The position numbers and the translations under genes were made by a program. From Ardenticatenaceae bacterium (GTDB taxonomy: Bacteria; Chloroflexota; Anaerolineae; Ardenticatenales; Ardenticatenaceae): a DNA stretch of 57,991 nt. The stretch covers positions 1-57,991 of the forward strand of contig WFWG01000228.1 of the NCBI GenBank assembly GCA_015491235.1, given 5' to 3'. Of the stretch, positions 1 to 57,991 are shown piece after piece. Under the pieces are notes generated by a model, which saw only the letters and a list, made by a program, of their open reading frames with translations, was not told the origin of the DNA and made no database searches. Position 1 is the first letter of the stretch. Every line of letters begins with the position of its first letter.

Positions 1-3000
1 GGATAATGGGCTTTGAGGAAGGCCGTCTGGCAGGTAATAACGGCGTAGTCGGCGGCATGGCTGTTATGCACCACAATGTCGTTGGCAATAAAATTGTGCA
101 ATTCCAGTACAGAAAGGTCGAACGTTTCTTTTTCTCCAACGTACTCGATGCGCTCTACGATATCCCAATAAATGTCGCTTTCAGCCAGGCGTTGTAATTC
201 TGGATCATCGAAATACTCAGCCAAACGTTGAATGGTGCGGCGTGCGAACCCTCTTTTTGTGGGATTATTTGTGGGATAGAATTCTCGTGGAGCTATGCCC
301 GTGGCTTCTCTTACATCTGCCCATGTCACGTTATTTTGCTCTTTTGCGGCTCGCACCAGTTCTTTCACTGGTAAAGGAACAACGTCAAGGACCATCGGTG
401 ATTTCGTCTCTTCCTGAATGAGCGCTTCGAGGGCTTCTTGTCGGGATGTGCTGAGGAAGTGAACGCCGATGTGCTGAGTAAAGCGCTGGAAGTTTTCCTG
501 TCCGGTAATAAAAAGTTGGTAGCCCATGCGGCCGTCTTTATAGGGAAATTTTACGGTGCGCAATCGGGAAACGATGCCAAAACGCAAGAGCAAGTGTTGC
601 ATCTGGCGAGCCATGCGTTCGGAGGCTGTCGCATAGAACAAACTACGCCCTTTTACATTGATATGCCCGTCCCCTTCCCACATACGGGCCAAAAGAAGCG
701 CAATCTGGTCATTGCGAAGTGCAAAAACGTCGTCGGGGATATGTTTGCTGTGCGCATTGCACCCCCACAGACCGAGTTCTTTGAGCCACGTCACAAGCTC
801 AGGCTCTTGGTTGCGCCGTATACGACGCGCGTACACACTCCATGTCCCCCGATGAGTAGCGACTGTGCATTTCACGTTGTCAAATTGTTCCGCCGCCCGA
901 ATGTAGTCATCCACCTGTTCTCGGTCTTGACTGTAAAAGGAAACCGAGTGAGGATGACACAGATTCCCTTCAGCCAGAAGATACCCCAGCACAATAAGGC
1001 GATGTTGCGGCCAAACATTTTTGCCTTCTATCGGTATCCGGCGAGGTGTCGCAATGCAATCACCGGGGCGTAGTTCGGCGAGCAGACGCCAGCCCTCGTA
1101 TGTATAGAAAGGATGGTTGGCAGTAGCCTCTATTTGACGCCCTGAGCGAGTTGTGAGCCGATAGACCGGTTGAATACCGTTTGCGTAGACACCTTCGATA
1201 TTCGCTGTGCGCAATTTGAGGCGCGTTGTATCGCAAGCCAGCGTTGACGTGAGCGTCGCTCGCCCTTCCACCAAATCCCGGATCTTCACCAATCGTCCAG
1301 TAGCGCCGTCTATGACTTCTACATCCCCCGGCAGACATTTGTTAAAGCCGTACCTCGCAAAAAACTCGATGTCGGCGTAAATGGCTCGTGCTGTCTCTTC
1401 GGGAATCCCGTTTTTGACACACCCTTCGACGAAAATCTGGCGGTGGCGTTCGATCTCCTTCTCCTTCTTCTTGGCCACAGCCCGGCGCATCAGGTCCGCA
1501 TCGCCGGGAGAGTAACCGGCCAGCTCAGAAGCGATTTGTATGATTTGCTCCTGGTAGACGCAGTTGTGGACAATGATGTTATTGCCCACGAAGGAATGGA
1601 GACCAGGCACCGTCAAGTCATAGACCGGCTCGATCCCCACTGGCTCGATAGCAACCACCTCCTGCCAGACCACGTTCAAACGGCGCTTGGTTTCAGGCAG
1701 TGGTACAGCATCGGCCACGGGCGCTACGACTCTCGCGCTAATACGTGGTGCGGAAGCGCGACGTGACGGCAAGAAGTGCTGGCGGTCAATGCCGTACTCA
1801 CGCATGAGTTGGCGGCGCGACATGTGAAGCCGGGCATCTACTTCTTGGATGAAGAGTTCACGGTCGAGTGTTGTATCAGCTTGGCCGTGGCACTCGACAT
1901 GACGTTTGGATGAAACCATGTGGGGTTGCAGCAACGCTGCCAACCGAACTGTGTCATAAACGGTGACCTGATAGGCAATGCGGGTTTTTCCGGACTCCGT
2001 TTCGTATGATGCCTCGTATATTGTGGCTTGAATGCCCAGTCGCAGGAGCAGGGTCTGTATATCTTCCGCCAGTTGACGAGAGACAGTTCGATAGTGGGCT
2101 AATTTAGCTCCCAAGTACCCATCACACTCCCAAAGTGAAGCCAGGAAGAAGGCCACATCTTCGTTCGGAAGCCGAAAGACAAAGGCCGGCACGAACTTCT
2201 CATGGCTGCGACATCCGCCCGGCCGTGTTCCCGGAGGCGCCTTGAGGCCCAATTCTCGCAGCCAAGTCAAAAGGGCGTTGGGGTGATGATAGTGGGCGGG
2301 GTCAGAGCCCTTGGAAGCACCAATGCGCAGGACTTCCCGTATTTGTTCTGTGTAATGTGGTTTGACGTTCTCAAACGCCGCCAAACAGCGCACATATTCC
2401 GCTTGTAAGGCCGTGTCCTTGGAAACGAAATCAACGGCTGCACCGCTCGCAAGGCTGCCGTCTCCCAGCAAGTAAGCTAACACGCGCAAACGCCTGCGGT
2501 CACACGAAAGTGGTTCCTCTGGCTCAACCAAAAAAGGAGGCGTGGCAATGTAATCGCCCACCCGAATTGCTTCGAGTGGCTTCCAGCCCTCCTCGGTCAA
2601 CACGCGGTGATCGGCGGTAATTTTGATGGAAGCGCCATTGCGCAGAACAACGCGATAGACCATCTTCTCCCCACTGGCGATCCAATGAGTAACAGGGGCT
2701 ACGCGCGTCTGCCACTCCTCGTCAATTCCCTGGATGAAAAACGTTTCGTGATCTCCTAGGTCGGCCAAGCGGCACCGTTCCCCTGTGCGCGTGTTGATAA
2801 CGAGCGTGTCGCCGCTCACACAGATACCGTAGGTTTCTTCGAGAATAGGTTTCAACCTGGGGTGATGATACTCGATTTCTTCTTCTCCGTGCATACGGCG
2901 AATATAATTCGGAATATACTCCATTGGGCCGGGGCGGTAGAGGGAGATGGCCGCGATGATGTGCTCAAATTGGGTGGGGCGCATGCCCCGCAGCACCTCC

Positions 3001-4883
3001 CGCATTCCGGCCGATTCCACCTGGAAGATGCCCGTGGTTTCGCCGCTGGCCAGCAAGTCGTAGAGCTTCTTCACCTGGGCGTCCTTCTCGGGATCGTCTG
3101 GACAGCGCTCGTAGGGGATGGTGTTCAGGTCGTAGCGCACGCCGTGCCGCTGCTCGATAAGCTCGCAAGCCTTGCGCATGATGGTCAGCGTGGCCAGCCC
3201 CAGGAAGTCCACCTTCAGCAGCCCGATGGACTCCAGAATTTCCATCGGCCACTGGGTGACCACGCCCAGGCCGGCCTCGTCCTGCTGGTCGCCCTTGGTG
3301 GGGCGGTGGAGCGGGCAATATTCCACCAGCGGCTTGTCGGAGATGATCACGCCGGCCGCGTGGGTGGAGGCGTGGCGGGCGATGCCCTCCAGCTTCATGG
3401 CCGTGTCCACCAGCTCGCGCACCTGGGGGTCCTTCTCGTAAAGCTGGGCGAACTCGGGATTCTCGAAGGCATCCTTCAGCTTCACCTTGGGACCGAAGGG
3501 GACCAGCTTGGCAATGCGATCAACCTGGCTGTTGGGGAGCCCCATGGCGCGGCCCACGTCTCGAATGGCAGCGCGCGCCCCCATCGTCCCGAAGGTGATG
3601 ATCTGGGCCACGTTCTCGGCCCCGTACTTCTCCACGGCGTAGGCCATCATCTGGGCGCGCTGGTCGTCGGGGAAGTCCATGTCAATGTCGGGCATACTGA
3701 CGCGCCCGGGGTTGAGGAAGCGCTCGAAAATCAGGTTGTACTTGAGCGGGTCCAAGTTGGTGATGCCCAAGCAGTAGGCCACGATGGAACCGGCGCCAGA
3801 GCCGCGCACGTTCCACCAGATCCCGTTCTCGCGAGCGTAGCGGCACAGGTCCCACACGATGAGGAAATACGTGTCGAACCCCATCTCGTGGATGACCTTG
3901 AGCTCGTACTCGAAGCGCTGGCGCACTTCGGCCGTCTCGGCCCGGTCGCCGTAGCGCGCTCGCAGCCCCCGTTCGGCCAGCTCCCGCAGGTAGGTTTGAG
4001 GCGTGTGTCCTTCGGGCACGTCGAAGTGGGGCAGGTGGTAGCCGTCGCTTTCCAGCGACACCTCGCACATCTCCGCCACCAGGACCGTGTTGCGGAGCGC
4101 TTCTGGCACCTCCCCGAAGAGCGCCAACATCTCCTGGTAACTCTTCAGGTAGTAGCTGTCGTCGCTCATGCGCATGCGGCCCTGGGTGTCAATCGTCTTG
4201 CCCGTCTGCACGCACAGAAGCACGTCGTGGGGCACGGCGTCATCGCGGCGCACGTAGTGCACGTCGTTGGTAGCCACGAGCTTCAAGTCGTACTTGCGAG
4301 CCCATTCGAGGAGCGTGCGGTTGACGCGGTGAAGCTGGGGAATGTTGTGGGACTGCAACTCGACGAAGAAGCGCTCCCGCCCGAAGACCTCCAGGTACCA
4401 CTCCAGGCGACGAGCGGCCTCTTCCGGCTGCTCCCGTTCCAGGAAGCGGGGCACCTCGGCCGCCAGACAGCCGGTGGTGACGATCAATCCCTCGCTGTAC
4501 TTCGCCAGGGTCTCCTTGTCCACGCGGGGCCGGTAGTAGTAGCCGCGCAACTGGGCCTCGCTGGCCAGCTTGAGCAGGTTCTTGTAACCTGTCTGGTTCA
4601 TGGCCAGCAGGAGCAGGTGGTAGCGCTCCTTGTCCAGCTCGGGGTGACGATCCTCCATGCGGTGTCGGGCCATGTACGACTCCATGCCGATGATGGGCTT
4701 GACGCCGGCACCCTTGGCCGCGCGGTAGAACTCGATCACGCCGTACATGGCCCCGTGGTCGGTGAGGGCAATGGCTGGCTGGCCCAACTCGGCCGCGCGC
4801 CCTACCAGGTCGGGAATGCGACTCAAGCCGTCGAGCAGGCTGTACTCCGAGTGGCAGTGGAGGTGGACGAAGGGTTCGGTCAC
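1..4883 (-). CDS. dnaE: DNA polymerase III alpha subunit, two inteins, 3' end outside window
   Basis: Catalytic subunit of the replicative polymerase. The minus-strand frame is open from a GTG at 4883 to the window edge. The start follows a GCGGAGGAAG ribosome site and gives VTEPFVHLHCHSEYSLLDG, the PHP-domain opening, then ALTDHGAMYG. The polymerase active-site motif PDIDMDFPDD lies near residues 395-405. The visible host protein comprises 687 residues before intein 1, 75 residues between the inteins and about 20 after intein 2 (SHAADYAVITCQTAFLKAHY). The finger, beta-binding and OB regions lie beyond base 1. Host junctions are YGI/CVYQEQ and YGFNK/SHAA, both in highly conserved polymerase sequence, so activity depends on splicing both inteins. 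The ccm-type genes lie 18 bp upstream on the same strand. Confidence 0.95.
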   Translation of the reverse strand, partial: MTEPFVHLHCHSEYSLLDGLSRIPDLVGRAAELGQPAIALTDHGAMYGVIEFYRAAKGAGVKPIIGMESYMARHRMEDRHPELDKERYHLLLLAMNQTGYKNLLKLASEAQLRGYYYRPRVDKETLAKYSEGLIVTTGCLAAEVPRFLEREQPEEAARRLEWYLEVFGRERFFVELQSHNIPQLHRVNRTLLEWARKYDLKLVATNDVHYVRRDDAVPHDVLLCVQTGKTIDTQGRMRMSDDSYYLKSYQEMLALFGEVPEALRNTVLVAEMCEVSLESDGYHLPHFDVPEGHTPQTYLRELAERGLRARYGDRAETAEVRQRFEYELKVIHEMGFDTYFLIVWDLCRYARENGIWWNVRGSGAGSIVAYCLGITNLDPLKYNLIFERFLNPGRVSMPDIDMDFPDDQRAQMMAYAVEKYGAENVAQIITFGTMGARAAIRDVGRAMGLPNSQVDRIAKLVPFGPKVKLKDAFENPEFAQLYEKDPQVRELVDTAMKLEGIARHASTHAAGVIISDKPLVEYCPLHRPTKGDQQDEAGLGVVTQWPMEILESIGLLKVDFLGLATLTIMRKACELIEQRHGVRYDLNTIPYERCPDDPEKDAQVKKLYDLLASGETTGIFQVESAGMREVLRGMRPTQFEHIIAAISLYRPGPMEYIPNYIRRMHGEEEIEYHHPRLKPILEETYGICVSGDTLVINTRTGERCRLADLGDHETFFIQGIDEEWQTRVAPVTHWIASGEKMVYRVVLRNGASIKITADHRVLTEEGWKPLEAIRVGDYIATPPFLVEPEEPLSCDRRRLRVLAYLLGDGSLASGAAVDFVSKDTALQAEYVRCLAAFENVKPHYTEQIREVLRIGASKGSDPAHYHHPNALLTWLRELGLKAPPGTRPGGCRSHEKFVPAFVFRLPNEDVAFFLASLWECDGYLGAKLAHYRTVSRQLAEDIQTLLLRLGIQATIYEASYETESGKTRIAYQVTVYDTVRLAALLQPHMVSSKRHVECHGQADTTLDRELFIQEVDARLHMSRRQLMREYGIDRQHFLPSRRASAPRISARVVAPVADAVPLPETKRRLNVVWQEVVAIEPVGIEPVYDLTVPGLHSFVGNNIIVHNCVYQEQIIQIASELAGYSPGDADLMRRAVAKKKEKEIERHRQIFVEGCVKNGIPEETARAIYADIEFFARYGFNKCLPGDVEVIDGATGRLVKIRDLVEGRATLTSTLACDTTRLKLRTANIEGVYANGIQPVYRLTTRSGRQIEATANHPFYTYEGWRLLAELRPGDCIATPRRIPIEGKNVWPQHRLIVLGYLLAEGNLCHPHSVSFYSQDREQVDDYIRAAEQFDNVKCTVATHRGTWSVYARRIRRNQEPELVTWLKELGLWGCNAHSKHIPDDVFALRNDQIALLLARMWEGDGHINVKGRSLFYATASERMARQMQHLLLRFGIVSRLRTVKFPYKDGRMGYQLFITGQENFQRFTQHIGVHFLSTSRQEALEALIQEETKSPMVLDVVPLPVKELVRAAKEQNNVTWADVREATGIAPREFYPTNNPTKRGFARRTIQRLAEYFDDPELQRLAESDIYWDIVERIEYVGEKETFDLSVLELHNFIANDIVVHNSHAADYAVITCQTAFLKAHY
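63..1337 (-). other. DnaE intein 2 (LAGLIDADG type), 425 aa
   Basis: Second self-splicing element in dnaE. It starts CLPGDVEVIDGATG (Cys1), carries block B EATANHPFYTYEGW, two LAGLIDADG-like helices (LGYLLAEGNL and LARMWEGDGHI), and ends HNFIANDIVVHN. The following host residue is Ser (SHAADYA). The insertion point, after YGFNK, is three residues downstream of the site used by the cyanobacterial split DnaE intein (family knowledge). The two inteins are clearly different in sequence, so they look like independent acquisitions rather than a recent duplication. Confidence 0.93.
1563..2822 (-). other. DnaE intein 1 (LAGLIDADG type), 420 aa
   Basis: Self-splicing element inside dnaE. It begins CVSGDTLVINTRTGERC (Cys1, block A), has block B KITADHRVLTEEGW with the TxxH pattern, and ends HSFVGNNIIVHN (blocks F/G, penultimate His and terminal Asn). 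The next host residue is Cys (CVYQEQ). Two LAGLIDADG-like helices are readable, LAYLLGDGSL and LASLWECDGYL, so a homing-endonuclease domain is present rather than a mini-intein. The reading frame is intact throughout. Removal restores the standard DnaE sequence EETYGICVYQEQ. Confidence 0.93.
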
Positions 4884-4901
4884 GGGCGCTTCCTCCGCGA
4901 T

Positions 4902-5048
4902 CTATTCTTCCTCGCTCCAGAGCGTCAGTTCGCGGTGAACCGCCTGTTCGCGCCGTCGAAGACTCCACCAGTAGCCCAGCACCAGCAACCAGAAGGCCAC
5001 ATAGCCACCGAACAGATACACGGCGTTCTCGTCTGCCAGAAGCGACAT
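4902..5048 (-). CDS. CcmD-like small membrane protein
   Basis: A 48-residue protein starting MSLLADENAVYLFGGYVAFW, with one hydrophobic segment (about residues 10-28) followed by a basic RRRE stretch and an acidic end (WSEEE). Size, topology and position directly after ccmC fit CcmD, the small subunit of the CcmABC haem-handling complex of cytochrome c maturation. The start is 2 bp after the ccmC stop codon. CcmD proteins are poorly conserved, so the assignment leans on context. Confidence 0.72.
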   Translation of the reverse strand: MSLLADENAVYLFGGYVAFWLLVLGYWWSLRRREQAVHRELTLWSEEE

Positions 5049-5050
5049 CG

Positions 5051-5800
5051 TTACCCCTCTTCGTCCTGATAGTGGCGTGTCATCAGGTGGACGCGAGCCT
5101 GCTCGAGCTGCACTCGCCGCACGAGGAAGTAGCCGAACAACACGAGGATGGCGACCATGCCCACCATGAGTGCTTGAGCCATGCTGGGGGCCAAGGCAAA
5201 GTCTCCCTTGGCGTCGGGGTTTGAGCCGCCAAAGAGCACGGGGTGAATGGTGCGGAACCAGCGGGCGCTCAGCCACACCAGAGGCACGTTGGCAAAGGCG
5301 ATAATGCCCATCACAGCGGCCAGGCGGGCACGGCGCTCAGGCTCGTCAATAGCCTCCCGCAGCATCAGGTAGGCGATGTAGGTGAGCCACATGATGGTGA
5401 CGGTCGTGAGACGCGGGTCCCACGTCCACCACGTGTTCCAGACGGGCCGCGCCCAAAAGGAGCCGGTCACAATGGCGACGGAAGCGAACAGAATACCCAC
5501 CTCGGCGCCGGCCACGGCCCACGCATCCCACGTGAAGCGGCGAGTCTTCAGGTAGGCGATGCTGGCCACAAAGGTCACGAAGAAGCCCGCGAAGGCAGAA
5601 ATGGCACTGGGCATGTGGAAGAAGAAAATGCGATAGACCTGCCCCATAGTGGCCTCGGGCGGGGCGTAGACGAAAGCCATGTAGAGTGCCAGGGCCAGCA
5701 GGGGCACGCTCGCCCACCCCAGCGCGCGGCGCACTGTGGTCAGCCGTTCTGCCCTGCGGCTCGCCTCACGTTCAGAGGCCGATGAAGCCGCCACGCTCAT
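5051..5800 (-). CDS. ccmC: Cytochrome c biogenesis protein CcmC
   Basis: Haem exporter/handling protein of system I cytochrome c maturation, 249 residues. About six membrane segments can be read, with the tryptophan-rich haem-binding motif in WNTWWTWDPRLTT and flanking histidines (FFFHMPSA before it, FRTIHPVLFG after it) that serve as haem ligands in the family. The ATG at 5800 overlaps the stop of the upstream DUF2085 gene (ATGA) and has a GGAGGGA ribosome site, so translation is coupled. The other ccm genes (A, B, E, F, H) are not in the window. Confidence 0.93.
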   Translation of the reverse strand: MSVAASSASEREASRRAERLTTVRRALGWASVPLLALALYMAFVYAPPEATMGQVYRIFFFHMPSAISAFAGFFVTFVASIAYLKTRRFTWDAWAVAGAEVGILFASVAIVTGSFWARPVWNTWWTWDPRLTTVTIMWLTYIAYLMLREAIDEPERRARLAAVMGIIAFANVPLVWLSARWFRTIHPVLFGGSNPDAKGDFALAPSMAQALMVGMVAILVLFGYFLVRRVQLEQARVHLMTRHYQDEEG

Positions 5801-6624
5801 GGCGTTCCCTCCTGCTCCAGAGCGGTTTCTTTCCGTGCCACCTCGTCCAGCACGTCCTGGAAGCCCAATTCCAGGTAGGGACACACGAACCAGATCATGC
5901 CGAACCCGAAGAGGAAGCCCGTCACCGTGCGAAGCAGCCAGTTCAGGGTGCCCACCGTGGTGCCAGCGTAGAAGTCGGGCGGAAAGATACCGCCAGTCAG
6001 GGTCACTGCCCAGGCGTTGGTGTCCCGAAAGCCCCAGCCCGTCACATCGTTGATGAGGTGGCTGGTGCCGTCCACAGCCATGGGGATGACGAAGAGGGCC
6101 AGCGCCCAAAGGGGCATGGGCTGGACGCGCCAGCGGCGGCGCACCAGGGCGAAAAGCAGTCCGGCGGCCAAAGCGCCCGTGTACAGCCCGCTCAAGCGGT
6201 GGGCGATGGCTGCCTTGTAGCCAATCTGGGAGTTGCCCACGAAGCGCCGCATTGTCAGGTCACTGGTCGGGTCGGCTCCCTGGGCCACCAATTCCTCTTT
6301 CGAGTAAGAGCCGAAGAAGACTCCCTTCTGCCCGCCGAAGAAATAACTGCGCTGGGGAAGCTGGTGACAGGTAAAGCCGTAAACCGTGTAGAGCAGGCGG
6401 GCTGGCCGCTCGAAGCCAGCGTTCATGAGGAACGGTGTGAGATACGCGCCGCCCAGGTAGAGCACGATGAACAGGTTGACCATCAACAGCCAGTGGCGAG
6501 CCATGCCCACGGCCAGCGCCTGGGCCGCGCGGAGCAACACCGATGCCTCACCCCCTTTGCGACGCACCGACTCCTCCTCGCGCGGCAGTGGCGGCACCCT
6601 TTGGGGCGACTCACGAACCGTCAT
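5797..6624 (-). CDS. DUF2085 family membrane protein
   Basis: A 275-residue polytopic membrane protein. The motif TCHQLPQRSYFF near residues 79-90, with CHQ and a basic residue beside Ser, is the hallmark of DUF2085, a family without a settled function. After it come about four hydrophobic segments, one containing a conserved-looking AVDGTSHLIND. The start ATG overlaps the stop of the upstream Lgt-like gene, and the stop overlaps ccmC, so three genes form a translationally coupled unit. The Cys/His motif beside ccmC may hint at a redox or haem-related role, but that is inference. Confidence 0.8.
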   Translation of the reverse strand: MTVRESPQRVPPLPREEESVRRKGGEASVLLRAAQALAVGMARHWLLMVNLFIVLYLGGAYLTPFLMNAGFERPARLLYTVYGFTCHQLPQRSYFFGGQKGVFFGSYSKEELVAQGADPTSDLTMRRFVGNSQIGYKAAIAHRLSGLYTGALAAGLLFALVRRRWRVQPMPLWALALFVIPMAVDGTSHLINDVTGWGFRDTNAWAVTLTGGIFPPDFYAGTTVGTLNWLLRTVTGFLFGFGMIWFVCPYLELGFQDVLDEVARKETALEQEGTP

Positions 6625-7388
6625 GGCATTCCCTCCTCTCGCTGGTCGAGCACTTCTTCCTGTGCTTTGTCCCGTTCCCACCAGGCCAGCGCGGCCAGAA
6701 CGACCAACAACACGATCCACATCTCCACCTGTCGCAGGCGATACCCGTCGGCCACGAAGGCCGACGTGGCGCGGAAGCCTTCCAGGACGAGGCGCGTCCC
6801 GGCCAGCATAGCAACGCCCACCAGGCCAAGCCAGCCGTCGAAGGGCCGGCGGGGCAGAAGGCGCCAGAGGACAACCGCGACGGCCAGGCCGGCCACCAAC
6901 TCGTAAAGCTGGACAGGGTGACGCCGTTCGCCCCAAAGCACCACACCCCAGGGCAAATTCGTGGGCACTCCGTAAGCGTCGCCGCTCAGGAAGGCTCCCA
7001 AGCCGGCCATCCCCCAGGCAACGGCCAGTCCGATGACCAGCACGTCGGCAGCACGAGTCAGCGGGACTCGCTGCCGGTAGAGCCATCCCACCAAGACAGC
7101 CACGCCAACGACGACGCCAACGGGCCAGGCCATGTCCCGCACGTTGAGCGCCAGGGCGATTGAGGGGTTCGAGCGGTACACGTCCCAGAATTGTACCACA
7201 TATCCGAGGCGAGCACCAAGGAGCCCTGCCAAAAGGCCCACCATGCTGGCGTTCCAGAAGTCATCCGGGTCGAGGGCAAGGCGGCGGGCGGCCCGGTCCA
7301 TCACTTGGAGGGCCAGCCAAAAGGCGAGCAACATAACGAGACCGCGGGTTTGCAAGGCAAGGCCACCGACGGTCAAAACGGGCATCAT
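6621..7388 (-). CDS. Prolipoprotein diacylglyceryl transferase-like protein, probably non-catalytic
   Basis: A 255-residue membrane protein with about seven hydrophobic segments. The Lgt-family outline is recognisable: ARLGYV near residue 60, a DAYGVPTNLPWG segment, and HPVQLYELVAG, which matches the HPxQLYE motif of Lgt. However, the HGG motif carrying the essential His is absent, and the signature normally read as GRxGNFxNGExYG appears here as GLGAFLSGDAYG, losing the critical Arg and Asn. It is therefore probably a divergent paralogue with another role. Two adjacent ATG codons (7388, 7385) are possible starts. The stop overlaps the DUF2085 gene. Confidence 0.7.
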   Translation of the reverse strand: MMPVLTVGGLALQTRGLVMLLAFWLALQVMDRAARRLALDPDDFWNASMVGLLAGLLGARLGYVVQFWDVYRSNPSIALALNVRDMAWPVGVVVGVAVLVGWLYRQRVPLTRAADVLVIGLAVAWGMAGLGAFLSGDAYGVPTNLPWGVVLWGERRHPVQLYELVAGLAVAVVLWRLLPRRPFDGWLGLVGVAMLAGTRLVLEGFRATSAFVADGYRLRQVEMWIVLLVVLAALAWWERDKAQEEVLDQREEGMP

Positions 7389-7491
7389 GGGGTTGTCCCT
7401 CGTTTGAGCAGTGTGTTGGCTCTCATTTTGGGCGCGAGGTGTTTATCTGGCAAGTGCCGTATGGCACTGTGAACTTCCGTGGCAAAAATGG

Positions 7492-7522
7492 GCGCGGGCG
7501 ACGGTCAGGCCGTCGCCCGCGC
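7492..7522 (-). terminator. Rho-independent terminator after the symporter gene
   Basis: A perfect 13-bp stem (GCGCGGGCGACGG paired with CCGTCGCCCGCGC) with a 5-base loop. Read on the minus strand it is followed by CCATTTTTG, giving the U-tract. It lies 35 bp past the symporter stop and ends that operon. Confidence 0.88.
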
Positions 7523-7556
7523 TGTCACAGGGCACCGATGGGGCGGGAGGCTGTCT

Positions 7557-9251
7557 TTAGTGTTCGGCAGTGGGCGCCAGGGCACCCCTGGGGATGCGGA
7601 TCTCCTCGATCAACTCCTGGATCTCCTGCGGCGGCGGTGGCGTGGCCCGCGAGACCACGTAGGAGACAATGAAGTTCAGAATCGCGCCCACCACGCCGAT
7701 GCCTTGCGCGTTGATGCCCAGGAACGAGGCGATGATGGGTTGTTCCGTGCCCAGCAGTCGGTTGGAGCGCATCAGAATGATCATGATGAGGGTGAAGAAC
7801 AGCCCCACCAGGATGCCCGCCGTGGCCCCCTCCCGGTTCATGCGCCGGTCGAAGATGCCGAGCAGAATGGCAGGGAAGAGGCTGGCGGCTGCCAGGCCGA
7901 AGGCGAAGGCCACCACCTCGGCCACGAAGCCCGGTGGGCGGATGCCGAAGTAGCCGGCCACCAGGATGGCCACGAAGATCATGATGCGCCCGACGAGCAG
8001 CCGCTCCGACTCAGTGGCGTCCGGCTTCCAGATGCGGTAGTACCAGTCGTGCGACACCGCGCTGGACATGGCGATGAGCAGGCCCGCTGCGGTGGAAAGG
8101 GCGGCGGCGAGACCACCTGCGGCCACCAGGCCCACCACCCAGGGCGCCAGCCGGGCCACCTCGGGCGTGGAGAGCACGATAATGTCGCGGTCAATGATGA
8201 TCTCGTTGGTGGCTTTGTCCGCCGTCATCTCCAGCTTGCCGTCGCCGTCCTTGTCCTCGAACTTGAGCAGGCCAGTCTGCTCCCACTTGACGGCCCAATC
8301 AATCTGTTCGATCTCCGCCCGTGTCTTGCCGTGCAGCGTGTTGATCAGGTTGTACTTGGCGAACACGGCCAGCGCTGGCGCCGAGGTGTAGAGCAAGGCA
8401 ATGAACAACAGCGCCCACCCGGCCGAGATGCGCGCGTCGGAGACGCGCGGCACGGTGTAGAAGCGAATGATCACGTGGGGCAATCCGGCCGTTCCGATCA
8501 TGAGGGACAACGTGACGAAGAAGACATTAAGTTGTGAAAAGTTTTGGAACGGCCTCAAGTACTCCTTCAGCCCCAGGTCAATCTGAATCTGGTTGAGCCG
8601 CTGGGCGAAATCGGTGAATGTCAGGGCCAACTGCGGAATGGGGTTGCCCGTCAACGTCCAAGCAATGGCAATGGTCGTGATCAAATAGGCGGTAATCAGC
8701 ACCGCGTACTGGGCCACCTGGGTCCAGGTGATGCCCTTCATGCCACCCAAGACGGCAAAGAAGGCCACCACGCCCATGCCGATGATCACGCCGGTCACGA
8801 TGTTGACCTGGAGGAAGCGGCTGAACACGATACCCACCGCGCGCATCTGGCCGGCCACGTAGGTGAGCGAGATGAAGATAGTCGCCAGGGCTGCCACCGC
8901 GCGGGCGGTGTTGGAGTAGTAGCGGTCGCCGATGAAGTCGGGCACCGTGTACTTGCCGTACTTCCGCAGGTATGGAGCCAGCAAGAGGGCCAGCAGCACG
9001 TAACCGCCGGTCCACCCCATGAGGTAGACAGCGCCGTCGTAGCCCAGGAACGAGATCAGACCGGCCATCGAGACGAAGGAGGCGCCGGACATCCAGTCGG
9101 CAGCCGTGGCCGCGCCGTTGGCGATGGCCGGCACGCCACGCCCGGCCACGTAGAAACCCGCCGTCTCGCGCACCCGGTTCAAGTAACCGATGTAGAGGTA
9201 GAACGCGAAGGTGAGACCTACGATTATGAGTGTCCAGGTTTCAGTGCTCAT
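7557..9251 (-). CDS. Sodium:solute symporter, acetate/ActP-like (VC_2705 type)
   Basis: A 564-residue symporter of the SSS family. About 13 membrane helices are readable, with family features GRGVPAIANGAATAADWMSG near residues 38-57 and GLAAALSTAAGLLIAMSSAV near residues 380-400. A hydrophilic loop at roughly residues 315-350 contains DKDGDGKLEM, an EF-hand-like calcium loop. The 92-residue small subunit is encoded 12 bp upstream and acetyl-CoA synthetase further upstream, so the likely substrate is acetate or another short monocarboxylate. Substrate is inferred from context only. Confidence 0.88.
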   Translation of the reverse strand: MSTETWTLIIVGLTFAFYLYIGYLNRVRETAGFYVAGRGVPAIANGAATAADWMSGASFVSMAGLISFLGYDGAVYLMGWTGGYVLLALLLAPYLRKYGKYTVPDFIGDRYYSNTARAVAALATIFISLTYVAGQMRAVGIVFSRFLQVNIVTGVIIGMGVVAFFAVLGGMKGITWTQVAQYAVLITAYLITTIAIAWTLTGNPIPQLALTFTDFAQRLNQIQIDLGLKEYLRPFQNFSQLNVFFVTLSLMIGTAGLPHVIIRFYTVPRVSDARISAGWALLFIALLYTSAPALAVFAKYNLINTLHGKTRAEIEQIDWAVKWEQTGLLKFEDKDGDGKLEMTADKATNEIIIDRDIIVLSTPEVARLAPWVVGLVAAGGLAAALSTAAGLLIAMSSAVSHDWYYRIWKPDATESERLLVGRIMIFVAILVAGYFGIRPPGFVAEVVAFAFGLAAASLFPAILLGIFDRRMNREGATAGILVGLFFTLIMIILMRSNRLLGTEQPIIASFLGINAQGIGVVGAILNFIVSYVVSRATPPPPQEIQELIEEIRIPRGALAPTAEH

Positions 9252-9263
9252 ACTGTTCCCCCC

Positions 9264-9542
9264 TTACTCCTCGTGAACGTCGAACTCGCGGTCAATTTTG
9301 TTCATCCACCAACTGTAGACGAAGATGAGAATCACGAACGTGATCATGGAGCCCTGCTGGGCGAACCAGAAGCTTAATGGGAGCTGGAAGAAGCGAACGT
9401 TGTAAAACACGCCGCCAAGAATGATGGCCGCCACGTAGGAAACCAGCGCCCAGATGGCCAGCAGGATGAGGATAGCGCGCAGGTTCGCCCGCCAGTACGC
9501 CACAGCCTTCGAGTTTTGGTTGTTCGGTGTGCGCTCTTCCAT
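9264..9542 (-). CDS. DUF4212 family symporter small subunit
   Basis: A 92-residue protein with two hydrophobic segments (about residues 24-46 and 57-80) and the FWFAQQGSM motif between them, typical of the small partner of SSS symporters. An AAGGAGGG ribosome site precedes the ATG. It is 12 bp from the large subunit and must be co-transcribed with it. The 135 bases between it and the acetyl-CoA synthetase stop hold no convincing promoter or hairpin that I can see. Confidence 0.88.
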   Translation of the reverse strand: MEERTPNNQNSKAVAYWRANLRAILILLAIWALVSYVAAIILGGVFYNVRFFQLPLSFWFAQQGSMITFVILIFVYSWWMNKIDREFDVHEE

Positions 9543-9677
9543 AAAATACCCTCCTTAAACACATTGTGGTTGGTCCAATACGCCTGCGCTGAACGCTCTT
9601 TACTGTTCCCTGTGCGGCTCTCACCTCCCCTCCTTGATTTCACAGGGACGATGTGCTTTGGAAGGTGCGTTGCCCCC

Positions 9678-11609
9678 CTACTGCTGCTCGGAACGCTCGG
9701 CCTTGAGTTGCTCCCAGGCCGCCCGTGCTTCCTCCACAGACCCCTCTTCTTCGATGGTGGTGATGTCGCCGGGGTCCTTGTCGAGGATGACGGCCTTGAG
9801 CACGCGCCGCATGATCTTGCCGCTGCGCGTTTTGGGCAACATGTTCACGAACGTGATCTCGCCGATCACGGCCACCGGGCCGAGTTCACGCCGCACCGCC
9901 TGCACCAGTTCCTGGCGCAACTGGTCGGACGGCTCGTGGCCCGGCCGAAGCACCACGAAGGCCGAGAGCACTTCGCCCTTCACCTCGTCGGGCCGGCCCG
10001 TCACGCCAGCTTCGGCCACGGCCGGGTGGGTCAAGAGCGCCGTCTCGACTTCGATGGTGCCGATGCGGTGGCCGGCCACGTTGACCACCTCGTCGGCTCG
10101 GCCGGCAAACCAGACGTAGCCGTCCTCGTCCACGTGGGCCGCGTCGCCCGTGAAGTAGAGGCGCTGGCCTGGAATGCGCCCCCAGTAGTCGTTCAAGTAA
10201 CGCTCGTGCTCTCCCCAGAGGGTGGACGTGAGGCCGGGGAAGGGGTTCTTGATCACCAGGATGCCCTTTTCGTTGGGACCGCAGGGCTTCCCGTCCGGGG
10301 TGACGACCTGTACCTCCACGCCAGGCATGGGAATCGTGGCCGAGCCCGGCTTGATGGGCACCATGGAGAGGCCATACGGGTTGCCGATGACCGGCCCGCC
10401 CGTTTCCGTCTGCCACCAGTGGTCAATGACCGGCACCCGGTCGCGCAACACTTCTTTCTGCAGCCACTCCCAGGCTGGCGGGTTGAGGGGTTCCCCAGCA
10501 CAGACGATGCGCTGGAGTGAACTCAAGTCGAACTGGCGGGCCGGTTCGGTGCCGTAGCGCATCAGCAGGCGCACGGCGGTGGGCGCCGTGAAGATGCCCG
10601 TCACGCCAAACTCTTCGATCAGTTGCCAGAATGTCTCCGGGCCGGGGTAATCAATGGCCCCCTCGTAGGCGATGGAAGCACAACCCGCCATCAGGGGGGC
10701 GTAGACAATGTAGCTGTGTCCCACGATCCAGCCGATGTCCGACGTGGCCCACCACACGTCAGTGGGGCGCAGTTTGAAGAGCCAGTTGCCGGTGCTGTTG
10801 ATCCAGACGGCGTAGCCGCCGTGGGTGTGGACGGTCAGCTTGGGGCGGGCCGTCGTGCCGGAAGTCGCCATGATAAAGGCTGGCTCGTTGGCTTCCAGTG
10901 GCACCATGTGCCCACTTTGTCCCTCAGCGCGGGCGACAAACTCGTCCCAGGTGAGATCACGCCCCGGCGTCATGGGCACTGGCGCGGATTCGCGCTGGAG
11001 CACCACCACGTGTTCCACGGTGTCGCCTGCAATGTTCAGGGCCTGGTCCACAATGCCTTTCAGTGGGACGTTCTGGCCCTTGCGGTAGGTTATGTCGCTG
11101 GTGAAGAGCAGGCGAGAACCACTGGCTGCCACCCGGTCGGCCAGGGCACGCGCCCCAAACCCGGCGAAGACCACCACGTGAATGGCTCCCACGCGCACGG
11201 CCGCCAGCATGAGCGCGATGGCTTCCGGCGAGACGGGCATGTAAATGGTGATGCGGTCCCCCTTCTGAACGCCCATGCCCCTCAGGGCAGCAGCCAAGCG
11301 TTCCACCTTCCGGTGGAGTTGGGCATAGGTGAAGAGGCGGCGCTCGCCCCGCTCGTTGGCGTAGATGAGGGCGGTGTGGCCGCCCCACCCGCTCTGCACG
11401 TGACGATCCAGCGCGTTGTAACTCAGGTTGGTCTCGCCGCCGATGAACCAGCGATACCGCTCGGGATAATTCCACTCGAAGACCTTGTCCCAGTAGCGAA
11501 ACCAATGCAGAGCGCGCGCCTCCCGGCTCCAGAAGGCATCCGGGTTCTCGCGTGCTTCCTCAACGACCCGATGGACAATTGGGTTGATCACTTCGAGTTG
11601 CTGTCCCAT
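9678..11609 (-). CDS. acs: Acetyl-CoA synthetase (AMP-forming)
   Basis: Activates acetate to acetyl-CoA via acetyl-AMP. It is 643 residues, the normal family length. Motifs in order: N-terminal ACS domain (FWSREARALHWFRYWDKVFE), phosphate-binding loop TSGTTARPKLTVHTHGG, substrate-pocket stretch WWATSDIGWIVGHSY, adenine motif DHWWQTETGG, hinge and ribose-binding YFTGDAAHVDEDGYVWFAGR, and the C-terminal catalytic/acetylation lysine in LPKTRSGKIMRR. It lies between the symporter pair and the antiporter on the same strand, fitting acetate uptake and assimilation. A close propionyl-CoA synthetase cannot be excluded by eye. Confidence 0.9.
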   Translation of the reverse strand: MGQQLEVINPIVHRVVEEARENPDAFWSREARALHWFRYWDKVFEWNYPERYRWFIGGETNLSYNALDRHVQSGWGGHTALIYANERGERRLFTYAQLHRKVERLAAALRGMGVQKGDRITIYMPVSPEAIALMLAAVRVGAIHVVVFAGFGARALADRVAASGSRLLFTSDITYRKGQNVPLKGIVDQALNIAGDTVEHVVVLQRESAPVPMTPGRDLTWDEFVARAEGQSGHMVPLEANEPAFIMATSGTTARPKLTVHTHGGYAVWINSTGNWLFKLRPTDVWWATSDIGWIVGHSYIVYAPLMAGCASIAYEGAIDYPGPETFWQLIEEFGVTGIFTAPTAVRLLMRYGTEPARQFDLSSLQRIVCAGEPLNPPAWEWLQKEVLRDRVPVIDHWWQTETGGPVIGNPYGLSMVPIKPGSATIPMPGVEVQVVTPDGKPCGPNEKGILVIKNPFPGLTSTLWGEHERYLNDYWGRIPGQRLYFTGDAAHVDEDGYVWFAGRADEVVNVAGHRIGTIEVETALLTHPAVAEAGVTGRPDEVKGEVLSAFVVLRPGHEPSDQLRQELVQAVRRELGPVAVIGEITFVNMLPKTRSGKIMRRVLKAVILDKDPGDITTIEEEGSVEEARAAWEQLKAERSEQQ

Positions 11610-11634
11610 CGTCCTCTCCCTCTTTCTCTGAAAT

Positions 11635-13104
11635 TCAAACGGCTGGCTGAACGGCCGGCTGCTCCCGGCGAATCAGGTAGGCCAAAATGGGCGGACTGAG
11701 CAGTGTCGTCAGGATGACCATGACAACAATGACCGAAAAGATTCCCTCTGAAATGACACCTAGGGAACGGCCAATGGCCGCAAAGATCAGCCCCACCTCG
11801 CCGCGCGGAGCCATACCCCAGCCAACGATCCACTTGTTGGCTGGCGTTGCGGCCACGCCGGCCACCACTTTTCCGAAGAAGGCAATGGCGGTAATCGCGA
11901 CGGCGAGCAGGGCGGTGGAGGGCACGAAGAGCGTCTCCAAGCGAACTCCCATGCCGGTCATCACGAAGAAGATGGGCACCAGAAAGAATCCCACCGGTTC
12001 GATCAAGTCCTCCACGTGACGGTGAGCGTGATGGGTGAGAATGGCATCCAAGCGTTGGCGCACGGCCGGGGGTGCCTCGTGGGTCACGGCCTTCAGTTCT
12101 CCCACGATTTCAGGATCGGCAAAATCGCGAAAGTGAACCGGGTCGAGCACCAGGCCGGCGGCAAAGGCGCCCACGATGGGCGCCAGGCCGATCACTTGCG
12201 CCAAGTAAGCCAGTACCAAGCAGAAGCTGATGGCAACGGTAAACTTCATGCCGGTGCCCGTGTGAATCCTCGAAAAGAGGTAGCTGAGCCGGGGAGCCAA
12301 CAACTGGCCCAGCACAATGGCCCCCAGCAGAAACAGGAACGCCTCCGCTGTGATGCGCCCCACGGTGACCACGTCCACGGCCCCTGTGCTGACGATGGCC
12401 GACACGACCGCAAGAATGATGAGCCCCAACACGTCGTCAATCACGGCGGCTCCCAGCACAATCTGGGCTTCGGGGCGTTGCAGGTAGTTCAAATCGCGGA
12501 AGACGCGGGCTGTGATGCCGACAGAGGTGGCCGTCAGAGAAGCGCCCACGAACAAGTTCGTCTTGAACGTGGCATCGGGCAACAGCAGGGGGCCCACCAC
12601 CAATGTTCCCAAAGCAAAGGGGACCACCACCCCGATTACGGCCACGGCCAACGCCCGCAGGCCCACCTGCCGCATGGTGTGCACGTTGGATTCGAGCCCA
12701 ATTTGGAAGAGAAGGATGACCACGCCGAGTTCTGCCAGAAATTGCACGATGGTGTCGTCGCGCAGGGGTTCGAAGAAGCGAATGCCAACGAGGGAGAGGT
12801 TGCCCAGCACGATGCCCACGGCCAACTCGCCCAGCACGGGCGGCTGATGAGCCCGCTCAACCAGCCCTCCAACGCGGGCTGCGATGAGGATGATGGCTAC
12901 CCACAAGAAGACGCGCGCGAAGTGTGCTCCTGCCCCTTCCTCACCAGCAGCGTAAGCCGGTGTTGGCCACGCAAAGCCCACCAGCATCAGAAGCAGCAGG
13001 AACAGGTGGCGCGGCAGAACCCGGCCACCCATTAAACCCGTCACCTGGGTGGCGCCCATGTCGCCTGCGGCTCGAACGCCACGGCTCCGGTTGGTGTCCG
13101 GCAT
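11635..13104 (-). CDS. CPA2-family monovalent cation:proton antiporter
   Basis: A 489-residue membrane protein. An N-terminal hydrophobic segment ending PTPAYAAGEE looks like a signal peptide. About twelve helices follow, with the KefB/NapA-type pattern: EILGE-like PPVLGELAVGIVLG, GLESN, the tandem-acidic helix AAVIDDVLG (adjacent Asp residues near 223-224 in the ion-binding position) and MAPRGEVGLIFA. No C-terminal NAD-binding domain is present, unlike KefB/KefC. It lies 25 bp upstream of acs on the same strand, so it may be the first gene of the acetate operon. Confidence 0.87.
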   Translation of the reverse strand: MPDTNRSRGVRAAGDMGATQVTGLMGGRVLPRHLFLLLLMLVGFAWPTPAYAAGEEGAGAHFARVFLWVAIILIAARVGGLVERAHQPPVLGELAVGIVLGNLSLVGIRFFEPLRDDTIVQFLAELGVVILLFQIGLESNVHTMRQVGLRALAVAVIGVVVPFALGTLVVGPLLLPDATFKTNLFVGASLTATSVGITARVFRDLNYLQRPEAQIVLGAAVIDDVLGLIILAVVSAIVSTGAVDVVTVGRITAEAFLFLLGAIVLGQLLAPRLSYLFSRIHTGTGMKFTVAISFCLVLAYLAQVIGLAPIVGAFAAGLVLDPVHFRDFADPEIVGELKAVTHEAPPAVRQRLDAILTHHAHRHVEDLIEPVGFFLVPIFFVMTGMGVRLETLFVPSTALLAVAITAIAFFGKVVAGVAATPANKWIVGWGMAPRGEVGLIFAAIGRSLGVISEGIFSVIVVMVILTTLLSPPILAYLIRREQPAVQPAV

Positions 13105-13199
13105 GGACGCGCTCCCCCCTGTTGTAAGAGCCGGGTTCGTTACCGGGCAACGAGCGGTGCAACGTGAGAGGACGGGACACTTTTAGCATACCGGAAAGG

Positions 13200-13235
13200 G
13201 GGAGCCTGGAGCAACATATGGAGATGTAGGCTCCC
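13200..13235 (-). terminator. Probable terminator hairpin after xdhC
   Basis: A 7-bp stem GGGAGCC/GGCTCCC with an inner ACAT/ATGT pairing. On the minus strand it is followed by CCCTTTCC. It lies about 70 bp past the xdhC stop. The weak T-run makes it moderate evidence. Nothing else is recognised in 13105-13305. Confidence 0.5.
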
Positions 13236-13305
13236 TGTGCACATATGAGTGGGCTCACCTACTCATTTGAGGGGGAGCGGCGTGCTCCTTCGTGCGCAGG
13301 GAGCG

Positions 13306-14106
13306 TTACCCGCCGGAACCTGAATCGAAAGCCACAGGGCGGGGATTCTTGTCCCGCATGAACCCGGCAGACGCGCCGTGCCGGACGGCCACAATTTCGG
13401 CCATAATAGCCAGCGCAATCTCCTCGGGCGTTTCAGCGCCCAGGTCGAGGCCGATGGGCGCGTAGACTTCGGCCAGTTGTGCGGGGTCAATGCCGTGTTT
13501 GGCCATGCGCTCGAACCGCTCCGCGTGGGTTTTGCGGCTGCCGATGGCCCCAACGTAGCCCGCCCCCTTGCCGAGCACGGCCTTCAGGGCCGGCTCGTCA
13601 ATCTTGGGGTCGTGGGTCAGGATGACGATGTAGGTGGTGGGGCCGATTTCGATGCGTTCCACGGCCTTTTGAGGCCACTCCGGAATAATTTCGTCAGCGT
13701 GGGGGAAGCGCTCACGGTTGGCGAACTTCCGGCGCGGATCGGCGATGGTGACGCGATAGCCCAGCGTCTTGGCAAAGGTAGTGAGGGGGATAGCGATGTG
13801 CACGCCGCCGAAGATGACCAGGTGGGGGGGCGGCGGAAAGACTTCCACGAAGACGCGGGCGTCGAATTCGGAGTACTCGCGGGATTCAGCCCGGGGGCGT
13901 TTCATCATCTCGAGCGCGTCGGCCACCACCCGGCGGTCCAGCTCCGGGTGGCCCAGCGAGCCGGTCTGCTGGCCAGAAGGCCAGACGAGCATCCTCGTGC
14001 CCGCCCTGCCAGGGCCGCGCAGGAGCGTCGCCTGGGCCACCATGCGCCCTTCGGCGACCGCCTGTTCCAGTTGTGTCTGGATTTGCCGGGGGGAAACCTC
14101 GGTCAC
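13306..14106 (-). CDS. XdhC/CoxI family protein, NAD-binding C-terminal part
   Basis: A 266-residue molybdoenzyme maturation protein. The N-terminal third resembles a second XdhC_CoxI domain. The C-terminal part is the Rossmann XdhC_C domain: HLVIFGGVHIAIPL, then VTIADPRRKFANRERFPHAD, YIVILTHDPKIDEPALKAVL and YVGAIGSRKTHAERFERM. XdhC proteins bind and deliver sulfurated molybdenum cofactor to xanthine dehydrogenase or CO-dehydrogenase-type enzymes. The GTG start overlaps the stop of the upstream small XdhC-domain gene (GTGA). No hydroxylase structural genes are in the window. Confidence 0.85.
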   Translation of the reverse strand: MTEVSPRQIQTQLEQAVAEGRMVAQATLLRGPGRAGTRMLVWPSGQQTGSLGHPELDRRVVADALEMMKRPRAESREYSEFDARVFVEVFPPPPHLVIFGGVHIAIPLTTFAKTLGYRVTIADPRRKFANRERFPHADEIIPEWPQKAVERIEIGPTTYIVILTHDPKIDEPALKAVLGKGAGYVGAIGSRKTHAERFERMAKHGIDPAQLAEVYAPIGLDLGAETPEEIALAIMAEIVAVRHGASAGFMRDKNPRPVAFDSGSGG

Positions 14107-14456
14107 GGTTTCTCCTCCTGCGGGAATTCAGGCTCAGCCGACGCCTCCGGCAGCGGTTCCACCCACACTTCGATGGTGCCACCGCAAGCCAGGCCCACTT
14201 CCCACACCATGTCGTCGGTGATGGCGTAGCGCAGCAGGCGGGGTTCGCCGCTCTTCAGCACGTCCAGCGCCTGGTACATGACGTCGGTCTCCACGCAGCC
14301 GCCGCTGACGCTCCCGGCCATTTCGCCGTCTTCGGAGATCGCCAGCCGGGCCCCCTCGCGGCGCGGCGCCGAACCCTCGGCCTTGACGACGGTGGCCAAG
14401 GCCACGCGCTTTCCCTCTTTTCGCCACTTCTGAATGGCCTCGAGCACGTCACGCAT
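14103..14456 (-). CDS. XdhC/CoxI family N-terminal-domain protein
   Basis: A 117-residue stand-alone XdhC_CoxI domain: ALATVVKAEGSAPRREGARL, then GSVSGGCVE and GLACGGTIEVWVEP, both with the Cys-Gly features of the family. In many bacteria this domain is fused to the Rossmann domain. Here the two parts are adjacent coupled genes. It overlaps the upstream CoxE-like gene by 8 bp. The expected role is molybdenum-cofactor handling for a CoxL/XdhA-type enzyme encoded elsewhere. Confidence 0.85.
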   Translation of the reverse strand: MRDVLEAIQKWRKEGKRVALATVVKAEGSAPRREGARLAISEDGEMAGSVSGGCVETDVMYQALDVLKSGEPRLLRYAITDDMVWEVGLACGGTIEVWVEPLPEASAEPEFPQEEKP

Positions 14457-15645
14457 GGTTGACTCCTTTTACCCTCTGCTTTCGTTCCGGCCGTGTCTGA
14501 CCAATGGAGGAGAGGACTTCGGCCAGTTGTTCCAGGCTGGCCAAGTTGTGCACGGGCAGGAAGTCGTCCACGTAGGGCAGGGCGGCGGACATGCCCTGTT
14601 GGATGGGCTGGTAGTTCTCGGACCCCAACAGCGGGTTGAGCCAGATGAGGCGGTAGGCGGAGCGCTGCAGGCGGGCCATTTCCCGCCGGAGCAAGTCCAC
14701 GTTGCCCCGATCCCACCCGTCGCTGATGATGAGCACCACGGCGCCCCGGCCTAAAACGCGCCGCGCCCAGTGAAAGTTGAAGGTCTTGATAGCCTCGCCG
14801 ATGCGCGTCCCGCCGGCCCAATCTTCCACGGCGCGGCTCACCTCGTCCAGCGACTCGTCCACGTCCCGGTGGCGCAGGTGATGGGTAATGCGGGTGAGGC
14901 GCGTGCCGAAGACAAAGGCTTCCACGTTGACCTCTTTCAACCCGTGGCTGAGGGCGTGCACGAAGTGCAGCAACATGCGGGTGTAGCGCTCCATGGAGCC
15001 GCTGATGTCGCACAGGACCACCAACGGGCGGGGCTGGCAGACGCGCGTGCGGTAAGCCAGGCAGACGGGTTCCCCCCCGTAGCGCAGGTTGTCCCGCAGG
15101 ATGCGGCGCAGGTGGAGCCGTCCCTTGGGCGCCCGGCGATAGCGGCGCGTGCGGCGCATTCCCAGCTTCCACTCCAGCGCCGCAATGGCCCGCTTGGCCT
15201 CTTGAATCTCCTCCCACGTCATCTCGGCGAAGTCCTTGTGGCGCAACACTTCGAGAGGGCTGTAGGTCATGAAGTGTTCGACGAGGAGCGTGTCGTCCTC
15301 CCCCTCGCCAACTTGGGCTGAAATGTCCTGGGTGGGCAATCGGGCGCGCCGCAGGTGTGTGCGACTGGCATCGGCCGGCACATCACCATCACCAGCCACG
15401 CGCCAGAAGAGGGCAAACGCCTGGTCGAAGACGGGAATGTCTTCCCGGCGGGTGACCAGCAGCGCGCGGGCGGTGTAGTAGAAGTCACGGCGCTCAGTAA
15501 TGGGAACGAAGCGCAGCGCCTCCACCAGGTCAATCATCTGGCTGAGGCTAACGTCCACGCCCATCGTGCGCAGCAGGCGCCCAAAGCGCAGCACGTGGCC
15601 CAGCAAGTATCCGTATTTGGGCTTCTCCGCCGGTGTCGTGCTCAT
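14449..15645 (-). CDS. CoxE-like von Willebrand factor A domain protein
   Basis: A 398-residue protein of the CoxE family. The C-terminal half is a VWA domain with the metal-ion adhesion motif DISGSM near residue 225, a conserved Thr in GGTRIGEAI, and ISDGWDRG. The N-terminal half is the helical CoxE-specific region. In carboxydotrophs CoxE works with the AAA ATPase CoxD in building the sulfurated copper/molybdenum site of CO dehydrogenase (family knowledge). It follows the nucleotidyltransferase gene by 6 bp and overlaps xdhC downstream. Confidence 0.87.
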   Translation of the reverse strand: MSTTPAEKPKYGYLLGHVLRFGRLLRTMGVDVSLSQMIDLVEALRFVPITERRDFYYTARALLVTRREDIPVFDQAFALFWRVAGDGDVPADASRTHLRRARLPTQDISAQVGEGEDDTLLVEHFMTYSPLEVLRHKDFAEMTWEEIQEAKRAIAALEWKLGMRRTRRYRRAPKGRLHLRRILRDNLRYGGEPVCLAYRTRVCQPRPLVVLCDISGSMERYTRMLLHFVHALSHGLKEVNVEAFVFGTRLTRITHHLRHRDVDESLDEVSRAVEDWAGGTRIGEAIKTFNFHWARRVLGRGAVVLIISDGWDRGNVDLLRREMARLQRSAYRLIWLNPLLGSENYQPIQQGMSAALPYVDDFLPVHNLASLEQLAEVLSSIGQTRPERKQRVKGVNHA

Positions 15646-15651
15646 GCTTTG

Positions 15652-16323
15652 CTAACCCCGTTTGAAGCGCCTTGTTCGCTCCTCGATTTCGGCTACAATT
15701 TGCCGCAGTGAAGTCACGTCTCCCTCTCCGACGTACTCTGCCACGATGTCCAGCAGCGGAGCCATCTCCGGTTCATAGCGGTAGACCAGTGCGGCTATGT
15801 CGCTTTCGTACACGTTCACCCGCCCGAAATTCCCCTGTCGGTAGAGCGACGGCAGCGCGTACAACTTGAGCAACAGCAGTCCCTCCACCGTGGCGATGGG
15901 GACTTCCCGGTCTAAAAGATGCGCCTGAGTGACATACTCCTGTCGCACCCGCCGGAACAACGGGTTCGTGGTGAGCAGGAAATCTACCTGAAGTCCCCGG
16001 AATTTTCCCCGTGCGAAATACAGGTCCTGTTCAACGATCTCGACTTCCGGCAACTTCTTTAGGTCCTCGGTGGCGACCACGAGGTCCAAATCTTGTGTGT
16101 TCCGCCCTTCAACGTAATAGAGCAACGCGATGCCACCCACCAGGACAAAAGAAATCTGCCGTTCCTCCAACAAGGCGAAGAATTGCCTGACCGCCTCGAT
16201 TGGCGAACCGACGAGAGCATCGTCCACGTTGTCTCTGCTCCAATTGCGAGGGTTGAAGCACAGGGCGTTCTGAACAACCCGGCCAATGTCCTCAAGTGCG
16301 TGCAACACGCCCGGACCACTCAT
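15652..16323 (-). CDS. Nucleotidyltransferase-fold protein within the cox operon
   Basis: A 223-residue protein with FVLVGGIALLYYVEGRNTQDLDLVV near residues 59-84 when read in parts: the GG followed by RxTxDLDLV pattern marks the pol-beta-type nucleotidyltransferase fold, as in AbiEii or DUF6036-like proteins. A further acidic residue is present at VDFLLTTNP near 115. The start ATG overlaps the coxD-like stop (ATGA) and the stop is 6 bp from coxE, so it is a true operon member and not a stray toxin insertion. Function unknown. Confidence 0.7.
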   Translation of the reverse strand: MSGPGVLHALEDIGRVVQNALCFNPRNWSRDNVDDALVGSPIEAVRQFFALLEERQISFVLVGGIALLYYVEGRNTQDLDLVVATEDLKKLPEVEIVEQDLYFARGKFRGLQVDFLLTTNPLFRRVRQEYVTQAHLLDREVPIATVEGLLLLKLYALPSLYRQGNFGRVNVYESDIAALVYRYEPEMAPLLDIVAEYVGEGDVTSLRQIVAEIEERTRRFKRG

Positions 16324-17237
16324 GCCGTCTGCGTCCTCTGGAGCACTTGTTCCACCAAGTCCCGCAGCGGTCCCTTGCGCACCGCCTCGATGTCGTCCTG
16401 GTACTTGAGCAACACCCCCAGCGTGTCCTCGACCACCGGCACGTCGAGTTGCTGGGCGTCGAGAGCGACCAGCGCCTGGGCCCAGTCCAGCGTCTCGGCC
16501 ACGCCGGGCAGCTTGTAGAGGTCCAGCTTGCGCAACTCTTGCACGAACTCTACCAGTTGGCGGGCCAAGCGCGTTGATGCCTCGGGCACTTTGAGGGTCA
16601 CGATGCGGTATTCCTTCTCAGGAGAAGGATAGTCAATCCAGTGGTAGATGCAGCGCCGCTTGAGGGCGTCGTGAATCTCCCGCGTGCGGTTAGAGGTGAT
16701 GATGACCACTGGCGGCTCGGCCGCGCGGATGGTGCCGATCTCCGGTATCGTGATCTGGAAGTCGCTGAGCAACTCCAGCAGGAAGGCCTCGAACTCCTCG
16801 TCGGCGCGGTCAATTTCGTCAATGAGGAGCACGGGCGCCGTGCCGTTCTCGGTCATTTCAATGGCTTGGAGGAGCGGGCGCTTGATCAGGTACGCCTCGC
16901 TGAAAAGGTCCTGCTCGATCTCGCGGCCCTTCCGCCCCTCAGCTTCCATGGCGCGAATGTGGAGCAACTGGCGGGTGTAGTTCCACTCGTAGATGGTGCT
17001 GTTGACGTCCAGCCCCTCATAGCACTGAAGGCGAATGAGGGGACGACCCAGCAACTCCGAGAGGGTTTTGGCCACCTGCGTCTTGCCCACACCGGCCTCC
17101 CCCTCGAGCAGAAGGGGCTTTTTCAGCTTCAGGGCCAGGAAGATGGCCGTGGCCAGCGCGCGGTCGGCCACGTAGGTGTGGGCCAGCAAGGCGTCCTGGA
17201 TTTCGTCAATGGTGGTGAATTCTTTTTTTGAAGTCAC
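16320..17237 (-). CDS. MoxR/CoxD-type AAA+ ATPase
   Basis: A 305-residue MoxR-family ATPase with Walker A GEAGVGKTQ near residues 45-53, Walker B VLLIDEIDRADEEFE near 138-152, sensor-1 IITSNRTRE and an arginine-finger region ALKRRCIYHW. MoxR ATPases pair with VWA proteins as metal-centre or complex-assembly chaperones. Here the partner is the CoxE-like protein downstream. The start is GTG with an AAAGGAAAA ribosome site. The AlbA_2 gene ends 39 bp upstream on the same strand, so it may share the transcript. Confidence 0.9.
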   Translation of the reverse strand: MTSKKEFTTIDEIQDALLAHTYVADRALATAIFLALKLKKPLLLEGEAGVGKTQVAKTLSELLGRPLIRLQCYEGLDVNSTIYEWNYTRQLLHIRAMEAEGRKGREIEQDLFSEAYLIKRPLLQAIEMTENGTAPVLLIDEIDRADEEFEAFLLELLSDFQITIPEIGTIRAAEPPVVIITSNRTREIHDALKRRCIYHWIDYPSPEKEYRIVTLKVPEASTRLARQLVEFVQELRKLDLYKLPGVAETLDWAQALVALDAQQLDVPVVEDTLGVLLKYQDDIEAVRKGPLRDLVEQVLQRTQTA

Positions 17238-17276
17238 GGTTTTCCTTTCCCCTTCCGAACTGTGATGGTTTTGGAA

Positions 17277-18449
17277 TTATGTTTCTTCCGCTTCCTCTGG
17301 TCTAGGCAAGATGACTACAAGCTCATTGCCTTCTTCGCGAATTAAAGGCTCTTTTCCTGTCGCTTCTCGGACCGCTTGGATGACCCGCCGGATACCGTTG
17401 CCAGTGTCGGTTACATATCCGGCCCGATAAAAGAAAGTGTAGAGAAGTGGATTGCGCAAAACGTGAGCTAGGCCGGATTTGATCATTTCTACGGTCACAG
17501 TGTTCGGAAGTCCCCCAGGACTTCGTACTTCGACACGGTCGTCTAAGATAAAAAGGCGCACGGGAGCGGCAATGGTGTAGTCACGATGCACGAGAGCATT
17601 GACGACCACCTCCCGCAGAGCGGCTGGCGGCAATTCCGGGAATGCTTCCGGTTCAAAACCTCGAATGCGATGAGGCGTGCGCAAGTGAAGGTTGAGAAAA
17701 CGAGCGGCATCTTCCAAAATGACGAAGAGTGACCCTTCTAGACGTTTGACGTCAAAAGGCTCAGCAGCAGTGTCTGTGCCCGGAATACGAGCAGCCGTAA
17801 CGTAGGCATACGGCAAGAACCGCTGGGGCTCACGGCCGAAAAGAAGGATAGCAGCTACAGTTGGATACCGCTTCCCTTCATGTTCGCGAACGAGTCGCCA
17901 GTTTACAAGTAATTGCTCGTCGTCTACAGGGAAATCTTCCACCACTACACTGTCGCGAAATCGTCGAAATGTCACCAAGTCCAAGTCGTCGAGCGATGCT
18001 TGTGTAACAAGCGTTTCTTCAAAAAAGAAACTGGTTGCTGCTTGAAAAAGCCGGAGCAACTCTTGTCGAGATGCACGGCGTTTGCCGCTCGTAGTGCGAA
18101 TATAGTAATCCCCCTGTCTGGTTTGATAAGGGCGCATATCTCCCTTCGGTACACGAACAAGGAGAACAACTTTTTCCTCGTCAACAGGCACCGTTTCCTG
18201 TATCACGGTCAAGGGGGGATGACAGTTTTGAAAAGCAACTTGATCTACCTGTTGCATCAGTCGGTTCACGTCTTTTACCCCTACGATGCGACGATCATCG
18301 GTTACACCGAAAATGAGGATGCCGCCATCGGTGTTGGCAAAAGCCACAAGTTCGGCCGCCAACGCATCTGGATGAACGGGGGCTTCCTTAAACTCTGTGT
18401 GGAGATCTTCGCCTTTTTCTACCAGGCGCTGTAGGTCTTGCAAATCCAT
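17277..18449 (-). CDS. AlbA_2 (Schlafen-like) domain, RecG-like transcriptional regulator/ATPase
   Basis: A 390-residue protein. The N-terminal AlbA_2 domain opens HTEFKEAPVHPDALAAELVA then FANTDGGILIFGVTD. The C-terminal part has the ATPase-like region LREVVVNALVHRDYTIAAPV near residues 280-300 and VEVRSPGGLPNTVT, seen in the family often labelled ATP-dependent DNA helicase RecG-related. It has no helicase motifs of true RecG. It probably acts as a DNA-binding regulator or defence-related factor. The base composition is lower in GC than its neighbours, which may indicate transfer. The 283 bases between it and aarF (18450-18732) hold only a TATACT box at 18684-18689 without a clear -35. Confidence 0.75.
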   Translation of the reverse strand: MDLQDLQRLVEKGEDLHTEFKEAPVHPDALAAELVAFANTDGGILIFGVTDDRRIVGVKDVNRLMQQVDQVAFQNCHPPLTVIQETVPVDEEKVVLLVRVPKGDMRPYQTRQGDYYIRTTSGKRRASRQELLRLFQAATSFFFEETLVTQASLDDLDLVTFRRFRDSVVVEDFPVDDEQLLVNWRLVREHEGKRYPTVAAILLFGREPQRFLPYAYVTAARIPGTDTAAEPFDVKRLEGSLFVILEDAARFLNLHLRTPHRIRGFEPEAFPELPPAALREVVVNALVHRDYTIAAPVRLFILDDRVEVRSPGGLPNTVTVEMIKSGLAHVLRNPLLYTFFYRAGYVTDTGNGIRRVIQAVREATGKEPLIREEGNELVVILPRPEEAEET

Positions 18450-18732
18450 ACTTTCGCCTCCTCACCCCCTTCTTGACCACGCAGATTTTCGCAAAAGTCC
18501 GCACCGTCGAGCGCTGCTTCGCCGCCTACTCGCTATTCTTCCCAGTTGCTTGACGGCGAAGACCTGACGGCATCCCACAAGAACACCTGCGAGAATTGTA
18601 CTTGCGCTTGAATGACGAGGCAAATGAACACCCCGACCAAAAGACGTCGAAAGTCCAGACTTCTCGCTCGGCAGACCTGACGGTATACTACTCCACGGCC
18701 TGTAACGGCATTCGGCCTTCGAGCACCAGAAA

Positions 18733-20445
18733 ATGGACGACACCAGTCGCACGCAAAACACCACACCAGGACCTCCGCCGCCCAAAGGCTTGCGCCGGCG
18801 CTACTGGCGGCTCCTCTTTTTCTTCGCGCGGGCTTTTCTCTCCCTCTGGGTGTACGATTTTGTGTTGCCCCGCGTGCTGCGACTCTCATGGGTGCGCGCT
18901 GGCGCGCCCGCTCGCCACGAGCGCCTGGCTGTTCAGTTTCGCGAACTCGCCGTGGAATTGGGGGGCGTGATGATCAAGCTAGGCCAGTTCCTGAGCGCCC
19001 GCGTGGACGTTCTGCCCCCAGAGGTCACCGCCCCCCTCAGCGACTTGCAGGACGAGGTGCCGCCGGTTCCCTGGCCGCTTATCGAAGCCCAAATCGTGCG
19101 GGAACTGGGCGCGCCTCCCCACGAAATTTTCGCCGAGTTCAACCGCTGGCCCCAGGCGTCGGCGTCGCTGGGGCAAGTCCACCTGGCGCGGTTGAAAGAA
19201 GGAGAGCCGGTGGCGGTGAAAGTCCAACGCCCCGGCATTCGGGCAATTATCGAGACGGATCTGGCCGTGCTCAGCCAGGTAATCCGTTGGCTCAAGTGGA
19301 TCGGCTTCGTCCGGCGCCGGGCCGACCTGGACGCCCTCTACGCCGAGTTTGCCGACAGCCTGCGGGCCGAACTGGACTACGTTCAGGAAGCGGCCAACGC
19401 GCGGCGTTTCGCGGAACAATTCGCCGACGATCCGGGTGTCTGCGTGCCCACGCCCGTGGAGGCGTTGACCACCCGGCGCGTGCTGGTGATGGAGCGCATC
19501 GAGGGCATCAAAATTGACAACTACGCGGCACTGGAAGCGGCGGGCGTCTCGCGCCGGGCGGTGGCGCGCAAGGTGTTTCGCACCTACTTGGAGCAAATCT
19601 TCGTGGACGGTTTCTTCCATGCCGATCCCCACCCCGGTAACCTTTTCATCCTGCCCGACGAAACGGCTCCCCACCCCGGCGAGGGGCGTCCGTTTGTGCT
19701 CATCTTCGTTGACTTTGGCATGATGGGGGAAATTCCCCCCGACGTGCGCCGCCGACTTGGCGACGTGCTGATCGCCGTCATTCAGCGCGACTTTCAACGC
19801 CTTGTGCAACTGGCCAAGGAACTCCACTTCCTGCTGCCCACAGCGAACGACGATGAGGTGGCCCGCGCCTTCGAGCGCCTCTTCGAGCGTTTTTACGGCC
19901 TTTCCCTGGGCGAGTTGCGCCAGATTCAAGTGGAAGAGATCGCTCGCCTGGTGGCCGAATTTCGCTCTCTGCTCTACCAATTTCCCTTCCAGATTCCTCA
20001 GAACTTCATCTTGTTAGGACGCTGCCTGGGCATTCTCAGCGGGTTGGCAGCCGGTCTCGACCCCGATTTCAACCCTGTGGAGGAGATCGAACCCTTCGCC
20101 CGCCGGTTGCTGAGTGAAGCGGCCCCGGCTGGTGCGGCCGAAGTCCTGCAGCAACTCCTGGAGTGGTTGGCACGGGTTTGGCGGCTGCCTGAAGAACTGG
20201 AGAACACCCTGCGCTTCATGCGCACCGGCACTGTCACCGTCCGCCTGACCGAAGAAGACCCGTTACTCAGTCACATAGCGGGCGTGGAAGAGGCTGTCCG
20301 ACAACTGGCTGATGCCCTTCTCCTGGTGACGCTGGTCTTTGCCGGTTGGCTCACCGTTGGCTCCGTTCCCCTGGTAGCCTGGATTCTGTGGGGATTGGCA
20401 ATTGTGCTCGGTGTTCACCTTGTGATGAGGCGACTGCTCGGCTAA
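18733..20445 (+). CDS. AarF/UbiB (ABC1) family atypical kinase
   Basis: A 570-residue UbiB-like protein, linked in other organisms to quinone/isoprenoid lipid biology. Family motifs: VMIKLGQFLSARVDVLP (KxGQ) near residues 78-94, alanine/serine-rich loop ASASLGQVH, VAVKVQRPG lysine, HADPHPGNLFIL catalytic loop near 295-306, and VDFGMMG metal-binding. Two C-terminal hydrophobic segments (about residues 527-565) anchor it to the membrane. The ATG at 18733 lacks a good ribosome site (GAGCACCAGAAA), so initiation may be weak or elsewhere. Confidence 0.88.
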   Translation: MDDTSRTQNTTPGPPPPKGLRRRYWRLLFFFARAFLSLWVYDFVLPRVLRLSWVRAGAPARHERLAVQFRELAVELGGVMIKLGQFLSARVDVLPPEVTAPLSDLQDEVPPVPWPLIEAQIVRELGAPPHEIFAEFNRWPQASASLGQVHLARLKEGEPVAVKVQRPGIRAIIETDLAVLSQVIRWLKWIGFVRRRADLDALYAEFADSLRAELDYVQEAANARRFAEQFADDPGVCVPTPVEALTTRRVLVMERIEGIKIDNYAALEAAGVSRRAVARKVFRTYLEQIFVDGFFHADPHPGNLFILPDETAPHPGEGRPFVLIFVDFGMMGEIPPDVRRRLGDVLIAVIQRDFQRLVQLAKELHFLLPTANDDEVARAFERLFERFYGLSLGELRQIQVEEIARLVAEFRSLLYQFPFQIPQNFILLGRCLGILSGLAAGLDPDFNPVEEIEPFARRLLSEAAPAGAAEVLQQLLEWLARVWRLPEELENTLRFMRTGTVTVRLTEEDPLLSHIAGVEEAVRQLADALLLVTLVFAGWLTVGSVPLVAWILWGLAIVLGVHLVMRRLLG

Positions 20446-20653
20446 CGTCGCGTTCGCCCCCTTCTTGCCCGCTTCCAAACGCCAGGCCGCCGTTGTCCGG
20501 CGCGTATTCTGTGAAAGGCCCCTTAGCGCAAAAGAAAAAAGAGATTAAGCGGTGAAACATTTTTGTAATACTGACAATTAACAGATTTGCGCCCAAAAGC
20601 GTTCGCAGATAGAGGGCACAGCCGCTATACTTTTTAAAAACCGCAAAAAGTGC

Positions 20654-20683
20654 TTGACAACCGGAAAAATCCTGTGTTATACT
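20654..20683 (+). promoter_or_regulatory. Sigma-70-type promoter of the sigma factor gene
   Basis: TTGACA at 20654-20659 and TATACT at 20678-20683 with an 18-base spacer. This is the best promoter for the downstream primary sigma factor. Transcription would start near 20690 and leave a leader of about 225 bases, with small hairpins such as GTCGG/CCGAC around 20797-20815. No known riboswitch was recognised in it. Confidence 0.82.
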
Positions 20684-20915
20684 AGGCGTGCTAACATTCA
20701 CAGCGCGTCGGGGTGAGGGAAGGCCTGGCGCGGTTAGGGTAGGTATGAACAAGTACAGGGTTTTCACGAAGCGATTTGTCCGCCAGTCGGCCAGAGTGAC
20801 CGACAGATACGTATCCCCGCAGGCAGGTAAACGCACTTGAGGAACCCTCACGTGAGTGTGATTTGTCTCCCCCTTTTTGCCACGGCAAGCACAAGAAACA
20901 CACGGAGGTGGCTGG

Positions 20916-22109
20916 GTGAGCGAGCGAAATGGTGAACCTGAACTTCAGTCGGTAGCCGACTTGTTGGCCTACGCGCGCAAGAAAGGCTACGTAACCGCTG
21001 CCGACATTCTGCGTGTCTTCCCAGAAGCGGAGGATGCCCTGGCGCAACTGGACGACATCTTCGAACTCTTCGAGGAAGAAGGCATCGAAGTTTACGAAGA
21101 CGAAGAGGAAGCGGCCAAAAAGCGAACATCTCGTGAGAAGCGCCGTCCACTGATACGCCAGGATGAAGAGGAAGCGGAGCTGGATTTTGCCGGCATTGAC
21201 AGCGACGACACAGTGAGCCTCTACCTGCGGGAAGTGGGCAGTGTGCCACTCTTAACCGCCGAAGAGGAAGTCGAACTGGCCCGTCGCATGGAGATGGGCC
21301 GGGAGGCCAAAGAGAAGCTGGCGCGGGGTGACTACGCCTCGGAAGAAGAGCGGGCTGAGTTGGAAGCCATAGTGCGCCGTGGAGAAGAAGCCCGCGCCCA
21401 CCTGATCAAAGCCAACTCGCGCCTCGTCATCAGCATTGCCAAGCGGTACATCGGCCAGGGTGTTCCCTTCCTGGACCTCATTCAGGAGGGGAACTTGGGC
21501 CTGATGCGGGCTGTGGACAAGTTCGACTACAAGCGGGGCTACAAGTTCAGCACGTATGCCACTTGGTGGATCCGCCAAGCCATCACCCGTGCCATCGCCG
21601 ACCAGGGGCGCACCATTCGCGTGCCGGTTCACATGAGCGACCGCATTCGCCGCCTTTACGGCATTAGCCGCGAGTTGGAGCAAAAGCTGGGGCGCGAACC
21701 TACTCCCAAGGAGTTAGCCGAGGCGCTGGGCATCTCGCCCCAGAAAGTGCGCTGGATGCTCCGCATCAGCCGCCGCCCGTTGAGCCTAGAGAAACCAGTC
21801 GGCGAGGATGGTGACAGCGAACTGGGCGCCTTCATTGAGGACGAAGACGCCCCGGCCCCCACGGATGTAGCCAGCCACCAACTGCTGCGCCAGGAACTGG
21901 AGCGCGCGCTTGCCACAATAGACCCGCGCGAGGCGCGCATTCTTCGCCTGCGCTTCGGGCTGATTGACGGCCGCGCTCACACCTTGGAAGAGTTGGGGCA
22001 GAAGTTCGGGCTGACGAGGGAACGCATTCGCCAAATCGAAGGCGAGGCTCTGCGGCGGCTCCGCCACCCCAGCCGCAGCCGCCGCCTGAAGGATTACCTC
22101 AACCCCTAG
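20916..22109 (+). CDS. rpoD: Primary RNA polymerase sigma factor (SigA/RpoD)
   Basis: A 397-residue housekeeping sigma factor. It contains a short N-terminal region-1.1-like helical part ([20 protein letters not shown]), region 1.2 ([20 protein letters not shown]), regions 2.1-2.4 with [20 protein letters not shown], region 3, and region 4.2 helix-turn-helix [20 protein letters not shown]. The start is set at GTG 20916 because GGAGGTG precedes it by 5-6 bases. An upstream TTG in frame (20877) has no ribosome site. A strong promoter and a perfect terminator flank it, so it is monocistronic. Confidence 0.95.
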
Positions 22110-22129
22110 GCGCGCACCACCCCCGGCAC

Positions 22130-22172
22130 GCAAACGCCACTCGGACACTCTGAGCGTCCGAGTGGCGTTTGC
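22130..22172. terminator. Terminator between rpoD and ssb, possibly bidirectional
   Basis: A perfect 17-bp stem: GCAAACGCCACTCGGAC pairs with GTCCGAGTGGCGTTTGC across a 9-base loop, followed by TTTT on the plus strand. It lies 20 bp past the rpoD stop and 15 bp past the convergent ssb stop, so it may serve both genes. Confidence 0.93.
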
Positions 22173-22187
22173 TTTTGCCTGCCTCGC

Positions 22188-22658
22188 CTAAAACGGGATT
22201 TCGTCGGGACCGAATTCCTCTTCTTCGTCCACCGGCGTGGCAGGCGGTGGTGTGGTGCTTCGGCGTGGTGACGTTCCGCCTTGCTCAGTGTAGGCGTTGT
22301 TCACAGCATCAGCGCGGCCACCCAAGAACTTGACCGTCCAAGCGCGCACCTCGAAGCTGGCGCGCGGCTGGCCGTCCCGGTCGTACCAAATGCGCGGCCC
22401 GCCAGTCTGCGGGTCGGGCACCAACACGCCCTCGATGAAGACCTGGCGCCCCTTGCTCAAGTACTGGTTGCACGTCTCGCCCAGCCGCCCCCAGGCACTG
22501 ATGCGCCACCACACGGTTTCTTCGCCCGGCGTGCCGTCCTGATTGGTCCACCGCCGGTTCGTGGCTACGTTGAAGTGAGCGACCGGCGTGCCCTGCGGCG
22601 TGTAGCGCAACTCCGGGTCCGTGCCCAGGTTTCCAATGATGATAACGCGGTGAAACAT
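22188..22658 (-). CDS. ssb: Single-stranded DNA-binding protein
   Basis: A 156-residue SSB. The OB-fold runs from MFHRVIIIGNLGTDPELRYT to about residue 115, with aromatic positions in ETVWWRISAWGRLGE. A flexible Pro/Thr linker is followed by an acidic tail ending FGPDEIPF, matching the DDDIPF-type tip that recruits repair and replication proteins. Start ATG after GGAAAGGAGG. Monocistronic, with a TATAAT box upstream. Confidence 0.94.
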   Translation of the reverse strand: MFHRVIIIGNLGTDPELRYTPQGTPVAHFNVATNRRWTNQDGTPGEETVWWRISAWGRLGETCNQYLSKGRQVFIEGVLVPDPQTGGPRIWYDRDGQPRASFEVRAWTVKFLGGRADAVNNAYTEQGGTSPRRSTTPPPATPVDEEEEFGPDEIPF

Positions 22659-22723
22659 GGTGACAAGCCTCCTTTCCTGTAATTCTTCCGCCTTGCGGAA
22701 CCATGTTTGACAAGCTTGGACAT

Positions 22724-22729
22724 ATTATA
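22724..22729 (-). promoter_or_regulatory. -10 box of the ssb promoter
   Basis: TATAAT on the minus strand, 66 bases before the ssb start. The -35 region is poor (CTTTTT-like, 17-base spacing), so only the -10 is secure. Confidence 0.55.
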
Positions 22730-22788
22730 GCACGGGGGTGCGACAAAAAAGGGAAAACATGGGGGGAATTTTTGCCAGTTTGCAGCCT

Positions 22789-24681
22789 TTACCTGAGCCG
22801 GTAGGCTGGCGCACACGTGCCACTGGCGGGGTCGAAGGGGCCGCCTGTTGGCCGGAGGGCCGGCACGACCGTGGACGCCAGCGGAATCCCGTCGGCTGCC
22901 CGGTAGACCACTACCTCGATCTCCGTGGCCTCCGGCAGGGCCGGCAGGTCCACCACGTCCACGATGCGCTCGCCGGCCTTCCACGCCGTGGAGGGGTAGG
23001 CGTCGTGGACGGGCACGCAGTCCACTTGAGCCAACCATACGCCAGCCCCGTTGCGCAGGCGCAGGCTGGTCTTCAAGGCGTCGTTAGGAGGGCGCTCCAC
23101 GAACCAGATGAGCGTCACTCGTTGCCGGGCCGGACCAATGCCGTCTAGGGGCTCCACCCGGACCCCGACCCGTAGGCCCGGTGCCACTTCGACCTGGTGG
23201 GGTGAAGGTGGCTCTGGCGGGGCGCCTTCCACCGCGATGAGCGGCCCCACAGCGTCCAGCGACCAGCGCTCAGCGCCGGGCAGCGGGCGGGTGAGGAAGG
23301 GGCGTTCGCCCCGCGCCAGCGCCTCTTCCACAGCGGCCAGCCGGTCTGTTTCGGCGTCGGCCGCAATGGTGCGCACGTCGGGGCGCAGGCCGTGGACCTC
23401 CTGCCAGTAGCGCAGCAGGGTCATTTCCCCCAGAATCCCCACAATGACCGCCCGTTCCGGCAAGGGCTGGCTGAGGGCGTCCTGGGCGAAGTCGGCAGCC
23501 GCCCACGCGCCGCTCAGGTCCACCCGTCGGAAAGTGGCCTCCCAGCGGGGCACGTGTCCCGCCAGCAAGAGGGCGAACAGCACGACGACCGGAACAAGCG
23601 GGCGCGGCCACCGTCGTGAAACCGCCTCGAACAGCAAGTGGAGGCCGGCCCCGGAGAGGAGGGCGGCCACCAGCACCACCGGCAGCCAGAAGACCTCCGG
23701 GTCGCCCACGTGGTAGCTGGCCGCGAAGAGGGCATTGGCCGCGGCCCCGACGACCAGCAGGGTCACCTCCCGGGGCCGGCGCCGTGCCCAAAGGAGTCCC
23801 CCAGCCGCCAGCAAGAGGGCGGCTGGGCTGAGCTGTGCCGTGAAGAGGGTCCAGTAGAAACCCGCGTCGCGCACTTGGCCGAAGGGGTTCTCGCTCAGGA
23901 AGACGGTGTAGGCGCTGGCCGTCACCCAGCGGACGAAGCCGGTCAGTGTGTTCTGATACGTTCCGTCCAGCGAACCCACGTGGCCCCGCAGGGGCAAGTA
24001 GGCGTAGAAGGCCAGCGGAGCCAGGGTCAACAAGAGGAGCCGGGGCCACTCCCGCCGCAGGTGCGCTTGCACCGTTGCCGAAAGCGCCAGGTAGAGGAGA
24101 ATCGCGGGAACCCACAGCAAAATCGTGCGGTGATGAGCCAGGCCCAAGCCGAAAGCCAGCGCCGCGCCGCGCAGGGCCAACGCGGGCGAATCGGCGTGGG
24201 AGCGGAGCAGGCACAGGAGCAGAAGAACCGTCAGCAGCAGGTGGAGCGTGTAGACCTCGGCAATGCGGGCCTGGGCCCAGAAAGTCTCCGCCGTAGCCAG
24301 GACCAGCGCGGCCCAAAACGCCCCCAGGAGTGAAAGGCCCAGCGCGCGGCCCAGCAGAACGGTCAGGCCCACCGTGGCCGCTCCCGCCAGGGCCGAAACG
24401 AGGCTCACCCGCCAGGCCACCTCGCCGACGGGCACCAGGTGGGCTGCCAGGCCGATGAGCACGGCGTAGAGGGGATATCCCGTGGGATGGGGAATGGCCC
24501 ACCGCCAGGCCACCAGGGCGAACTCCAAGCTGTCGTCAAAGACCGTCGCCACTGTGGGGGACATGGTGCGCAGGTAGAGGACAAGCGCCCCCACGGCAGC
24601 CAGGCCCGCCCACAAGTACATGGCGAGTTGTGTGGCGTGTCCCCTAAGGGGCACTCGCTGCCCAGTCCAGAACACGGTCAT
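22789..24681 (-). CDS. DUF2723 family membrane protein (glycosyltransferase-like)
   Basis: A 630-residue membrane protein. The N-terminal VFDDSLEFALVAWRWAIPHP and TGYPLYAVLIG match the DUF2723 opening (acidic pair after the first membrane segment, then PHPxGYPLY). This fold is related to protein O-mannosyltransferases. About 11 hydrophobic segments lie in residues 15-385, then a soluble domain of about 240 residues. Predicted role: transfer of a sugar from a lipid carrier outside the membrane; acceptor unknown. It overlaps the upstream lipoprotein gene by 38 bp. Confidence 0.8.
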   Translation of the reverse strand: MTVFWTGQRVPLRGHATQLAMYLWAGLAAVGALVLYLRTMSPTVATVFDDSLEFALVAWRWAIPHPTGYPLYAVLIGLAAHLVPVGEVAWRVSLVSALAGAATVGLTVLLGRALGLSLLGAFWAALVLATAETFWAQARIAEVYTLHLLLTVLLLLCLLRSHADSPALALRGAALAFGLGLAHHRTILLWVPAILLYLALSATVQAHLRREWPRLLLLTLAPLAFYAYLPLRGHVGSLDGTYQNTLTGFVRWVTASAYTVFLSENPFGQVRDAGFYWTLFTAQLSPAALLLAAGGLLWARRRPREVTLLVVGAAANALFAASYHVGDPEVFWLPVVLVAALLSGAGLHLLFEAVSRRWPRPLVPVVVLFALLLAGHVPRWEATFRRVDLSGAWAAADFAQDALSQPLPERAVIVGILGEMTLLRYWQEVHGLRPDVRTIAADAETDRLAAVEEALARGERPFLTRPLPGAERWSLDAVGPLIAVEGAPPEPPSPHQVEVAPGLRVGVRVEPLDGIGPARQRVTLIWFVERPPNDALKTSLRLRNGAGVWLAQVDCVPVHDAYPSTAWKAGERIVDVVDLPALPEATEIEVVVYRAADGIPLASTVVPALRPTGGPFDPASGTCAPAYRLR

Positions 24682-26104
24682 CGTACCCGGTGTAAGTGAG
24701 CCCCAGGTGGTCGAGCCGGTCGCCGAACATGGGGCGCTGGTTTTGGCCGTCGGCGTCCATCACGTAGATGCGCCACACGCCGTCCCGGTTGGAGAGAAAG
24801 GCGATGTGGCGGCAGTCGGGACTCCAGGCTGGCGCGGCGTTGTCTGGCGGTGGCGCCAGCGAGAGGGGGTCGTTGAAAGTCAGGCGGCGCAGCCCGCTGC
24901 CGTCCTCGTTCACCACGTAGATTTCCCAATGGTCGTGCTGGCGGTAGGTGAAGGCAATCTGGCCGTTGGCGCACCAGCGCGGGTCGCGCGCCCGTGGATC
25001 GGCCAGCAGGAGCTGGGGGTCGGCGTCCGTGGGCACACGCTTGCGCCGCAATGCCCCGCCTCCTGCAAAGGGGTTATCCCCCCGAAAGACCAACTCGGTG
25101 CCGTCGGCGTTCCACGAGGGAGAGAAGGAGTGTGGGTCCGACTTGAGCTCGCGCAGCGAGCCGTCCTTCGTGGAGACCAGCGCCAACTCCCAGAAGGGGT
25201 CGGCTGGCAGAATGAAGCAAAAGCTGAAGAAGGGGCCAAAGGAGAAACACTTCTCCTCCTCCTTCAGCCGACCGCCACGCTGCCAGGAAAAGGCAATCCA
25301 GGCCTCGTCTGGGCTCCAGTCGGGCTGGCGGATGAGCTGGCCGTCGAAGAGGCGGTAGAGGCCGGTTCCGTCGGCGTTGACCACGTAGATGCCGGCCGGC
25401 GCGCGCCAGTCCACGAAGGCAATGCGGGAACCGTCTGGACTCCAGGTGGGGTCTAGTCCGGCTTCCGCCACCCGGCGCAGGCCGCTCCCGTCCGCGTTGA
25501 TGACGTAAATCGGGCCGCCCGGCGCCACCTGGAAGACCAGCTTGCCGCTCAATTCGGCTTGCGGCCCGCGCTCTGCCTCGGCGACTTCAGTCGGACGGAC
25601 GGCTGGCGCGGGCGTGGGGGTGGGCGGAAGGGCTGCCGCAACGGGCACCCGCCCGCTGAAGTCGGTGAAGGCGCGGGAAACCCACCCCGTGGTGCCGTCG
25701 GGCAGCCGGACTTCCAGCCACGCGCCCTCCTCGGTCTGCGCCAGGACGGTCACCTCCTCCCCCCGGGGCAAGGCCGTCACCACCGGGTAGACCGTGCCTG
25801 GCCCCGCGCGCACGTTCAGGGCGATGCGCGCCGTGACTCGCGCCACCGGAGCGGGCGTGACCGTCGCCGTGGGAGAGGGGAGCGTCGTCGGCGTGGGCGA
25901 CGGGGGCACGGAAGGCGTTGGCTGTGCCGGTGGGCGTGGCGTGGCCGAAGGGGTCGCCGTGGCGAAGACCAGGAGCGTTCGGGTGGACACCGGCGTCAGC
26001 AGGGGGCGGGGTGTGGGCGAGGAAGTGGCCCGTCGCCCCCCACAGGCTACCAGCACACCCCCCAGAAGCACGAACAGCAAAATTCGCACCGCGTGACGGT
26101 TCAT
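24644..26104 (-). CDS. Lipoprotein with SH3 domain and TolB-like propeller
   Basis: A 486-residue exported lipoprotein. The start is set at ATG 26104, preceded by GGAGAGG. The signal peptide ends with the lipobox LVAC-GG near residue 21. A Thr/Pro-rich linker (to about residue 85) leads to a bacterial SH3 domain (ALNVRAGPGTVYPVV ... GTTGWVSRAF). A beta-propeller follows, with repeated IYVINADGSGLRR, DPTWSPDGSRIAF, PAWSPDCRHIAF motifs, the TolB/WD40-like pattern. A Cys/Phe-rich stretch (KCFSFGPFFSFCF) interrupts one blade. Such proteins are common in Chloroflexota; function unknown. Confidence 0.85.
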   Translation of the reverse strand: MNRHAVRILLFVLLGGVLVACGGRRATSSPTPRPLLTPVSTRTLLVFATATPSATPRPPAQPTPSVPPSPTPTTLPSPTATVTPAPVARVTARIALNVRAGPGTVYPVVTALPRGEEVTVLAQTEEGAWLEVRLPDGTTGWVSRAFTDFSGRVPVAAALPPTPTPAPAVRPTEVAEAERGPQAELSGKLVFQVAPGGPIYVINADGSGLRRVAEAGLDPTWSPDGSRIAFVDWRAPAGIYVVNADGTGLYRLFDGQLIRQPDWSPDEAWIAFSWQRGGRLKEEEKCFSFGPFFSFCFILPADPFWELALVSTKDGSLRELKSDPHSFSPSWNADGTELVFRGDNPFAGGGALRRKRVPTDADPQLLLADPRARDPRWCANGQIAFTYRQHDHWEIYVVNEDGSGLRRLTFNDPLSLAPPPDNAAPAWSPDCRHIAFLSNRDGVWRIYVMDADGQNQRPMFGDRLDHLGLTYTGYDDRVLDWAASAP

Positions 26105-26114
26105 GGTCCTCTCC

Positions 26115-26174
26115 ACCACAGTGATTTTGAGAGAAGCGGCGATGAAGAAAGGCCTCTTTGCCGGTCAAACACGT
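26115..26174. repeat. Dispersed intergenic repeat, copy A
   Basis: About 60 bases beginning ACCACAGTGATTTTGAGAGA, similar over its whole length (roughly three quarters identical by eye, with small gaps) to 47281-47342. It fills the gap between the lipoprotein start and the permease stop. Confidence 0.6.
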
Positions 26175-26183
26175 TCAAGCCCA

Positions 26184-27415
<1,232 letters not shown>

Positions 27416-27419
<4 letters not shown>

Positions 27420-28201
27420 GGCGACGGACGCTCCTTGGACAGTGGTTCCATCGTCTCAACCGGTTGGCGGTCGTCGGCTACGATGAGGCCGTCGCGCAGC
27501 CAGATGTGGCGCGGGATTTGACGGCCAATTTCCGGGTCGTGCGTCACGAAGACAATGGTGATGCGGCGCTCCTCGTGGAGACGGCGGAACAAGTCCATGA
27601 TTTCGGCGCCGGTTTTGGTGTCCAGGTTGCCGGTGGGCTCGTCGGCCAGGATGATGTCGGGGTCGTTGACCAGGGCGCGGGCAATGGCCACGCGCTGCTG
27701 CTGACCGCCGCTGAGTTCGTTGGGGCGGTGGTGCAGGCGGTCACCCAATCCCACAGCCTCCAGGGCGGCAATGGCCCGCTCGCGGCGGTTGCGGGCCTCT
27801 CCCGAGTAAATGAGGGGGAGTTCGACGTTGTGGAGGGCCGTGGCGCGGGGCAACAGGTTGAATTGCTGGAAGACGAACCCGATGCGCTTGTTGCGAATTT
27901 CAGCGAGTTGGTTGTCGTCCAGCGTGCCCACGTCCACGCCGGCCAGCCAGTAGTGGCCGCTGGTGGGCTGGTCCAAGCAGCCGATGATGTTCATCAGCGT
28001 GCTCTTGCCGGAGCCGCTGGGCCCCATGATAGCCACCCACTCGCCCTCCTGAACCTCGAAGGAGACGCCCCGCAGGGCGTGGACCTCGACAGTGCCCATG
28101 CGGTACACTTTGGTAACGTTTTCCAGGCGGATGAGCGCAGGTGGCTTTTCAGTTTGGGTTGACATCTTCTCCGGCATCGGTTGTTCCGCTGTGGCCATCA
28201 T
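27416..28201 (-). CDS. MacB/LolD-type ABC transporter ATP-binding protein
   Basis: A 261-residue ATPase with Walker [15 protein letters not shown]-loop [11 protein letters not shown], signature [16 protein letters not shown], Walker [13 protein letters not shown] and H-loop FVTHDPE. The LLPR and EPTGNLD features place it in the MacB/LolD group. Two adjacent ATG codons open the gene; an internal one (MSTQTEKPP) is also possible. Coupled to the permease through overlapping ATGA. Confidence 0.92.
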
Positions 28202-28232
28202 TGTCCTTCGCCAACACGTCTTCCTTACTATT

Positions 28233-29774
28233 CTAGTCGCCCCTTAACTCCTGGCGCAATCGTTCGCGCCGGTTCACAACGGGAATGAGAACCACGTCGC
28301 CCTCCTCCAAACCGGCGACCACTTCGGTCTGCGCTTTGCCGCGCAGCCCGATGGCAATCTCCACGGGAACGGCCGTGCCGTCTTCCACCTTGAGCACAGT
28401 GGGTTGACCCGTGGTGCGGTCGAAAGAGATGGCCCGGTTGGGCACCACCAGCACGTCCTCCAGCCGCTGGACGACGATTTCGGCGCTGGCCGTCATGCCC
28501 GCCCGCAAGGGGCCAGGAGCCGTCGTCAGGTCCAGCTCAATGCGCACCGGATAGCTGACCACTCCCTGCTGTCCGGCCGGCACCGGCGCCACGTAAACGA
28601 CGGTCCCGCTCATGGGCGTGTCGCGGTAGGCGTCCAGGGTGATCGTGACGGGTTGACCTTCCCTGACCAGCCCCACGTCCAACTCGTCCACCGTCACGCG
28701 CAACTCGAAGCGAGAGAGGTCGGCCAGCGTGACGGCGGGCGTAGCGGCCGAGACGACTTCGCCCTCCTTGATGCCCAGCGCGACCACGGTACCGTCAAAG
28801 GGAGCCCGAATTTCGGCTCCTTGCAGGTTTAAGCGGGCCTGCTCCAAAGCGATGCGAGCCTGCTCCACCTGCGCCTGCTGGACCTCGATCTCCTCCGGCG
28901 AAGCGCCCTCGGTCAGCCGGCGCAGGTTGGCCTCGGCTTGGGCCACCTGGGCCTCGGCGGCGGCGATGTCGGCCGGCGTGGGGCTTTCCAGCAGGCGTTG
29001 CAAGTTGGCGCGCGCCTGGCTGACTTGGGCCCGGGCCTGCTCGATCTGGTCCTCGCTGGGCCCCTTGAGCGCTTCCTCGTAGGCGACCTTGGCGCGCTCG
29101 TACTCGATGGTGGCCTGTTCGAGTTGAAGGGCTTGGGGAAGCATGGCCACGTCGGGGCGGTGAGCCACGGCGTCGTAGGCGGCCTGGGCCTGGCGCAGGT
29201 TGGCTTCGGCGAGCTTCAGCGCGGCAGCGGCTTGAGCGATTTGGGCCTTGTCGGGGCCGGCCAGCAGGCGTTCGAGGGCGGCCTCGGCCGCTTGCAGTTG
29301 GGCGCGGGCGGCCGCAATTTCCTCGGGGGAAGGGCCCGCCTTCACGCGGGCCAGGTTCTCCTGGGCGCTCTTGAGGGCTGCTTCGGCCGCCGCAACCTCG
29401 GCCGGCGTGCCGGGCCGCCGGAGTTGGCGCAGGCGCGCTTCGGCCGCTTGAAGGTTCACCTCGGCCTGGCGCACGGCCAACTCCAGCTCAGCCGTGTCGA
29501 GGCGGGCCAGGAGTTGGCCCTCCTGCACGGCTTCTCCTTCCTCCACCAGCACTTCGGCCACCTGGCCGGGCGTGCGGAACGTCAGCACCACCTGGCGGTT
29601 GGCCTCCAGGTTGCCGGAGGCGTCCACCGTGGCCAGAATGGTGCCCCGCTTCACCACCACCTGTTCTCCTTCCTCCGAGGGGGCATCAGAAGTGGGGGTA
29701 AAGCGGGAGTAGCTCCACCACGTTACTCCCACGAGCGACAGAAGCAGGACGACTGCTATCAGGCGTCGGCGCAT
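28233..29774 (-). CDS. Efflux membrane fusion protein (HlyD/RND-adaptor type)
   Basis: A 513-residue periplasmic adaptor. Start ATG 29774 ([20 protein letters not shown]) follows AAGGAG. One N-terminal membrane anchor, then a barrel-sandwich hybrid ([20 protein letters not shown] ... [16 protein letters not shown]), split by an unusually long helical hairpin of about 270 residues. The hairpin is built from imperfect repeats of the type [20 protein letters not shown]. Beta-barrel and membrane-proximal domains follow ([12 protein letters not shown]). It serves the MacB-type permease and ATPase encoded 32 bp downstream. The long hairpin suggests a tall channel across a thick envelope. Confidence 0.9.
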
Positions 29775-29984
29775 CGAAAGTACTCCTTGCCGGTTTCTGT
29801 AAATGGACTTAATCGCTTCGTTCTCCAGCAGATGCGGAGGCAGAGGCGCCAATTTCCACGAATCCATACGCACAAAAAGCCGGGCCGGTTGACACATTTG
29901 CCACTGGACAGCCCGGCAACGTACAAGCGGCCACGGCGTTGGCCTGTGCCATTTTGTTTAATTAAGTTAACTAATTTCCGGGGA

Positions 29985-30012
29985 AGTATAGCGGCTTTCA
30001 GCGGTGTGTCAA
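29985..30012 (-). promoter_or_regulatory. Promoter of the MacB-type efflux operon
   Basis: On the minus strand TTGACA (30012-30007), a 16-base spacer and TATACT (29990-29985). It overlaps the last bases of the upstream membrane-protein gene. Just downstream is an AT-rich block with the 8-bp palindrome AGTTAACT (about 29964-29971), a possible operator. The leader to the start codon is about 200 bases, with no gene seen. Confidence 0.83.
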
Positions 30013-30669
30013 GAAAGGGGCAAAAAGGTTTCTGTCGGAACCCCACACCCCCACAACGACGGTGAGAAACCCCAGGAGGCTTACCCAGATGCCCGGCCCC
30101 CAGACGATGGCCGTCCCATACAGCCACTCCAGGATCAATTCCAGGCGCCAGAACCCCCAGAGGGGCAAGAGCGCGCCGGCAAGGGCCACTCCTGTGATGC
30201 TTCCCCTCAAGAGGCGGAGGGGCAGGCGGGGACCGGCGAACAGCACCAGCGCGGCTCCGGCCAGTCCCACAGCCGCCAGCAGGCCCTGGGCCTGATATTC
30301 GGGCGTGCCCAGGGCCCCCCACCGCTCGTACTCCGGCAGGATGACCAGGGCCAGCAGGCCAGCCGCCAGGGCCGCCACCGCGCGCCGGCGCAGGGGCGCC
30401 CGCGCGGCCAGCAGGCTCACGGTCAGCGAGGCCGCCACGGGCGGGACGAAGAAGACCTCCCGCTCCAGGCGGAAGGCGCCTGCCCGCCAGAGGGAGGTGA
30501 ACTTGAAGAACTCGCCCAGGTCGAGCCCCAGGAGCACGAGAGCGGCAGCTCCCTTGGGGTGGAGCACCCACGGAAGCCACCAGCCCAGTGCGCCCAAAAG
30601 GGCGCCCCCCCAGGCCACCCGGCGGGCAATCATGTTCGGGGCTTTCAGCGCAGAGAGCCAGCGGCTCAC
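29998..30669 (-). CDS. Membrane protein of unknown function
   Basis: A 223-residue protein with about six hydrophobic segments and Arg-rich turns (ARAPLRRRAVAAL, RLPLRLLRG). No family motif is recognised. The start overlaps the stop of the thioesterase gene (ATGA), so it is translationally coupled to it. Confidence 0.72.
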   Translation of the reverse strand: MSRWLSALKAPNMIARRVAWGGALLGALGWWLPWVLHPKGAAALVLLGLDLGEFFKFTSLWRAGAFRLEREVFFVPPVAASLTVSLLAARAPLRRRAVAALAAGLLALVILPEYERWGALGTPEYQAQGLLAAVGLAGAALVLFAGPRLPLRLLRGSITGVALAGALLPLWGFWRLELILEWLYGTAIVWGPGIWVSLLGFLTVVVGVWGSDRNLFAPFLTHR

Positions 30670-31166
30670 GGCTTTTCACCCTTTTGCTTCGCCTTGCGCT
30701 GGACCAGACGGTGCTGCTGGCGCTTCTCGGCCTCGGCCCAGCGGCGCTTCTCCTCTTCCGTCTCCAGCACCAGCGGCGGAACCGGCTTGGGGCGTCCCTC
30801 CTCGTCCAGCGCCACGTACACGGCGAAGGCCGTGTTGGTGTGCGTGCGCACCCCTGTGACGGGGTTTTCGGCCTCCACGCGGATGCCCACCTCCATTGAA
30901 GTACGCCCAACCCAGTTCACCATGGCCTTCACAACGACCAAGTCGCCCACGTAGATGGGCTCCAGGAAGGTCATGGAGTCGAGGCGCACGGTCACCACCG
31001 GGCAACGCGCGTGGCGCATGGCCGCCAGGCCGCCGGCCTCGTCCACCATCTTCAGAATCTCCCCGCCGTGGACGATGCCCAGCGGGTTCGCGTCGGACGG
31101 AATCATCTGGCGCGCGATGGTGATGGCGGAATCGGATGGCCGCTTGCCACGGGTTTGTTCGGTCAC
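30666..31166 (-). CDS. Acyl-CoA thioesterase, hotdog fold (YciA/BFIT type)
   Basis: A 166-residue single-hotdog thioesterase: NPLGIVHGGEILKMVDEAGG near residues 27-46 holds the catalytic-loop HGG and Asp, followed by VRLDSMTFLEPIYVGDLVVV and the segment VGRTSMEVGIRVEAEN. It hydrolyses acyl-CoA, keeping free CoA available. The C-terminal tail is rich in Lys, Arg and Glu. The GTG start follows AGGAGGAAAGG. A good promoter lies about 90 bases upstream. Confidence 0.87.
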   Translation of the reverse strand: MTEQTRGKRPSDSAITIARQMIPSDANPLGIVHGGEILKMVDEAGGLAAMRHARCPVVTVRLDSMTFLEPIYVGDLVVVKAMVNWVGRTSMEVGIRVEAENPVTGVRTHTNTAFAVYVALDEEGRPKPVPPLVLETEEEKRRWAEAEKRQQHRLVQRKAKQKGEKP

Positions 31167-31256
31167 TCCCTTTCCTCCTGTTCAAACTGTTTGCTTTTCG
31201 CTTCGGCGGAGGACCTTAAACGGTTTGAATCGCCCCTTGTCTGCTCAAGTCGCCAA

Positions 31257-31285
31257 AGTATGCTGCGACCACCCTTGTTTGTCAA
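31257..31285 (-). promoter_or_regulatory. Promoter of the thioesterase/membrane protein operon
   Basis: Minus strand TTGACA (31285-31280), a 17-base spacer and CATACT (31262-31257). The region 31167-31542 holds this promoter and the divergent plus-strand promoter at 31471; no gene is seen between them. Confidence 0.8.
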
Positions 31286-31470
31286 GAAGCTGAGGGCCGC
31301 CATACTGCGCCTTCCTGCGCGGAGGAAAGGAATGGAACAATCTCGCCTGTATCTATTGCTTTTCACGGCAATGCGTGCTAAAAGATACTTCTACCGTTTG
31401 CGAACACTTGACCACAGAGGGAGGCCGTATCCGAAAGCCGGAGAGTTCCATGTCTGGGCTCGACGGCATT

Positions 31471-31497
31471 TTGTCTTTGGCCGTATTGTCGTATAAT
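31471..31497 (+). promoter_or_regulatory. Promoter of the TGA-containing oxidoreductase gene
   Basis: TTGTCT (31471-31476), a 15-base spacer and a perfect TATAAT (31492-31497), 45 bases before the start codon. An AGGAGG ribosome site at 31531-31536 stands 6 bases from the ATG. Both signals are intact, which argues against a decayed gene. Confidence 0.68.
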
Positions 31498-31542
31498 TGG
31501 CTATATCCCCATGGGGGGGAATTGCATCCAAGGAGGAGCGAA

Positions 31543-32925
31543 ATGCCGCGATACGACTATGACGTGCTTGTCATTGGAGCCGGTCAAGGCGGATTGCCGG
31601 CCGCCCACATGGCCGCCAACTTGGGTGCTCGCGTAGCGCTCATTGAACAGCGCGAAGTAGGGGGCACCTGAGTCAACGAAGGGTGCGTGCCCACCAAGGC
31701 CATGATCCGCTCGGCCGAGGTGATGCACCTGGTAGCCCGGCGGGCTGCCGAATTTGGCGTGGAGGTCGAGGGGGCGGTACGCTTCAACCTACCGAAAGCT
31801 GTCGCTCGCAAGAATCGCATTGTGCAGGGCATCATCGAAAACATCTACCGTGGCCTTCAACGCCGTCAGGACGCCATCACTTTCTTGCGTGGACAGGCCC
31901 GCTTCGTGAGTGAGCACGAAGTGGACACAGGCGAACAGCGCCTCAGCTTCGAGAAAGCCATCATTGCTACCGGCGCACGGCGGTTTATTCCCCCAATTGA
32001 GGGCCTAAAAAGCGTCGAGTACCTGAACAACGAGACGGCCCTGCACCTGGAGCACCTACCCTCCAGCTTGATTGTCATTGGCGGAGGATACGTGGGCATT
32101 GAATTTGCCCAAATGTACGCCCGCTTCGGCACTCGGGTAACCTTGCTTGGCCGCAACCCTCAACTGGCCAAAAGTGAAGACCGCGAACTGGCCAACTTGC
32201 TGGCGGATTACTTGCGGGAAGAGGGGATTGATGTATACACCAATGCTCCGGTGGTGCGAGTTTACGAAGAGCAGAGCTTCAAAGTGGTGGTGGCACGCGT
32301 TGACGGTCGTGAACAAGCCTTTCGTGCGGAGGCCATCCTGTTAGCTGCTGGACGGGTGGGCAACACGGACAACCTCAATCCGGCTGCGGCCGGCGTCGAA
32401 GTGGACGAGCGAGGATTCGTGCGTGTGAACGCAGAACTTCGCACCAGCCAGCCACACATTTGGGCCATTGGCGACGTGAAGGGAGGGTGGATGTTCACCC
32501 ATGTCGCCACGTATGACGGTCCCATCGCTGCCCTCAACGCTGTTAAGGGGCTACGGCGCCAGGTGGACTACCGCGTGGTGCCGCGGGCCATCTTCAGTGA
32601 CCCTGTCCTGGCGGCTGTAGGGCTGACGGAGGAGGAAGCCCGGAAGCAGGGCTATGAGGTGATCGTCGGGCGAGTGCCGGCTGATGGAGCCCGTCCCAAG
32701 GCCATCGGCGACACACGCGGCTTGTTGAAGGCCGTGGTCGAAGCCAACACAGGCAAAATCTTGGGCTTTCACGTGCTGGCACCTCACGGTGACGATCTCG
32801 TTCACGAGGCGGTGGTAGCGATGTACGACCATGGTACCATTGAGCGAATTGCCAAGTCCATTCACATTCATCCAACGCTGAGCGAACTGGTTAAGGCTGC
32901 GGCCAGAGCTGCTAGAACGTCATAA
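31543..32925 (+). CDS. Pyridine nucleotide-disulfide oxidoreductase with in-frame TGA at the redox-active Cys (candidate selenoprotein)
   Basis: A 460-residue flavoprotein of the dihydrolipoamide dehydrogenase/mercuric reductase family. FAD site VLVIGAGQGGLPAAHMA (residues 8-24); NAD(P) site IVIGGGYVGIEFAQMY; second FAD motif near PHIWAIGDVKGG; C-terminal His-Glu catalytic motif HIHPTLSEL. The active site, normally GGTCVNxGCVPTK, reads GGT-TGA-VNEGCVPTKAMI: codon 43 (31669-31671) is TGA while Cys48 is kept. Everything after the TGA stays open in the same frame to 32925. In the family, the first Cys is the substrate-facing interchange thiol and the second contacts FAD, so selenocysteine at 43 is chemically sensible. 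The alternative is a nonsense mutation or sequence error. No selA, selB, selC or selD is in the window. Confidence 0.7.
31682..31722 (+). promoter_or_regulatory. Candidate bacterial SECIS stem-loop downstream of the TGA
   Basis: Starting 20 bases after the TGA, CACC-AA-GGCC pairs with GGCC-GA-GGTG around an 11-base loop (31702-31712), so the loop begins 30 bases past the TGA, within the range used by bacterial SECIS elements. An alternative nearer hairpin, GGTG(CGTGCC)CACC at 31682-31695, competes with it. Neither is a perfect match: the expected early G of the loop is only approximate. Judged by eye, not folded. Confidence 0.35.
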
Positions 32926-32943
32926 GAGATAACAGGCCCCGCT

Positions 32944-33855
32944 CTATTCGGCTTCCGTCTTCACATCCTCGTACGAGGAAACATCAGCCTCACCCTCGTG
33001 GCCGTCGCGGGAGGGTTGCGCGTCGGGAGCAGCCTGGAAGACGGAGTCGAAGTAGGCCATCGCCGGGCCCGTGAGCAACTCATGGTATTCGTGGAACATG
33101 CGCCGGGCCTCGTGTCCCAGCCAGTCGGGCGGGAGCAGTTCGGGGGGCAGGTCGGGATCGAGGAAGGGAAACTCACGGTACTCGTGAATGAGCATGAAGC
33201 GGCGCACGAAACAGGTCTGCGGGTCAGGACCTTCGCCACGGGCAAAAGCGGCTTTGTCAGCCTCGTAGAGGGGGCGGTACTTCTCCAGAAAAGCGCGGTA
33301 CTTCTCGTTGATAGCTGCCAGGTCCCACGCGCGGGCAACCAGGTCGAGGTCGTTGCCCGGCCCCACGTATTTGCCCACGAAGATGTCCACGTACTGTCTC
33401 ACCGGCAGGCGCTCGAAGAGGTCCTCCAACTCTTCCTTGTAGTCGTAAGGAGCAATGTAGAGCGAGGCGTCCAGTCGGCCAAAGCCGATCCAGCCAAGCT
33501 CACGGCGCAAACGGGTGCGCAGGTGGGTCTCCTCGTCGGGAATGCGGTAGGTAAGGATGCGCCACTGTCCGTCCCACGGCCCCTGTCGCCCCAGGAAAAT
33601 GCGCCGGGCGCCGCTCTCCAACAACTTGTACCCCTTCGGTGTCAGCGAGTAGTAACTGCGCCGCCCAATGCGCCGACTCCGCAGCCACCCCTTCTGCGTC
33701 ATGCGCGAGAGGGCCGACCGCACGGCCTGGGGGGACGAGACGCCCAGAATTTGCAACAGGTGGATCAGGCTGCCGGTCCAGATTTCACCACCCCGGTGGC
33801 GAATGTAGTCACCAAAAAGCGTGAGAATCAGGTCCTTCGGGCCGATGGCGGTCAT
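32944..33855 (-). CDS. PaaX family transcriptional repressor
   Basis: A 303-residue regulator of the PaaX/PaaX-C type. An N-terminal winged helix (LILTLFGDYIRHRGGEIWTG, then RSALSRMTQKGWLRSRRIGR and a YSLTPKGYKLLE wing) is followed by the PaaX central domain (GQWRILTYRIPDEETHLRTR, LGWIGFGRLDASLYIAP) and the C-terminal domain with FLDPDLPPELLPPDWLGHEA. PaaX represses phenylacetate-type catabolic genes until an aryl-CoA binds. The start is set at ATG 33855; a longer start at 33936 would run through the palindrome at 33904. It is divergent from the catabolic cluster, which it probably controls. Confidence 0.88.
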   Translation of the reverse strand: MTAIGPKDLILTLFGDYIRHRGGEIWTGSLIHLLQILGVSSPQAVRSALSRMTQKGWLRSRRIGRRSYYSLTPKGYKLLESGARRIFLGRQGPWDGQWRILTYRIPDEETHLRTRLRRELGWIGFGRLDASLYIAPYDYKEELEDLFERLPVRQYVDIFVGKYVGPGNDLDLVARAWDLAAINEKYRAFLEKYRPLYEADKAAFARGEGPDPQTCFVRRFMLIHEYREFPFLDPDLPPELLPPDWLGHEARRMFHEYHELLTGPAMAYFDSVFQAAPDAQPSRDGHEGEADVSSYEDVKTEAE

Positions 33856-33903
33856 TTTGACAGGCTCTCTTTCTTCTTGTAGAATCCGACATATAACGGA
33901 GAG

Positions 33904-33923
33904 GGAATGCTCGTCAGCATTCC
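33904..33923. promoter_or_regulatory. Perfect palindrome in the PaaX/aldehyde dehydrogenase divergent region, candidate operator
   Basis: GGAATGCT-CGTC-AGCATTCC: 8-bp perfect arms with a 4-base centre, between the divergent PaaX and aldehyde dehydrogenase starts. AT-rich boxes (TTATAT near 33890 on the minus strand and TATATC at 33948-33953 on the plus strand) flank it, but no convincing -35 is seen. Confidence 0.5.
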
Positions 33924-34000
33924 GTAATATATTCAAGACACAACGATTATATCATAAGTAGAGGCTTTTTTGCAACGGCGAGTTGAGAGGGAGGGGTGCA

Positions 34001-35455
34001 ATGAGTGAAACCGTTTACCTCAATTACATTGGCGGCGAGTGGGTGGCATCCGAGGGCGGCGAAACGATGTCGGTTCGCGATCCGGCCACGGGCGAAGTGC
34101 TCCACGCCGTGCAGGCCAGCACGCCCGCCGACGTGGATCGCGCCGTGGCCGCGGCCCGCGAGGCGTTCGAGACCACCGACTGGAAGGACAACGCGGAGCG
34201 CCGCGCCGCGGCGCTGCACAAGCTGGCTCAAAAGCTGGCCGAACGCCAGGACCACTTCCGCGACTTCCTCATTCGCGAGGCGGGCAAAATCTTCCCCGTG
34301 GCCCGCAGCGAGGCGGCCATGATCGTCAAGACCACGGAGTACTACGCCGACCTCACCCGCTGGGTCTATGGCCGCACAGCCCAGCCCACTCCCAACTCCA
34401 TCAGCATTCTGGTGCGGGAGCCGGTGGGCGTGGTGGGCATCATCACGCCCTGGAACATGCCGTTGGCCCTCCTGCTGCGCCCCCTGGCGCCGGCGCTGGC
34501 GGCCGGCTGCGCCGTGGTGCTCAAGCCGGCCGAGCAGACTTCCGGCGTGACGGCCGAGCTGGTGAAGGTCATCGAGGAAATCGAGGAGATTCCGCCGGGC
34601 ATCGTCAACCTGGTCACGGGCGCCGGCGAGACCGTGGGCGCCCACCTGGCCGGCCACGAGGACGTGGACATGATTAGCTTCACCGGCGGCACCGACACGG
34701 GCCGCGAAATCGTGCGCCTCTCGGCCAACAACCTCAAGAAGGTCTCCCTGGAATTGGGCGGCAAGAGCCCCAACATCATCTTCGCCGACGCCGACTTCGA
34801 GGCGGCTGTCAAGGGCGCGCTGGCCGGCGCGGCCTTCTGGAACGCCGGTCAGGTCTGCACGGCTGGCACGCGCCTGCTGGTGGAGGAGAGCGTTCACGAC
34901 CAGTTCGTCGAGCGCATCCGCGAGGCGGTCTCCAAGCTCAAGGTGGGGCCCGGCACCCAGCGCGTCCACGTGGGGCCGGTGGTCAGCGAGGAGCAGTTGA
35001 ACCGCGTGCTGCACTACATTGAAGTGGGCAAGCAGGTGGCGAAGCTCGTAGTGGGTGGCCGTCGTCTCACCGAGGGTGAGCTGGCGAAGGGGTATTTCGT
35101 CGAGCCAACTGTGTTCGACCGTCCGCCCCTCGACTCCCCCATTGCCCAGGACGAAATCTTCGGTCCTGTGGTGACCGTTATTCCCTTCAAGGACGTGGAC
35201 GAGGCCGTGCAGATTGCCAACACCACCCGTTACGGCTTAGTGGCCGCCGTCTGGACCAAGGACATCAACAAGGCCTTCTCCGTGGCCAAGCGCGTGAGGG
35301 CCGGCACGGTGTGGATCAACTCCTACGGCAACCTCTTCCAGAACGTGGAGTTTGGCGGCGTCCGGCAGAGCGGCTACAGCCGCCACTACGGGCTGGAAGG
35401 GCTCCTCGAGTACACCGAACTCAAACACATCTACGTGCCCTTTTCGAATCAGTAA
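34001..35455 (+). CDS. Aldehyde dehydrogenase (NAD(P)+-dependent)
   Basis: A 484-residue ALDH-superfamily enzyme, normal length. The coenzyme/Asn motif GIITPWNMPL near residue 150, general-base Glu in SLELGGKSPN near 252, nucleophilic Cys in NAGQVCTAGTR near 286 and EIFGPVVTVIPF near 385 are all present. First gene of the catabolic cluster, divergent from PaaX; the ATG follows GAGAGGGAGGGG. It probably oxidises an aldehyde intermediate to an acid. The exact substrate is not evident from sequence. Confidence 0.9.
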   Translation: MSETVYLNYIGGEWVASEGGETMSVRDPATGEVLHAVQASTPADVDRAVAAAREAFETTDWKDNAERRAAALHKLAQKLAERQDHFRDFLIREAGKIFPVARSEAAMIVKTTEYYADLTRWVYGRTAQPTPNSISILVREPVGVVGIITPWNMPLALLLRPLAPALAAGCAVVLKPAEQTSGVTAELVKVIEEIEEIPPGIVNLVTGAGETVGAHLAGHEDVDMISFTGGTDTGREIVRLSANNLKKVSLELGGKSPNIIFADADFEAAVKGALAGAAFWNAGQVCTAGTRLLVEESVHDQFVERIREAVSKLKVGPGTQRVHVGPVVSEEQLNRVLHYIEVGKQVAKLVVGGRRLTEGELAKGYFVEPTVFDRPPLDSPIAQDEIFGPVVTVIPFKDVDEAVQIANTTRYGLVAAVWTKDINKAFSVAKRVRAGTVWINSYGNLFQNVEFGGVRQSGYSRHYGLEGLLEYTELKHIYVPFSNQ

Positions 35456-35533
35456 GCAGTAAGCAGTGATCAGTAATCAGTTTCGAAACTGATCACTGCT
35501 TACTGACCACTGATTACTGGCTACTGATCACTG
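35448..35533. repeat. Heptad-repeat palindrome between aldehyde dehydrogenase and crotonase genes
   Basis: The sequence is built from 7-base units AGTNANC (AGTAAGC, AGTAAGC, AGTGATC, AGTAATC) followed by the inverse ACTGATC, ACTGCTT, ACTGACC, ACTGATT, ACTGGCT, ACTGATC. This creates 18-bp perfect arms (35457-35474 and 35488-35505) and an inner 18-bp palindrome (35476-35493). The aldehyde dehydrogenase stop codon lies inside the first unit. It could act as an intercistronic hairpin or mobile repeat. Confidence 0.85.
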
Positions 35534-35551
35534 AAAAAGGAGGCAGGTGCA

Positions 35552-36334
35552 ATGAGTGAGCGCGTCGTGACGGTGGAAAAATCCGGACCGATTGGTTATC
35601 TCGTGCTCAACCGCCCCCCGGCCAACAGCTACAACCTGGAGTTCATGGAAGACCTGAACGCCGCCATCGAAGAGGTGCGCCGCGACGATGAGATCAAAGT
35701 GGTCATCACGCGCAGCGCGCTGGACCGCTTCTTCTCGGCCGGTGCGGACATCAAGGCGTTTGCCAGCGGCACGCCCGAGAGCAACGCCCGCATGGTGGCT
35801 TACGCCCACGAGGTGCTCTTCAAGATTCAGCGCACGCCCAAGATTTTCATCGCCGCCATCGCGGGCCACGCCCTGGGCGGGGGGCTGGAGATCGCGCTGG
35901 CCCACGACCTGCGCTTCGGCGCCGAGGGTGAGTACAAGTTGGGCCTGCCGGAGGTTACGCTGGGCCTCTTGCCCGGCAACGGCGGCACCCAGCGCCTGCC
36001 CCGCCTCATCGGGCGCAGCAAGGCGCTCGACCTGATGATTACCGGCCGCACCGTCAGCCCACAGGAGGCTTACGAACTGGGCATCCTCGACCGGCTCTAC
36101 CCCGCCGACGAACTGCTCGCCAAGGCCGAGGAGTACGCCCAGGCGCTGGCGGCTGGCGCTACCAAGGCCATCGGGCTTATCAAGCTGGCCGTCAACGAGG
36201 GCTTGGAGGTCTCACTGGACAGTGGTATGGTGATCGAGCGCCAGGGCATCAACCAGCTCTTCGCCAGCGAGGACGCCCAGGAAGGGTTCCAGGCCTTCCT
36301 GGAGAAGCGCAAGCCGCAGTTCAAGGGGCGGTAA
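35552..36334 (+). CDS. Enoyl-CoA hydratase (crotonase family)
   Basis: A 260-residue crotonase. Oxyanion-hole segments [11 protein letters not shown] near residue 67 and [15 protein letters not shown] near 109-123, and [20 protein letters not shown] near 130-149, are present. Both catalytic glutamates of true hydratases are kept (GGGLE and LPEV). It is expected to hydrate an enoyl-CoA in beta-oxidation-like degradation. It has its own AGGAGGCAGG ribosome site after the heptad palindrome. Confidence 0.9.
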
Positions 36335-36348
36335 ATCGCACGCGAAGG

Positions 36349-36379
36349 GGTGCGACGCACCTCGGAGGTGCGTCGCACC
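36349..36379. repeat. Perfect hairpin between two crotonase genes
   Basis: GGTGCGACGCACCT and AGGTGCGTCGCACC, a perfect 14-bp stem with a 3-base loop, 15 bases after the first crotonase stop. There is no T-tract, so it may stabilise mRNA ends or be a REP-like element rather than a terminator. Confidence 0.7.
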
Positions 36380-36393
36380 TTCACGAATGGCTT

Positions 36394-37176
36394 ATGACCA
36401 CGTTTGAAACCCTCGACTACACAGTCGAAAAGGGCATTGCCCGGGTGACGCTCAGCCGCCCGGACGTGCTCAACGCCATCAATGAGACCATGCGGCGGGA
36501 ACTGGCCGCGCTTCCGCCCCTGTTGGAGGCCCCCGAGGTGCGCGTGGTGGTCTTCACGGGAGCTGGCCGGGCCTTTTGCGCTGGCGGCGACGTCTCCCTC
36601 TTCGAGCAGGAGTGGCGCACGCCCGACTTTCGCGCCCACAGTCGCACCCTGACCGACACCTTTGACTTTCTGGAGCGGCTGGAGAAGCCCGTCATCGCGG
36701 CCATCAACGGCGTCGCCACCGGCGCGGGCCTGCAACTGGCCCTCTCGTGCGACCTGCGCTTTATGGCGGCCTCGGCCCGCGTGGGGTTTCGCGAGAACTT
36801 CCTGGGCCTGATTCCCGGTGTGGGGGGTATCACGCGCCTGCTACGTCTCGTTGGGCCGGCCGTCGCCAAGGAACTCATTTTCTTTGCCGACCTCATTGGC
36901 GCTGAAGAAGCGCTGGCCCGTGGGCTGGTCAACCGTGTCTACCCCGACGACCACCTGTTGGACGAGACGCTGGCCTTTGCGGAGCGGCTGACCCGCCGCG
37001 CGCCCCAGGCGCTGGGACTGGCCAAGTTGCTTATCAACGAGGCCCAGAACGTGGACCTGCACACCGGGCGCACGCTGGAGGCGCTGGCACAGAGCATTCT
37101 GCTCACCACGAAGGACCACAAGGAAGGGGTGCGCGCGTTCCGCGAGAAGCGGAAGCCCAAGTTCACCGGCGCATAA
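36394..37176 (+). CDS. Enoyl-CoA hydratase/isomerase family protein
   Basis: A 260-residue crotonase-family protein with AFCAGGDVSLFEQEW near residue 65 and ATGAGLQLALSCD near 109-121. The position of the first catalytic Glu holds Gln (GLQL), whereas the second is kept (FRENFLGLIPG). This pattern suggests an isomerase, hydrolase or altered hydratase rather than the standard enzyme. It shares the C-terminal FREKRKPKFTG ending with the upstream crotonase, so the two are paralogues. No clear ribosome site precedes ATG 36394. Confidence 0.86.
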   Translation: MTTFETLDYTVEKGIARVTLSRPDVLNAINETMRRELAALPPLLEAPEVRVVVFTGAGRAFCAGGDVSLFEQEWRTPDFRAHSRTLTDTFDFLERLEKPVIAAINGVATGAGLQLALSCDLRFMAASARVGFRENFLGLIPGVGGITRLLRLVGPAVAKELIFFADLIGAEEALARGLVNRVYPDDHLLDETLAFAERLTRRAPQALGLAKLLINEAQNVDLHTGRTLEALAQSILLTTKDHKEGVRAFREKRKPKFTGA

Positions 37177-37211
37177 CGCGCTTGGACAGGCAAATGGTGA
37201 GGAGGTGAGCG

Positions 37212-37787
37212 GTGGCGCTGTTGCTGGAGTTCAACGGCAAGCGGCCCCGCGTGGCCGAGGGGGTCTTCTTGGCCCCCACAGCGGTGCTCATCGGCGACGT
37301 GGTGGTCGAAGCGGGCACCAGCATTTGGTTTGGAGCCGTCCTGCGGGGCGACTTTGGCTCCATCGTCGTTGGACCGGGGTGCAGCATTCAGGACAACGTG
37401 GTTATCCACTCCATGGAGGAGCGGCCCACCATCATCGGCGCACAAGTGACTGTGGGCCACTGTGCCGTGCTGGAGGGATGCCAGGTAGGCGACGGTACCA
37501 TCGTGGGCATGAACGCCGTGGTGTTGCCCCGCGCCACCGTGGGGGCCGAGGTGGTGGTGGCGGCCGGCAGCGTGGTGGCCGAGGGTGAAACCGTGCCCGA
37601 CCGCGTGCTGGTGGCTGGTGTGCCAGCGCAGGTGAAAAAGGAGCTTTCGGGCCGAGCCCTCGACTGGGTCCGCCGCGCGCCGCGCGAGTACCGCGAAATC
37701 TCACGTCAGTATCTGCGATTGGGCATCGGCAACGGAACAGGGAGTGTGCTTCATGAGCAAGCGCATGACGATGAAGGAGGCCATTGA
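37212..37787 (+). CDS. Gamma-carbonic-anhydrase-like hexapeptide-repeat protein
   Basis: A 191-residue left-handed beta-helix protein of the gamma-CA/PaaY/CaiE group. Hexapeptide turns run from IGDVVVEAGTSIWFGAV to VVAEGETVPDRV, then a C-terminal helix. Two of the three usual zinc ligands are present (His66 in VVIHS, His83 in VTVGHC), but the third, normally His in LHGC, is Glu88 (LEGC). PaaY-type proteins hydrolyse dead-end CoA thioesters in aromatic degradation (family knowledge). GTG start after GGAGGTGA. It overlaps the CoA-transferase start by 35 bp. Confidence 0.83.
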   Translation: MALLLEFNGKRPRVAEGVFLAPTAVLIGDVVVEAGTSIWFGAVLRGDFGSIVVGPGCSIQDNVVIHSMEERPTIIGAQVTVGHCAVLEGCQVGDGTIVGMNAVVLPRATVGAEVVVAAGSVVAEGETVPDRVLVAGVPAQVKKELSGRALDWVRRAPREYREISRQYLRLGIGNGTGSVLHEQAHDDEGGH

Positions 37788-38673
37788 GCGCTTCGTGCCC
37801 GACGGCAGCCGCGTGGCGCTGGGCCTCTGTTTGGAATCGCTCATCCCCTTCGCGGCCGGGCACGAGATCGTCCGCCAGGGGAAGCGGCACCTCACGCTCA
37901 TCGGCCCCATCTCCGACATGCTGTTCGACCAACTCATCGGGGCCGGGTGTGTGGACTGCGTGATGGCTGCCTGGGTGGGCAACGTCAGTGCTGGGCTGGC
38001 GCACTGCTTTCGGCGGGCAGTGGAACAGGAGGTTCCCCATCCCATCGAGGTACGCGACCACAGCAACTTCACTATCAGCCTGGCGTTGCTGGCGGCGGCC
38101 TTGGGCGCGCCCTTCATCCCCACGCGCTCGGTGCTGGGCACCGACCTGCCCAACACCAACCCGGACCTCGTCGAGAGCACCAATCCCCTGAGCGAGGCGG
38201 GGGAGCCCCTCTTGCTGGTGCGCGCCATTCAGCCCGACGTGACCATCCTGCACGTACAGCGGGCCGACGAGGAGGGGCACGCCCACATGTGGGGGAACCT
38301 GGGCATTAGCGTGGAGGCCGCCCTGGCCGCCAAAGCAGTCATCGTGGTGGCCGAGGAGGTGGTCTCGCGGGATGTGTTGCTCAGCGACCCCAACCGTATC
38401 GTGGTGCCGGCCCACAAGGTGGTGGCTGTGGTGGAGGAGCCCGGCGGCGCCCACCCTTCGCCCGTGCAGGGCTACTACGGCCGCGACCACGAGATGTACC
38501 ACGATTACCACCGGCGCACCCGCACGGTGGAGGGCTTTCATGAATGGCTGGAGGAATGGGTGCTGGGCGTGCCCGATCGCGCGGCCTACTTGGATCGGCT
38601 TGGCGAGGCGCGCTGGCAGGGCCTCCAGCGCAAGCAGCCGGCCCCCAGCGCGTCGGCCGATTATGGGTATTGA
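37753..38673 (+). CDS. CoA-transferase subunit A (glutaconate CoA-transferase/IpdA-like)
   Basis: A 306-residue class I CoA-transferase alpha-type subunit: GSRVALGLCLESLIPFAAGH near residues 18-37, LTLIGPISDMLFDQLIGAGC, GAPFIPTRSVLGTDL and DVTILHVQRADEEGHAHMWG. It needs a beta subunit; the only candidate in the window is at 41154, 2.5 kb away, beyond an aldehyde dehydrogenase and a toxin-antitoxin pair. Members include glutaconate CoA-transferases and IpdAB ring-opening hydrolases. The start ATG lies inside the end of the hexapeptide gene. The 102 bases after it (38674-38775) hold nothing recognised apart from the next ribosome site. Confidence 0.85.
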   Translation: MSKRMTMKEAIERFVPDGSRVALGLCLESLIPFAAGHEIVRQGKRHLTLIGPISDMLFDQLIGAGCVDCVMAAWVGNVSAGLAHCFRRAVEQEVPHPIEVRDHSNFTISLALLAAALGAPFIPTRSVLGTDLPNTNPDLVESTNPLSEAGEPLLLVRAIQPDVTILHVQRADEEGHAHMWGNLGISVEAALAAKAVIVVAEEVVSRDVLLSDPNRIVVPAHKVVAVVEEPGGAHPSPVQGYYGRDHEMYHDYHRRTRTVEGFHEWLEEWVLGVPDRAAYLDRLGEARWQGLQRKQPAPSASADYGY

Positions 38674-38775
38674 GAAGAAGGGCAGGAGAGTAAAGTTCGT
38701 GGCTTCTGCCGAGGTGTGGGCTTGTTCATCCCAACTGGATTCCCGAAGTGAGCAGATCGTAGCGGAGGTGGGAAG

Positions 38776-40209
38776 ATGGCACAAATGTTGATCAACGGCG
38801 AGTTCGTGGACTCCGTGTCCGGGGAGACGATGAAAATCTACAACCCGGCCACGGGCGAAGTGGTGGACGAAGTGCCCAAGGGCACGCGCGAGGACGTGGA
38901 CCGCGCGGCCAAGGCGGCCGCGGCTGCCTTCGAGGGCTGGTGGGCCACGCCGGCCGCCAAGCGGGGCGAAATTCTCTACCGGGCCATTCGCATGTTGGAG
39001 GAGCAGGAGGACGAGTTGGCCCACTTGCTCACCAGCGAGCAGGGCAAGCCGGTCCGTGAGGCCAAGCTGGAGTTGCGCCGCTTCATGCACACGCTGGAAC
39101 ATTACGCCGGCCTGGCCAAGAACCTGCGGGGCGGCTACGTGCCCTCCCTCGATGACCGGCGCTTCGGCATGATCCTCAAGCGGCCCATCGGCGTGGTGGG
39201 GGCCATTGTGCCCTGGAACTTCCCCGTTTCCCTCATGGGCAACAAAATTGCCCCCGCCCTGGTGGCCGGCAACACGGTCATCGTCAAGCCCGCCAACACC
39301 ACGCCCCTCACCGACATCCGCGTGATTCGGATTCTCAACGAGGCCGGCCTGCCGCCGGGCGTGCTCAACGTGGTCACCGGCCCCGGCTCAGAGGTGGGTG
39401 AGGCTATGGTGGAACACCCCCTCATCCGCAAGATCGGCTTCACCGGCTCCACGCCCGTGGGCCGGCGCGTCATGGCCAAGGCGGCCGAGCAGATCAAGCG
39501 CGTTACCCTGGAGTTGGGCGGCTCCGACCCCATGATCGTGTGCGACGACGCCGACATTGACGCGGCTGTCAGCGCGGCCAGCGTGGGGCGCTTCTTCAAC
39601 TGCGGCCAGGCCTGTCTGGCCATCAAGCGGGTCTACGTCTTCGAGTCGGTCTACGAGGAGTTCGTGGAGAAGCTGAAGGCCAAGGTGGAGCGCCTGCGCG
39701 TGGGGCCGGGCTGGGAAAAGGGCGTTCTCATCGGCCCCATGCACACGGCCGGCCAGCGGGCCGAAATCGAGGAGCAGGTGGCCGACGCCGTGGAGCGGGG
39801 CGCCAAAATCGTCGTGGGCGGCCGGCGGCCCGAGGGCCCGCCGTACGAGCGGGGCAACTACTACCTGCCCACCGTGCTGGTGGAGGCCCCCCACGATAGC
39901 CGCGTGGCCACCGAGGAGACCTTCGGCCCGGTGCTGCCCGTCTGGCGCGTGCGTGACCTGGACGAGGCCATCCGCCTGGCGAACAGCTCCATTTACGGCC
40001 TGGGCTCTTCCATTTGGACGCGCGACCTGAGCCGCGCAATGTACGCGGCCGAGCGCATCGAGGCCGGCTACACGTGGATCAACGCGCCCCAGAAGATTTA
40101 CGACGAACTGCCCTTCGGCGGCATGAAGCAAAGCGGCATCGGCAAGGAGCACGGCCTGGAGGCGCTGGAGTATTACATGGAGACCAAAGCCGTGGTGATT
40201 GGGGTGTAG
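38776..40209 (+). CDS. Aldehyde dehydrogenase, succinate-semialdehyde-dehydrogenase-like
   Basis: A 477-residue ALDH-superfamily protein with GAIVPWNFPVSLMGNK near residue 138, base Glu in TLELGGSDPM near 243, catalytic Cys in NCGQACLAIKR near 277 and ETFGPVLPVWRV near 382. The final GIGKEHGLEALEYYMETKAV is typical of semialdehyde-type enzymes. It differs from the aldehyde dehydrogenase at 34001 enough to have another substrate. ATG 38776 follows GGAGGTGGGAAG. It is the last plus-strand gene before the inverted toxin-antitoxin pair. Confidence 0.9.
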   Translation: MAQMLINGEFVDSVSGETMKIYNPATGEVVDEVPKGTREDVDRAAKAAAAAFEGWWATPAAKRGEILYRAIRMLEEQEDELAHLLTSEQGKPVREAKLELRRFMHTLEHYAGLAKNLRGGYVPSLDDRRFGMILKRPIGVVGAIVPWNFPVSLMGNKIAPALVAGNTVIVKPANTTPLTDIRVIRILNEAGLPPGVLNVVTGPGSEVGEAMVEHPLIRKIGFTGSTPVGRRVMAKAAEQIKRVTLELGGSDPMIVCDDADIDAAVSAASVGRFFNCGQACLAIKRVYVFESVYEEFVEKLKAKVERLRVGPGWEKGVLIGPMHTAGQRAEIEEQVADAVERGAKIVVGGRRPEGPPYERGNYYLPTVLVEAPHDSRVATEETFGPVLPVWRVRDLDEAIRLANSSIYGLGSSIWTRDLSRAMYAAERIEAGYTWINAPQKIYDELPFGGMKQSGIGKEHGLEALEYYMETKAVVIGV

Positions 40210-40238
40210 CCCAAAGGTGTGAGACGCCCTCCACCCCT

Positions 40239-40697
40239 TCACAATTCCAGGGCCTTGAGGAAGGCTTCTCGAATCTCGGCCATCAGTTCACCGGGTGTTC
40301 GAATGGAAAAGGCCACATGCTGGTGTACTTCAGGTCGGTTGAAATCGCGGGTGTCTAACGTGACGAAGCGGTGAGGCTGAGCAGCAATAGCAGCCGCTAG
40401 GATAGGAGCATCTTTGGCGGCAATAACGTCCATACAACGCTGAACCTCTTCCGGAGTTGGATCATCAACGATTTCCCAGGGCAGTGTGTTTTGTAGCCGC
40501 CGGAAGTACGGGAGCGCGGCCGGCACTTTTCTTTGAAGGTTGCGCTCCACTTCGTCAAAAACTTGAGGACACACAACCGGCCGCAACAATCCTAATTCGG
40601 CCAGAATCACGAGAGCTCGACTGGCTCCAGTGGGAGAGGCAGCCGCAGCGAAGAGCACACTGGAGTCGAAGAAAATTCTAGGAGGCGGTGATCCCAT
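40239..40697 (-). CDS. PIN-domain toxin (putative RNase)
   Basis: A 152-residue PIN protein. Acidic active-site residues are readable: Asp in FFDSSVLFAA near residue 11, Glu in VFDEVERNL, Asp in AAKDAPILAAAI near 94, and Asp in VTLDTRDF near 114. VapC-like PIN proteins cleave RNA. It overlaps the AbrB-type antitoxin gene by 20 bp, antitoxin first, as in standard modules. It lies opposite to the surrounding catabolic genes. Confidence 0.84.
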   Translation of the reverse strand: MGSPPPRIFFDSSVLFAAAASPTGASRALVILAELGLLRPVVCPQVFDEVERNLQRKVPAALPYFRRLQNTLPWEIVDDPTPEEVQRCMDVIAAKDAPILAAAIAAQPHRFVTLDTRDFNRPEVHQHVAFSIRTPGELMAEIREAFLKALEL

Positions 40698-40983
40698 AGC
40701 GCTCGCGAAGCATCTGGATGCGCACCTCGGTCAGGTCGGCCAGGAGATCGTCCAGGGTGACGCCAGCCGCCTCCAACGCCTGCCGAAAGCCTTCCAGCGC
40801 CTCAGGGCTTTTTAGGGGGCGGGCGAGCAACAGGACTACGCCGTTCAATTGAATAACGGTACAAGTTCCACCATCTTCCAATCCGAGAGACGCTTTTATT
40901 CTTTCGGGCAGAATCAAGGGGCTCCCGGGTTCCAGCTTGAGAGTTTGCAGTGAGATGGTCGGTTTTTCGAGACGTTGGCTCAT
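40678..40983 (-). CDS. AbrB/MazE-type antitoxin
   Basis: A 101-residue protein. The start is set at ATG 40983 (MSQRLEKPTISLQTLKLEPG), after AAAGGG. The swapped-hairpin DNA-binding region reads SPLILPERIKASLGLEDGG then CTVIQLNGVVLLLARP, with an acidic, Leu-rich C-terminal tail that would bind the PIN toxin. Together the pair forms a type II toxin-antitoxin module that splits the catabolic cluster. Confidence 0.8.
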   Translation of the reverse strand: MSQRLEKPTISLQTLKLEPGSPLILPERIKASLGLEDGGTCTVIQLNGVVLLLARPLKSPEALEGFRQALEAAGVTLDDLLADLTEVRIQMLRERYGITAS

Positions 40984-41153
40984 GTTCGCACACGCCCTTT
41001 CATGTTTTGACGGGTGAATTGTAGCACTATTCACTTGTTGAGACAAAGAAAGGGCGTGTGCTGATAGGGGAGTTGACCTGGTGTCGTCTTCAGCGTCCAA
41101 GGAGCGTAACGGTCCGCTCGACCCATAAAGGCCCGACCTGAAAGGAGGGAATG

Positions 41154-41909
41154 ATGGATTACACGCCCCAAGAGTTGATGGTCGCCGCAGCGGCCCGCGA
41201 GATCAAGGACGGCGAGGTGGTCTTCGTGGGGATGCGCCTGCCGCTGATCGCCTTCGTGGTCGCCAAGCGAACCCACGCCCCCTCGGCCGTGGGCTACTTC
41301 GAGTGTGGCCTGGTGCGGGAGACGCCCTCTCCTGAGTTGCTCTACACCATGGCTGACCCGCCCAACGTGCTGGGCGCGGCGTGGGCCACCCAACTTCCCT
41401 ACTTGATGGGCCTGATGGCAGCGGGCTGGGTGGACGTGGGCTTCATCGGCGGCGCCCAGATTGACAAGCACGGCAACCTGAACACCTCCTACATCGGTTC
41501 CTACAAGCGGCCCCAGGTGCGCCTGCCGGGCAGTGGCGGCGCGGCCGACATCGCCTCCCTCTCCAAACGGCTGCTCATCATCATGAACCACGAGCGCCGG
41601 CGCTTCGTGGAGCGGGTGGACTACGTCACCTCGCCCGGCTACGGCGCGGGGCGCGGCTGGCGGGAGGCGGTGGGCTTGCCGCGCGGCGGCCCCAGCGCCG
41701 TTATCACCACGCTGGGCGTGCTGCGCTTCGACGAGAGCGGCGAGGCCTACCTGGCCAGCTACCACCCCTTCTCCAGCGTGGAGGAGGTGCGGGCCAACAC
41801 GGGGTGGGACTTGAAGGTGGCGCCGGATGTTCGCCCCACCCCGCCGCCCACGCCCGAGGAACTGCGCATCATTCGTGAGTACGACCCCCAGGGCTTCTGG
41901 ACCCGTTAA
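41154..41909 (+). CDS. CoA-transferase subunit B (glutaconate CoA-transferase/IpdB-like)
   Basis: A 251-residue beta-type class I CoA-transferase subunit: VVFVGMRLPLIAFVVAKRTH near residues 23-42, GYFECGLV near 47-54 with a Glu at the place where GctB-type subunits keep their catalytic Glu (inference), GFIGGAQIDKHGNLNTSYIG, and LPGSGGAADIASL. ATG 41154 is preferred over 41151 because AAAGGAGGG would be too close to the latter. It probably pairs with the A subunit at 37753. The amidohydrolase follows by 14 bp. Confidence 0.86.
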   Translation: MDYTPQELMVAAAAREIKDGEVVFVGMRLPLIAFVVAKRTHAPSAVGYFECGLVRETPSPELLYTMADPPNVLGAAWATQLPYLMGLMAAGWVDVGFIGGAQIDKHGNLNTSYIGSYKRPQVRLPGSGGAADIASLSKRLLIIMNHERRRFVERVDYVTSPGYGAGRGWREAVGLPRGGPSAVITTLGVLRFDESGEAYLASYHPFSSVEEVRANTGWDLKVAPDVRPTPPPTPEELRIIREYDPQGFWTR

Positions 41910-41923
41910 GGAGGAGGCGGGCG

Positions 41924-42802
41924 ATGAAACCACCTTACCCAGTTGTTGACGCCCACATCCACATCCAGCCGTGGGAGATGATTCATCCCCACGCCCTGGA
42001 AGCCCTCAAGCGGGGACGCGATGCCGAGCGCACCTTGGCCATGATGCGCGACCCCGACGAACTGGTGCGCTACATGGACGAGCACGACATCGAGAAGGTG
42101 TGCATCATCAACTACGTGGCGCCCCAGGTGATGGGCTTCCGGGAGCCAGGCGTGAACGAGTTTGCCGCCCGCTACGCGGCCGCCCACCCCGATCGTATTA
42201 TCCCCTTCGGGGGGATAGACGTGCAAAACCCGGAAGACATCGAGCGCCGGGTGGACTACCTTATCCACGAGTTGGGCATTCGGGGCATCAAGATTCACCC
42301 GCCCCACCAACTCGTGTACCCCAACGCCTACCGGGACGGCGGCGGTCTGGAGGCGCTGGCCGTGGTCTACGAGAAGGCCCAGGCGGCCGGCGTGCCGGTG
42401 ATGATTCACACCGGCACCAGCGTCTTCCCGGGCGCGCGCAACAAATACGCCGACCCCATGCCCATTGACGACGTGGCAGTGGACTTCCCCGACCTGCACA
42501 TCATCCTGGCCCACGGCGGGCGGCCCATCTGGATGGACACGGCCTACTTTCTCCTGCGGCGCCACCCCAACGTCTGGTTCGACATCTCCAGCGTGCCCCC
42601 CAAACGCCTGCTTGACTACTTCCCCTGGCTGGAGCGGGTGGCCCACAAGACCATCTTCGGTTCCGACTGGCCCGGGCCGGGCGTGCCCTCCATGGCGGCG
42701 AACATCGCGGCCTTCTACGAGCTTCCTCTGAGCGAGGAGACCAAGCGGGCCATCCTGCGGGAGAACGCCCTGCGCCTGTTCGGGTTCGCCGGGGCCGGAT
42801 GA
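41924..42802 (+). CDS. Amidohydrolase-family (amidohydrolase 2) metal-dependent hydrolase or decarboxylase
   Basis: A 292-residue TIM-barrel protein: VVDAHIHIQPW (HxH metal pair) at residues 7-17, GIKIHPPHQLVYPN, VPVMIHTGTSVFPG, LHIILAHGGRPIW and TIFGSDWPGPG, the last with the metal-binding Asp. Family members include gamma-resorcylate and ACMS decarboxylases and lactone hydrolases acting in aromatic degradation. It is in the same operon as the CoA-transferase B subunit. Which reaction it performs cannot be told. Confidence 0.84.
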   Translation: MKPPYPVVDAHIHIQPWEMIHPHALEALKRGRDAERTLAMMRDPDELVRYMDEHDIEKVCIINYVAPQVMGFREPGVNEFAARYAAAHPDRIIPFGGIDVQNPEDIERRVDYLIHELGIRGIKIHPPHQLVYPNAYRDGGGLEALAVVYEKAQAAGVPVMIHTGTSVFPGARNKYADPMPIDDVAVDFPDLHIILAHGGRPIWMDTAYFLLRRHPNVWFDISSVPPKRLLDYFPWLERVAHKTIFGSDWPGPGVPSMAANIAAFYELPLSEETKRAILRENALRLFGFAGAG

Positions 42803-42872
42803 GGCAATTGGGTTCTTCTCCGGATGAAAATGAACTACGGATTGCGCGGATTTCTCCTCCGTGTGCATCTTT

Positions 42873-42923
42873 TATATCGCTCGCGTTCCGGGAGTTGTCA
42901 AAGCGATATATTTGTGATATAAT
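42873..42923 (+). promoter_or_regulatory. Promoter and inverted repeat upstream of the benzoate-CoA ligase gene
   Basis: TTGTCA (42895-42900), a 17-base spacer and a perfect TATAAT (42918-42923). A 9-bp inverted repeat TATATCGCT (42873-42881)/AGCGATATA (42902-42910) brackets the -35 element, and GATATA recurs just before the -10. This layout suits a repressor or activator site. It shows that the ligase starts a new transcription unit, 90 bases before the ATG. Confidence 0.8.
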
Positions 42924-43012
42924 GTACAAACGAACGGGATGTCCGTCGGAATTGACGTTCCGTTTCCAACTGCCCCCGAACGTGTGAACACCCTGTTTGA
43001 GGAGGTCAAAAC

Positions 43013-44587
43013 ATGTTCCAAGTCCCAGAGACCATGAATGCGGCCGACTATTTCGTTGACCGCAACGTGCGGGAGGGGCGCGGGAACAAGGTGGCCATCA
43101 TTGACACAGCCGACGGACGCGAGTACACCTACAATGATGTCCTCGACATGGTCAACCGCTTCGGCAATCTCCTCCGTGAGGCCCTTGACACCCGCATAGA
43201 AGAGCGGGTGATGATGCTCACCCTCGATTCCCCAGCCTTCGTGGCGGGGTTTTTTGGCAGCATCAAGGTAGGAGTTGTCCCCATTCCGGTCAACACCCTG
43301 CTGAAGCCACCTGACTACGAGTATCTTCTGAACGACAGCCGGGCGCGCGTCTTGCTCGTCAGCGCCCCCCTCTTCCCCCAGGTAGCGCCGGTGCTCGACC
43401 GCCTGCGCTACCTTAAGCACGTCGTGGTGGTCGGCGAGGCGGACGTGAGCGGCGTGCCGGGCCACATCGCCGTCCACCAGTATGGTGAACTCATGGCACA
43501 GGCGTCCAACGAACTTGAGCCGGAGATGATGAGCAAGGACGACGCCTGTTTCTGGCTCTACAGCTCCGGCACGACGGGCTTTCCGAAGGGGGCTGTTCAC
43601 CTTCAGCACGACATGCTCTACTGTGCGTATCACTACGCCCAACAAGTGCTAGGCATCAACGAGAACGACCGCACGTTCTCCGTGGCCAAGCTCTTCTTCG
43701 CCTACGGGTTGGGGAACGCGCTCTACTTCCCCTTCTCGGTGGGCGCAACGACCATCCTCTATCCCGGCAAGCCTGATCCACACGTCTTTTACCAGATCGT
43801 GACCAATTACAAGCCCACCCTGTTCTTTTCCGTTCCCACGGCCTACGCGGCCATGCTGAGCGTGGAAGATACGTCCCAGTACGACTTCAGCAGTGTGCGG
43901 CTTTGTGTTTCGGCAGGCGAAGCGCTGCCGCCGGCCGTCTACGAGCGATGGAAGGAGCGCTTTGGGGTGGAGATTTTGGACGGCATCGGCTCCACGGAAG
44001 CACTCCACATCTTCATCTCCAACCGGCCGGGCGAGGTGAAGCCCGGCTCATCGGGCAAGCTGGTGCCTGGCTACGAGGCCAAAATCGTGGACGAGGAGGG
44101 CCAGCCGGTGCCAGTGGGCGAGGTCGGCGACCTTTACATCAAGGGAGACTCCACCTGCGCCTATTACTGGAACAAGCACGAGAAAACCAAAGACACTATC
44201 CAAGGCCACTGGCTGCGCACGGGCGACAAGTACTCGATGGACGAGGAAGGCTATTTCTACTACCACGGTCGCTCCGACGACATGATCAAAGCTGGCGGCA
44301 TCTGGGTCTCGCCCGTCGAGGTGGAGAATGCCCTGATGGAACACCCGGCCGTGCTGGAGTGCGGCGTGGTGGGCGCGCCTGACGAGGAAGGGCTGCTGAA
44401 GCCGAAGGCCTTCGTGGTGCTGAAACCCGGCTACGAGCCCTCAGAGGCGCTCGCCCAGGAGTTGATCTTGTTCGTAAAAGAGCGCATCGCCAAGTACAAG
44501 TATCCTCGCTGGATCGAGTTCGTGGAAGAACTTCCCAAGACAGCAACCGGAAAGATACAGCGTTACAAGCTGCGACAACTCGTGTAA
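43013..44587 (+). CDS. Benzoate-CoA ligase family protein
   Basis: A 524-residue AMP-forming aryl-CoA ligase. It starts with the family-typical MNAADYFVDRNVREGRGNKV. P-loop LYSSGTTGFPKGAVHLQHDM near residue 180, DGIGSTEALHIFISN near 322, hinge and ribose-binding LRTGDKYSMDEEGYFYYHGR near 402-421, and final lysine LPKTATGKIQRYKL. DGIGSTE(M/A)LHIF is characteristic of benzoate/4-hydroxybenzoate-CoA ligases. It activates an aromatic carboxylate by CoA thioester formation. The exact ring substituents accepted are unknown. Confidence 0.9.
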   Translation: MFQVPETMNAADYFVDRNVREGRGNKVAIIDTADGREYTYNDVLDMVNRFGNLLREALDTRIEERVMMLTLDSPAFVAGFFGSIKVGVVPIPVNTLLKPPDYEYLLNDSRARVLLVSAPLFPQVAPVLDRLRYLKHVVVVGEADVSGVPGHIAVHQYGELMAQASNELEPEMMSKDDACFWLYSSGTTGFPKGAVHLQHDMLYCAYHYAQQVLGINENDRTFSVAKLFFAYGLGNALYFPFSVGATTILYPGKPDPHVFYQIVTNYKPTLFFSVPTAYAAMLSVEDTSQYDFSSVRLCVSAGEALPPAVYERWKERFGVEILDGIGSTEALHIFISNRPGEVKPGSSGKLVPGYEAKIVDEEGQPVPVGEVGDLYIKGDSTCAYYWNKHEKTKDTIQGHWLRTGDKYSMDEEGYFYYHGRSDDMIKAGGIWVSPVEVENALMEHPAVLECGVVGAPDEEGLLKPKAFVVLKPGYEPSEALAQELILFVKERIAKYKYPRWIEFVEELPKTATGKIQRYKLRQLV

Positions 44588-44602
44588 TATCGGGATAACT
44601 GT

Positions 44603-44733
44603 TTGCCGCTTGTCCGCAGGCGAATGGAGGACGAGCGCTTGCCGCTTGTCCGGGAAGCAACCGGGCAAGTGGTTGCCCGACAAAGACAGAGCAGCTATTA
44701 AGCTTGCAAACTTGTTGTGCTCTCCCGTATACC
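44603..44733 (+). promoter_or_regulatory. Control region upstream of the importer operon
   Basis: The gap 44588-44814 holds a 14-bp direct repeat TTGCCGCTTGTCCG (44603-44616 and 44639-44652), a hairpin CGGGCAA-GTGG-TTGCCCG near 44664-44681 that may end the ligase transcript, and a plausible promoter TTGCAA (44704-44709)-18 bases-TATACC (44728-44733). The direct repeats could be regulator sites. Confidence 0.5.
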
Positions 44734-44814
44734 CTGTGTGAGCGGCCAGGCCGGCCGTGAGCCGGTTTTGGGTCGGTTCGTTGAGTCAACTTTTAAATTA
44801 AAAGGAGGAGGGCC

Positions 44815-46275
44815 ATGTTAAGAAGAGCTGTTCTGCTGCTCTGGCTCGTTGGTTTATTGTTTGTCGTTGCTGCCTGTCAGCAGCAACCTGCCCCGACTGC
44901 CACGAAGCCACCTGAACCTACCAAACCGCCGGCGGCGCAACCTTCGCCCACAAAGGCAGAGGCAGCGCAACCCACGCCCACGAAGGAAGAGGCTATGCCC
45001 AAGGAGGGTGAGCCTTACAAGCTCGGCTTGGTGTTGTCCATCACCGGTCCAGCCTCAGCCTTGGGTGTGCCCGAACGCGACACGGCCCTGATGCTCATGG
45101 AGAAGATTAACGCGGCCGGCGGCATCAAGGGCCCCGATGGGTTGATGCACAAGCTGGAAGTCATCGTCGAAGATGATGCCACCGACACCGGCCAGGCCGT
45201 TCTGGCGACCAAGAAGCTGATCGAGCAGGACAAGGTCCACGTCATCATTGGCTCCAGCGTCTCGCCCAACAGCATTGCGATGGCGCCAGTAGTCTCGGAA
45301 GCCGAAATTCCCATGATCTCGCTGGCGTCCTCTACCGCCATCGTTCACCCGCTGCTGAAGGACTTCGAGGGCCAGACCATCCAGATTCCCGGCAAGGGCG
45401 AGCACACGGTTGGCCCTGGCGAGACAGTCATCTACCTCTCGCGCCTCTACGACGTGGACCCGAAAGCTATCCTGGAAGCCAACCCGCAACTTCCGCAGGA
45501 GTTGGTGCGCCCGTGGGTCTTCAAGACCCCACAGGAGAACTACCCCGTGGCCCAAGTGCAGGCTGATTACTGGAAGGCGAAGGGGGTAACCAAGGTGGGG
45601 TCGCTGGGCGTCAACAACGCCTTCGGTTTGGACTCGCGGCTGGCGATGAAGGCTGTCTACCCCAAGGCTGGCATTGAGATCGTGGCAGACGAACTCTTCC
45701 AACCCAAGGACAAGGACTTCCGCGCCCAGTTGACCAAGATTAAGGGCTTGGACCCCGAGGGAGTCGTCGTCCACGCCACGCCGGGTGAAGGTGCCCCCAT
45801 CACCGTCCAGTTCCGCGAACTGGGCTTCGACGTGCCGCTGGTGCAGAACCACGGCATCGGCTCCAAGGCCTTCATTGACTTGGCCGGCCAGGCGGCTGAA
45901 GGGGTACTCTTCCCGGCAGGCAAGCTGCTGGTCGCCGAAACCCTGCCCGACGACGACCCGCAAAAGCCCGTGCTGTTGCAGTACATCGAGGATTACGACA
46001 AGTACACGAACGGCGCGCCGCGCAGCACCTTTGGCGGCCACGCTTGGGACGCAGTGATGATCTCCGTCCAATGCTTGGAGAAGGTGGGTCCCGAGGCGAG
46101 CGCGCTGCGTGACTGCTTCGAGAACGACGTGAAGGACTTCGTGGGCATCACGGGCGTCTTCACCTGGAGCCCGGTTGATCACGTGGGCATCTTCAAGGAG
46201 TCGTTGGCGCTCATCATGATCAAGGACGGCAACTGGGTCTTCGTAGCACCCGACGAGTACGCCAACGTGCCGTGA
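44815..46275 (+). CDS. Branched-chain-amino-acid-type ABC transporter substrate-binding lipoprotein with LysM-like insertion
   Basis: A 486-residue binding protein of the LivK type. Signal peptide with lipobox VVAAC at residue 21, then a Thr/Pro/Glu-rich linker to about 65, then the periplasmic-binding fold (YKLGLVLSITGPASALGVPE ... VHVIIGSSVSPNSIAMAPVV). Residues about 183-231 are extra: GQTIQIPG looks like the end of a LysM unit and HTVGPGETVIYLSRLYDV plus KAILEANPQL like the start of another. Core sequence resumes at RPWVFKTPQENYPVAQ. The set with ligases suggests uptake of aromatic acids rather than amino acids (inference). Confidence 0.88.
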   Translation: MLRRAVLLLWLVGLLFVVAACQQQPAPTATKPPEPTKPPAAQPSPTKAEAAQPTPTKEEAMPKEGEPYKLGLVLSITGPASALGVPERDTALMLMEKINAAGGIKGPDGLMHKLEVIVEDDATDTGQAVLATKKLIEQDKVHVIIGSSVSPNSIAMAPVVSEAEIPMISLASSTAIVHPLLKDFEGQTIQIPGKGEHTVGPGETVIYLSRLYDVDPKAILEANPQLPQELVRPWVFKTPQENYPVAQVQADYWKAKGVTKVGSLGVNNAFGLDSRLAMKAVYPKAGIEIVADELFQPKDKDFRAQLTKIKGLDPEGVVVHATPGEGAPITVQFRELGFDVPLVQNHGIGSKAFIDLAGQAAEGVLFPAGKLLVAETLPDDDPQKPVLLQYIEDYDKYTNGAPRSTFGGHAWDAVMISVQCLEKVGPEASALRDCFENDVKDFVGITGVFTWSPVDHVGIFKESLALIMIKDGNWVFVAPDEYANVP

Positions 46276-46294
46276 TGTGCTCAACGTGACGGCC

Positions 46295-46329
46295 AGGGTG
46301 GCGGTCGCCGTTCAAGCGACCGCCACCCT
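46295..46329. repeat. Intercistronic hairpin after the binding-protein gene
   Basis: AGGGTGGCGGTCGC pairs perfectly with GCGACCGCCACCCT (14 bp, 7-base loop). No T-run follows, so it more likely protects the binding-protein mRNA or attenuates downstream expression, as is common after binding-protein genes. Confidence 0.75.
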
Positions 46330-46359
46330 CAAATTCAACACGGGAGGATTGCATCCCCT

Positions 46360-47274
46360 ATGTCACTGGAAAGCCAATTGTTGCAGTTTCTGTTCGCCGG
46401 CCTGACGCTGGGCAGCATTTACGCGCTGATTGCCCTGGGCTTTGTGACCATCTACAACGTCACCGGCATCGTCAACTTTGCCCAGGGCGACTTCGCCATG
46501 CTCGGCGCGCTCATTACGGTGACGCTCTATCAGCGCACAGGCATTTTCAACCGCGTCATCACCGTGAATTTGCAACTTCCTCTGCCGCTTGCTATCCTGC
46601 TGGCCGTGGTGTTGACCACCCTCATCGGCGTTGTGCTCTACCTCATCGCCATTCGGCCAGCGCGCGGCGCTTCCGTTATCTCCCTCATCATCATCACAAT
46701 CGGGGCTTCCATTGCCCTGCGCGGCCTGGGGCTCATTGTTTGGTGGACAGACCCGTACCCCCTGCCGGTCTTCACGCCAGGCCCGCCCATTGAGATTGCA
46801 GGGGCCGTGCTCACCCGCCAGAACGTGTGGGTCATCGGCACCATGGTAGCGATCGTCGTGGGCCTCTACCTTTTCTTCGAGCACACGTTGCTAGGCAAAG
46901 CACTGCGGGCGTGTGCCGTCAACCGCGAGGCAGCCCGCTTGATGGGCATCAAGGCCGACCACATGGCGCTTTTCTCCTTCGCGCTGGGAGCAGCCGTGAG
47001 TGCCATCGCCGGCATCGTGATTACGCCTTCCACCTTCATGGCATACGACTCTGGCACGCTGCTCAGCTTGAAAGGGTTTGTAGCTGCCATCATGGGTGGC
47101 CTGACCAACGCCCCACTGGCTGTGGCCGGGGGGCTTGTGCTGGGATTGGTGGAGGCGTTTGGTGCGGGGCTACTCTCCTCGGCCTACAAGGACGCCTTCG
47201 CCTTTCTGACCATGTTCGTAATCCTGCTCCTGCGAGCGGGAGGCGTTTTTGGACAACGGCTGGCCGAGGCGTAG
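46360..47274 (+). CDS. Branched-chain-amino-acid-type ABC permease (LivH family)
   Basis: A 304-residue inner-membrane permease with about eight helices. Family features: FLFAGLTLGSIYALIALGFV, IYNVTGIVNFAQGDFAMLGA near residues 31-50 and the EAA-like cytoplasmic loop ALRACAVNREAARLMGIKAD near 180-199. It pairs with LivM encoded downstream. ATG after GGGAGGATTG. The next permease begins 170 bp later, beyond a dispersed repeat. Confidence 0.92.
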   Translation: MSLESQLLQFLFAGLTLGSIYALIALGFVTIYNVTGIVNFAQGDFAMLGALITVTLYQRTGIFNRVITVNLQLPLPLAILLAVVLTTLIGVVLYLIAIRPARGASVISLIIITIGASIALRGLGLIVWWTDPYPLPVFTPGPPIEIAGAVLTRQNVWVIGTMVAIVVGLYLFFEHTLLGKALRACAVNREAARLMGIKADHMALFSFALGAAVSAIAGIVITPSTFMAYDSGTLLSLKGFVAAIMGGLTNAPLAVAGGLVLGLVEAFGAGLLSSAYKDAFAFLTMFVILLLRAGGVFGQRLAEA

Positions 47275-47280
47275 CACGCT

Positions 47281-47342
47281 ACCACAGTGAATTTTAGGGA
47301 AACGACGGTGAAGAAAGCCCACTTTCCAGGCCAAACCACGTA
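47281..47342. repeat. Dispersed intergenic repeat, copy B
   Basis: Begins ACCACAGTGAATTTTAGGGA and parallels 26115-26174 through the GATGAAGAAA/GGTGAAGAAA core to the CAAAC(C)ACG end. Here it separates the two permease genes. Confidence 0.6.
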
Positions 47343-47444
47343 TCTCTGTTTGCAGAGCGCGGCACAGATTTGTGCAAGAATCTGTGTGGTTGGGTAGTAG
47401 ACGCTTCTTCCAGACACGAAAATCGAATTCAGGAGAGACCAGCA

Positions 47445-48518
47445 GTGAGCGCAGCCAACAGCAGCGTCTTGTCCCGTCGGCTCCATGTGACCCGGTGGGC
47501 CGCGAAGCACAACAACCTGACAGCTTTTGTAACCCTGGCGCTTGTGTTGGCCCTCTTGCCCTTCTGGGTAACGAACAACTACCACCGCAGTATTCTCGTT
47601 TTCATCGGCTTCAACACGATGCTTACGGTGGGATTATCGCTCCTCATGGGATACACGGGCCAGATCTCGCTGGGACACGCGGTCTTCTTCGGGTGCGGAG
47701 CCTACATTACAGGACTGCTCACAACTCGGTACAACTGGTCACCCGTGCTGGCTATCCTGGCGGCGGCCGTGCTCACGGGTTTGCTGGCCTACATGATCGG
47801 CATTCCCATCTTTCGCTTGCGTGGCCACTACCTAGCAATGGCGACGCTGGGCCTCAACATCATCTTCGAGACGGTGGTCGTGACCGAAACCAAGTGGACC
47901 GGTGGCCCGAACGGCCTGCTGGGGATTCCTCGCCTGAACATCGGCCCTTGGGTTTTGAAGAGCGAATTGAGTTACTACTACCTCGTCTGGGCGGTCACGC
48001 TGGCCGTTCTGGCCGTCTCGCTGAACATCGTGAACTCCCGCGTGGGACGAGCGCTGCGGGCCATCCACGCCAGCGAACTGGCGGCCAGCACCATGGGCGT
48101 AGAGGTTGACACCTTCAAGCTGAAGGTGTTGACCCTGAGCGCGGTGTACGCCAGCCTGGCGGGCAGCCTGTTCGCCTTTTACCTGCAAATTGTCACGCCC
48201 AGCTCTTTCAGTTTCATCGTCTCCATCGAGTTGGTCGTGATGGTGGCCGTTGGCGGCCTCTCCAGCATTTGGGGGGCCATCTTCGGGGCCGCCTCCATCA
48301 CACTGCTGGGCGAGGCCCTGCGCAACATTATGCCCCGCTTGGTGCGCGGCGCTTCGGCCGAAGCCGAGCTGTTGGCTTTCGGCGCCATTCTGGTCATCAT
48401 CATGATCTTCATGCCTGATGGCCTGACGGCAGGCATCGTGCAGTGGCTGCGGAACGTGCGCCGTAGCGGCCAAAGGCAGGCCGAACGGGCCAAACAGTCA
48501 CCCGACGCCGTGACCTAA
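47445..48518 (+). CDS. Branched-chain-amino-acid-type ABC permease (LivM family)
   Basis: A 357-residue permease with about nine helices: TVGLSLLMGYTGQISLGHAV near residues 63-82 is the LivM hallmark, followed by the cytoplasmic coupling loop ALRAIHASELAASTMGVEVD near 203-222. GTG 47445 is chosen because AGGAGAG precedes it; the longer frame upstream has no ribosome site and crosses intergenic sequence. Confidence 0.91.
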   Translation: MSAANSSVLSRRLHVTRWAAKHNNLTAFVTLALVLALLPFWVTNNYHRSILVFIGFNTMLTVGLSLLMGYTGQISLGHAVFFGCGAYITGLLTTRYNWSPVLAILAAAVLTGLLAYMIGIPIFRLRGHYLAMATLGLNIIFETVVVTETKWTGGPNGLLGIPRLNIGPWVLKSELSYYYLVWAVTLAVLAVSLNIVNSRVGRALRAIHASELAASTMGVEVDTFKLKVLTLSAVYASLAGSLFAFYLQIVTPSSFSFIVSIELVVMVAVGGLSSIWGAIFGAASITLLGEALRNIMPRLVRGASAEAELLAFGAILVIIMIFMPDGLTAGIVQWLRNVRRSGQRQAERAKQSPDAVT

Positions 48519-48544
48519 TACAACCAACAGCGCGGAGGAACGCC

Positions 48545-49366
48545 TTGAGTGCCCAAACGGTTGCACCACAGCCGGTCGTGGAGCCCAGAGCCCAGAGCGG
48601 CAACCTGGTGCTCGAAGCTCGCCGCATCCACAAAGTGTTTGGCGGCCTTGTGGCGGTCAACAACCTGAGCTTCTCCGTCTTCGAGGGTGAAATCCTGTCC
48701 ATCATCGGCCCCAACGGTGCTGGCAAGACCACTGTTTTCAACCTGCTGACCGGCGTGCTCCCGCTGGACGGCGGTGAAATCTGGTTCCGTGGACGCAAAC
48801 TGAACGGCCTGCCCCCCCACGCCATTGCCCGCTTGGGCATGGCCCGCACCTTTCAGACTGTGCACATCTTTGAAAACATGACCGTGCTCGAAAATGTCAT
48901 GATTGGCCGCCACCCCCGCAGCCGGTACGGTTTTGTGGAAGCCGCGTTTCAATTGCCGTGGGCACGCAAGGAGGAGCAGGCCATCCGCCAGCACGCTATG
49001 GCCTGCCTGGAACTGGTGGGCATTGCCGACCTGGCCGGCGAATTGGCCGGCAACCTGCCATTTGGCCAACAGCGCTTGGTGGAACTGGCCCGTGCCCTGG
49101 CTACCGAGCCGACTTGCCTGCTGCTGGACGAACCAGCTTCTGGCCTCAGCCACCAGGAGGTCGTCGAACTCGACGCCCTTATCCGTCGCTTGCGAGACGA
49201 ACAGGGAATCACAGTGCTGCTCATCGAGCACGACATGAACCTGGTCATGGGCATTGCCGACCGCATCGTCGTGATCAACTACGGCGAGAAAATTGCTGAG
49301 GGAGCCCCAGAAGAAATTCAACAGAACGAGCGCGTGATTGCCGCTTATCTTGGCGAGGACGTGTAA
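48545..49366 (+). CDS. ABC transporter ATP-binding protein (LivG family)
   Basis: A 273-residue ATPase with Walker A IIGPNGAGKTTVFN near residue 56, Q-loop ARTFQTVHIF, signature NLPFGQQRLVELARAL, Walker B CLLLDEPASGL and H-loop IEHDMNLVMGIADRI. The signature reads PFGQQ rather than LSGGQ, as LivG proteins often vary there. The TTG start at 48545 follows GGAGGAACGCC. One of two ATPases of the importer. Confidence 0.9.
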   Translation: MSAQTVAPQPVVEPRAQSGNLVLEARRIHKVFGGLVAVNNLSFSVFEGEILSIIGPNGAGKTTVFNLLTGVLPLDGGEIWFRGRKLNGLPPHAIARLGMARTFQTVHIFENMTVLENVMIGRHPRSRYGFVEAAFQLPWARKEEQAIRQHAMACLELVGIADLAGELAGNLPFGQQRLVELARALATEPTCLLLDEPASGLSHQEVVELDALIRRLRDEQGITVLLIEHDMNLVMGIADRIVVINYGEKIAEGAPEEIQQNERVIAAYLGEDV

Positions 49367-49390
49367 ACCCAAAGCAAGGGCAACGAAGCA

Positions 49391-50131
49391 ATGCCACCAC
49401 TGCTCGAAATCCACAACGTACACGTTTATTACGGTCGCATTCAGGCCCTCAAAGGTGTCTCGCTGGAAGTCAACGAGGGCGAAATTGTGGCCCTGATCGG
49501 CGCCAACGGGGCTGGAAAGACCACCCTCTTGCGTGCGGTTTCAGGGTTGCTCACACCTCACGAGGGCGACATCCGACTTGATGGACGTTCGGTCGTGGGC
49601 CTCCCACCAGAACGACTTGTGGCCTTGGGTGTCGCCCACGTGCCCGAGCGGCGTCAGCTCTTCACCACCATGAGCGTGATTGACAATCTCATCCTGGGCG
49701 CCTACCACCGCTACCGCAGCGGGGACAGCCGCGAGGCTATCCGCAAGGACCTAGAAACCGTCTTCGAGATCTTCCCCATCCTGCGGGAGCGGCAACAACA
49801 ACGTGCAGGGACCCTTTCGGGCGGCCAGCAACAGATGCTGGCCATCGGGCGGGCGCTCATGGCTCGCCCCCGCCTGCTCCTCTTGGACGAGCCTTCGCTG
49901 GGGCTCGCCCCTCTGCTCGTGCGAGAACTCTTCCGGGTAATTGCCCAGTTGCGCGACCGGGGTGTGACGATCTTGCTCGTCGAACAAAATGCCCGGGCCG
50001 CCCTGCGCGTGGCCGACCGGGCCTATGTGCTCGAAACGGGCACTGTAGCGCTTTCGGGAACGGCGGCCGCCCTGCTGGCCGACCCTGAAGTTCAGCGCAG
50101 CTATTTGGGGCAGCTTCGTCAGGCCATGTAG
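49391..50131 (+). CDS. ABC transporter ATP-binding protein (LivF family)
   Basis: A 246-residue ATPase: Walker A IGANGAGKTTLLRA, VPERRQLFTTMSV, signature LSGGQQQMLAIGRALM, Walker B LLLDEPSLGLAPLLV and H-loop VEQNARAALRVADR, all standard LivF features. It completes the binding protein-H-M-G-F importer set and is followed 50 bp later by the phenylacetate-CoA-ligase-type gene. Confidence 0.92.
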   Translation: MPPLLEIHNVHVYYGRIQALKGVSLEVNEGEIVALIGANGAGKTTLLRAVSGLLTPHEGDIRLDGRSVVGLPPERLVALGVAHVPERRQLFTTMSVIDNLILGAYHRYRSGDSREAIRKDLETVFEIFPILRERQQQRAGTLSGGQQQMLAIGRALMARPRLLLLDEPSLGLAPLLVRELFRVIAQLRDRGVTILLVEQNARAALRVADRAYVLETGTVALSGTAAALLADPEVQRSYLGQLRQAM

Positions 50132-50180
50132 AGGACACAAACGGCACTGACCGTGAAAACAGCAAAAGGGAGGTGTCCCT

Positions 50181-51509
50181 ATGGCAAAGATCAAGCTTGA
50201 GCCGTACATGTGGGACGAAGAACACGAGGCCATGCCACGCGACAAGCTCCGCCAACTCCAGAGCGAGCGCCTGGTGGCCACCGTGCGGCGCGTGTACGAG
50301 CGTGTCCCCTTCTACCGCCGAAAGTTCGACGAGGCCGGCGTCAAGCCCGACGACATCCGCTCGGTGGACGACTTGCCCAAACTGCCTTTCACCACCAAGG
50401 ACGACTTGCGCGAGAACTACCCGTTCGGCCTTTTTGCCGTGCCGCTCGACCAAGTGGTGCGCGTGCACGCCTCGTCCGGCACGACAGGAAAACCCACCGT
50501 TGTGGGCTACACCCGCAACGACATCGAGCTGTGGGCCGACATGATTGCCCGCGTGATGGCCATGGTGGGCGTGCGCCCCGGCATCGTGGTGCAGAACGCC
50601 TACGGCTACGGCCTCTTCACCGGTGGGCTGGGCTTCCACTACGGCGCCGAGCGGGTGGGTGCGCTGGTGGTGCCGGTCTCGGGCGGCAACACGAAGCGCC
50701 AGCTCATGCTCATGCAGGACTTCGGCAGCGGCGTGATTCTCTGTACGCCCAGCTACGCCCTCTTCATGGCCGAGGCTGCCGAGGAGGAAGGCCTTGACCT
50801 GCACGAGTTGCCCGTGGCGGCCGGCATTTTCGGCGCGGAACCGTGGACGCACCAAATGCGCCAGGAGATCGAGGAGCGGTGGGGCATTCAGGCCTACGAC
50901 ACCTACGGGCTCAGCGAGGTCATCGGGCCAGGCGTCTCCCACGAGTGCCATGCCAAGAATGGCCTCCACATCTTCGAGGACCACTTCATCCCCGAGGTGA
51001 TTGACCCGGAGACTGGCGAACCCTTGCCCGAGGGCGAGCTGGGCGAACTGGTCTTCACCTGCGTGACCAAGGAGGCCCTGCCCCTCATTCGCTACCGCAC
51101 CCGCGACCGCACGCGCCTCTTCTACGAGAAGTGCGATTGTGGCCGCACGCTGGTGCGCATGGAGAAGGTCACCGGCCGCACGGACGACATGATCATCGTG
51201 CGCGGCGTCAACGTCTTCCCCAGCCAGATCGAGAGCGTGTTGTTGCAATTCGAGGGCATCGAGCCCCACTACCAAATCGTCGTTGACCGGGGTGCGGACC
51301 AGATTGACGAGCTGGAAGTGTGGGTGGAAATTCCCGAAGAAATCCGCTCCCAGGAAGGGCAAGTTGTCGAACTGGAGCGAAAGCTGGCGTATGAGATCAA
51401 CAGCACGTTGGGCATCCGCGTCAACTTGAAGCTGGTGCCGCCCAAGACCATCCCGCGCTTCGAGGGCAAGGCAAAGCGCGTAATTGACAAGCGACAACTT
51501 CAGGGGTAA
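50181..51509 (+). CDS. Phenylacetate-CoA ligase family enzyme
   Basis: A 442-residue PaaK-type AMP-forming ligase, family length. N-terminal [23 protein letters not shown] loop [15 protein letters not shown] near residue 95, [18 protein letters not shown] near 238-255, [28 protein letters not shown] near 333-352 and the C-terminal [15 protein letters not shown] with the late lysine. The gene follows the importer closely, fitting import followed by CoA activation of an arylacetate or related acid. The precise substrate is inferred from the family. Confidence 0.91.
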
Positions 51510-51610
51510 AGTCCCCTCGGCCTCCAGTCAGGGCCAACAACCATGTCGTCCTTTACAAAGCGCGCCGGGCTGCTTGCCGGCCGCAACGAGTACAGGGGAG
51601 GAACTGCGGA

Positions 51611-52642
51611 ATGAGTGTTCAAACGGTGCTCTATCACCAGGACTTGGGACTGAGTGACGAAGACGTTTTGAAGATGTACCGTGTTATGGCCTTGTCCCGC
51701 CTGCTGGACGACCGCATGTGGTTGCTGAACCGGCAGGGCATCGGCCACTTCGCGGTTCCGGGGCAGGGTCACGAGGCGGTGGCCATCGGCTACGCCGCTG
51801 CCCTTCGCCCCGGCCACGATTGGCTTGTGCCTCACTACCGGGACTTGGCCGGGTTGCTCTACCTCGGCGTCACGCCCCGTGAAATCATGGTCCACTACCT
51901 TGCTAAAGCGGAAGACGTGATGAGCGGCGGACGCCAGAATTACGCCCACTGGGGCCACACGCGCCTGCGCATCAAGACCATCAGCAGCCCGCAGGGCCCC
52001 CACGTGCCCCAGGGCGTGGGCATTGCTTATGCCCTCAAGCTGCGGGGAGGCGACGAAGTGGTGTGGATTGGCTTCGGCGACGGGACGAGCAGCAAGGGGG
52101 ACGTGCACGAGGCTATGAACTTCGCCGCCATTCACAAGACGCCCTGCGTCTTCTGCTGCGAGAACAACGGCTACGCCATTAGCGTCACGCTGGACAAGCA
52201 GATGGCCGTGGAAAACGTGGCCGAACGCGCGGCCGGCTACGGGATGCCCGGCGTGGTGGTGGACGGCACCAACGTGCTGGAGGTCTACGCGGCTGCCAAG
52301 GAGGCCGTGGAGCGCGCCCGGGCTGGTGAAGGCCCCACCTTCATCGAGGCCAAATGTGTGCGCCTCTACCCTCACACGTCCAACGACGACGACCGCCACT
52401 ACCGCACGCCCGAAGAGCGGGAGGAGGCCAAGAGGCGCGATCCTGTGCCCAAGTTCCGCCAGTACCTTCAGGACGTGGGGCTCTGGGACGAGGAAAAGGA
52501 GGCCGCGTTGCAGGAGGAGATTCTGAACGTCGTCGAGGAGGCCATTGAGTACGCCATGCAGCGTCCCGACCCGCGAGCCGAGGATGCCGTGCTGCACGTC
52601 TACGCTGACAACACCATTCTGGGGTCAGACGGCTACCTGTAA
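51611..52642 (+). CDS. 2-oxoacid dehydrogenase E1 alpha subunit-like protein, no beta partner
   Basis: A 343-residue ThDP-dependent E1-alpha: PGQGHEAVAIGYAAALRPGH near residues 50-69, RDLAGLLYLGV, GPHVPQGVGIAYALK, ThDP motif GFGDGTSSKGDVHEAMNFAA near 156-175 and CENNGYAIS near 184-192. Normally it needs an E1-beta and a lipoyl E2 encoded nearby, but the next gene is a crotonase and no beta subunit is in the window. The branched-chain E1-alpha group is the nearest by length and motifs. Confidence 0.86.
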   Translation: MSVQTVLYHQDLGLSDEDVLKMYRVMALSRLLDDRMWLLNRQGIGHFAVPGQGHEAVAIGYAAALRPGHDWLVPHYRDLAGLLYLGVTPREIMVHYLAKAEDVMSGGRQNYAHWGHTRLRIKTISSPQGPHVPQGVGIAYALKLRGGDEVVWIGFGDGTSSKGDVHEAMNFAAIHKTPCVFCCENNGYAISVTLDKQMAVENVAERAAGYGMPGVVVDGTNVLEVYAAAKEAVERARAGEGPTFIEAKCVRLYPHTSNDDDRHYRTPEEREEAKRRDPVPKFRQYLQDVGLWDEEKEAALQEEILNVVEEAIEYAMQRPDPRAEDAVLHVYADNTILGSDGYL

Positions 52643-52759
52643 CGGTCTGGAGTTGTCATTCGTGCTCAACGAAGAGGGTGCTATCTCTGCGGCGCGGGCC
52701 CGGCTCGCGCCGCATCATGTTGACTGAATCAAAATCTTACTGGTGGGAGGGGTATTACA

Positions 52760-53536
52760 ATGGAGACACTGCTGGAATTCGAACACATGCGACTGGACAA
52801 AGAGGGCAAGATGGCCTGGGTGACCTTCACCCGCGAGCGGTACCTCAACGCCATGAACAACGCGGCCACGTTCCAGATCAACCGCATCGCCATGGCGTTG
52901 CGCGAGGACCCCGACGTGCGGGTGGTGGTCATTCGCGGCCAGGGCCGCGCGTTCTCGACGGGCATTGACCTGAAAGAGTTAGCCCGCGATGAGATTGACA
53001 TGAGCTACCACCACCGCTGGGAAAAGGCCCTGCGCATCTTCGAAACCATGGAGAAGATTGTGGTGGTGGGCATGCACGGCTACTGCTTGGGAGGAGCGCT
53101 CCAACTCGCGCTGGCCTGTGACATCCGTGTGAGCACGCCCGATTGCCAGATTGGCCTGCCCGCCATCCGGGAGTCGCTCATCCCGGGCCTGAGCACTTGG
53201 CGATTGCCCAAGTATGTCGGCTGGGGGCGTGCCAAGAAGCTCATCTTGGGCGGCGAGAACATCAGCGGCGAGGAGGCCTACCAGATCGGGCTGGTGGACC
53301 ACCTGGTGCCCGCCGAAAACTTCTTCGAGCACCTGGACGAAGTGGCCCGCCACTACCTCAAGACGTGCTCTTCGGGCACCCGCATGAGCAAGCTGGTATT
53401 GTCCCGTGCCTTCGATTACGACTACGACCGCATTCTGCAATACTACTTCGAAGTTCAAGAGCGGGCCCAGTACAGCATGGACGGCGAGGAGGGCAAGCGC
53501 GCCTACCGCGAGGAGCGCGACCCGGTGTGGCAGTAA
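52760..53536 (+). CDS. Enoyl-CoA hydratase/isomerase family protein lacking both catalytic glutamates
   Basis: A 258-residue crotonase-fold protein: AFSTGIDLKELARDE near residue 64 and GYCLGGALQLALACD near 105-119, LPAIRESLIPGLSTWRLPKY near 131-150. The two glutamates of hydratases are replaced (ALQL and LPAI), so a hydratase reaction is unlikely. CoA binding and the oxyanion hole appear kept, leaving isomerase, hydrolase or ring-cleavage-type chemistry open. ATG after GGTGGGAGGGG; it ends the catabolic cluster with a hairpin. Confidence 0.85.
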   Translation: METLLEFEHMRLDKEGKMAWVTFTRERYLNAMNNAATFQINRIAMALREDPDVRVVVIRGQGRAFSTGIDLKELARDEIDMSYHHRWEKALRIFETMEKIVVVGMHGYCLGGALQLALACDIRVSTPDCQIGLPAIRESLIPGLSTWRLPKYVGWGRAKKLILGGENISGEEAYQIGLVDHLVPAENFFEHLDEVARHYLKTCSSGTRMSKLVLSRAFDYDYDRILQYYFEVQERAQYSMDGEEGKRAYREERDPVWQ

Positions 53537-53557
53537 ACTTCCCGAACGCACGGGAGA

Positions 53558-53595
53558 CAAAGGGGCACGGGCGACTGGGTTGCCCGTGCCCTTTG
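53558..53595 (+). terminator. Hairpin terminating the catabolic cluster
   Basis: CAAAGGGGCACGGGC pairs with GCCCGTGCCCTTTG (one bulged G, 9-base loop), 22 bases past the crotonase stop. It lacks a clean T-tract, so termination is likely but not certain. Confidence 0.65.
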
Positions 53596-53612
53596 TGTTG
53601 GAGCACAGGAGT

Positions 53613-53639
53613 TTGACCTCCGGGTCGTTCAGGTATAAT
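53613..53639 (+). promoter_or_regulatory. Promoter of the AAA ATPase/DUF4276 module
   Basis: TTGACC (53613-53618), a 15-base spacer and a perfect TATAAT (53634-53639), 60 bases before the GTG start. It gives the module its own transcription. Confidence 0.65.
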
Positions 53640-53698
53640 GTTGTCACACGCGCCCCCGAAGTAAAAGTTGTTCCGCGTGTTTCGGCAAGGAGGGTGAA

Positions 53699-54829
53699 GT
53701 GTCCAAACTCACGGTAGAACGTATCGTGATACAGGGATTCAAATCCATCCGTGCGGCCGAAGTCGAATTGAAGCCCATCAACGTGCTCATCGGCGTGAAC
53801 GGTTCGGGAAAGTCGAACTTGTTGAGCTTGTTCTCTTTCATGAACCAGGTGGCCCGCCGAAGAATGCAAAAGTACGTGGCTCAAGCCGGCGGTGCCGACC
53901 GCCTGCTCCATTACGGCCGAAAAATCACGGAGCGGTTGCACGTCGAATTGTACTTCCGAACGGACGAACAGTCCGCGATGTATACCTGCTCGCTTATCCC
54001 AACGGCAGAAGACCTGTTGATTTTCGAGGAGGAGATATTCGGTTCTGTGGCTACCACGGTAGCTGACCGCTTACCGCATGAGGAAACCGCTCTCTTCGAC
54101 TGGGAAGGGCGGGTCCCTTTTGCCGCCTCTCTCTTAAAAGCGTTTTCTACGTGGCACCTCTACCACTTCCACGACACGAGCGACTCGGCCAAAGTCAAGC
54201 AAATGGGGGACATTCACGACAACCTTGTCTTGCGCCCTGATGCCTCGAACCTGGCAGCCTACCTGTACATGCTTAAGAATACAGCTCCTGAGTATTACCG
54301 AAACATTGTGGGAATCGTGCAGTTGGCCTTTCCCTTTTTTGGTGATTTCGTGTTGCGGCCTTCCCCACTGAACCCCGAACGCATCCGGCTGGAGTGGCAA
54401 GAGCGAGACTCCGACCTGCTTTTTGGTCCCCATGATCTTTCCGACGGCACATTGCGGTTTATTTGCTTGACCACCCTCCTTTCCCAACCGCCTGAGCGCC
54501 TGCCCGCCATTATTCTGCTCGACGAACCGGAGCTTGGTCTTCATCCTCATGCCGTTGTGCTCTTGGCTGAAATGGTGCGAAGTGCCGCTTTGCACACACA
54601 AGTAATTCTGGCAACTCAATCGGTTACGTTGGTCAATCAATTCGACCCGGAGGACATTCTGGTGGTTGAACGGGTCTACGGGGAGACTTTATTTGGACGA
54701 ACAACGGAAGAAGAATTGGCCTCTTGGTTGAAAGATTACACCCTGGGTGAGCTTTGGGAGAAAAACCTCCTGGCAATGGTAGCTAAGCGATCTCAGGAGG
54801 GACCGTTGGAGAAAGGTTCCGTACCATGA
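53699..54829 (+). CDS. AAA family ATPase (AAA_21/AAA_15, OLD/RecF-like) of a two-gene module
   Basis: A 376-residue SMC/ABC-like ATPase: VIQGFKSIRAAEVELKPINV then Walker A IGVNGSGKSNLLS near residues 31-43, signature-like LSDGTLRFICL near 246-256, Walker B IILLDEPELGLHPHAVVLL near 273-291, and the H-like ATQSVTLVNQF. No nuclease domain is fused. The GTG follows AAGGAGGGTGAA. Its stop overlaps the DUF4276 gene by 4 bp, so the products act together. The lower GC content than its flanks suggests transfer. Confidence 0.88.
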   Translation: MSKLTVERIVIQGFKSIRAAEVELKPINVLIGVNGSGKSNLLSLFSFMNQVARRRMQKYVAQAGGADRLLHYGRKITERLHVELYFRTDEQSAMYTCSLIPTAEDLLIFEEEIFGSVATTVADRLPHEETALFDWEGRVPFAASLLKAFSTWHLYHFHDTSDSAKVKQMGDIHDNLVLRPDASNLAAYLYMLKNTAPEYYRNIVGIVQLAFPFFGDFVLRPSPLNPERIRLEWQERDSDLLFGPHDLSDGTLRFICLTTLLSQPPERLPAIILLDEPELGLHPHAVVLLAEMVRSAALHTQVILATQSVTLVNQFDPEDILVVERVYGETLFGRTTEEELASWLKDYTLGELWEKNLLAMVAKRSQEGPLEKGSVP

Positions 54830-55533
54830 TTCGGGTGTTCGTCTACGTTGAAGGCTACACGGAACACTTCTTCGTGCGCGACGTTTTGGTGCCTTATCTC
54901 GTTTCTTCTCTCGGTGAGGAGAACAGGTGGCGCTTCGACCTCATACCCGTCATCGCCCACACGAGCCGTGAAAAATCTGGCAGGAAGTTCAAAGGAGGAA
55001 TTACCTCGTACAAGAGGCAAGTGAAACCTCAGATTCGAGACCTGCTTACCCAAAATCCTCAATCGTGGCTCACAACTATGCTTGACTACTACAGGTTACC
55101 GAAGGACTTTCCTGGGAAGGCCACTCTGCCGGCTGGAACACCGTACCAGCGGGTGACCCACCTCGAGAGGGAATTTGCCAACGACATTAACAGCCCACGC
55201 TTCTTCCCCTTTATCGTCCTCCACGAGTTTGAGGCGTTGCTGCTCGCTCAGCCGAGCATCATTGGCCTGGTTTTTCCCCAGTACAGGCAGGAAACCCAAA
55301 AACTGATTGCTGAGATCGGAGCTACGCCGCCGGAGGAGATAAACGAAGGGGAAGAGACCCATCCGGCCGCCCGTATTCAGTATCACATTCCCGACTACCG
55401 AAAATGGCGAGACGGGCCTCGTATTGCAAAGCAAATTGGACTCAACACCATACGGACTCGTTGTCCCCACTTTAACGAGTGGCTCCGGTGGTTGGAAACT
55501 TTGGCACAGAAGGCAAAACAAGGAGATCCGTAA
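54826..55533 (+). CDS. DUF4276 family protein (TOPRIM-like) paired with the AAA ATPase
   Basis: A 235-residue protein. It opens RVFVYVEGYTEHFFVRDVLV, with the acidic EGxTE motif typical of DUF4276 and reminiscent of the TOPRIM catalytic Glu. A second acidic cluster, FIVLHEFEALLLAQPS near residues 133-148, also fits the family. ATPase plus TOPRIM-type nuclease pairs (PARIS, OLD-like) are known antiphage systems, so a defence or toxin function is plausible but not shown. ATG overlaps the ATPase stop. A ThDP enzyme gene follows 16 bp later. Confidence 0.82.
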   Translation: MIRVFVYVEGYTEHFFVRDVLVPYLVSSLGEENRWRFDLIPVIAHTSREKSGRKFKGGITSYKRQVKPQIRDLLTQNPQSWLTTMLDYYRLPKDFPGKATLPAGTPYQRVTHLEREFANDINSPRFFPFIVLHEFEALLLAQPSIIGLVFPQYRQETQKLIAEIGATPPEEINEGEETHPAARIQYHIPDYRKWRDGPRIAKQIGLNTIRTRCPHFNEWLRWLETLAQKAKQGDP

Positions 55534-55549
55534 TAATCAGGAGGACTCC

Positions 55550-57193
55550 ATGAGCAAAATTATGGGAGGCCACCTGGTGGCCGAGATGCTGGCGCGCGAA
55601 GGGGTTTCGGCCATCTTTACCCTCTGTGGCGGGCACATTGCGCCCATCTACGACGGCTGCCTCGACCGCCACATCGAAATCGTGGACACCCGCCACGAGC
55701 AGGCCGCCGCCCACGCCGCCGACGCCTGGGCTCGCCTGACGCGCGGCATCGGCGTGGCCGTGGTCACCGCCGGGCCGGGCGTGACGGGCACCGTCACGGC
55801 TGTGGCCAACGCTTACCAGGCCGGTTCTCCCCTGCTGGTCATCGGTGGGGCTGCCCCGCGCCCCTTCCAGGGCAAGGGGGCACTCCAGGAGATGGAGCAG
55901 GTGGACCTCTTCAAGCCCATCACCAAGTGGAGCGCCGCCGTTCCCGATGCCACCCGCATCCCGGAGTTCATGGCCCGTGCCTTCCGTGTGGCCCTGGACG
56001 GGCGCCCTGGCCCTGTCTTCCTCGAAATGGCCTTCGACATCCTGGGCGACTTCGTCAACGAGGACGACGCCCCCCTGCCGGCCCGCTACCGTGCCCGTGC
56101 GCGGCGCTATCCCGACCCGCAGGCCGTGCGCGAGGTGGCCACGCTGCTCAAAGAGGCCCAACGCCCGCTGCTCATCGCCGGCTCCTCGGCTTATTGGGAC
56201 GGAGCGGGAAACACCTTGAGTCGCCTGGCGGAGCGCATGGCGCTCCCCACCTACCTCAACGGCATGGCTCGCGGCCTCTTGCCGCCCGACCACCCCAGCC
56301 TTTTTGCCCTCTCCCGCAGCAAGGCCCTCAAGGAGGCCGACCTGGTCATCGTGGCGGGCACGCCGCTGGACTTCCGCCTGCGCTACGGCCAGTTCAACGA
56401 GGGGGCGCGCCTTGTCCAGATCGAGCCGGACGGCACCACTATTGGGCAGAACCGCGACGTGGACGTGGGCATCGTCGGTGACGTGGCGGCCACGCTGGCA
56501 GCCCTGGACGAGGCTTTGGAGGCCCTCGGTGCTGCCCCCTTCTCGTCCTGGCGGGACGACGTGGCCGCCGTGGAGCGCCAACTCGCGGAGGAGCAGGCTC
56601 ACTACGAGCGCCTGGACACCTCGCCCGTCAACCACTTCCGCCTGGCGTGGGAGATCGAGGAGTGGATAGACGAGCGCACCGTTATCATCGGCGACGGGGG
56701 CGACGTGGTGGCGATGACGGCCAAAGTCGTTCGCCCGCGCGGGCCCGGCCTGTGGCTCGACCCCGGCCCGCTGGGGTGTTTGGGTGTGGGACAGCCCTTT
56801 GCGCTGGCGGCCAAGAAGCTCCGCCCGGACTACAAGGTGCTGGTGATTAGTGGCGATGGCTCCTTCGGCTTCAACGGCTTCGAGTTAGACACTGCCGTGC
56901 GCCACAACCTGCCCTTCGTGACTGTGGTGGGCAACGACGCCCAGTGGGGCCAGATTCGCAACCCCCAGGTGCTCTTCTTCGGCGAGGAGCGCGCCGTGGC
57001 GACCAAGCTGGCCCCCACCCGCTACGACCTGGTGGCCGAGGCCTTGGGGGGCTACGGTGAGCTGGTGGAAGCGCCGGACGAAATCCGCCCGGCGCTGGAG
57101 CGGGCTTTTGCCAGCGGAAAGCCGGCCGTGGTCAACGTGAGCTTGGATCCCAGAGGACTAGCCCACCTCACAGGACGGGCCTATGTGCTCTGA
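55550..57193 (+). CDS. Thiamine-diphosphate-dependent enzyme, acetolactate synthase/2-hydroxyacyl-CoA lyase-like
   Basis: A 547-residue ThDP enzyme with the three-domain layout. Pyr domain: FTLCGGHIAPIYDGC and the catalytic Glu in DTRHEQAAAHAADAWAR near residue 51. Central domain with KEADLVIVAGTPLDFRLRYG near 262-281. PP domain: ISGDGSFGFNGFELDTAVRH near 430-449, ending in NDAQWGQ. It resembles acetolactate synthase large subunits and oxalyl-CoA/2-hydroxyacyl-CoA lyases. No small ALS subunit is adjacent, so a catabolic C-C lyase or carboligase is more likely than leucine/valine synthesis. ATG follows AGGAGG. Confidence 0.85.
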   Translation: MSKIMGGHLVAEMLAREGVSAIFTLCGGHIAPIYDGCLDRHIEIVDTRHEQAAAHAADAWARLTRGIGVAVVTAGPGVTGTVTAVANAYQAGSPLLVIGGAAPRPFQGKGALQEMEQVDLFKPITKWSAAVPDATRIPEFMARAFRVALDGRPGPVFLEMAFDILGDFVNEDDAPLPARYRARARRYPDPQAVREVATLLKEAQRPLLIAGSSAYWDGAGNTLSRLAERMALPTYLNGMARGLLPPDHPSLFALSRSKALKEADLVIVAGTPLDFRLRYGQFNEGARLVQIEPDGTTIGQNRDVDVGIVGDVAATLAALDEALEALGAAPFSSWRDDVAAVERQLAEEQAHYERLDTSPVNHFRLAWEIEEWIDERTVIIGDGGDVVAMTAKVVRPRGPGLWLDPGPLGCLGVGQPFALAAKKLRPDYKVLVISGDGSFGFNGFELDTAVRHNLPFVTVVGNDAQWGQIRNPQVLFFGEERAVATKLAPTRYDLVAEALGGYGELVEAPDEIRPALERAFASGKPAVVNVSLDPRGLAHLTGRAYVL

Positions 57194-57540
57194 ACCCATC
57201 CGTCGTTGGTGTTCCGCTGAACGTCCAAACAAGCGTAAGTCCCGGTCCGCTTGACGGTTTCGCTTCTCTTCATCAAACGAGTTTGGCGATTGGGACACGG
57301 CCCTGCACACCTTCACCTTTGCCAACGCCGTCCACCAGGGCTTCAGACGTACACCCTGGCGCTGCGCCTCGCGCGGGGCGAACAGCTCGACGAAATGGGT
57401 GAATAAACGGGCAGAAAAGAAGAAAGTCCTGGGAAACCTTTGACAGGGCAGGTACTTGTCACTACCATTTCTTTGAGACAGCTCCTGTCTGGGAAGATGG
57501 CTGGCAGGCGGCGCCAGCACGTTTTGGAGGAGGGATACCC
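57194..57540. other. Intergenic region with possible decayed PKD-domain remnant
   Basis: No intact gene is seen. On the plus strand about 57270-57410 reads EFGDWDTALHTFTFAN, then after a frame change QTYTLALRLARG, which resembles a worn PKD repeat (FGDG...HTYA...YTVTLTV). The rest holds only the ribosome site GGAGGAGGG before 57541. Confidence 0.25.
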
Positions 57541-57991
57541 ATGGCCCGCAAGACGAAAGTCGCCAACGAAACGCTCGCTGAAATGCTCGACCGCATGACC
57601 CGCGTGGGCGACCTCTGGCGGCCGGAGGGCGAGCGCATCCGCTGTTTCGCCTGTGGCCACTACTGCCTGATCGGCGAGGGCCTGCGGGGCATTTGCAAGG
57701 TGCGCTTCAACAAGGGGGGCAAACTCTACGTGCCGTGGGGCTACGTGGCCGCCCTCCAGAATGACCCCATCGAGAAGAAGCCCTTCTTCCACGTCTTGCC
57801 GGGCCGCCAGACCCTCACCTTTGGCATGTTGGGATGCGATTACAAGTGCCCCTACTGTTTTCCAGAGGACACACCCGTGCTCACAGCCGACGGTGTTGTT
57901 CCCATTGGCGACATCTTCGAGCGTGGTAAGGACCGCCTACGCCTGCACGATGGGGAGATTACGTTCCCCGACATTCAGGTGTTCACCCGCC
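57541..57991 (+). CDS. amrS: AmmeMemoRadiSam-type radical SAM enzyme, interrupted by an intein; 3' end outside window
   Basis: The first 105 host residues are visible, followed by intein sequence. The N-terminal Cys motif RCFACGHYCLIGEGLRGICK near residues 34-53 and the segment PFFHVLPGRQTLTFGMLGCD are characteristic of the AmmeMemoRadiSam radical SAM family (formerly annotated as pyruvate-formate-lyase-activating-like). The iron-sulfur motif CX3CX2C begins CDYKCPY; the third Cys position is taken by Cys1 of an intein (57856). After splicing, the +1 Cys of the C-extein would complete the cluster. The function of this enzyme family is not settled. Confidence 0.87.
   Translation, partial: MARKTKVANETLAEMLDRMTRVGDLWRPEGERIRCFACGHYCLIGEGLRGICKVRFNKGGKLYVPWGYVAALQNDPIEKKPFFHVLPGRQTLTFGMLGCDYKCPYCFPEDTPVLTADGVVPIGDIFERGKDRLRLHDGEITFPDIQVFTR
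57856..57991 (+). other. N-terminal part of an intein in the radical SAM active site
   Basis: CFPEDTPVLTADGVVPIGDI matches intein block A (Cys1, then DTxVxTxxG), and the following 45 residues match no radical SAM sequence. The rest, including any endonuclease and the C-terminal HN, is beyond the window. Host interruption lies between CPY and the expected CQN. Confidence 0.85.

Follow-up and report, generated by a model that had tools for sequence, protein, structure and literature searches.

The window analysed here, a stretch of 57,991 nucleotides, is contig C228 of the genome in its full length of 57,991 bases. Its last 451 bases hold the start of a gene that is still open at the contig end (57,541–57,991, + strand), with a ribosome-binding-like ggaggaggg upstream at about 57,526–57,534. 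In the 150-residue fragment encoded there, residues 1–105 (57,541–57,855, +) form the N-extein of an AmmeMemoRadiSam radical SAM protein and end in LGCDYKCPY; TIGR04337 (AmmeMemoSam_rS) matches the fragment at residues 29–107 (E = 9.6e-18, 64.1 bits, profile positions 8–87). The first and second cluster cysteines, Cys98 (57,832–57,834, +) and Cys102 (57,844–57,846, +), are invariant in the precursor alignment, and Cys102 stands at position −3 to the intein, which is the redox-trap position of the Pab MoaA intein. Cys106 (57,856–57,858, +) is at once residue 1 of the intein, its predicted splicing nucleophile, and the third position of a CX3CX2C motif, so that the chain reads C98-DYK-C102-PY-C106; an alignment with nine complete relatives and 74 empty sites places it there. 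The first 45 residues of the intein (57,856–57,991, +; CFPEDTPVLTADG...) include block A and are cut by the contig end, which falls inside the intein. The match of TIGR01445 (intein_Nterm) to residues 106–136 (E = 1.8e-4) scored 22.4 bits, just under the cut-off of 24.5 bits, with only these 45 intein residues in the cut fragment.

A search of the same genome returned a second partial TIGR04337 match on contig C211 (locus L009), from base 70 (193.9 bits, profile positions 82–338). The start of C211 reads in frame PFEGYVYNLEVDDPDHTYLAGFFAVSN/CQNWLTSQALRD..., followed by the barrel and then a stop; the C-terminal junction of the intein is LAGFFAVSN/CQNWLTSQ, and the C-extein matches PF04055 with 63.1 bits. 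The first-pass annotation had proposed an intein at the third Cys of the radical SAM motif in an AmmeMemoRadiSam protein, a proposal borne out by TIGR04337, TIGR01445 and the same codon in nine relatives, and had expected HN followed by CQN beyond position 57,991. The CQN was found, whereas the expected HN is SN on C211, and both a C-terminal splice motif and a radical SAM barrel are present on that contig. Two features of a class 1 intein are likewise there, namely a position-1 Cys with block A (Cys106 with CFPEDTPVLTADG) and a C-terminal Asn followed by Cys (SN/CQN), and the intein_Cterm profile scored 13.7 bits, below its cut-off of 15.6 bits. The penultimate His of block G is absent, Ser taking its place in the C211 half of the intein. 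To our knowledge, this His is not universal in inteins, and the Ser represents variation and no disqualification. It is also Ser in six of the nine complete relatives, the other three (L017, L118 and L122) having His. The spliced product would read CDYKCPY+CQN, that is, CX3CX2C, and the identification of the +1 Cys as the true third Cys is supported. Of the intein-free relatives, 74 of 74 have CX3CX2CQN at the empty site.

The halves on C228 and C211 are most simply read as a single gene that the assembly interrupts within the intein. Searching the contigs of this genome with TIGR04337 revealed no second copy of either half, and no second AmmeMemoRadiSam radical SAM gene was found in the genome; Memo and AMMECR1 occur once each, on contigs C191 and C65, respectively, both over the cut-off. 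The middle of the intein is absent from the assembly, as searched with a profile of five relatives (the best other match was a UDP-glucose dehydrogenase intein), and the endonuclease, block B and cis-continuity of the present copy are therefore read from the relatives. That no contig in the assembly joins the halves could point to a natively split intein, with the gene divided between the halves and the products spliced in trans. This arrangement is highly improbable, given that the reading frame is still open where each contig breaks off within the intein, and that all nine complete relatives with an intein at this site are contiguous. A break that falls within a gene could also reflect a pseudogene or a chimeric assembly, which we consider more improbable still: the extein parts on C228 and C211 have open frames, share about 57%–62% identity with those of relatives and are intact at every motif residue, and they belong to the sole copy of the gene in a genome that is 96.6% complete.

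A scan of a genome collection with the 150-residue fragment yielded 80 loci, among them five complete precursors, 829–873 aa long when measured from stop to stop, and a further one (L025) cut at its contig end. Searches of 400 whole Chloroflexota genomes yielded three further inteins at the same site (L120, L121 and L122) and a mini-intein (L118, 755–2791); a fourth match (G055) appears to be the L015 genome. The intein lies at exactly the same codon in nine complete relatives, eight of these inteins being 439–449 aa long and one, the AmmeMemoRadiSam mini-intein of L118, only 185 aa long and without an endonuclease. Hosts of the same-site inteins belong to Chloroflexota, Omnitrophota and Acidobacteriota, and the complete intein-bearing relatives score 245–284 bits against TIGR04337 (cut-off 220). 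Within the sampled Chloroflexota genomes that have the host gene, the intein is carried by 6 of 151, including the present genome. Nine contiguous inteins at one codon, together with the uniform CX3CX2CQN of the empty sites, exclude chance as an explanation.

A second host of the same intein family is another radical SAM protein (L123, 1560–4256), again with the insertion at the third Cys (CNLRCVF/C...SN/CQNYEISQ). Its C-extein carries PF04055, and no curated NCBIfam radical SAM equivalog matched this host above the cut-off. With L123 included, 10 of 10 complete cases, and the present copy as well, have CX3CX2C in the precursor, with the Cys at −3 paired with Cys1. The C-terminus of the C211 intein had appeared closest to that of L123 (63% vs. 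22%–37% for the others), a result that was discarded because the comparison was ungapped. Among the viral, phage and plasmid carriers searched, similarity was at the level of the endonuclease only (22%–30% identity), and the next tier of intein matches in the phylum, where readable, lay in other proteins, none at radical SAM sites.

Phylogenetic analyses placed the intein and its host in strong conflict. The Chloroflexota hosts are grouped in the extein tree (100/99). The Chloroflexota inteins do not form one clade, and a tree constrained to unite them is 56 log units worse (p-AU = 5e-9). Some branches of the intein tree are weakly supported; the best-supported pair (99/97) consists of L017 from Omnitrophota and L122 from Chloroflexota, whereas for the exteins the same pairing is rejected (p-AU = 3e-4). 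Intein presence, mapped on a tree of 84 host sequences, shows at least eight changes. This conflict indicates that the intein moved horizontally, and movement between phyla is well supported; the occurrence in L123 suggests that the intein may also have moved between two radical SAM genes.

Five inteins of the relatives were scanned; LAGLIDADG_3 was detected in all of them (best E = 4e-14), and the Intein_splicing domain in four. Block B TxxH (T79 and H82, in mini-intein numbering) is invariant in the eight aligned relatives and belongs to the region of the present copy that is missing from the assembly. The 185-aa mini-intein, modelled with AlphaFold2 (pLDDT 74), matched the solved inteins PolB1, RadA and PolII (Foldseek E = 2e-7 to 2e-6). 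In an AlphaFold2 model of the whole precursor, pLDDT was below 50 at residues 94–101 and 549–567, that is, at the junctions, and the model is thus too uncertain for Cys–Cys distances.

We therefore interpret the element as a class 1 intein that splices in cis, in all likelihood bears a LAGLIDADG domain like its close relatives, and sits directly before the third 4Fe-4S Cys codon of the single AmmeMemoRadiSam radical SAM gene of an Anaerolineae-class Chloroflexota; the enzyme would be active only after excision, and the intein would persist mainly as a homing element. We assign this reading a probability of roughly 0.93, a figure that does not extend to any redox step. Since the relatives carry the components of a class 1 intein, canonical splicing with C+1 as the third cluster ligand is expected. 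The residues concerned are seen in the sequence, and the steps follow canonical class 1 chemistry: Cys1 would attack the Tyr–Cys1 bond, the C+1 thiol would then take over the N-extein, and the Asn would cyclise so that the intein leaves. C+1 would thereby become the third cluster ligand, and only from then on would the enzyme be active. Under oxidising conditions, a disulfide between C-3 and Cys1 could keep the precursor unspliced, as in P. abyssi MoaA. The insertion point (TGY xxx TAY/TGY CAR AAY) is surrounded by codons under the strongest constraint in the gene, which should make it a good homing target, and homing to this highly conserved target would be the main means by which the intein persists.

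One element of the first-pass annotation goes beyond what the sequence shows, namely that the 4Fe-4S cluster cannot form until splicing supplies the +1 Cys. This does not follow, because Cys1 occupies the third-Cys position and the unspliced chain thus keeps C-DYK-C-PY-C, a CX3CX2C in its own right. What must wait for splicing is enzyme function. The precursor motif could possibly hold a non-productive cluster, a metal or a C-3/Cys1 disulfide, or its thiols could be free; a cluster, metal or disulfide at this site would itself block the first splicing step.

More probable than not is that the intein is nothing but a selfish homing element and that the pairing of C-3 with Cys1 is a by-product of the site with no regulatory role. 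Its spread is patchy (among 151 Chloroflexota genomes that have the host gene, 6 carry it) and the intein and extein trees disagree, as expected for a homing parasite at a conserved site; moreover, the endonuclease domain is kept in every relative scanned (5/5), and the insertion hits the gene where its codons are most conserved. An intein at this site has a Cys at −3 by necessity, so that the presence of this Cys is no evidence of selection for regulation. Against the selfish reading, inteins of one close family sit at the third Cys of radical SAM enzymes in two host proteins, and the radical SAM proteins Tes, Rv2578c and MoaA also hold inteins there, a pattern that would at least fit a benefit. 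A more tentative reading, to which we give a minority chance, is that the C-3/Cys1 pair, or the set of C1, C2 and Cys1, acts as a working switch, a disulfide, Fe-S cluster or metal stopping splicing until conditions become reducing or the metal is lost. Radical SAM clusters are oxygen-labile, which suits such a switch, as do the CX3CX2C in each of the ten complete precursors (L123 among them) and the −3 geometry shared with P. abyssi MoaA, whose disulfide blocks the first splicing step. However, homing alone explains the distribution, and the precursor model has low confidence at the junctions (pLDDT below 50). More doubtful is the proposal that an intein lineage has specialised on the radical SAM third Cys, across phyla and at least two hosts, and that the Cys1-completed CX3CX2C in the precursor binds a cluster, metal or disulfide and so delays splicing until a proper cluster can be built.

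The closest known system is the P. abyssi MoaA intein, in which a disulfide between Cys-3 and Cys1 prevents splicing in an oxidising environment, so that an oxygen-labile enzyme is spared (reviews PMC3922620 and PMC10663303, on Callahan et al. 2011). It shares with the present intein a radical SAM host, the −3 Cys and Cys1 as catalytic residue, and judging from the motif, its −3 Cys would be the second cluster Cys. In contrast, its host is another enzyme and archaeal, and it is in MoaA that redox control was tested. By analogy, a redox switch in the AmmeMemoRadiSam intein, which the first-pass annotation had also put forward, is plausible, the same geometry having already been published for P. 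abyssi MoaA. Two intein-containing protein families offer further parallels. NF045703 (intein-containing tetraether lipid synthase Tes), which represents another radical SAM family, also has a radical SAM host with intein Cys1 at the third-Cys position; its profile aligns across both junctions, with Cys1 at profile position 156 in four proteins. Position 76 of NF038136 (intein-containing Rv2578c-family), again from another radical SAM family and with a weak match here (E = 0.0037), corresponds both to Cys106 and to Cys1 of the first DnaE intein in the window, so that the intein of the Rv2578c family begins at the corresponding Cys of the radical SAM motif. The alignment of both profiles with Cys1 at the same Cys indicates that radical SAM third-Cys inteins are a recurrent kind. 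No papers on the Rv2578c or Tes inteins were found in the literature searched; the AmmeMemoRadiSam intein is a further case of this kind, and no description of it was found there either.

The inteins described here form a natural bacterial series, with and without an endonuclease and in two radical SAM hosts, in which splicing supplies a cofactor ligand. As the series includes a compact mini-intein of 185 aa, that of L118, which is a good candidate for biochemistry, the choice between redox or metal sensing and mere residence at a conserved site becomes testable beyond the single archaeal example of MoaA. For the metal trap, the alternative to a disulfide, no test was found in the literature searched.

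Other inteins were encountered in this genome and phylum. At the opposite end of the window, the gene for DNA polymerase III alpha (DnaE; 3–4883, − strand), which runs past the contig start, contains two inteins, one with Cys1 at residue 688 (ETYGI/CVSGDT, ending HN/CVYQEQ) and the other with Cys1 at residue 1183 (YGFNK/CLPGDV, ending HN/SHAADYA). Intein-like frames of 1206 and 1189 aa were also present on contigs C298 and C377, respectively, suggesting that the genome is rich in inteins. On contig C56 of the same genome, UDP-glucose dehydrogenase (L095, 469–2871) has an intein at the catalytic Cys region (GGS/CFAGD, ending AHN/CFPKDV), and in another Chloroflexota genome, IMP dehydrogenase (L136, 946–3933, −) has one at the catalytic Cys (GSI/CFEGST, ending HN/CTTRVV). 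These last two resemble the AmmeMemoRadiSam intein in being inserted at an active-site Cys and are among the nearest other Chloroflexota inteins by intein profile; in contrast, their hosts are not Fe-S proteins, and they score 75–131 bits, compared with 370–750 bits for the full-length radical SAM set.
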